A stretch of DNA of 26,420 nucleotides from positions 1 through 26,420 of IMG/VR virus record IMGVR_UViG_3300021368_000504. The stretch is one strand, 5' to 3'. Below are positions 1 to 26,420 of this stretch, one piece after another. Within the stretch, counting starts at the first letter, position 1, and each line of letters opens with the position of its first letter. The notes under the pieces were generated by a model that was given only the letters and a program-made list of their open reading frames with translations, was not told the DNA's origin and searched no databases. A program made the position numbers and the translations under genes. This stretch comes from a virus.

Positions 1-2867
1 GAGTCAAACGTCTTTGCTTCATGTGTGGTTGAGAATGTATCTCTATATTTACGACCAAGTTCCATTTGGAAAGTGCCCGTAGAGTTAGTATTAACTTTAA
101 AACGATGGATAATTAGACTAGATTGTACATCAGATCTAGCTGAATCACCAGCACCTTTGACAGGATAGATAACAGGGAACTGTACATCCATCTCATAGGC
201 ATAACCTACGAACAGGCTTTGCTCAGTAATGGTTAGTGTGCAGGTAGCAGTGGTAGCAGTGCCAACAGAAGCCTGGATAGTAACCACATCACCTGTGGTA
301 TAGCCTGAACCAGGGTTAACAATCTGTACTTTAGTTAGGTTACCATCTACATCCACCTCACCAGCAAGCAACAGACCTGTGCCTGTACCACCTGTAGTAC
401 CAAGACCAACGAACTTACCAGTGCTTAGGTTAGCACCAACAGCAGCGTTAGTGATTGCAATATCGGTTTGCTCATCCCATCGTCCACGCAACGTAACGGT
501 TGAGAAAGTTGCATCAATTGTATTAATGCGAGCAGGAGTACCACCGGCTGATACAATATCAACAGCAAGACCATCAGCACCATCTCCAAGTTGGAATACA
601 GTTAGACCAGTTGCAAAAGTGGTTGCATTAAACTTAGTCTGATCGTAAGTCCAAGGCAGTGTAAACGTGGTGGTATCAGTACCAGCATCATAAGTCATGT
701 CAGCACTAGGCACCTCACGTTTGTTATCAAGGTACGTAATGATACCTTGGGTAGCGTTGTTAACTACTACAGTACCATCGTTCTGTTTTAGCTCCATCTT
801 TTGGATGGTAACGATATTAACGTCAGGGTTAGGGGTAGTGTCTAAGTTACGTAGAACAGCCCAGTAGGTGTCTCGGATGATGGTGTGGTAGATCACATCC
901 CCACTCATTCTAAGCTTGAACCAGGCGGACTGTAGGCGCCTCTCCGTGGTGTTATAGTATCGATAGCCAAAGATATCTGGAGTACCAGAAGCAACAGTTA
1001 GTACAATAGTATTGTTTTTAGATGTAGCAATCCGGTTAATACCAGTTGGATATAGGTTCGATATAATCTTACTTTGCTCAATAACTTCAGGCTGTCCCTC
1101 TCTAGGAGGATTAGCCATCTCATATAGTCGGGTGTTACTACCTTCATCATTTAGGAATCCAATGGTAGTACCGAGAGAGAATGGGCTAACGTTCTCATTG
1201 TAGTTAAACGATGACACAAAGTTAATCTTAGCTGTCTCAGGTGACAGCACATCGTTATCAGTAGTCAACATGAACTGCTCAGTACGGCTGAACAGCACAA
1301 GACCGGTGTTAACTTCAATAGAGTCGAACAGGGTGGCTGGGTTAGGTGACGCAGCTGACAGGTCGATAGGATCTTTTGCAGTGATAGCTAGTGCAGTCGA
1401 TACAAAGAAGTTAAAGAAGTCACCAGGGCGACTGAGGATCAGGTTCTGCCTAGACAACAAGCCAAGCCTGTTTCTAAACAGAGTTACATTATTGATTGTA
1501 TTACCGATGAAAGACGGTGTAGGGTTGGTGAGCGTATCACCTACCGTACGTTGTGCATACTCTGTAGGACACACAAGGAATGAACCATCACTCTGACGGA
1601 ACATGATGTGTGGCATCGTGGTGTTATCAATCGTAGTTGCAACACCTGGTTCACGCCACTCTTCCCATGTACCTTGTCCATCACTGTTGTTAGCACCAGC
1701 AAACCTCACGTAGTAATCATCTTCGAGGTTACCACTGTTTGCAATACGCAGTCTGTACTCATGCCTAGCCTGGTCAGGCAACAGGGTAATGTCCTGCACC
1801 TCATCGGTAAAGACATTCATGATTTGACGTTCTGGTGTTTCTAGTGAAAAGATACCACCTGAACTTGCAGTAATGTACAATCCGTTACCAATTTTAGTAG
1901 CAGCAAAATTAGCTTCTGCATCTACTTTGGTTTTCAAATCATCTAGCAGAGCTTCAACAGTTGCATTATTTTGGTTAGTAGCTGCAGAAATAATTTCAGT
2001 TGTTGTACCACCCTGTATGATGTTAAACTGATAGACCTGGTTAAATGCTAGAGTTGTTACTTCAACAAAACCTTCAGCAGTGGCAGCGGGTTCTGTATCA
2101 GCAGTCATTGCTGTTACTGTATCCCTGTTTACAAACGCAGTGGTGTCGTTGATAGTCAGGGTTTTAATACGGTCACTATCTGTGTGCTCTAGGTATTCAC
2201 AGTTAGTGTCAGCAGTAGTAGGAGCAATGGTACCTGCTGCATTCAAGTCATTGATTGAGTGACCAACATCATCATACTTGACGTTAATTTGTTCACCTGC
2301 AGTACCATCAAAGAACGTCAGTTCAGCACCAGCGAAACCAGTGATAGTCAGTACATCACCTGCTTCATACGCAGTGTCATCACCAATATCATTGATGAAT
2401 GCAGAAGCGATAACGCCGGCAGCATTGACAGTTACGTTGACAGTTAAGCCAGTAGCAGTACCGTCTGTAGTATTTGTGGTAGCTACACCGTTGGTAGTAC
2501 CAGCAGCAAAGCCAGAACCAGCGTTAGTAACGACTACATAATACCGGCGTTGTACTGGTGTACCACCATCAGTGTAATTACGGAGTGGTGCCGCTACCAC
2601 ACGGAACACATCAACCGTACCATCTGTCCTAACAGAACCGATGTACTGCTCGTTAGGATCACGATAAATGTCAAACCATTTACCCAGGTGTGCATTAGCC
2701 CCTGTGTCTTCACGTAGAAACTCACATCCTGGACGCTTACCTAGCATCCTGGTGACGTCAGGTAGAGCGTTTACACAATCTTTAACCTGACCCGAAAGTT
2801 TAAGTTGGTCAGGTTGTTCTGAGATACCCGCAACATAGCTCGGGATTGTTTGACTAATAGAACTCAT
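1..2867 (-). CDS. Tail nozzle / tail tubular protein B (T7 gp12-like), 3' end outside window
   Basis: The frame is open from an ATG at 2867 to the left edge, giving at least 955 residues; the C-terminus is cut off by the window. The N-terminus (SSISQTIPSYVAGISEQPDQ, then a KRPG segment) matches the start of T7 gp12, which forms the tail nozzle below the gp11 adaptor ring. T7 gp12 is about 794 residues, so this protein is markedly longer. Two Gly-rich segments, near residues 110-180 and 810-865, share the pattern GTxTGL...VxxxGxx...Gx(G)xY..GDV(L/V)TI and probably account for much of the extra length. The start overlaps the stop of the gp11 gene (ATGA), which indicates coupled translation. The family call is firm; the role of the repeats is inference. 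Confidence 0.9.
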   Translation of the reverse strand, partial: MSSISQTIPSYVAGISEQPDQLKLSGQVKDCVNALPDVTRMLGKRPGCEFLREDTGANAHLGKWFDIYRDPNEQYIGSVRTDGTVDVFRVVAAPLRNYTDGGTPVQRRYYVVVTNAGSGFAAGTTNGVATTNTTDGTATGLTVNVTVNAAGVIASAFINDIGDDTAYEAGDVLTITGFAGAELTFFDGTAGEQINVKYDDVGHSINDLNAAGTIAPTTADTNCEYLEHTDSDRIKTLTINDTTAFVNRDTVTAMTADTEPAATAEGFVEVTTLAFNQVYQFNIIQGGTTTEIISAATNQNNATVEALLDDLKTKVDAEANFAATKIGNGLYITASSGGIFSLETPERQIMNVFTDEVQDITLLPDQARHEYRLRIANSGNLEDDYYVRFAGANNSDGQGTWEEWREPGVATTIDNTTMPHIMFRQSDGSFLVCPTEYAQRTVGDTLTNPTPSFIGNTINNVTLFRNRLGLLSRQNLILSRPGDFFNFFVSTALAITAKDPIDLSAASPNPATLFDSIEVNTGLVLFSRTEQFMLTTDNDVLSPETAKINFVSSFNYNENVSPFSLGTTIGFLNDEGSNTRLYEMANPPREGQPEVIEQSKIISNLYPTGINRIATSKNNTIVLTVASGTPDIFGYRYYNTTERRLQSAWFKLRMSGDVIYHTIIRDTYWAVLRNLDTTPNPDVNIVTIQKMELKQNDGTVVVNNATQGIITYLDNKREVPSADMTYDAGTDTTTFTLPWTYDQTKFNATTFATGLTVFQLGDGADGLAVDIVSAGGTPARINTIDATFSTVTLRGRWDEQTDIAITNAAVGANLSTGKFVGLGTTGGTGTGLLLAGEVDVDGNLTKVQIVNPGSGYTTGDVVTIQASVGTATTATCTLTITEQSLFVGYAYEMDVQFPVIYPVKGAGDSARSDVQSSLIIHRFKVNTNSTGTFQMELGRKYRDTFSTTHEAKTFD

Positions 2868-3502
2868 CGCCGCAATGCATCAGAAGGATTGAAAGAATGC
2901 CACACAGTTCCATCACGCCAACCCATCATGGTGTAGTCACCCTGGTTGCATTCATATTCCATGCAATACGACTGGGCTCGAACTTCATTCTGTTGTAGCA
3001 TCTGGACTAGTTGTGGGTTAGAGACAAGCTGTGCTGCTGCACGGGTAGCTGCTCTGTAGATAACTAGACGTTTGAAAGGTTGAGGTAAATCTGTAAACTC
3101 TAGAAGGTAGACATAATCAAGATCAATAGTACCGTCATTGTTCAGCAAACCTTTGGCTTTAGTAAACTCATTAGTATGCTGCACCTTGTCATACAGCTTA
3201 CCATCTTTGATAATAACGTTGACATTACGGTTAGCAAAGTCACCTGACATATCAACTTGCAAGACATCACTAGTAACTAGGATTTGATTGTTAGCATCAG
3301 GAGTCTTTGTGATGTGAGTTTCAGTGTTGAATGACCAACCCTCACTCTGTACATCTCGGTTACATTCTTGCAACAGTTGGTAGATGTAGGAGATCTCAGG
3401 GTTAGCGTAATCAAGTGTAGTAATAGGTGCTTGACCGATTGCTCCCAGCACTTGATTGACTGCGGATAGTTCGGTATCGGTCTTAAATGTGGAAGCGGTC
3501 AT
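2864..3502 (-). CDS. Tail adaptor / tail tubular protein A (T7 gp11-like)
   Basis: The predicted protein has 212 residues, close to T7 gp11 (196). It begins MTASTFKTDTELSAVNQVLG followed by AIGQAPITTLD, the typical gp11 N-terminus, and has the QEC(N/Y)RDVQSEGWSFN segment and a late PFKRLVIYRAATR helix seen in the family. gp11 forms the ring joining the portal to the nozzle. The frame also contains an upstream ATG at 3529, but that start lies inside the rho-independent terminator and would add a hydrophobic MAPLFLFIT segment, so 3502 is preferred. It is directly followed, with an ATGA overlap, by the nozzle gene, as in T7. Confidence 0.9.
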   Translation of the reverse strand: MTASTFKTDTELSAVNQVLGAIGQAPITTLDYANPEISYIYQLLQECNRDVQSEGWSFNTETHITKTPDANNQILVTSDVLQVDMSGDFANRNVNVIIKDGKLYDKVQHTNEFTKAKGLLNNDGTIDLDYVYLLEFTDLPQPFKRLVIYRAATRAAAQLVSNPQLVQMLQQNEVRAQSYCMEYECNQGDYTMMGWRDGTVWHSFNPSDALRR

Positions 3503-3504
3503 AG

Positions 3505-3539
3505 TTATAAAAAGAAAAAGGGGAGCCATAAGACTCCCC
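3505..3539 (-). terminator. Rho-independent terminator after the capsid-region genes
   Basis: On the minus strand GGGGAG pairs with CTCCCC across an 8-base loop and is followed by CTTTTTCTTTTT. This is the clearest intrinsic terminator in the window. It lies between the 98-residue gene and the gp11 gene, downstream of the capsid gene, the same relative position as the T7 late terminator Tphi. Confidence 0.85.
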
Positions 3540-3546
3540 AGTATAA

Positions 3547-3843
3547 TCAGGCGGTGCGGTCGATAGCGGGAGTATCAGCCTCAACACCAGTGTAAGCGAA
3601 GCGGAGTCCCTGGGTCACAGAGAACACTTCAGAGCGGGTTCCAGTACCAGAGGTATCATTAGAACCATTGAAAGTACCACCTTGAGTTAGAGCAACGGAG
3701 TGACGGATGGCTTCATCAAAGCCTTCGCACTCTTTGTCACCACCAGCCAAGGTACCAGTGATAGCACCGTAATCGTTGCCCAGACCAGCGTCAAGGGTTC
3801 CGGCTACACCGTTATCACCAGCAGCAGTTGCAGCGTTTGCCAT
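3547..3843 (-). CDS. Small hypothetical protein downstream of the capsid gene (98 aa)
   Basis: A 98-residue acidic, Gly/Ala/Thr-rich protein starting MANAATAAGDNGVAGTLD. I do not recognise the family. It lies in the run capsid, 58-aa protein, this gene, terminator, so it is expected to be made late together with the capsid protein. Low-complexity Gly-Thr composition fits a small virion or decoration protein, but no motif proves that. The preceding gene ends 18 bases upstream of its ATG. Confidence 0.65.
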   Translation of the reverse strand: MANAATAAGDNGVAGTLDAGLGNDYGAITGTLAGGDKECEGFDEAIRHSVALTQGGTFNGSNDTSGTGTRSEVFSVTQGLRFAYTGVEADTPAIDRTA

Positions 3844-3861
3844 AGTATTAATTGATTAAGA

Positions 3862-4038
3862 TCAGTTAGTTGCGCCGAGTTCATCACCGTTAGCAGCTTT
3901 GTCCTGCACACCACCAGACACTGTGCGCCCAATCTCTACAGGAGAGGGAGGGTTCAGAGTGAGGCTGGCGATGTGATCACCAGGGAGCATTGCATTGGTT
4001 TGAGTGACAATCCGGCTAGTTCCAGGAGTAATAGCCAT
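3862..4038 (-). CDS. Small hypothetical protein just after the capsid gene (58 aa)
   Basis: A 58-residue frame starting MAITPGTSRIVTQTNAMLPG and ending GDELGATN. It starts 14 bases after the capsid stop codon and has one of the few good Shine-Dalgarno sequences in the window (AGGAGAC) just upstream, which supports real translation. No family recognised. Position suggests co-expression with the capsid protein and possibly a minor head component; that is inference. Confidence 0.65.
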   Translation of the reverse strand: MAITPGTSRIVTQTNAMLPGDHIASLTLNPPSPVEIGRTVSGGVQDKAANGDELGATN

Positions 4039-4042
4039 GTTA

Positions 4043-4049
4043 GTCTCCT
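4043..4049 (-). promoter_or_regulatory. Strong ribosome binding site for the 58-aa gene
   Basis: Minus-strand AGGAGAC ends 4 bases before the ATG at 4038. Most genes in this window have no obvious Shine-Dalgarno sequence, so this site helps decide that the small frame is real. Confidence 0.6.
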
Positions 4050-4052
4050 AAA

Positions 4053-5147
4053 TCAGGTAGCTTGCAGTTCGATAGCAGCAGCAGGGTTCAGAGTGCCGCA
4101 GCCCATAGCCATTCGACCCACAACCAGGTCGCCTTGATACATGGTCTTGATGTCAGAACCAGAGGTTTGGATCGAAGGACCCATGGCTTCCACGCAAGCA
4201 GCAGCGTCACGGTAGTAGATCAGACCAGCGTGGCTAGAGAAGTCACCACTGTAATCGTTGTTCTCACCTTGAGCGGTGGCCACAGTACCAGCCAGGAAAG
4301 GCAGGTTGTTGGAACGCTTGATGTCAATACCAGCAATGCTGTACACACCGGAACCAGCCTGCAGGTTGGTGCCTTGGGTGTCGCGATTCAAAATGTTGGT
4401 GTCTACTTGTGAGACCAACGCATAATACTGACGAGGGGAGAGGACAGCCGTGCGCCCGTTCTTGGGCATATTCTTTTCGTCAAGAATGGAAGCGGCTTCA
4501 AAGAAGGCGTCAACCAGGGCTTGAGCGTTATACTCGTTGTTGTCACCCAGACGGATCACAGAACCACCGGGCTCAGGACCAGGAGCGGCAGAGATAGGAT
4601 GAGCTTCACGTGCTGCCAGAGCAATCGTACGGAAGATCTTCTTGTCATATGCCTCAGCCAGAGCGTGACCAATCTTAGCAGAGATCTCGCTACGCAGGGA
4701 GTAATGAGCCAGAGTCTCATCGAGGTCATAGACAAATGCGCTGGAGATCAGCAGGTCATCCATGACGATGGTCTTCTCAGCGACGGGGAGACCACTGCCC
4801 AAACCAGCTGCATCATCAGCAGAGCCGAGGATAGGCAGACCAGGGGTGTGGTACTCAGCCGACATGCGACCGGTGAAGATAAACTGAGCAGCCTTGCCGT
4901 TGCGGAGCTGACGGCTTTGAACGGTGCCCTTAGCGATCGTAGCGCTTTCATACGCCTTGATCATTTCGCCCGTAAAGAGCTTCAGGTAAGTTGCATACTT
5001 AGCGTCGTATGCACTGACGGTCTGACCATTGATGGTGACGGTATCACCGAAACCGGTGCGACCCAGACCAGGGTTACGGTTAACAGAACCGAAGGAAGTA
5101 CCGCGAACTTCATTGTTCGCAAAAGTAGGTACGTTAAAAGTTGCCAT
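4053..5147 (-). CDS. Major capsid protein (T7 gp10-like)
   Basis: A 364-residue protein, near the T7 gp10A length (345). It forms the icosahedral shell (HK97 fold in this family). Recognisable segments are the N-terminal arm, LKLFTGEMIKAYESATI, a stretch of FIFTGRMSAEYHTPGLPI type, DDLLISSAFVYDLDETLAHY and ILDEKNMPKNGRTAVLSPRQ, in the order typical of T7-like capsid proteins. The gene follows a 170-base intergenic region with a hairpin and the conserved 14-bp element at 5257-5270, which suggests strong transcription of its own. Two small genes and a terminator follow. Confidence 0.93.
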   Translation of the reverse strand: MATFNVPTFANNEVRGTSFGSVNRNPGLGRTGFGDTVTINGQTVSAYDAKYATYLKLFTGEMIKAYESATIAKGTVQSRQLRNGKAAQFIFTGRMSAEYHTPGLPILGSADDAAGLGSGLPVAEKTIVMDDLLISSAFVYDLDETLAHYSLRSEISAKIGHALAEAYDKKIFRTIALAAREAHPISAAPGPEPGGSVIRLGDNNEYNAQALVDAFFEAASILDEKNMPKNGRTAVLSPRQYYALVSQVDTNILNRDTQGTNLQAGSGVYSIAGIDIKRSNNLPFLAGTVATAQGENNDYSGDFSSHAGLIYYRDAAACVEAMGPSIQTSGSDIKTMYQGDLVVGRMAMGCGTLNPAAAIELQAT

Positions 5148-5234
5148 TGTAATGTAGAGAATGTATGTTTGACAGTCTCTTAAAGCTTTAAGATATTTAG
5201 TTGAAAATTTTTTGTGGTAAAATTCAACGTCTTA

Positions 5235-5270
5235 CCGAACGTTCGGCAATTGGTTATCCCGTAGGGCCAA
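5235..5270 (-). promoter_or_regulatory. Candidate phage late promoter/operator upstream of the capsid gene
   Basis: Minus strand reads TTGGCCCTACGGGA (5257-5270), 10 bases, then the perfect 12-bp palindrome CCGAACGTTCGG (5235-5246). The same arrangement with the identical 14-mer occurs at 6005-6039. It sits behind a hairpin and about 90 bases upstream of the capsid ATG in a gene-free stretch. The most economical reading is a promoter for the phage RNA polymerase; the sequence alone does not prove it. Confidence 0.5.
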
Positions 5271-5282
5271 AAGCCAAAGGAA

Positions 5283-5311
5283 GGGAGAGTCCGACTCTGA
5301 GGTGCTCTCCC
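5283..5311 (-). terminator. Hairpin after the Ig-like gene, possible terminator
   Basis: GGGAGAG and CTCTCCC pair over a 15-base loop on the minus strand, followed by the only weakly T-rich TTCCTTTGGCTTTTGG. The hairpin begins 7 bases after the stop codon of the 126-aa gene and immediately precedes the candidate late promoter. It may terminate weakly or protect the 3' end of the mRNA. Confidence 0.45.
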
Positions 5312-5317
5312 AACGTA

Positions 5318-5698
5318 TCACGCAACAGTGATAGTAAGGGTTTCAGTGTGAGGGGAGTTGTCAGCTTGTGCGTTAGTAGCAACAACCTGAAGGACACAAG
5401 AACCAGCAGTAGCGTTGGCTGCCAAGTTGCACACACGTGCAGTGTCATCAGTCAACGTGGTGGTGGTAGTCGTGTCAGTCTTAGTCCAAGCATAAGTGGT
5501 AGCAACGCCATTCACAGTAGCAGGGAAGTTGTTAGCAGTGTAGTCACTGTTAGTGGAGACAGCCAGGGAGGTGTCACCTTCGACATAACCAACACCCAGG
5601 TCACGACCGTAGTCACTCACGGTTGAAATCGGTTGACCAGTGGGGTTTTCATCCGTGGGCTCGCCACGGGAAGTTTCATAGATTGCAGGTACGCGCAT
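5318..5698 (-). CDS. Small Ig-like domain protein next to the capsid gene (126 aa)
   Basis: A 126-residue protein starting MRVPAIYETSRGEPTDENPT. The C-terminal half (residues about 60-126) resembles an Ig-like beta sandwich: TYAWTKTD strand with the core Trp, a Thr-rich loop, two Cys residues, then SCVLQVVATN and a final TLTITVA strand. Ig-like domains are common on phage capsids as decorations. The gene lies directly upstream of the capsid gene in transcription order, which agrees with a head-decoration role. The fold assignment is by eye from strand pattern, so moderate confidence. Confidence 0.6.
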   Translation of the reverse strand: MRVPAIYETSRGEPTDENPTGQPISTVSDYGRDLGVGYVEGDTSLAVSTNSDYTANNFPATVNGVATTYAWTKTDTTTTTTLTDDTARVCNLAANATAGSCVLQVVATNAQADNSPHTETLTITVA

Positions 5699-5704
5699 AA
5701 TTAA

Positions 5705-5968
5705 TTACCAATCAGCAAGAGTATTAGCTTGAACAGCGACGCCGATGTTGTTATCACCAGTATCGTCGCCAACAAGGTTATGGCAGTCAGCCAGCCGTTG
5801 AGCCATGGAACCACTGTCAGGGTTATCCCCTTCAGCTTGGTTACCAGGAATGAACAGCTGATCCGTTGAGTTGTGGGTTGGATATAGGACACGGAAGGTA
5901 GTTGGCATTTCATTAACCGAACCATCAGTAGGGTCAATAGCGCCTCTTCCGAAACGTGATCTAGGCAT
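5705..5968 (-). CDS. Hypothetical late protein (87 aa)
   Basis: An 87-residue protein starting MPRSRFGRGAIDPTDGSVNE and ending QANTLADW, acidic and Asn/Asp-rich in the C-terminal half. No family recognised. It is the first gene after the second copy of the conserved 14-bp element plus palindrome, and ends 6 bases before the ATG of the Ig-like gene, so the two probably share a late transcript and may both be virion components. Confidence 0.6.
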   Translation of the reverse strand: MPRSRFGRGAIDPTDGSVNEMPTTFRVLYPTHNSTDQLFIPGNQAEGDNPDSGSMAQRLADCHNLVGDDTGDNNIGVAVQANTLADW

Positions 5969-6004
5969 GTTGTTAATAATAGATTTTAATGTGGTCTATT
6001 CCCA

Positions 6005-6039
6005 CCGTCTAGACGGCGAAGGGTGTCCCGTAGGGCCAA
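6005..6039 (-). promoter_or_regulatory. Second copy of the candidate phage late promoter/operator
   Basis: Minus strand TTGGCCCTACGGGA (6026-6039), 9 bases, then the perfect palindrome CCGTCTAGACGG (6005-6016). The 14-mer is identical to that at 5257-5270, while the inner six bases of the palindrome differ, so symmetry rather than sequence is conserved. It lies 37 bases upstream of the 87-aa gene and just behind a hairpin. Confidence 0.5.
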
Positions 6040-6051
6040 CGCCAATAGGCA

Positions 6052-6072
6052 GGGGAGGAATTGCACCTCCCC
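6052..6072 (-). terminator. Hairpin in the intergenic region, possible terminator
   Basis: GGGGAGG pairs with CCTCCCC across 7 bases, 6 bases after the stop codon of the 34-aa gene. No T-run follows on the minus strand, so it is not a classic intrinsic terminator; it may pause polymerase or stabilise an RNA end. It precedes the candidate late promoter at 6005-6039, as does the hairpin at 5283-5311. Confidence 0.4.
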
Positions 6073-6078
6073 AAAAGT

Positions 6079-6183
6079 CTACTTGCCAGATTTAATGTAA
6101 GTAACGCCGCGATACTTCAGCTTGGCTTGCTTGACAGCAGCCTTCTGCTCTTTAACGCGAGCTTGCAGTTCAACGGTAGGCAT
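6079..6183 (-). CDS. Very small basic protein (34 aa)
   Basis: A 34-residue frame starting MPTVELQARVKEQKAAVKQA and ending YRGVTYIKSGK. It is short, lysine-rich and begins as an amphipathic helix. It fills the gap between the 60-aa gene and the hairpin, with the stop codon immediately before the hairpin. No function can be assigned. The sensible composition and position favour a real gene over chance. Confidence 0.5.
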   Translation of the reverse strand: MPTVELQARVKEQKAAVKQAKLKYRGVTYIKSGK

Positions 6184-6226
6184 TGAATTTCTCCGAAGTA
6201 CCACACCCCCGTTCCATGGTGTGGCG

Positions 6227-6409
6227 TCATGCGTCCAACATGAAAGTCTCTTCTAAGAGTACACGTTGCAGACTATCTTTCAGGTATTTATAATATTCTT
6301 GCTCCACAGGATCACCTCCTGCCCACTTATCGTGAGCGAAGGTAACAGCCTTGTGCAGCATCCGTAAAGAGGTGACTGTAAATTGTAGCTCGTAGATGCT
6401 TTCTTCCAT
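6227..6409 (-). CDS. Conserved-looking small cyanophage protein (60 aa)
   Basis: A 60-residue protein starting MEESIYELQFTVTSLRMLHK, with KWAGGDPVEQEYYKYLKDSL in the middle. It is predicted to be helical. I recall very similar short proteins from other marine cyanophages, always without a known role. It is encoded between the 34-aa gene and the secreted beta-barrel-like protein and is probably transcribed with them. Confidence 0.65.
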   Translation of the reverse strand: MEESIYELQFTVTSLRMLHKAVTFAHDKWAGGDPVEQEYYKYLKDSLQRVLLEETFMLDA

Positions 6410-6430
6410 GTTAGATGAACGTACGTTACT

Positions 6431-6784
6431 TTAGAAAGAATACTTGACCCCGGCTTTGGTGCCATAGTCATTGGTGCCCTCATTCAAGCTGGCAGACATT
6501 TCGCCATACACTTTGAGGTGCTTGTTAGCCTTGACACTAAAACCAACTTTACCAGCAGGTACGGTTTCAGACACACCGTTATCAGGAGTGGTCATGCTAG
6601 GACCACCTTCGATGAAGTAATCAAGAGTACCGACTTCACCTTCATAACCGACAAAGAAGTCAGTAGCAGTTTTAGAATAGTCAGTACCAGCGAACTTAGA
6701 GGAAGTCTCAACGTTCAGATAGGGACCAGCAACTGCAGGAGCAGCGAAGGCGAGAGTAGAGATAAAGAGTAGGGTGTTTTTCAT
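6431..6784 (-). CDS. Secreted outer-membrane beta-barrel-like protein (117 aa)
   Basis: A 117-residue protein with a clear N-terminal signal peptide: MKNTLLFISTLAFAAPAVA, likely cut before GPYLNVE. The mature part has alternating polar and hydrophobic strands (FFVGYEG, LDYFIEGGPS, KVGFSVKAN, HLKVYGEMSAS) and ends in GTKAGVKYSF. A C-terminal aromatic residue after an alternating strand is the usual signal for outer-membrane barrel insertion. It therefore probably goes to the host outer membrane, where it might alter surface properties or block superinfection; a virion role is an alternative. At about 98 mature residues it is short for a barrel, perhaps 6-8 strands or an oligomer. Location is inferred, function unknown. 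Confidence 0.65.
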   Translation of the reverse strand: MKNTLLFISTLAFAAPAVAGPYLNVETSSKFAGTDYSKTATDFFVGYEGEVGTLDYFIEGGPSMTTPDNGVSETVPAGKVGFSVKANKHLKVYGEMSASLNEGTNDYGTKAGVKYSF

Positions 6785-6794
6785 AATAATAGGT

Positions 6795-6953
6795 TTAAGC
6801 TTTCTTAGGTTTCTTTGCAGTTTTTGCGGAGCGTTTGAAGTTAGCAGCCGTGGGTGCTCCAGCAGCCCCAGGACTCCTCATTTTTTCACCACTGCCAGCA
6901 GCAATACGTTTACGCTTGGCGTGGATGTTGGCATACAATCCTTGTTTAGCCAT
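6795..6953 (-). CDS. Small very basic protein of marine phages (52 aa)
   Basis: A 52-residue frame starting MAKQGLYANIHAKRKRIAAG, then SGEKMRSPGAAGAPTAANFK and a Lys/Ala tail. The MAKQGLYANIHAKRKRI start is, from memory, shared by small proteins of many marine phages, function unknown. Strong positive charge suggests binding to nucleic acid, either packaged in the head or acting on host processes; that is inference. It ends 11 bases before the ATG of the secreted protein. Confidence 0.7.
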   Translation of the reverse strand: MAKQGLYANIHAKRKRIAAGSGEKMRSPGAAGAPTAANFKRSAKTAKKPKKA

Positions 6954-7166
6954 TTAACATTTCCATTTACGTAGGGCTAGAGCCTTCCGGGTGGGCTTAC
7001 CGTTCTTCTTCATCGGTCCTTTGTTACCTTTCATTCGGGCACAGAAGGACCGCTTGCGAGGACCGCCACCAGGTTGGGGAGCTTTCAGGTTTGAACCTGT
7101 TTCACGATTATACTTCTCGCGACCTGCTTTTGTCAAGCCGCCAGACCGTGACTTATGCTTCCCCAT
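6954..7166 (-). CDS. Small basic phage protein, DUF6321-like (70 aa)
   Basis: A 70-residue protein starting MGKHKSRSGGLTKAGREKYN, containing GSNLKAPQPGGGPRKRSFCA and ending PTRKALALRKWKC. The GGLTxAGRxxYN...GxxLKAP...KRSFCARM...GKPTRKALALRKW pattern matches what I recall of the DUF6321 family of phage proteins of unknown function. An upstream GTG at 7208 is in frame but would overlap the preceding 31-aa gene, so the ATG at 7166 is preferred. Highly basic, with two Cys residues. Confidence 0.7.
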   Translation of the reverse strand: MGKHKSRSGGLTKAGREKYNRETGSNLKAPQPGGGPRKRSFCARMKGNKGPMKKNGKPTRKALALRKWKC

Positions 7167-7173
7167 CCGTAGA

Positions 7174-7269
7174 CTAACAGACTTTCTTTTTCTTGATTTG
7201 CTTGCCACTTGGTTTACCTTTAGTAGTGGGCTTCATTGGTTTTTTCTTGTCACCGTAGTGTCCAGGCAT
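7174..7269 (-). CDS. Tiny lysine-rich protein after hli (31 aa)
   Basis: A 31-residue frame, MPGHYGDKKKPMKPTTKGKP followed by SGKQIKKKKVC. Its ATG overlaps the stop codon of the hli gene (TAATG), the same coupling used between psbA and hli, which favours genuine translation. It is nearly one-third lysine. Function unknown; together with the 70-aa and 52-aa proteins it forms a run of small basic proteins. Confidence 0.55.
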   Translation of the reverse strand: MPGHYGDKKKPMKPTTKGKPSGKQIKKKKVC

Positions 7270-7439
7270 TACCATACTCCAGGAATGATTTGACCAGTCA
7301 CAGCATACGCTCCAAGCGCAGCCATCACACCGAGCATGGCAAGCCTGCCATTGAGACGCTCGGCGCGTTCGTTATGAGGGATGGAGTTTTCGTCGATGTA
7401 CATACGTGGTTCAGTGGGCCAGATTTGGGTGTCGTTCAT
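7269..7439 (-). CDS. hli: High-light-inducible protein (HLIP)
   Basis: A 56-residue protein with the signature ERLNGRLAMLGVMAALGAYA, the chlorophyll-binding helix of high-light-inducible proteins (ExxNGRxAMxG). These thylakoid proteins bind chlorophyll and carotenoid, dissipate excess energy and protect photosystem II during D1 turnover. Its ATG overlaps the psbA stop codon (TAATG), so the two are translationally coupled and presumably act together to keep photosynthesis running during infection. The single helix and the short N-terminal segment are typical of phage hli genes. Confidence 0.93.
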   Translation of the reverse strand: MNDTQIWPTEPRMYIDENSIPHNERAERLNGRLAMLGVMAALGAYAVTGQIIPGVW

Positions 7440-8518
7440 TAACCGATAGCGGGTGAAGTAAGTGCGATAGGTGCAGACTCAGCAGTTGCCAAGTCAAGAG
7501 GGAAGTTGTGTGCATTACGCTCGTGCATGACTTCCATACCAAGACCAGCTCGGTTGAGGATGTCAGCCCAGGTGTTGATCACACGACCATCAGCAGCCTG
7601 AATAGACTGGTTGAAGTTGAAGCCATTCAAGTTGAATGCCATGGTGCTTACACCAAGTGCAGTGAACCAGATACCCACCACAGGCCAAGCAGCCAGGAAA
7701 AAGTGAAGGCTACGTGAGTTATTAAAAGATGCATATTGGAAGATCAAACGACCGAAGTAACCGTGTGCAGCTACGATGTTATACGTTTCTTCTTCTTGAC
7801 CAAACTTGTAACCATAGTTTTGTGACTCGCTTTCAGTAGTCTCACGAACCAGAGAAGAAGTAACAAGGCTACCGTGCATGGCGCTAAACAAACTGCCACC
7901 AAAAACGCCAGCGACCCCAAGCATATGGAAGGGATGCATAAGAATGTTGTGCTCAGCTTGGAAAACCAGCATGTAGTTGAAGGTACCCGAGATTCCCAAC
8001 GGCATTCCATCAGAGAAACTGCCTTGTCCAAAAGGATAGACAAGGAATACAGCTGTTGCAGCAGCGACTGGTGCGGAGTATGCGACAAAGATCCAGGGCC
8101 TCATTCCGAGTCGGTAACTAAGTTCCCATTCGCGTCCCATGTAAGCGAAGACACCGATGAGAAAGTGGAACACCACAAGTTGGTATGGTCCTCCGTTGTA
8201 GAGCCACTCATCGAGGGAAGCGGCTTCCCAGATTGAGTAGAGATGTAGTCCGATTGCGTTGCTGGAGGGGACAACCGCTCCAGAGATGATGTTGTTTCCG
8301 TACAGGAGTGAGCCTGCGACTGGTTCTCTGATTCCATCGATATCAACTGGGGGTGCTGCAATGAATGCGATGATAAAACAAGTGGTAGCTGCCAGTAGAC
8401 AAGGCACCATGAGGACACCGAAGTGTCCCACATAGAGCCGGTTCTCAGTGCTGCTAACCCACTGGAGGTAGCGGTCCCACAAAGAGGAACGCTTCTGAAG
8501 TGCGATAGTAGCTGTCAT
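7439..8518 (-). CDS. psbA: Photosystem II D1 protein
   Basis: A 359-residue D1 protein of full length. Functional residues are at their standard numbers: Tyr161 (redox-active), Asp170, Glu189, His190, His198, His215, Ser264, His272, His332, Glu333, His337, Asp342 and Ala344, with the 15-residue C-terminal extension that host CtpA removes. Residue 130 is Glu, the form associated with high-light D1 variants, rather than Gln. The phage copy replaces damaged host D1 and sustains photosynthetic energy supply. It lies between the scaffold and capsid genes and overlaps hli by one base, a known cyanopodovirus arrangement. No frameshift or intron is seen. Confidence 0.98.
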
Positions 8519-8525
8519 TGTTTGA

Positions 8526-9266
8526 TTAATAAGTGTTGAGGTCAGAACGATCTAGTTTATTGAAGATGTCCTGACGGTAAGCTGGATCACTGTCATAGCG
8601 TGGGTCATTCATAGCTTGAATAACCTCAGCCTGGGACCGGAATACATCAGCAGTCTGTGCAGTACCCTTACCCGTGAGCATCTCACCTTCCATACCATTC
8701 TGGTTTTGGTAAGCTGCCATGAGTCCGTTAACTGCAAGCTGAATAGCATAGCGATTACCAGTCGCTACCAGCTGATCGAATCCCTCCACAAGTTCGGGAG
8801 GGAAGTTTTCGTTAGACCACTGCATGAGTTCTGCGTAGCCTTCTTCTCCACCAACTGAGTTCTGGATGGTGCTGATGTCAGCATCTTCTAGTTCCACAGC
8901 GGCGGGGTTGTAGTCTGCATTAAGGAATGCTTTGGCAACCTCTTGTGAGTCCATCTCTGCGAACTGAGCCATCAGCTCATCAGGGTTCTCAGCATTCAGG
9001 ACGTCGTTAACCAGGCTAGACACAGGATCCAGCTCAGCCTCAGGCTCAGCTTCTGGTGCCTCTTGCTCAGTACGAGCTTCGGGGTCACCGAGTTTCTTTT
9101 GCAGCTCAATGTAGGCTTGCTCTAGGTCTTCAGCAGACTTGAACTTACCTGCAAAGGTTTGCTGTTCCTCTTGGAACGCCTGTTCTCCAACCTGAATAGC
9201 TTCCTGTTCTTCTGCTGTGAACTCAGGTGCATTCACATCTGTAGGATCATAATTAAGAGTTGCCAT
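8526..9266 (-). CDS. Capsid scaffolding / assembly protein (T7 gp9-like)
   Basis: A 246-residue, strongly acidic protein (T7 gp9 is about 307). It begins [20 protein letters not shown], has a Glu-rich central part ([13 protein letters not shown]) and an ordered C-terminal part with [15 protein letters not shown] and [20 protein letters not shown], the usual scaffold end in T7-like phages. Scaffold directs capsid assembly and leaves before DNA packaging. It follows the portal gene as in T7, separated by a 77-aa gene. A good Shine-Dalgarno sequence is present. Its position between portal and psbA and its composition make the call secure. Confidence 0.87.
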
Positions 9267-9486
9267 TATCTTTCACTCCTTTGGCGTGGACTACATTTAG
9301 TTTACCCAGTCCTACGCTAGTAACATAGTTAGGACTGCGACCCAACAACGGCTTGCCCAGTTTATCTTTGGGAGCATACTTGTTGATTGGGATTTCTTCT
9401 TCAGTTTTTTCGACCTGTGTTTCTACAGGTTCAACTGGTTTAGCCTGCGCCTTGCGGGGGCGGCGGGGCTTCTTCGGTTCCGTCAT
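9253..9486 (-). CDS. Hypothetical protein between portal and scaffold (77 aa)
   Basis: A 77-residue protein: a Lys/Arg/Pro-rich start (MTEPKKPRRPRKAQAKPVEP), an acidic middle, and a C-terminal segment GKPLLGRSPNYVTSVGLGKL. It overlaps the end of the portal gene by 47 bases and the start of the scaffold gene by 14 bases. No known family recognised. Its place within the head gene cluster suggests a minor assembly factor. Confidence 0.6.
   Translation of the reverse strand: MTEPKKPRRPRKAQAKPVEPVETQVEKTEEEIPINKYAPKDKLGKPLLGRSPNYVTSVGLGKLNVVHAKGVKDNGNS
9276..9281 (-). promoter_or_regulatory. Strong ribosome binding site for scaffold
   Basis: AAGGAG on the minus strand, 9 bases before the scaffold ATG and inside the end of the 77-aa gene. 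Uncommonly strong for this genome and consistent with a need for large amounts of scaffold protein. Confidence 0.6.
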
Positions 9487-11026
9487 TTAACTCAGGATTT
9501 AGGGCGGGATTTTTACTTGGGTCATTTCCAGGAGCGCTAGCCAGTTGACCAACCTGCTTCACAACTTCCATGTTAGCCTGCTGATTCATCGCCTGCTCTT
9601 GCTCAGCTTGTAGCTGCTCTTGAGACTTGATAAGGTTCAGCGTGTCAATACCTTGTGCCGCAGCGAGTCGTTTGATGTACTCACTGGGGTCAATGTACTG
9701 CATGATAGCCTGTGGTCCCATCGTCTGTGCGATGGTCATCAGGAATTGTGTAAGAGATTCTCGATCTTGTCCACGTCCTAGTGCATTCACACCAGCAACG
9801 ATGGACGGTCGGACCAGATCACGAGGTATCTTGGGGATCTGACCCGAACGCTGAAGAACTAACAGTGTCCTGTTTAGATACGGTACGAGGAACTCAACGG
9901 TTAGCAGCGAGAAGATCCCGCCTAACTGCTGCTCAAGCTCAAGCTGTGTAAGCCTAACTTCTTCAGCTGTTGTCCGTTCTGACTGTCGGATGTTGAGCAC
10001 CAAGAACGCATCACTGATTCGTTGTGCCATTGTCTGTGCCATCTGTGCAGCAGTAGCAAAGTCTGCTTGTTTGCCCACAGTGACAGCTTGGATGTCCTCT
10101 GGACGTCCTTGTACGATAGCACCATTGCCTGCTTTGGCAAGGGTTTGTGGCTTGGTTGTCGATGATGGTGACACCAAGAATATTACCTTAGCAGCAACTG
10201 CTGACCCTTCAACCAGGGCTTGTGACAGTGCTTCAAGTGACTTGAGATCACCAAGGTACTCCTCTACCCTGCCACGACCATAGTCTTCGCCGTCAACAGT
10301 GTTGAATCTGAGGACCAAAAATGGGCTAGCATTCTTAGGTGCTGTGCTTTTGGTACCAGGGATCACCTTATCAAAGGCTTCCTGGTGCCAGTTCCAGCGA
10401 CCACTCTTGCTATCCAATTGGACATAGGTGTACACCTCAACGTCCTGGTCCGATGCGCCTTCGCGTCCTACGTGATTAGGTAGAGGTTCTCGGAGCACAT
10501 CACCAAGCACCTTGCGGCTGATTTTTTCTTTAGTTACAATCTCGATTACGTTACCATTGCCATCACGGTTGACAACGTATCGATTCAGTGGGTAATGTTT
10601 CAACCCTTCTTTACCCATGTAGATCAGTGCATTACCACCGACGATGAGATGTCGTACAGCTTCGTGTACAACCACACGATCACTTGACGCATTGATGAAG
10701 TCCATGATCATCCTCTCTACTTTAGAGAAAGAAAGATCAAGTTCACTTCTAATCTGTGGGTCAAGCTCTTCACCTAGCTTGTCATCCCTAACCTGTAGTT
10801 TAAAGAACGTGGTTTGGGGAGGGAGCAAGGCAAGCATCAGCTTAGCTGCCAAAGTTGTGACAGCTTTAGAGCCGACTGCTTGCCATGGTGTAGGCAGAGC
10901 CTTTCGATCTTGTGATTCGTCTTGTCGGATGAGGTAAGGCAGAGTCAAACGTGAGCATTCAACTGCGACATCGAGATACTGATCCCGACGTGCACGCAGT
11001 TCATCATAGCGTGACTTTGCGTTCAT
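9440..11026 (-). CDS. Portal protein / head-tail connector (T7 gp8-like)
   Basis: A 528-residue protein, very close to T7 gp8 (536). Family hallmarks include the N-terminal RYDELRARRDQYLDVAVECS, LPTPWQAVGSKAVTTLAAKL, LMLALLPPQTTFFKLQVRD, GNALIYMGKEGLKHYPLNRY, and VLNIRQSERTTAEEVRLTQL in the C-terminal half. The portal forms the dodecameric ring at one vertex through which DNA is packaged and ejected. The C-terminus is Gln- and Pro-rich. Its ATG overlaps the stop of the preceding 133-aa gene (TAATG). Confidence 0.95.
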   Translation of the reverse strand: MNAKSRYDELRARRDQYLDVAVECSRLTLPYLIRQDESQDRKALPTPWQAVGSKAVTTLAAKLMLALLPPQTTFFKLQVRDDKLGEELDPQIRSELDLSFSKVERMIMDFINASSDRVVVHEAVRHLIVGGNALIYMGKEGLKHYPLNRYVVNRDGNGNVIEIVTKEKISRKVLGDVLREPLPNHVGREGASDQDVEVYTYVQLDSKSGRWNWHQEAFDKVIPGTKSTAPKNASPFLVLRFNTVDGEDYGRGRVEEYLGDLKSLEALSQALVEGSAVAAKVIFLVSPSSTTKPQTLAKAGNGAIVQGRPEDIQAVTVGKQADFATAAQMAQTMAQRISDAFLVLNIRQSERTTAEEVRLTQLELEQQLGGIFSLLTVEFLVPYLNRTLLVLQRSGQIPKIPRDLVRPSIVAGVNALGRGQDRESLTQFLMTIAQTMGPQAIMQYIDPSEYIKRLAAAQGIDTLNLIKSQEQLQAEQEQAMNQQANMEVVKQVGQLASAPGNDPSKNPALNPELNDGTEEAPPPPQGAG

Positions 11027-11427
11027 TATGCTAGACCACCCATGCCACCTGTACGGCTTCCAGTTGCTCCACCCATACCAAGTGGGTTAGAGAACTGATA
11101 GGTGCCTTTGGATACAGCACGCTTAGATTCAGTCTTGGAAACTGAAGACCTAAACTTAGGTTTGTAGTCAGAACCACGCAGAGCACGGTTTGCTTTCGGT
11201 GGTCCCTTTGCAATCTGTGCCATCAACTGTTGTTGCTGCTCAGCCATGCGTTGCTGTGCCAGGTTAGCCTGGTATGCAGCATCAGCTTGTGCTTTCTGTG
11301 CACCAAATGCTGATTCAAAATTCTGCAATGCCCTACCAGGGTTGTTAGCCCTAGCCACGTTCATTGCGGATGCATGGGAACCACCCATTGCTATTACGTG
11401 ATTGTAATAGTTTTGTTTAAATGCCAT
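11026..11427 (-). CDS. Gln-rich protein before the portal gene, possible T7 gp7.3 counterpart (133 aa)
   Basis: A 133-residue protein with an N-terminal part (MAFKQNYYNHVIAMGGSHAS), a Gln/Ala-rich helical middle (QRMAEQQQQLMAQIAKGPPK), and a Ser/Gly/basic C-terminus ending GATGSRTGGMGGLA. It sits immediately upstream of the portal gene, where T7 has gene 7.3 (a tail assembly and host-range protein with a similar basic, Gly-rich end). Similarity is by position and composition only. No enzymatic motif. It overlaps the preceding 62-aa gene by 11 bases. Confidence 0.6.
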   Translation of the reverse strand: MAFKQNYYNHVIAMGGSHASAMNVARANNPGRALQNFESAFGAQKAQADAAYQANLAQQRMAEQQQQLMAQIAKGPPKANRALRGSDYKPKFRSSVSKTESKRAVSKGTYQFSNPLGMGGATGSRTGGMGGLA

Positions 11428-11605
11428 CTTGTTCTAATCGATTAAGTAACCACTCCACTACGGAGCGTTGTCCAGATCGATACATGATAGTTGAGATACT
11501 ATCACCTGGACCTGGGTTTGTGGGTGGAAAGTTCTCTTCCATCTCTGCCAGGATAGACTTGACGGACATGCCGTAAGTCTCAAGCGTATTGAGGGAGATT
11601 GACAT
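11417..11605 (-). CDS. Small hypothetical protein downstream of nrdB (62 aa)
   Basis: A 62-residue protein when started at the ATG at 11605: MSISLNTLETYGMSVKSILA, then FPPTNPGPGDSISTIMYRSG and QRSVVEWLLNRLEQDGI. Longer upstream starts would be read deep inside nrdB and are less likely. The C-terminal YRSGQRSVVEWLLNRLE segment looks conserved and helical; I recall similar small proteins in other cyanophages. It overlaps nrdB by 26 bases and the next gene by 11. Function unknown. Confidence 0.6.
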   Translation of the reverse strand: MSISLNTLETYGMSVKSILAEMEENFPPTNPGPGDSISTIMYRSGQRSVVEWLLNRLEQDGI

Positions 11606-12296
11606 TGGAATGTTCAAAGAATGCCGGCATACGTGCCGACCTGGTGTTAGAAAAGCCCTCTGCGATACCCTTTTCAAAAAGTGAATCGCTCTGTGAGTGC
11701 CAAAAATTTTTCGCTAAAAACTTATCGGTGTTTTCAGCTTGTAGAGGCTGGAAAACCCAGTCTACAGTTGCTTTCCTTAGTTTGTTGAGAGACTTAGAAG
11801 GATTAAGACCTAGCTCACGACATACAAGAGAATTTGTAGCAACATGAATCTGTTCATCTCGGCTAATATCAGCGGAAATCGTTCTGAGACCTGCATCTCC
11901 GGCGTAACGGAAGAAAGGAAGCAGACAGAAGAAAACACTACGTTCAGCTACCATAGCCTTAACAATTGTGTGATCTTCATGCTCTTCCCATGCTTTTCTC
12001 AGGATCTGTGCCTCTCGTTCTGCTTTTTCATCAGTACCGAGGGCATTTACAGCGTAGTTCAGAGCCAAATCATGGTTTTCTTCATCCTTGATATTCATTT
12101 CAAGGATCTGACGTGCTGCATCAGGGATCTCTCCTTTTAATGAGTGTGATATAAAGTCACCCACCGGCAGTTCGAGACAACGGAGAGCCAAGGCGCGGTA
12201 AACAGCTTCTTCCGCGCCAGATTTAAGTTTACCTGCTTCAGTCTGTACAGGAGTCCAGGTACGTTTCCTGGAAATTAGTTTATCATACGGGGTCAT
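11580..12296 (-). CDS. nrdB: Class I ribonucleotide reductase beta subunit (NrdB-like), without the usual radical Tyr
   Basis: A 238-residue ferritin-like protein, much shorter than E. coli NrdB (375). It would hold the metal/radical cofactor that starts deoxynucleotide synthesis in the adjacent NrdA. Candidate metal ligands are Glu42 (or Asp47), Glu72 and His75 in DEENH, Glu118 in VAERS, Glu148 and His151 in DEQIH, giving the two ExxH motifs of the family. The residue four after the first His, where E. coli has radical Tyr122, is Leu79. The ATG at 12296 overlaps the nrdA stop (ATGA); a TTG three codons earlier is less likely. I recall that cyanopodovirus RNRs once called class II were later reassigned to class I with small beta subunits; this gene pair agrees. 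Confidence 0.85.
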   Translation of the reverse strand: MTPYDKLISRKRTWTPVQTEAGKLKSGAEEAVYRALALRCLELPVGDFISHSLKGEIPDAARQILEMNIKDEENHDLALNYAVNALGTDEKAEREAQILRKAWEEHEDHTIVKAMVAERSVFFCLLPFFRYAGDAGLRTISADISRDEQIHVATNSLVCRELGLNPSKSLNKLRKATVDWVFQPLQAENTDKFLAKNFWHSQSDSLFEKGIAEGFSNTRSARMPAFFEHSNVNLPQYA

Positions 12297-13669
12297 TCTG
12301 CGCAATCACATTGAGGTTCAGGAGTTAACAAGTCCGCAAGGTAATCATCAACATCCGACTCATCGAGCGCAGCATATGCACTGGTCTTGTCCTGGACGTC
12401 TCCCATCACTTGCAAACTGTAATAGAGGCTTGTTTGAGGAGACGATAGCCACTCTTCAATGAACGCATTGTCATAGGTTACCTGATCACTCCATGAGTTG
12501 AACGAGTATCCGTGAAGAAGTCCTGTTTTTTCAAGCATAGTCATAAGCTGGTCAGCTACAAGCTTGTACGATTCCCAGCCTACTTCAGAAGCGATTTCAA
12601 CATCGCCATATTCATAGGTTTGGACACCAAAGGTGCCACTGTCACGGTCAACTGACCGAGCGATAGGTGGAGCGATCTCAGGACAGGCAGTGAACCCATC
12701 TAGACCGACGCTACGATAGCTGCAGGAGGCCGTAGGAGCGATGGCAAATGCTCTTACCATGTTATGACTCTTGGCGATGGCTGCAGCCTGCTCAATGCCA
12801 TCCTTGATGGACTGAGCGATATCGTGAGCGGTTGAGAAGTTTACCTTCTCTTGATTAATATCACGGAGAGCTACACCGAACTCTCCATATTTGACTCCGT
12901 TTTGGCGGAGCAGGTTGGCAAGTCCAAGCATTCCAAGCCCGACTTGCTTATCAACGTCTGGGCTGAGGTATTCCCCAGATTCTCCAACACCTGTCGTAGG
13001 ATGGAGCGCACACAACTCGGACATACCCTCAACGAAAGCTTTTGGGATGTCAGAGATAGTACAGGCAGAGAGATTGACATGCTGCAACAAGCATGTGCCT
13101 CGTGAAGGCAGGTATACTTCAAGACAGACGTTTCCTCTGATTCGGTTTCCATCTTTGTCGTACCTAATTTTGTTTAACCAGATGTCGCCTTTGCGAATCC
13201 CTTGGAGGAGTTCTTCTTTGTAGGGGAACTCGTGCCAGGATTCGGGAGTGAGATTGATGCAGCGTTTAACCCAGGGTAGTTCATGACGTGGTGTTTGAAT
13301 AAATTCAAGTGAGTCAGGATGGTCGATGTCGAGGTGCAAAACGCAAGCTCCGTTGCGGAAGGTTCCGCCTCTGCGCAACACTTCATTAAGCATAGAGTAG
13401 ATGCGTCCAAATGACACCGGACCGCTAGCCACTAGTTCATCTGGTCCTTTTGTAGTAACAGTACCTTTGGGTCGAAGATTGGACAGGTGTACTGCGACAC
13501 CAGCCCCATGGCGCAAAGCGTGACTTACGAATCGCCATGAGGATTCGATCCCATTGACACCGGTCATGCTGTCATCAACCGACATAACCGTGCACGATAC
13601 TGGCAATCTGGACTCGGGGTTGTCCATCCAGGACTGTACACGTCCTGTGCGAGAGATGAGTTTAGACAT
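12293..13669 (-). CDS. nrdA: Class I ribonucleotide reductase alpha subunit (NrdA-like), N-terminally short
   Basis: A 458-residue catalytic subunit that reduces ribonucleotides to deoxyribonucleotides. Landmarks: Cys26 in LPVSCTVMS (E. coli Cys225), NVCLE at 180-184 (Asn437-Cys439-Glu441), Cys193 before VNLSA (Cys462), the Tyr416-Tyr417 pair in TSLYYSLQV (Tyr730-Tyr731) and a CxC near the end (CDCAE) for re-reduction by thioredoxin or glutaredoxin. So all chemistry residues are present, but about 200 residues that precede Cys225 in E. coli are missing, including the ATP-cone, suggesting no dATP feedback inhibition. The YY pair implies radical transfer from a beta subunit, so class I rather than class II. 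Its ATG overlaps the stop of the MazG-like gene. Confidence 0.92.
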   Translation of the reverse strand: MSKLISRTGRVQSWMDNPESRLPVSCTVMSVDDSMTGVNGIESSWRFVSHALRHGAGVAVHLSNLRPKGTVTTKGPDELVASGPVSFGRIYSMLNEVLRRGGTFRNGACVLHLDIDHPDSLEFIQTPRHELPWVKRCINLTPESWHEFPYKEELLQGIRKGDIWLNKIRYDKDGNRIRGNVCLEVYLPSRGTCLLQHVNLSACTISDIPKAFVEGMSELCALHPTTGVGESGEYLSPDVDKQVGLGMLGLANLLRQNGVKYGEFGVALRDINQEKVNFSTAHDIAQSIKDGIEQAAAIAKSHNMVRAFAIAPTASCSYRSVGLDGFTACPEIAPPIARSVDRDSGTFGVQTYEYGDVEIASEVGWESYKLVADQLMTMLEKTGLLHGYSFNSWSDQVTYDNAFIEEWLSSPQTSLYYSLQVMGDVQDKTSAYAALDESDVDDYLADLLTPEPQCDCAE

Positions 13670-14037
13670 TATACTAAATCAGATAAATCGGGTGGTTTGT
13701 AGTTAGGTCCTTTAAGAACCTTGCCGTCCTTGCGTTTAACAGGCTTGCCGTCATTGCCTAGCTTGGACATGTTTGATTTGTGTACACGGCGGAGAGCTTG
13801 TTCTAGATCCCAGTCCATGTTCTCAGCGTACTGAGCACAGACATAGACAAGATCAGCTAGCTCTTTCAAGCAAGCTTCACGATCAGGGGGATGCATCAGA
13901 GCCATCTCTAGATCAGCTTGTAGGAACTCTTTAAATTCCTCAACGATCAAATTCTTTTGTGTAGTCCGCAGGCTCAAATCGTTCGGTATATTGTACGCTC
14001 GGCGGAACTCGATCGCTTGGTTGCTCAGGAGTGACAT
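13669..14037 (-). CDS. MazG-like nucleotide pyrophosphohydrolase
   Basis: A 122-residue all-helical protein with the metal-binding pattern of the MazG/phosphoribosyl-ATP pyrophosphohydrolase superfamily: Glu33-Glu34-x-x-Glu37 in IVEEFKEF and Glu59-x-x-Asp62 in KELADLVYV. These enzymes hydrolyse nucleoside triphosphates to monophosphates. The basic C-terminal tail with GKPVKRKDGKVLKGPNYKPP is common in phage members. It would supply monophosphate precursors or lower alarmone-type nucleotides; which substrate is used cannot be read from sequence. The first 98 bases overlap the end of the DUF3310 gene in another frame. Its stop overlaps the nrdA start (TAATG). Confidence 0.82.
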   Translation of the reverse strand: MSLLSNQAIEFRRAYNIPNDLSLRTTQKNLIVEEFKEFLQADLEMALMHPPDREACLKELADLVYVCAQYAENMDWDLEQALRRVHKSNMSKLGNDGKPVKRKDGKVLKGPNYKPPDLSDLV

Positions 14038-14218
14038 ATTGCAGTTCGTTGGTGAGATAATGAATGGCTTTCTCTAGGTCTTCTACATAGTTGTCTTTGT
14101 AGCCCGCTCTGCAAATGTATTTTACAGCGTTACCTAGGTGGTAGGAAAGTCCTTGATCACGAATAAAGTCCCATACTTCGATGGTTCCCCTTCGGTAGTA
14201 TTCTGGCGAGTGGGCCAT
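13940..14218 (-). CDS. DUF3310 protein (T7 gp1.7-like nucleotide kinase family)
   Basis: A 92-residue protein whose first 60 residues carry the DUF3310 pattern: YYRRGTIEVWDFIRDQGLSY, GNAVKYICRAGYKDN and DLEKAIHYLTNEL. T7 gp1.7, in the same family, phosphorylates dGMP and dTMP, so a role in nucleotide metabolism is likely, supported by the neighbouring MazG-like protein and RNR. The C-terminal 30 residues are Pro/Glu-rich and coincide with the overlap with the MazG-like gene. Catalytic activity is inferred from the family. Confidence 0.82.
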   Translation of the reverse strand: MAHSPEYYRRGTIEVWDFIRDQGLSYHLGNAVKYICRAGYKDNYVEDLEKAIHYLTNELQYVTPEQPSDRVPPSVQYTERFEPADYTKEFDR

Positions 14219-14418
14219 TCTTTCAATAGTTGTTTAATTGTATTGGTTAGAGCAAAGTTTTGACGCTGTAATGCCATGAAAATAGTAATAATATCTGCCT
14301 TCTCAGCATTAGGTAACAGGTCTTTCAACCTACGCAGCTGGAACTCTTGCTCCATTGTTGGTTCGGTTACAGGCATTGGCGGGAGTCCAGAGGATGGGTC
14401 GGTGTTCTGTGAGGTCAT
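14134..14418 (-). CDS. nblA: NblA-like phycobilisome degradation adaptor (94 aa)
   Basis: A 94-residue protein (ATG at 14418; ATGs at 14376 and 14355 would give shorter forms). The core, residues about 20-68, aligns without gaps with cyanobacterial NblA: EQEFQLR at 23-29 against the LSLEQ(E/Q)F start, and TIKQLLKEW at 60-68 against the conserved ending with LLK. The distance from EQ(E/Q)F to LLK equals that in Anabaena NblA as I recall it. NblA is a small helical adaptor that brings phycobilisomes to the Clp protease. A phage copy would release amino acids and reduce light input. The tail after residue 70 is extra. The gene overlaps the exonuclease gene (89 bases) and the DUF3310 gene (85 bases). 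Overall identity is modest. Confidence 0.65.
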   Translation of the reverse strand: MTSQNTDPSSGLPPMPVTEPTMEQEFQLRRLKDLLPNAEKADIITIFMALQRQNFALTNTIKQLLKEWPTRQNTTEGEPSKYGTLFVIKDFPTT

Positions 14419-15091
14419 AGTTTTCGATAGTGAGTATCTTTGCCAGACGTGCATTCTGTAAGGCAACAGACTCATCTAAGTCCTTCTCATCGAAGGCTTT
14501 GACAATTGTTTCCCAAGTGTATCCGTCTTTATCAAAAATAGCAGCAGCACGTTTTACGCCTAATCCAGGAACGCCAGCATAACCATCTGTTTGGTCACCT
14601 GCCAGTGTCTGAATAAAATGCCATTGCATTCCTTCTTCCTCAGTGATCTCTATAGTATCTTGTAGATTATAGAGAAGACCAGGGATCTGTTTCATATCTT
14701 TATCAGGACTGACAATACAATTGCCGGGATGCAGTGTCGCATAGATTCCCATGGCATCATCTGCTTCCAGCTGTGGCATCCTGATAACTTCATATTCAGT
14801 TTTTAGTTTTTCAATTACACGTCTATATCCGCAGGGCTTCTTTCTTTGGCGGTGTCCCTTGTAGGAGTCAAGGATAGACTTCCTAAAATTGACACTATCA
14901 CTAAAGAACAGAATAGTACCGGTGCTAGAAAAGAAAGCATCTTCAATCTTTTTAAGTTCGCGTTTTACAGCCTTGTAAGCCTCACTGAACTTTGAGATAA
15001 CCATGATGACATCATCACCCCAGTCAATCTCTGATTCACATGCGGCACAGGATTTATAGACAATATAATCTGCGTCGATCAATAATTTCAT
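14330..15091 (-). CDS. 5'-3' exonuclease (T7 gp6-like)
   Basis: A 253-residue protein (T7 gp6 is 300) of the FEN/5'-nuclease family. Acidic metal ligands are visible: Asp7 in LLIDADYI, LEADDAMG in the middle, SPDKDMKQ, and AGDQTDGYAGVPGLGVKRAA, the helix-hairpin-helix with its metal-binding aspartates. In T7 this enzyme degrades host DNA for nucleotides and removes RNA primers. It follows directly after the DNA polymerase gene (TAAATG) as in T7. The last about 27 residues overlap the start of the NblA-like gene. Confidence 0.92.
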   Translation of the reverse strand: MKLLIDADYIVYKSCAACESEIDWGDDVIMVISKFSEAYKAVKRELKKIEDAFFSSTGTILFFSDSVNFRKSILDSYKGHRQRKKPCGYRRVIEKLKTEYEVIRMPQLEADDAMGIYATLHPGNCIVSPDKDMKQIPGLLYNLQDTIEITEEEGMQWHFIQTLAGDQTDGYAGVPGLGVKRAAAIFDKDGYTWETIVKAFDEKDLDESVALQNARLAKILTIENYDLTEHRPILWTPANACNRTNNGARVPAA

Positions 15092-16357
15092 TTAGTGGAC
15101 TTCTGCCCAGTTGTCTCCGATTTTGGATTCGGCGTCGATTGGGCATCTAAGTTTGTAGTATTCTCCAGCCTCTCTAGCGCTATGTACCAGGGATGCCGCC
15201 AAACGGTCTGCATGGAGCCCGTGGCATTCGTATTGGAGTTCGTCATGTATGAAGGCAAGCTGCGAGCAGCAGATATCGTGAGTGTGATGGTTAGCTATTA
15301 CCAGCCATCGCTTCGCGATTACGCCAGCAGATCCCTGTAATAGGAAGTTGAGTGCTTTGTGCGGACTATCAAGGAGGACCTTGCGGCCATCAATGGCTTT
15401 AACATAGCCCCGATCACCCGCAACTTTAATTGCAGCAAGTAGATCATCAAGTCCAGGAATCGCAGCAACATACGCTGCTCGAATCTCAGCACCTTTTTTC
15501 TTAGCTTTGTTGGGAGGTAGTTGTTTGTCATAGGTTAACCCGATCTTAACATCGCCAGCTCCGTACAAAAACGCATAAGTAACATTTTTGACAAGCTTAC
15601 GGGTGATTCCAATCTTATCAGCATTTACTTGGTGGATATCACCGTTGAGTAAGATGTCTGCATATCTTCCACCGTCGTAACGGGCGAGATAGTGTGCCAA
15701 CATGCGAAGCTCAATGCCGCTAAGATCAGCGCCGACCATAACTTGACCCGGAGTTGCTGTAAATAATCGTCTAAATTCGGGTCCACTAGGTACCTGGGCT
15801 AGATTGGGTTTGTTATGTGCCATTCTAAAAGTGGCACACCCAACAGAACAATGGTGGTGGATGCGACTAGCACTCGTACATAGCTTCAGCCATGCGTTCG
15901 CGCCTTCTGATATCATCCCAAGGCTCTTCGTAATCTCCAGGATCCTGTAGAACTGTAGGGAAAGCCCAGTTCCATGGTTCTTCAAAGTCGTCTCGTCGAT
16001 CTTCGTTTTCCCAGAAGTCGTAGTAGTCTCGTCCTTGTAGCCATCGAAGGTCTTTAGTATCCATGCTATGTGATCCCGTGAGCCGGGATTGAAGGTTTTC
16101 AGTCGCGTAAAAGGACACCCTTGAAAGTATCCCTGAGTTTTGTTATTTCGTTTTGGAGTAAACTCTGGTCCTGGGACGTAAGGGAACCGCTGCGAAAGTA
16201 GTTCAACAATATCTGAAAGCTCTCCTCGGAGAGAACATTCAAGTTCCCGTGCAGCTGGTTCATCAAAGTACCATCCATGCTCTTCTTGCAGTGTTAGTAT
16301 TTGTGCTACCTGATGCTCTAGCGTAACCCAGTCAGGTAGGGGTGGAAATGGTCGCAT
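15092..16357 (-). CDS. DNA polymerase I-type polymerase domain (T7 gp5-like, C-terminal part)
   Basis: A 421-residue polymerase domain. Motif A is VGADLSGIELRMLAHY (Asp211), motif B is RKLVKNVTYAFLYGAG with Tyr at the position of T7 Tyr526/E. coli Phe762, and motif C is FIHDELQYEC (Asp372). All catalytic residues are present. The frame lacks the 3'-5' exonuclease domain, which lies in the previous gene in a different frame with a 40-base overlap. In T7 both parts form a single chain of 704 residues, against 593 here in total. The ATG at 16357 may be a real start or the joint of a frameshifted single gene. Tyr at the 762 position is typical of fast, virulent phages. Confidence 0.92.
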   Translation of the reverse strand: MRPFPPLPDWVTLEHQVAQILTLQEEHGWYFDEPAARELECSLRGELSDIVELLSQRFPYVPGPEFTPKRNNKTQGYFQGCPFTRLKTFNPGSRDHIAWILKTFDGYKDETTTTSGKTKIDETTLKNHGTGLSLQFYRILEITKSLGMISEGANAWLKLCTSASRIHHHCSVGCATFRMAHNKPNLAQVPSGPEFRRLFTATPGQVMVGADLSGIELRMLAHYLARYDGGRYADILLNGDIHQVNADKIGITRKLVKNVTYAFLYGAGDVKIGLTYDKQLPPNKAKKKGAEIRAAYVAAIPGLDDLLAAIKVAGDRGYVKAIDGRKVLLDSPHKALNFLLQGSAGVIAKRWLVIANHHTHDICCSQLAFIHDELQYECHGLHADRLAASLVHSAREAGEYYKLRCPIDAESKIGDNWAEVH

Positions 16358-16836
16358 AATTTGCGTGTAACAGCAACGTCTTGGACGCAGTAATCCTGCA
16401 TCTCTTGGCTCCAGACTTTGAAGTCATTCTCTTTGCCGTAGTCACCCTTGAGTTCAGACAGTCGATAACCGTATGATTCAAGGCTGTGTCTACCATAGAG
16501 TTTGGTAGGCATGTCCTTCCACTGCATCTTCTGATCCAGCTGGAGCATGTTTGGATGATACAAACGTGAAAGGATTAGGGTATCAATAACCTCACCTTGT
16601 GGGTCAAAGAAAGGGTATAGTTTTTTAAGTACCCTGAGATCATATGAAATAATGTTGTGACCCACGATAGCATCGGCATCGTCAAGCCTAGTAACAGCTC
16701 GAACAAGAGGATCACAGTCGCCCCCTTCATTATTGTAGACAACCGTTTGGTCATCATCTGTATCATAGAGGACAATGCAGTGGATTTCGGTGCAATCATG
16801 TACTAAACCGTTTGCTTCTAAATCAAAGACAATCAT
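16318..16836 (-). CDS. DNA polymerase 3'-5' exonuclease domain (T7 gp5-like, N-terminal part)
   Basis: A 172-residue DEDDy-type exonuclease: ExoI IVFDLEANGL (Asp5, Glu7), ExoII VGHNIISYDL, ExoIII YCVQDVAVT (Tyr-x3-Asp). It matches the proofreading domain of T7 DNA polymerase and ends in CDHFHPYLTGLR right where the polymerase frame begins. It is either a separate proofreading subunit or half of a gene broken by a frameshift. The ATG overlaps the stop of the 54-aa gene upstream (ATGA). Confidence 0.9.
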   Translation of the reverse strand: MIVFDLEANGLVHDCTEIHCIVLYDTDDDQTVVYNNEGGDCDPLVRAVTRLDDADAIVGHNIISYDLRVLKKLYPFFDPQGEVIDTLILSRLYHPNMLQLDQKMQWKDMPTKLYGRHSLESYGYRLSELKGDYGKENDFKVWSQEMQDYCVQDVAVTRKLCDHFHPYLTGLR

Positions 16837-16997
16837 TTGCCAAGTTTGCGTAGTCTCTTTAGCTCTTTAACTTCCATTTTAACGTTTTGAAATGCAGCTT
16901 CAGCTTCAAGCTTACCGCCCATTTCTAATGAGACAATGATGTCTACCTTACGCATGAATTGTTCAAGTGCCGATTCGAGCCTCACTTTGTCTTCCAT
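16833..16997 (-). CDS. Small helical hypothetical protein (54 aa)
   Basis: A 54-residue frame starting MEDKVRLESALEQFMRKVDI and ending EVKELKRLRKLGK. It is charged, predicted to be helical, perhaps a short coiled coil. The stop overlaps the ATG of the exonuclease-domain gene (ATGA), and its own start overlaps the preceding small frame. Placement between primase-helicase and polymerase suggests a replication accessory role, unproven. Confidence 0.6.
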   Translation of the reverse strand: MEDKVRLESALEQFMRKVDIIVSLEMGGKLEAEAAFQNVKMEVKELKRLRKLGK

Positions 16998-17098
16998 TGA
17001 TAGGTTTTATCCACGAACTTAGCCCGTTCGACCATCTCGGGCGTGGGTGGTGTAGGGCGGCGGAGATCGCGTTCTGTACTAGAAATCGGTTGCCGCAT
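16982..17098 (-). CDS. Tiny hypothetical protein after primase-helicase (38 aa)
   Basis: A 38-residue frame, MRQPISSTERDLRRPTPPTP followed by EMVERAKFVDKTYQWKTK. It starts inside the last codons of the primase-helicase gene and ends inside the start of the 54-aa gene, filling what would otherwise be an 80-base gap. Tight packing supports it, but at this length chance cannot be excluded. Confidence 0.42.
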   Translation of the reverse strand: MRQPISSTERDLRRPTPPTPEMVERAKFVDKTYQWKTK

Positions 17099-18656
17099 TG
17101 AAATCGGGTTGAGCTTCATACTCTTTAAAAGAACAAGTTGCAAGGTTGTATTCTAGTTTGGCTGCGATGCCAGTTTCGCCAGAATATCTATTTTTAAGGA
17201 CTCTAACTGTTGTAGCAGAGTCAGAAGATCCGTCTTGTTGATTTCGCTCCAGTGCGATGACTGAATCTGATAGCTGAGCAATTGCAGCTGAGCCACGTAG
17301 CTGTCCCAGTGTGACTCGTGCTCCTTCTTCATGGTTCTGATCGGATTGTGTACGGCGCAGGTGTGATACCAAGAACATGGCAATACCAGTACGCTCTACA
17401 AGTGAGCGCAGACGTGTCATCGTTTTGTCGATTGTCTTACGTTCATCACCGTCTAGTCCTGACAGTAGGATGGAGAGGTGGTCCAAGAAGATAATCTTGG
17501 TGTCGAGCCCAGTGGCAAGGTATTCGATTCGGTTGTAGATAACGTCAGGATCATAACTCCCAAAGCCATCAAAGAGAAAAAGATTCCACTTAGAGAGAGT
17601 TTCATCGAAAGCGTGAATAAGTTCTTTGTGATCGTGTTCACCTAGATGATAAGCCTTTCCCAAAGCAGATGACATTAGACCCAACGCAGTCCTGCGATTT
17701 GATTCTTCTAATGCCAAGTAGCCAACGCGATTGCCTGCTTGTAGCAGCTGTGTCGCAATGTGCCTACAGAATGAACTCTTTCCTGTGCCCGAGCCTGCTG
17801 TAATGGTTACTAGCTCACCGTAACGTACACCATGTAAGAGTTTGTCCAACCCATCGAAGCCATACTTAAAATCACTTGGTGCTCGTGGTGTTGTGACTAC
17901 TTCTAGTAGTGTACGACCTTCTACAATACCATCTGGTCGATACTCTTTAGCATCCCAGATAGCCCTGCAGATGGCTTCTGTATCATTGTTTTGGAGTGCA
18001 TCTGATGCATCCTTGTATTGATCTAGAACAGCGATCTTCGCTTTGCCAGGTGGTAGGATGCTAGCGCATTCCGTTGCCGCTTGGCGTCCAGGATCATCGT
18101 TGTCAAAGAATAGAACGATTTCCTCATAGCCTTGAAGAAGTTCGAGATTGCGTTGGATTGATTTCTTCGCACTCGCGGCACCGCTTGGGAGCGAGACCAT
18201 TGGCCATCCTTCCATTGCCTGGTAGCAGCTCGCCGCATCAAGTTCTCCTTCTGTAATAACAATTCGTCTTCCCGCAGTAGGGAATAAATGCTGCCCGAAA
18301 AAAGATCCATCAGTTTTACCTTCGTAGTGGAACTGTTTGTCTACTGTCTTGACCTTCGCGCCAAGCAGCGCTCCAGTGCTATCGAGATAATGGAATCGGA
18401 GCTTGTCTCCGTCTTTGTGGATTTTGTACTTTCGACAGGTTTTTTCTGATAGTCCTCGCTTCCGAAGCTGAACAGGGTGTCCTCGCAATAGGGGTACATA
18501 ATCAAATGATGAGTGTGATTCGTTAGGTAGAGTCAATTTGTGACACGAAAAACAATATGTGTGTTCATCGGAATAGACAGCGAGTGCATCACTACTACCG
18601 CAATCTGGGCAGGAGTCGTGATGTAGAAACTCGCTATCACTTTCTAGATCAGCCAT
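17079..18656 (-). CDS. DNA primase-helicase (T7 gp4-like)
   Basis: A 525-residue bifunctional enzyme (T7 gp4A is 566). The N-terminal zinc ribbon has Cys16, Cys19, Cys35 and Cys38 in CPDCGSSDALAVYSD...CFSCH, followed by a TOPRIM primase domain with ITEGELDAASCYQAM and FFDNDDPG. The helicase half has Walker A GSGTGKSS, Walker B-like IIFLDHLSIL and a VSHLRR segment. The protein ends in Asp-Phe, like T7 gp4, whose terminal Phe contacts the polymerase. It unwinds DNA and makes primers. It overlaps the endonuclease gene by 13 bases. Confidence 0.95.
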   Translation of the reverse strand: MADLESDSEFLHHDSCPDCGSSDALAVYSDEHTYCFSCHKLTLPNESHSSFDYVPLLRGHPVQLRKRGLSEKTCRKYKIHKDGDKLRFHYLDSTGALLGAKVKTVDKQFHYEGKTDGSFFGQHLFPTAGRRIVITEGELDAASCYQAMEGWPMVSLPSGAASAKKSIQRNLELLQGYEEIVLFFDNDDPGRQAATECASILPPGKAKIAVLDQYKDASDALQNNDTEAICRAIWDAKEYRPDGIVEGRTLLEVVTTPRAPSDFKYGFDGLDKLLHGVRYGELVTITAGSGTGKSSFCRHIATQLLQAGNRVGYLALEESNRRTALGLMSSALGKAYHLGEHDHKELIHAFDETLSKWNLFLFDGFGSYDPDVIYNRIEYLATGLDTKIIFLDHLSILLSGLDGDERKTIDKTMTRLRSLVERTGIAMFLVSHLRRTQSDQNHEEGARVTLGQLRGSAAIAQLSDSVIALERNQQDGSSDSATTVRVLKNRYSGETGIAAKLEYNLATCSFKEYEAQPDFNAATDF

Positions 18657-18997
18657 TCAATAGGTATCTCCTGGAATGACGTCCATTTTATATCGTGCTT
18701 GTCGCACCATTGGGCATAAGTAGTTTTGGACTTCTTACTAATTCTATTGTATGGGGTTTGGAAGACCATACGGATATCAAGCTCGGGATTCTGCTTCTTT
18801 ACATTCTTGACTTTACGCCTGTCTTCAGGATCCCAATAGCCTTTACACTCCAGAAAAACGCCATTAGGAAGGAGAAAATCAGGAGTGTAGTTATGCTGAA
18901 TAACATAGGGCACTTTGGTGCTTTCGTATTCATAAGAGACACCAAGGTTACATAGTAGATCAGCGACCCGTTCTTCCAAACCGGATCGAAAAGCCAT
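18644..18997 (-). CDS. Endonuclease I, Holliday-junction resolvase (T7 gp3-like)
   Basis: A 117-residue protein (T7 gp3 is 149). The catalytic set is visible: Glu in FRSGLEERV, Asp in HNYTPDFLLPNGVF, and Glu and Lys in LECKGYW, corresponding to T7 Glu20, Asp55, Glu65 and Lys67. LDIRMVFQTP and the C-terminal IPIEWLI also match the family. It resolves branched DNA and helps break down the host chromosome. Its ATG overlaps the stop of the preceding 63-aa gene. The T7 lysozyme gene 3.5, which follows gene 3 in T7, is absent here. Confidence 0.93.
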   Translation of the reverse strand: MAFRSGLEERVADLLCNLGVSYEYESTKVPYVIQHNYTPDFLLPNGVFLECKGYWDPEDRRKVKNVKKQNPELDIRMVFQTPYNRISKKSKTTYAQWCDKHDIKWTSFQEIPIEWLI

Positions 18998-19188
18998 CAG
19001 TCATCCATGTGCTTTTCAATGATAGCTTCAACAACTTCAGTTACAGCACGAGACATCTCGTACTTGAAATCATTTTTATCAGCTTTGTATCGGGTGACGC
19101 AGATAGGAGGCAGCTGGATGTCAAGCGTACCTTTGTACACACCCGTGATCTCATCTTTGGAGACCGTGTATTGGAAATCAGAAGTCAT
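18997..19188 (-). CDS. Small hypothetical protein between SSB and endonuclease (63 aa)
   Basis: A 63-residue protein with the ATG at 19188: MTSDFQYTVSKDEITGVYKG, then TLDIQLPPICVTRYKADKND and an acidic helix ending IIEKHMDD. Longer versions would be read inside the SSB gene and are rejected. The start overlaps the end of the SSB gene by 11 bases and the stop overlaps the endonuclease start. No family recognised. Confidence 0.6.
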   Translation of the reverse strand: MTSDFQYTVSKDEITGVYKGTLDIQLPPICVTRYKADKNDFKYEMSRAVTEVVEAIIEKHMDD

Positions 19189-19750
19189 CGTCAACGGTGG
19201 CAGTTTCAGTGGAGGGTTCGAGAGTATCAGCTTTGAAGCCTTCAACCTTATCGAACAGGTTTGATACATCGCTATCGGCTGACTCAGATGATACACCTGC
19301 TGCAGCATTAAGCTCAATAACTTGTACACCCAGGAGCTTCAGAGAGCTTCCGTAGGTCACACCATCCTTGAGCACATATGGCTTCTGATAGAGGGCTAGA
19401 CGGACCTTAGAGCCACCGTAGAGAGGCAGGTCAGGGTTAGTAACCGCTGTACCCTCGCTATCAACGATGCCAGGCTTGTTGTCCTCACCCCAGCTAAACT
19501 TAACTTTATATCGTCCTTGCGCAACTTCTTCCCATGGCTCAGGCTTCAGAACTGAACGCTTGGGGTTTTTAACTTTTGACAATCCCCACTCAAGGAGTCG
19601 GGCACGATCTTCATCAAGTCGATCGATGATGTCGCTTTCAACAATTGCAGACAGGTTGTATCCAAACTTACCTGGTTGCAGAACAGCCTGAAAACCATCA
19701 AGAGTGACGGTCTCAGTCATTACAATGTCATCCTTTTTAGGACCGGCCAT
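19178..19750 (-). CDS. Single-stranded DNA-binding protein (T7 gp2.5-like)
   Basis: A 190-residue protein starting MAGPKKDDIV at 19750, directly after the RNA polymerase stop. It has the OB-fold layout of gp2.5 (KVKFSWGEDNKPGIVDSEG, LPLYGGSKVRLALYQKPYVL, VTYGSSLKLLGVQVIELN) and an acidic C-terminal tail ending VDDDF. The terminal Phe behind acidic residues in T7 gp2.5 binds polymerase and helicase, and is conserved here. It coats ssDNA and coordinates replication. Longer N-termini would overlap the polymerase gene and are less likely; MTETV at 19720 is an alternative. Confidence 0.88.
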   Translation of the reverse strand: MAGPKKDDIVMTETVTLDGFQAVLQPGKFGYNLSAIVESDIIDRLDEDRARLLEWGLSKVKNPKRSVLKPEPWEEVAQGRYKVKFSWGEDNKPGIVDSEGTAVTNPDLPLYGGSKVRLALYQKPYVLKDGVTYGSSLKLLGVQVIELNAAAGVSSESADSDVSNLFDKVEGFKADTLEPSTETATVDDDF

Positions 19751-19751
19751 G

Positions 19752-22103
19752 TTAACAAAAGAAATAGGTAGAATTTGTGACATCCTCAGGTTTGAGGGTG
19801 CCAATGATGGGTGGCTCAGATGTAGCTCCGATTTGTTCCGCCCATGATTTTAGGTAGTTGTTCTCGGCAAACAAATGCATGTATACCTTTCGGACAATGC
19901 CCGATAGATTATCCATGTCGCTAGCACGGCATAAAACCGAGTCGTGAATGACGGCCAGCGGTGCGTCGAAGCGTATTGCAGATAGGTGTAATAGTGAGGC
20001 ATCCAGAGAATGAATTAGATTGGGAGCTGTGGCATTTTTATGATGTCGCAAGTCCACTTTATCTGAGTCACCAATGGCTGTCGTTACTTTCTGAACTGAT
20101 CCTAACAACTTCAATTCAATTCGTACTTTGTTTTGTTTCATCAGTTTTTGATGAACGACAAACCCTGAAGGTGTGACCCATTGTAGGTGTTCTTTACCAC
20201 CTTTAATAGCTTTAGTGACTTCAGCTTCAATCCACTTCATTACTGCCATTGGACCTGGTACGATGACATTCATCGCATCCCGTACGGCAGAAACCGTGAG
20301 TGTGAGATCGTCTTTATCAATCTCGACACCCTTATCTTTGAGTGCTTCACGGATGTAGCCACGGTTGGAATGAGGCTTTGCATTGTAAGGCACGGTCATC
20401 ACTACACGTTTGACCGTTTTCCTGTCCATATACGGTTGTATACTTTCAGGACAGTTGGGTGTAGCTTCAGCAGCGACAACCTTGTATGCGTCTTGTGGTT
20501 TATCACCTGGGACAACATTAACTAGTGTAGCTGTATCTTTATCGAGTGCAAGCCCGGCGAGGATTTGTAATCCTGAGCAGGTTGCATCGACAGCAATAGG
20601 TAAAGACGTGTGAGTTCTACTGCAAGCTATCATAATAGCATAGTATTCTTCACATGCAGCAAGGAAACACCAAGGCTCCTCAGCTGCTTCCCATTCTGAG
20701 ATGTTACCAATAGGATCTGTTGCTACTCTTTCAATTAGTAGTTCGTTAGCAACTGCCCATGAGTGTCTCTCAGACAATGGAGCTTTATCTAATCCATTAC
20801 CGTAGGTTGTTGCAACCTGAAACTTGAGCCAACGCTCAGCTTCAACTGTCACAAAGCAACTATCAGCAAATCTTATAAGTGACTTAGAGAAGTCACAACC
20901 TTGTGGTGTTAGAAAAGAGGGGATTGCGTATGCACGACCACGGTAGTCAAACGACCAGGGTAGATAGAATCTGTCAACATTTAGAAATCGTTGTACTAGT
21001 TCCATAGTCATGCGGGTTCGACAACTTTCTTTGAACACTGCTGCGTTCTTATTCATTGCCTCTGCCGCAGCTCGTTTGTAAGCTTGACGCGACTCATCAT
21101 TCTCTGCTATGTCCACTGGTTTGGGTGGTAGTGGTGTTTCATAGACAGGGATGAATTTCCCTACTTTTATTCCCCTCTCTTGTAGGGTACGAGCAACCGA
21201 CACAATAAACGGATTTAGTGTGTATGCAACTGATTGAATCCGGTTCAAAAAGGCTAGCGGTTTCTCTCCCTGTATTAGGGACGGATTGCCTCTCCTAACC
21301 AAATCATTACCGTGCATTAACTCGTTCATAAGGTATCCACCGGCTGCATCATTTGACCATGGTTTAGGTGGAATCAACATTGGCCATGCCATTGGTGCCA
21401 TCAGCTCTGCAGACGCCATTATATCGTCTTTAACGTCCATGAAAGCAGCGCTAGGTACGATATGAGTGTGTGTCTTTTTACCTAGCCTTTCAAGGCGTTT
21501 CTCGAACCATCCAGAGCACTCCATGATGCAGTCTAACAACCAGCCACCCAACTTAACACAGACAGCATCATCCCATCGTTTCCATCTGATGTCGTGCCTG
21601 TTCATCAGGGTGCGCATGATTGTCACCTTCTGTTGTGTGCCACATGCTTTGTGCCAGTAGTTTTTCTTCAGTGTGTTTAACAACCCTGGCGCAGTTGTTT
21701 CATAGAACCTGATCTGACACTCTTGTTCTACTGCTTTACCAATAGACTTGCATACGTTTTGCACCTTACTAGCATCTTCCTTGAATGAGAATACTTTATC
21801 GAAGGTTAGTTTAAGTGCAATAGCAGCACAAGTGTCAGCATCAACATCAGCAAGATAGTGTGCTATCTCTTTGAAAGCAACTCCATTCTTTCTTGCATGG
21901 ATCCTATCTGTTGTATCGTTAATGCGTGCGACAACTCTAGGCAGCAGACAATCAATGCTAGCAACCCCATAAATACTGGCACTGGCATAATCTTTGGATT
22001 CAACACTGTAGGTTTGTTTGTGTAATCGTGATTTACCTTGCTTGATAGCATCACGCTCTAGCGCGTATTGCTTCTCAATAAGTTCCTCACTTATCATCGG
22101 CAA
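19752..22103 (-). CDS. Phage single-subunit RNA polymerase (T7 gp1-like)
   Basis: A 783-residue protein (T7 RNAP is 883). Active-site residues are recognisable: Asp506 in AVDATCSGLQ (T7 Asp537), Lys565 and Tyr573 in KRVVMTVPYNAK (T7 Lys631, Tyr639) and Asp721 in AVIHDSVL (T7 Asp812). WSFDYRGRAY and RHHKNATAPNLIHSLDASLL are further family signatures. It would transcribe the metabolic and structural genes from phage-specific promoters. The start at 22103 is an ATG; a second ATG two codons on (MISEEL) is also possible. It is the first recognised T7-type gene after the early small-gene region and overlaps a 35-aa frame by 17 bases. Confidence 0.96.
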   Translation of the reverse strand: MPMISEELIEKQYALERDAIKQGKSRLHKQTYSVESKDYASASIYGVASIDCLLPRVVARINDTTDRIHARKNGVAFKEIAHYLADVDADTCAAIALKLTFDKVFSFKEDASKVQNVCKSIGKAVEQECQIRFYETTAPGLLNTLKKNYWHKACGTQQKVTIMRTLMNRHDIRWKRWDDAVCVKLGGWLLDCIMECSGWFEKRLERLGKKTHTHIVPSAAFMDVKDDIMASAELMAPMAWPMLIPPKPWSNDAAGGYLMNELMHGNDLVRRGNPSLIQGEKPLAFLNRIQSVAYTLNPFIVSVARTLQERGIKVGKFIPVYETPLPPKPVDIAENDESRQAYKRAAAEAMNKNAAVFKESCRTRMTMELVQRFLNVDRFYLPWSFDYRGRAYAIPSFLTPQGCDFSKSLIRFADSCFVTVEAERWLKFQVATTYGNGLDKAPLSERHSWAVANELLIERVATDPIGNISEWEAAEEPWCFLAACEEYYAIMIACSRTHTSLPIAVDATCSGLQILAGLALDKDTATLVNVVPGDKPQDAYKVVAAEATPNCPESIQPYMDRKTVKRVVMTVPYNAKPHSNRGYIREALKDKGVEIDKDDLTLTVSAVRDAMNVIVPGPMAVMKWIEAEVTKAIKGGKEHLQWVTPSGFVVHQKLMKQNKVRIELKLLGSVQKVTTAIGDSDKVDLRHHKNATAPNLIHSLDASLLHLSAIRFDAPLAVIHDSVLCRASDMDNLSGIVRKVYMHLFAENNYLKSWAEQIGATSEPPIIGTLKPEDVTNSTYFFC

Positions 22104-22194
22104 CCTGCTCCTGTATAAGTTGAATTAGCTCATCACGATGAGTGTGACCAAGAATCTCTTGACAAAGCATCTCAGCTTTCTCCGAGATCTTCAT
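22087..22194 (-). CDS. Tiny helical protein before RNA polymerase (35 aa)
   Basis: A 35-residue frame, MKISEKAEMLCQEILGHTHR followed by DELIQLIQEQVADDK. It bridges the 112-aa gene and the RNA polymerase gene with overlaps of 23 and 17 bases and reads as one amphipathic helix. One TGAGTGTG octamer (22139-22146) lies inside it, encoding GHTHR. Function unknown. Confidence 0.5.
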   Translation of the reverse strand: MKISEKAEMLCQEILGHTHRDELIQLIQEQVADDK

Positions 22195-22510
22195 CCTCTG
22201 AGATAAACTCAGCTTTGAGTAGGGTGACTTCTTCATCGTCTGCGATTGTAATTTCATTGTCAGGGTTTTGCATGGTCTTTTTGATGAAGGCATTGGCTGC
22301 CTTCGCCTGTTTGTAAGAACGTTCCTTGACTTTACCAGTCTTGGTATTGTGTACACGGATGACACAGAGGTGTTCCTCTGGGATGTGCCATCCATGCACT
22401 CTCCATTCTACAAAGTCTTCAAATGATAGGGAGTTGAATACTTCAGCAGGTGCTGCAGCAATATACTCCCAGTTGTTTGGAAAGTAAGGTCGCTTACTGT
22501 TCGAGCCCAT
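22172..22510 (-). CDS. Hypothetical early protein (112 aa)
   Basis: A 112-residue protein: MGSNSKRPYFPNNWEYIAAA, FNSLSFEDFVEWRVHGWHIP, VIRVHNTKTGKVKERSYKQA and an acidic tail. The RVHNTKTGKVKE(R)SYKQ segment looks like a beta hairpin. No family recognised with certainty. It lies directly before the RNA polymerase gene, where T7-like phages encode host take-over factors. The acidic C-terminus (SEDEDLGES) is notable. Confidence 0.7.
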   Translation of the reverse strand: MGSNSKRPYFPNNWEYIAAAPAEVFNSLSFEDFVEWRVHGWHIPEEHLCVIRVHNTKTGKVKERSYKQAKAANAFIKKTMQNPDNEITIADDEEVTLLKAEFISEDEDLGES

Positions 22511-22655
22511 AGGTTACGTTCATTAGTTCAGATTGGTACAGTGTAGCATACTCCTGGGCTTTCCAGGCTGCATCCTCTTCATCCTCAGCGAGGAATGATA
22601 CAGGATCACCCTCCCTAAGTGTAGCAGTGTAGATGTGTTGTTTGATCATTGACAT
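22494..22655 (-). CDS. Small early protein (53 aa)
   Basis: A 53-residue frame starting MSMIKQHIYTATLREGDPVS, then FLAEDEEDAAWKAQEYATLY. The ATG overlaps the stop of the 89-aa gene by one base and the end overlaps the 112-aa gene by 17 bases. Acidic, mixed strand and helix. Function unknown; overlap pattern and normal composition support a real gene. Confidence 0.6.
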   Translation of the reverse strand: MSMIKQHIYTATLREGDPVSFLAEDEEDAAWKAQEYATLYQSELMNVTYGLEQ

Positions 22656-22924
22656 CAGTTGAGTGCATCCATAGCATTGAGTTTCTTTTTAATCTCTTTG
22701 AGAGAGGAGATGTAATAATCTTTGAGACCTTCACAGTCTTTCTTGATGACTGGAGATTTAGCACACAACAAGTTACGGAACAACATGATGTAAGTCTGTG
22801 GATCACATGTTACCTTGATTGAATCCTCATTGTCAAGCTCAATGTACAGTTGATCCTCCCATTCAAAGTGATGCAAGTTCATCACGGATGCATCTTGAAT
22901 AGTGGTTTCGGTGGTAGTTTTCAT
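22655..22924 (-). CDS. Hypothetical early protein (89 aa)
   Basis: An 89-residue protein: MKTTTETTIQDASVMNLHHF, WEDQLYIELDNEDSIKVTCD and a helical half ending SLKEIKKKLNAMDALN. It has two Cys and no recognised domain. Its ATG overlaps the stop of the 69-aa gene and its stop overlaps the start of the 53-aa gene, one of several consecutive one-base overlaps in this block. Confidence 0.65.
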   Translation of the reverse strand: MKTTTETTIQDASVMNLHHFEWEDQLYIELDNEDSIKVTCDPQTYIMLFRNLLCAKSPVIKKDCEGLKDYYISSLKEIKKKLNAMDALN

Positions 22925-23133
22925 CAGACAGAAAGGTAGGTGGAAGCGTCTTCAATGTTTTCCATTTGGATGAAGTTCTCTCCATCCTCAGCATACAAAT
23001 CAAGTAGCTCTGCAAACTCATCACAAAGATCACGATGAGTTAGCATCTCAAAGTCACGGCGTGTATCCTCCTCAGGTTCTTCATCATGGAACAAGGAAAG
23101 ATAACTGTCAAGCAACCAATCTTTGAATTTCAT
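22924..23133 (-). CDS. Small acidic early protein (69 aa)
   Basis: A 69-residue, strongly acidic protein: MKFKDWLLDSYLSLFHDEEP, EEDTRRDFEMLTHRDLCDEF, AELLDLYAEDGENFIQMENI. Acidic small proteins of T7-like phages often mimic DNA or bind host enzymes, but that is only an analogy. Overlaps both neighbours (ATGA and TGATG). Confidence 0.62.
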   Translation of the reverse strand: MKFKDWLLDSYLSLFHDEEPEEDTRRDFEMLTHRDLCDEFAELLDLYAEDGENFIQMENIEDASTYLSV

Positions 23134-23213
23134 TTGTTGTTAAAGTTGATGAGATCTTGGTTAATTTTGTTAGCCTTTCGGCGTTGAAAATAGAACAAAA
23201 TTGCTTTGATCAT
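23130..23213 (-). CDS. Tiny basic peptide (27 aa)
   Basis: A 27-residue frame, MIKAILFYFQRRKANKINQD followed by LINFNNK. Hydrophobic start and basic middle could suit a membrane-surface peptide. It overlaps the 69-aa gene by ATGA and the membrane protein upstream by ATGA; this coupling on both sides is the main support. Confidence 0.42.
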   Translation of the reverse strand: MIKAILFYFQRRKANKINQDLINFNNK

Positions 23214-23329
23214 TTGTTGTTGTAATAACGTTGGGTGATAGAGTTGGCACGGAGCCAGATGATGAGTGTGGACATGATGCCAATCATGCCAATAACAGCA
23301 AAGATGATGTTAGATTCAGTGTTGATCAT
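23210..23329 (-). CDS. Small single-span membrane protein (39 aa)
   Basis: A 39-residue frame with a clear transmembrane helix, IIFAVIGMIGIMSTLIIWL (residues about 8-26), flanked by MINTESN and RANSITQRYYNNK. Positive charges after the helix suggest the N-terminus faces outward. Candidate roles are superinfection exclusion or a holin-like function, neither shown. The stop overlaps the next ATG (ATGA). One TGAGTGTG octamer (23263-23270) lies within. Confidence 0.55.
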   Translation of the reverse strand: MINTESNIIFAVIGMIGIMSTLIIWLRANSITQRYYNNK

Positions 23330-23496
23330 TAGTTTTTTGGGAAGTGTGTGCATACAGCGTCACATAACGCCTCAGTGAGTTCGTCCCTCAAATCCTCATA
23401 ATCCTCTGTATGTGGAAATACCGCACTGAATCTTGATTCGATAATACAATCAATGTCCTCCATGAGTTGTTCGCGTTGTTTGAGTAGTTCAATCAT
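23329..23496 (-). CDS. Small acidic helical protein (55 aa)
   Basis: A 55-residue frame: MIELLKQREQLMEDIDCIIE, SRFSAVFPHTEDYEDLRDEL, ending AVCTHFPKN. Acidic, helical, three Cys. Its stop codon overlaps the ATG of the membrane protein (TAATG), so the two are probably translated together. No family recognised. Confidence 0.6.
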   Translation of the reverse strand: MIELLKQREQLMEDIDCIIESRFSAVFPHTEDYEDLRDELTEALCDAVCTHFPKN

Positions 23497-23578
23497 TGAT
23501 TAAAGAAAGAAAGTAGTAGAAACAATCATGATTACCTATTTCATGGGCTAGGTTGAGCCACAAATAGTCATCATTCAT
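23489..23578 (-). CDS. Tiny hypothetical protein (29 aa)
   Basis: A 29-residue frame, MNDDYLWLNLAHEIGNHDCF followed by YYFLSLIND. The start overlaps the stop of the 110-aa gene by one base and the end overlaps the 55-aa gene by 8 bases. Supported mainly by this tight packing. Confidence 0.42.
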   Translation of the reverse strand: MNDDYLWLNLAHEIGNHDCFYYFLSLIND

Positions 23579-23910
23579 CAGATACGCTCGAATGTGTGTC
23601 CTTGGGTAAATGCATGACGCTCATCATGCTTGTCACTTACATACCAATGAAAGTCTTGTTGATATACATGATTGATGTGTCCAGCAGTAAGACCATTGAT
23701 GAGTGCGTTCAGTCTTGATTTAGTGGTGACTGATTGCCAGCCACCATCATACACTTGCACAGTGTCCTTGTCAACAACAGCGATCAAGTTGCCGTGCAGA
23801 TATACGCACGACACCTGACGTGAGTCAGAGTACATAACAGCAGTGTTTGACTTATGCCAGCCACGTTTATCAACAATGGCTTGAATCATCTCGCGTTCAA
23901 TCTTGCGCAT
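23578..23910 (-). CDS. Conserved-looking cyanophage early protein (110 aa)
   Basis: A 110-residue protein from the ATG at 23910: MRKIEREMIQAIVDKRGWHK, then SNTAVMYSDSRQVSCVYLHG and DGGWQSVTTKSRLNALINGL. The pattern of MRxIE start, VYLHGNxIA and W.S.TTKSRLNAL is one I recall from widespread small cyanophage proteins of unknown function. The frame extends 18 codons upstream to 23964, but that part (HTHNHTHDYTTHPT) is the translation of TGAGTGTG repeats in the leader and probably not coding. Confidence 0.75.
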   Translation of the reverse strand: MRKIEREMIQAIVDKRGWHKSNTAVMYSDSRQVSCVYLHGNLIAVVDKDTVQVYDGGWQSVTTKSRLNALINGLTAGHINHVYQQDFHWYVSDKHDERHAFTQGHTFERI

Positions 23911-23938
23911 AGTGGCTGTCGGGTGAGTCGTGTAGTCG

Positions 23939-23958
23939 TGAGTGTGATTATGAGTGTG
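23939..23958 (+). repeat. Two of about twelve copies of the octamer TGAGTGTG
   Basis: The plus strand carries TGAGTGTG at 23939 and 23951, 12 bases apart, in the leader of the 110-aa gene. Further copies start at 12141, 15279, 18510, 20297, 21463, 22139, 23263, 24039, 24819 and 25402. All have A or G directly before them, all are on the plus strand, and none was seen left of 12 kb. Some lie just upstream of start codons (24819, 25402), others inside genes. Confidence 0.6.
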
Positions 23959-23980
23959 AATCACAACAGTTGTTGATAAT

Positions 23981-24028
23981 AAATAAACAGTGCTGTCTAA
24001 TTAGAAATAAACAACACTGTTTAATTAG
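23981..24028 (-). repeat. Tandem 24-bp AT-rich repeat in an early leader
   Basis: Two adjacent 24-bp units, 23981-24004 and 24005-24028, of the form AAATAAACA(GTG/ACA)CTGT(C/T)TAATTAG on the plus strand, 20 of 24 positions identical. The pair sits about 70 bases upstream of the ATG at 23910, between TGAGTGTG copies, in one of the few gene-free stretches of the early block. A regulatory or protein-binding role is plausible. Confidence 0.6.
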
Positions 24029-24030
24029 AA

Positions 24031-24180
24031 TCACGTTGTGAGTGTGCTTTCTTTTAGTTCTTGAACCATGCAAACTGCCTTCTGATACTTATCAACTTCC
24101 AGCAGTTTTTCCATCATTACATTCTCAATGAAATCGAGAGTGAGAGGATGAGCTTGTGCGATAAATTCAGTGATAGACAT
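24031..24180 (-). CDS. Small early protein (49 aa)
   Basis: A 49-residue frame starting MSITEFIAQAHPLTLDFIEN, then VMMEKLLEVDKYQKAVCMVQ, ending ELKESTLTT. Predicted fully helical. The start lies 3 bases after the stop of the 53-aa gene. The last codons overlap a TGAGTGTG octamer (24039-24046). No family recognised. Confidence 0.6.
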   Translation of the reverse strand: MSITEFIAQAHPLTLDFIENVMMEKLLEVDKYQKAVCMVQELKESTLTT

Positions 24181-24183
24181 TAG

Positions 24184-24345
24184 TTAGACAGAAGGGGTAA
24201 CAGAAACTTCTTTGATGTTGAGTCCACAAAGTTGATTGTAGACGCGATTGGTGATAAGTTTACAAGCAGTTTTTGCGCTTGATTTCTCATGCCAAAATGT
24301 CACACACCCATCGTTGGTTTCAACTCTGACGCGATAGTTTGCCAT
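24184..24345 (-). CDS. Small early protein (53 aa)
   Basis: A 53-residue frame: MANYRVRVETNDGCVTFWHE, KSSAKTACKLITNRVYNQLC, GLNIKEVSVTPSV. The layout of two strands, a helix and a strand suggests a small alpha/beta fold. The ATG overlaps the stop of the 45-aa gene (TGATG). Function unknown. Confidence 0.62.
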   Translation of the reverse strand: MANYRVRVETNDGCVTFWHEKSSAKTACKLITNRVYNQLCGLNIKEVSVTPSV

Positions 24346-24482
24346 CAAAAATACTCCGGGTAGATGTGTGGATTGTCCATAATCTCATGGACTTGATCTT
24401 CAATGAGATACTCTTTGTTCTCATATTCACCAGACATAACTAATATCCGATAAATACTATCGAAGCGTTGTTCTTCAGTCAT
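24345..24482 (-). CDS. Small acidic early protein (45 aa)
   Basis: A 45-residue frame starting at 24482: MTEEQRFDSIYRILVMSGEY, then ENKEYLIEDQVHEIMDNPHI. An internal ATG at 24437 would give 30 residues; the longer form is preferred because its start overlaps the previous gene by 8 bases in the manner of its neighbours. Acidic, likely helical. Function unknown. Confidence 0.55.
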   Translation of the reverse strand: MTEEQRFDSIYRILVMSGEYENKEYLIEDQVHEIMDNPHIYPEYF

Positions 24483-24804
24483 CAAGTTGTTGCAGGATAG
24501 ATTGTGCTTTGAGTTCTACATAAGCCCAAACGAGTTTCTGTTTGAGTTGGGTGATATCTTCGCACTGACGAGCAAAGTATGCAAACGAACCCTCATCACC
24601 ACCAATGCAGTCGTAATACCAATCGGAAAGGAAGTCTTGGATCTCGTCATCGTTATCATCAAACTTAGCAGAAGTCTCACGGTAGTAGATAAAACCAGAG
24701 ACACCAGCAGACATACCATGCTCTGCAATGTCACGCAGTTCGTCAATATCGAACTCTTCACCGAGAATAGTTTGAACCATGTCTAAACCAACAGTAGCAG
24801 TCAT
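24475..24804 (-). CDS. Conserved-looking early phage protein, possibly DUF7222-like (109 aa)
   Basis: A 109-residue acidic protein: MTATVGLDMVQTILGEEFDI, DELRDIAEHGMSAGVSGFIY, YRETSAKFDDNDDEIQDFLS, and a helical end with KLVWAYVELKAQSIL. The HGMxAGVSGFIYYxET motif and the late LVWAYVE helix resemble a phage family I recall as DUF7222, of unknown function. A TGAGTGTG octamer ends 14 bases before the ATG... its leader has no Shine-Dalgarno sequence. The family name is from memory and less certain than the gene. Confidence 0.72.
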   Translation of the reverse strand: MTATVGLDMVQTILGEEFDIDELRDIAEHGMSAGVSGFIYYRETSAKFDDNDDEIQDFLSDWYYDCIGGDEGSFAYFARQCEDITQLKQKLVWAYVELKAQSILQQLDD

Positions 24805-24883
24805 GAATTGAAAAGGAATGAGTGTGTGATGTAGTAATGAACACTACAGGAAAGGTTGTACACGACAACCTAAAGTGTAATGA

Positions 24884-25093
24884 TCAGTATTGCAACTGAT
24901 AGTAATCTAAGGTAACACGTTGATCGTCATCAGTATCTACTACTAACTCAATGCTGTCTTGATACATCTTGCGTTCGGTTCCATTCTTCATAGTGTTGAA
25001 GTAACCAACAGCGTCAGTGATGTTATCGAAGTCTTCCCAAACATCAGGCGGAGAGTCATGAAACTCATCGTGAATAAGAATAGAGAAAAGCAT
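24884..25093 (-). CDS. Small acidic early protein (69 aa)
   Basis: A 69-residue acidic protein: MLFSILIHDEFHDSPPDVWE, DFDNITDAVGYFNTMKNGTE, RKMYQDSIELVVDTDDDQRV and TLDYYQLQY. Alternating strands and a helix suggest a compact alpha/beta fold. It stands alone, with about 80 bases to the next gene and 36 to the previous. No family recognised. Confidence 0.65.
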   Translation of the reverse strand: MLFSILIHDEFHDSPPDVWEDFDNITDAVGYFNTMKNGTERKMYQDSIELVVDTDDDQRVTLDYYQLQY

Positions 25094-25129
25094 TGAGAGT
25101 TAGTGTAGAACAGTGATGATCAGTAGCTA

Positions 25130-25396
25130 TCACATAGCAGGAGCAAGCTCAACATACTTAACACCGTCAGCTTTGCAAACGTTGTTGATGAACTTACCGA
25201 GTGAACGAGCAGCGTTATCAATGTTGAACTTGACGATAGCGCGACGGCTAACATTGTCATAACGATACACAGCACCAGACTTGAACAGAACAGTTACAGT
25301 GCCAGAGATAGCATCGGTGCAGATAGAGTCAACAACAGTGGAGTTGATGTAGTTAGAAGCAGCAGCAGACAGAGATTGGAAAGAAGCGTTGAACAT
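25130..25396 (-). CDS. KTSC-domain-like early protein (88 aa)
   Basis: An 88-residue protein with the ATG at 25396. The centre, VTVLFKSGAVYRYDNVSRRA and then NIDNAARSLGKFINNVCK, follows the KTSC domain pattern: two strands with SGxxYxYxxV, then a helix and a xSxGKFxNxxxK ending. KTSC domains occur in short phage and bacterial proteins and as a C-terminal part of some lysyl-tRNA synthetases; they are presumed to bind RNA. It is the first sizeable gene after the early promoter. A TGAGTGTG octamer lies 5 bases upstream of the ATG. An upstream start at 25432 is less likely. Confidence 0.7.
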   Translation of the reverse strand: MFNASFQSLSAAASNYINSTVVDSICTDAISGTVTVLFKSGAVYRYDNVSRRAIVKFNIDNAARSLGKFINNVCKADGVKYVELAPAM

Positions 25397-25521
25397 AATA
25401 ATGAGTGTGTTTGATAGTGAATAAGTAGTCAATGAGATGACTACATAAAACCAACCGAGAGTGGAATGGTTTGAGGTAGTGATCTGTGTTTGTCTGACTC
25501 TGTCAGTATAGCAGCTCCAGC

Positions 25522-25659
25522 TCAGCTTGTGTGGGTTGGTGTGACACTAGCTCGTTTGTCCATGATCAATGCTTGACGCTCAGTGTAGTAATAAGACTCA
25601 GCGTGTCTCGTTGCTGGAAGCGTTGGACGTTGTGGCATTGGATTCAACCAGGAGTACAT
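25522..25659 (-). CDS. Small early protein closest to the early promoter (45 aa)
   Basis: A 45-residue frame starting MYSWLNPMPQRPTLPATRHA, then ESYYYTERQALIMDKRASVT. An internal ATG (MPQRP) is possible. It is the first frame downstream of the sigma70 promoter, about 140 bases from the predicted transcription start, and a TATAAT box lies 27 bases upstream of its ATG. Composition looks protein-like (ESYYYTERQALIMDKRA). No family recognised. Confidence 0.5.
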   Translation of the reverse strand: MYSWLNPMPQRPTLPATRHAESYYYTERQALIMDKRASVTPTHTS

Positions 25660-25685
25660 TCGAGCTTGTCTGTCTTGTTGCTCCT

Positions 25686-25691
25686 ATTATA
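25686..25691 (-). promoter_or_regulatory. Possible second host-type -10 box (TATAAT)
   Basis: A perfect TATAAT on the minus strand, 26 bases before the ATG of the 45-aa frame. No good -35 hexamer is seen at 16-18 bases, so on its own it is weak evidence for a promoter. A further TATACT at 25505-25510 upstream of the KTSC-like gene has the same limitation. Confidence 0.3.
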
Positions 25692-25763
25692 ACCACAGCT
25701 TGATCCGGTTTGGTGCTGGTGTTGTGCAGGTTGTTAAACTGGTTGCGCGACAGCTGTTGTTGT

Positions 25764-25775
25764 GAATACGTATTC
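25764..25775. repeat. Perfect 12-bp palindrome in the early leader
   Basis: GAATACGTATTC, fully self-complementary, about 20 bases downstream of the predicted start of the early transcript. It could be an operator. No matching copy was noticed elsewhere. The 240 bases between the 45-aa and 54-aa frames (25660-25903) hold no convincing gene, only this site, promoter elements and other palindromes. Confidence 0.45.
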
Positions 25776-25802
25776 GTATCGGTGTAACACACAGTACGAA
25801 AC

Positions 25803-25830
25803 AGTATAACATGTTTCAACCGGTTGTCAA
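25803..25830 (-). promoter_or_regulatory. Strong host sigma70-type early promoter
   Basis: Minus strand TTGACA (25825-25830), 16-base spacer, TATACT (25803-25808). The -35 box is the perfect consensus and the -10 differs at one position; TG lies just before it. It reads leftward into the early small genes, as expected for a T7-like phage that relies on host polymerase first. An AACCGGTT palindrome (25818-25825) sits in the spacer and a related AACCGGTA (25829-25836) overlaps the -35 box, so a regulator or phage protein could compete here. Confidence 0.75.
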
Positions 25831-25857
25831 CCGGTAGTGTACTGTGTGTAAACTGGC

Positions 25858-25871
25858 ACCCCCCAGGGGGT
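25858..25871. repeat. GC-rich palindrome upstream of the early promoter
   Basis: ACCCCC-CA-GGGGGT, a perfect inverted repeat with a 2-base centre, 28 bases upstream of the -35 box. Its right half, CCAGGGGGTAA, recurs exactly at 25982-25992. In this AT-rich stretch the GC block stands out. It may bind a regulator. Confidence 0.45.
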
Positions 25872-25903
25872 AAAAATAGTACACCTGTACTACACAATAG
25901 ACT

Positions 25904-26068
25904 TCAGAAATTTTTACCGTTTTTCAACCGGTTTAACTCATCTAACCGGTTTAACTCGGTTACATACGGTGGTACCCAGGTCCAGGGGGTAAGACACTGC
26001 TGTAAGTTAACGGGATGTTTAAAACACATGGTGGTCATCATTGTAAACCACAGGACTATGTTACTCAT
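25904..26068 (-). CDS. Small early frame with LNRL repeat (54 aa)
   Basis: A 54-residue frame: MSNIVLWFTMMTTMCFKHPV, NLQQCLTPWTWVPPYVTELN, RLDELNRLKNGKNF. Its ATG overlaps the stop of the 106-aa gene (TAATG), the coupling seen at many real genes here. The start is hydrophobic; the end has two LNRL units spaced six residues apart, encoded by exact 14-bp repeats (25926-25939 and 25944-25957) that contain AACCGGTT. It may be a real gene, or the repeats may mainly be operator DNA. Confidence 0.42.
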   Translation of the reverse strand: MSNIVLWFTMMTTMCFKHPVNLQQCLTPWTWVPPYVTELNRLDELNRLKNGKNF

Positions 26069-26388
26069 TATACAACCATTTTAGTATTGTCATTTGGTTC
26101 TTCATGTACTTCGGGACCAAAACCATGCTTAGCAATGTAGTTAAGATAACCATCATCGGTCTTATCTGTCTCACTGCCGTATTGTTTAACCATTTCATAG
26201 CACCAATCCCTTATCTCGTTTACAGTCGGTGTAAAACGTGCTACACCAAACACTGCTCCTACTTGTTTAGGAGTAAACCGTATCTGTGCTGCATTCTTGT
26301 AGAAGACACGGAAGTAATTAGGACCGGTTCTATTCCGGTGATACACTACGTTAGTGTTATTGTTGTTCTTAGGGAATGCGTATTCCAT
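26068..26388 (-). CDS. Hypothetical early protein upstream of the early promoter (106 aa)
   Basis: A 106-residue protein: MEYAFPKNNNNTNVVYHRNR, TGPNYFRVFYKNAAQIRFTP, KQVGAVFGVARFTPTVNEIR, DWCYEMVKQYG and an acidic end. The Asn-rich start and the RFTPKQVGAVFGVARFTPTVNEI middle, which could be a helix-turn-helix-like segment, are the visible features. It precedes the sigma70 promoter, so it belongs to another transcript starting to the right; a TATACT lies at 26407-26412 but its -35 region falls outside the window. No family recognised. Confidence 0.62.
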   Translation of the reverse strand: MEYAFPKNNNNTNVVYHRNRTGPNYFRVFYKNAAQIRFTPKQVGAVFGVARFTPTVNEIRDWCYEMVKQYGSETDKTDDGYLNYIAKHGFGPEVHEEPNDNTKMVV

Positions 26389-26420
26389 CTGTGAGTGGGT
26401 AGTAGTAGTATAATAAGAGT

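Follow-up and report, generated by a model that had tools for sequence, protein, structure and literature searches.

A putative early promoter in the predicted terminal repeat of a T7-like cyanophage clade, woven into a terminal dyad and accompanied by a LexA operator match

Our analysis suggests that an early promoter (P1) of a T7-like cyanophage clade is carried in the direct terminal repeat (DTR) and is part of a terminal dyad; host LexA would be its likeliest regulator. We give this reading a probability of about 0.4. It is based on a 26.4-kb virus fragment (the window, meaning the whole stretch of 26,420 nucleotides analyzed), which is an internal contig of a cyanopodovirus. On entry, the host RNA polymerase would use P1 and a second promoter-like element, P2, to transcribe the early genes up to that of the phage RNA polymerase. 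Host LexA at the genome end would dampen P1 until the host SOS response is triggered. The dyad, whose position in the DTR is fixed, would form a stem-loop or a cruciform and serve end maturation.

Conservation in the clade, homology of the repeat boundaries and enrichment of the LexA motif in hosts are read directly from the sequences. From these we infer the firing of P1, the binding and repression by LexA, and the folding and role of the dyad. The main rival is a repressor of phage origin acting at AACCGGTT, a palindromic 8-mer found at the promoter, and it comes close behind. The confidences of the rival readings do not sum to one, because an interpretation of the LexA box as a hairpin is compatible with both views of AACCGGTT.

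The predicted terminal repeat and its promoter

The window genes are all on the minus strand and include those for RNA polymerase (19752-22103), primase/helicase, DNA polymerase, psbA, portal and capsid. In a 44-kb relative (G006), a terminase-like gene is located upstream of homologues of the 106-aa ORF at 26068-26388 and the 54-aa ORF at 25904-26068. Judged from this gene order, the region at 25.4-26.1 kb is the junction of the right genome end with the early region. Relatives were gathered through the 106-aa protein, which yielded 23 contigs. The same promoter region is found in nine of them. Together with the window these make ten contigs, representing eight diverged rows that are approximately 71-94 % identical. 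The AACCGGTT sites are absent from contigs with a polymerase no more than 67 % identical. A DNA search of the 1-kb region against a phage collection gave no match, and no known RNA family was found in 25400-26420.

The DTR was placed by homology. The exact terminal repeats of P-SSP7 and Syn5 are 206 and 237 bp long, respectively. The former begins directly after GGCAGAAATGTCTGAGGTCATA and stops directly before ACCTGTT, and the latter begins after GGCATAATTTTGTGAAGGGGTA and stops before ATCTGTT. In the window clade and most relatives, the markers AAATTTCTGAAG..CTAT and ATCTGT bracket a block of similar length, and the bounded block measures 112-255 bp in most cyanopodovirus loci examined. The boundary motifs sit between the terminase gene (in G006) and the early genes, as a T7-type DTR requires. 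The resulting prediction is a DTR of about 142 bp at 25756-25897 (minus strand).

At its left boundary is the conserved element AAAATTTCTGAAGTCTA (25898-25914, minus strand), unique in the window and kept in most relatives. This element abuts the DTR start in P-SSP7, and does so more loosely in Syn5. It was also considered as a repeated phage promoter, which was rejected on its single good copy in the window. The right boundary is AGCTGTC (25749-25755, minus strand), the counterpart of the T7 concatemer-junction or class II pause motif ATCTGT[T/C]. ATCTGTT is a conserved class II pause sequence that is also present at the phage concatemer junction (PMC11617373). At position 25754 the window differs from its nine close relatives, which all have ATCTGT where it has AGCTGT, even the otherwise near-identical contig L004; this may reflect a variant or a sequence error. 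Two palindromes are located between the boundaries. ACCCCCTGGGGGGT (25858-25871) has a C-run/G-run counterpart in P-SSP7 (ACCCCCGTAGGGGGGT) and in other clades. The 12-bp palindrome GAATACGTATTC (25764-25775) is exact in the window and in five of the eight rows overall, with one or two changes in the rest.

P1 is a sigma70-type promoter, TTGACA-N16-TATACT, at 25803-25830 on the minus strand (TTGACA 25830-25825, TATACT 25808-25803), with a predicted start near 25796. It matches 11 of 12 consensus positions and is the joint best in 20000-26420, in agreement with the near-consensus promoter proposed in the sequence-only reading. Across the clade TTGACA is invariant and the -10 box is variable, and the spacing is 16-19 in relatives. 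Because the boundary homology to P-SSP7 and Syn5 sets the repeat at 25756-25897, P1 is probably located wholly inside the predicted DTR. A promoter scan of the relatives' repeats found a strong TTGACA promoter in the DTR of the window clade only. In repeats of other clades, promoter-like matches are limited to L158 and the S-B28 group (L151, L219, L220), all weaker; L223 has such matches too, but without a clear left marker. P1 is flanked by an 11-bp inverted repeat, with arms ACACACAGTAC (25839-25849) and GTACTGTGTGT (25787-25797) as read on the minus strand. This repeat is perfect in the window; in L013 the arms are altered and still partly matching.

The second promoter-like element, P2 (AACCGGAT ... 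TATAAT, 25686-25710, minus strand), is located outside the DTR. It has no TTGACA. Its TATAAT box (25686-25691) is invariant in the clade and nearer the first early ORF. P1 is at most a candidate for the main early promoter of the earlier description. The first early ORF (25522-25659, minus strand) encodes 45 aa and is clade-specific, being present in 11 close loci and in none of 77 distant ones. The second (25130-25393) contains a KTSC domain (PF13619) and also occurs in clades that lack the AACCGGTT sites.

A LexA operator match near the predicted genome end

About 5 bp in from the predicted genome end is the 16-mer TAGTACAGGTGTACTA (25877-25892). It matches the LexA operator of picocyanobacteria, TAGTACA-N2-TGTACTA, without a mismatch (PMC2921402). 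The cyanobacterial LexA motif has been given as AGTACWNWTGTACT (PMC3091678). In 61 Cyanobiaceae genomes, AGTACANNTGTACT has 53 matches compared to 2 for the reversed pattern, an enrichment of approximately 25-fold. In hosts the motif precedes the genes for UmuD (NF007621), for a DUF1651 family (7 loci) and for a family of small CVCMTC ORFs (8 loci). The last two, both small and uncharacterized families of Cyanobiaceae (L224-L253, L209, L210), repeatedly have LexA-type operators upstream and are likely SOS genes; the CVCMTC ORFs have 80-94 aa.

The box is exact or has one mismatch in all eight rows of the clade. The other DTRs have 3-6 mismatches, except L145 with one and L019 and L025, which are related to each other, with two. 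The LexA-like sites in these three terminal repeats are possibly independent gains, and the one in L145 is located about 2393 bp upstream of the RNA polymerase gene. As a sequence match conserved in the clade, 25877-25892 is a LexA operator. It does not overlap P1: the predicted start of this promoter is about 88 bp downstream of the center of the box. No good promoter overlapping the box was found in the window clade. Binding and repression by host LexA would be the likeliest regulatory input at P1.

Alternatively, the palindrome may be a hairpin terminator, if a weak one, or a further DTR hairpin, with P1 constitutive. TAGTACAGGTGTACTA-TTTTT folds at -6.4 kcal/mol, with 6 of 200 shuffles as good, and inverted repeats abound on both strands of the clade's DTRs. 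In addition, two of the eight rows have C instead of the T of the LexA consensus. However, all rows have A as the first base of the loop and six of eight have T as the last, which suits the LexA consensus and not a hairpin. The T-run is just three to five bases, and the hairpin interpretation must also accommodate an exact match to an operator so enriched in hosts. We consider this interpretation possible rather than probable.

Paired AACCGGTT sites and the terminal dyad

Exact copies of AACCGGTT are found in the window only at 25818-25825, 25926-25933 and 25944-25951, all inside 134 bp. Shuffles give an expectation of 0.14 in the 26.4 kb; the largest shuffle has two copies and none has three. 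The sequence-only reading had placed one copy in the promoter spacer and two upstream, and both the positions and the excess over background are confirmed. Site B (25818-25825, minus strand) covers the last base of the -35 hexamer and half of the spacer. The related site that had been proposed over the -35 box, site A (25829-25836), is present, but covers just two bases of the hexamer. It is AACCGGTA on the plus strand and TACCGGTT on the minus strand, with one mismatch to AACCGGTT. Together with B it gives ACCGGTT-GAC-AACCGGT.

Site A is AACCGGTT in six of the eight rows and TACCGGTT in the window and L007. Most rows have a second AACCGGTT, site C, 21 bp from A. The window has a degenerate copy there and a perfect one at 11 bp, and L007 has three copies at 11- and 10-bp steps. 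All eight rows have two AACCGGTT-type sites at the promoter, spaced by 11 or 21. Site A and TTGACAAC form the block ACCGGTTGACAAC, invariant across the clade, which includes GACAAC, mostly outside the arms. Conservation by itself was rejected as proof of the sites, since 81 of 143 DTR columns are invariant. In the same alignment, the conservation of site A is equaled in 17 of 136 windows of eight columns.

The two upstream copies do not extend this arrangement to a four-site array, as had been suggested. They are located in the last codons of the 54-aa ORF at the right genome end (25904-26068, minus strand) and represent one 18-bp tandem duplication (GAGTTAAACCGGTT...), in frame (ELNRLDELNRLK; codons GAG TTA AAC CGG TTA GAT GAG TTA AAC CGG TTG). 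Among the relatives they are shared only with the near-identical L004. Because they arise from a single in-frame duplication that is not conserved further, they add little. A different tandem array, AAACTAGTT/AAACTGGTT in four to five copies, is found just upstream of the DTR in L013.

Site A forms one arm, and C or B the other, of an inverted repeat with a stem of 7-10, which starts 59-62 bp into the DTR in all eight rows. In other clades, 7 of 24 non-redundant DTRs have an inverted repeat at offset 48-66, compared to 1.3 expected and with none of 300 shuffles reaching 7, a statistic that is somewhat generous because the choice of band followed an initial inspection of the matches. By the criterion used, the other 17 have no dyad at this offset. 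The dyads differ in sequence: CAACAGT..ACTGTTG (L014), CAATAGT..ACTATTG (L018), GGTAGTC..GACTACC (L020), CAACTAGC..GCTAGTTG (L023), TTAGATC..GATCTAA (L024), ACTAGAT..ATCTAGT (L177) and AGTATC..GATACT (L194). The arms in L014, L018 and L021 differ by matched changes. Within the window clade no compensatory change was found, apart from U-G pairs at one position in two rows.

Dyads near the same place in several other clades, each with a sequence of its own, lead us to read the arms as terminal-repeat structure. The AACCGGTT arms are probably kept in this role, with the -35 box built into an arm and the loop. The repeats of the window clade fold better than shuffles on both strands. Low folding energy was rejected as proof of RNA structure, since both strands fold equally, as symmetric DNA would. 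For the same reason, the fold energy does not distinguish RNA from DNA, or a structural role from protein binding. Within the clade the arms stay fixed as AACCGGTT, each a palindrome in its own right. A binding site for a protein accounts for this at least as well as a constraint on pairing only.

In the main rival, a phage-encoded protein would bind two or three of the palindromes A, B and C as an operator, on the same helix face (11 and 21 bp apart). Bound over the -35 box and spacer of P1, it would stop transcription by the host polymerase once the phage RNA polymerase takes over. The -35 box and spacer are the classic position for a repressor, and the sites are located there. Both arms, each a self-complementary 8-mer, are exact in six of the eight rows, whereas the bases between them and the -10 box vary. 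L007 keeps its three copies at 11- and 10-bp steps. However, the contigs of the clade contain no HTH_3 regulator, the scanned phage ORFs contain no Pfam regulator, and searches with PHROGs and PADLOC found no recognized regulator. The 45-aa first early ORF is a candidate AACCGGTT binder by position only. Its structure model is a single helix with a pLDDT of 60 and is uninformative, and the idea that the ORF encodes a DNA-binding protein was set aside. Dyads of other sequence at the same place in clades without a promoter there also argue against an operator. We regard a phage repressor as a serious but rather doubtful candidate.

A host regulator that senses host physiology is an improbable binder of AACCGGTT. 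P1 must first be read by the host polymerase, and single sites exist in host genomes. However, CAACCGGTTG shows no excess in 21 host genomes (49 matches, compared to 69 for the reversed control). AACCGGTT pairs are found at 4 places in 151 host genomes, compared to about 12 control places, and all four are inside long ORFs. The promoter arrangement AACCGGTTGACA-N15-20-TANNNT is absent from the 151 genomes, though the LexA motif is easily found by a like approach; the LexA-motif search on the same host family (53 compared to 2) serves as the positive control. A host AACCGGTT regulon was rejected on this lack of signal. L036, the sole unrelated contig with a spaced AACCGGTT pair of such form, was dismissed as repeat-rich. 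Regulation at the promoter, as the sequence-only reading proposed, is plausible given the conserved symmetric element over the -35 box and spacer in ten contigs. Its suggestion of a host factor binding AACCGGTT is not supported. That reading overlooked the adjacent LexA operator, the position of the promoter in the predicted DTR and the unrelated inverted repeats that other clades have where the pair sits.

Implications and comparison with known systems

If host LexA is the regulator, as we favor, the host SOS response might gate the first transcription of the incoming genome in a lytic T7-like cyanophage clade. The DTR of these phages, in which no repressor or integrase is recognized, would carry both an operator for host LexA and an early promoter of host type. 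We offer this tentatively. T7-like cyanophages infect lytically, with no stable lysogens, and when lytic-cycle repressors were sought in them by homology, none was found (PMC8776855). The contigs of the clade, which are fragments, gave no match to an integrase family. If true, an operator of the host SOS system at the early promoter would place infection under host-borne control, linked to the UV and DNA damage that marine picocyanobacteria face every day. The pattern AAATTTCTGAAG...ATCTGT provides a simple rule to locate genome ends in uncultured cyanopodovirus contigs. From the comparison, inverted repeats are also seen to recur at one position in the DTR with a sequence that changes.

The window 16-mer is identical to the picocyanobacterial LexA operator, and its N2 core, GG, is among the commonest in hosts. 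Host LexA operators sit beside SOS genes, whereas that of the window is located in a phage terminal repeat, well upstream of the predicted start. The LexA-gp7 lysis switch of GIL01, a Bacillus tectivirus, likewise has a host LexA box by an early promoter, and no classical repressor was found (PMC6182141). Unlike the window clade, which has one box, no integrase found and no known lysogeny, GIL01 is temperate and is controlled by LexA-gp7 co-repression (PMC6182141).

The DTRs of P-SSP7 and Syn5 resemble that of the window in the left-boundary element, the C-run/G-run block and the ATCTGT-type right boundary. However, both lack the LexA box and AACCGGTT, and no promoter was found in the scan of the P-SSP7 repeat, whereas the window clade has P1. 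The T7 concatemer junction is similar in its ATCTGT motif at the repeat end, with the terminase gene upstream and the early genes downstream. In T7 the strong host promoters are located beyond the terminal repeat, whereas P1 of the window clade is predicted to be inside it.
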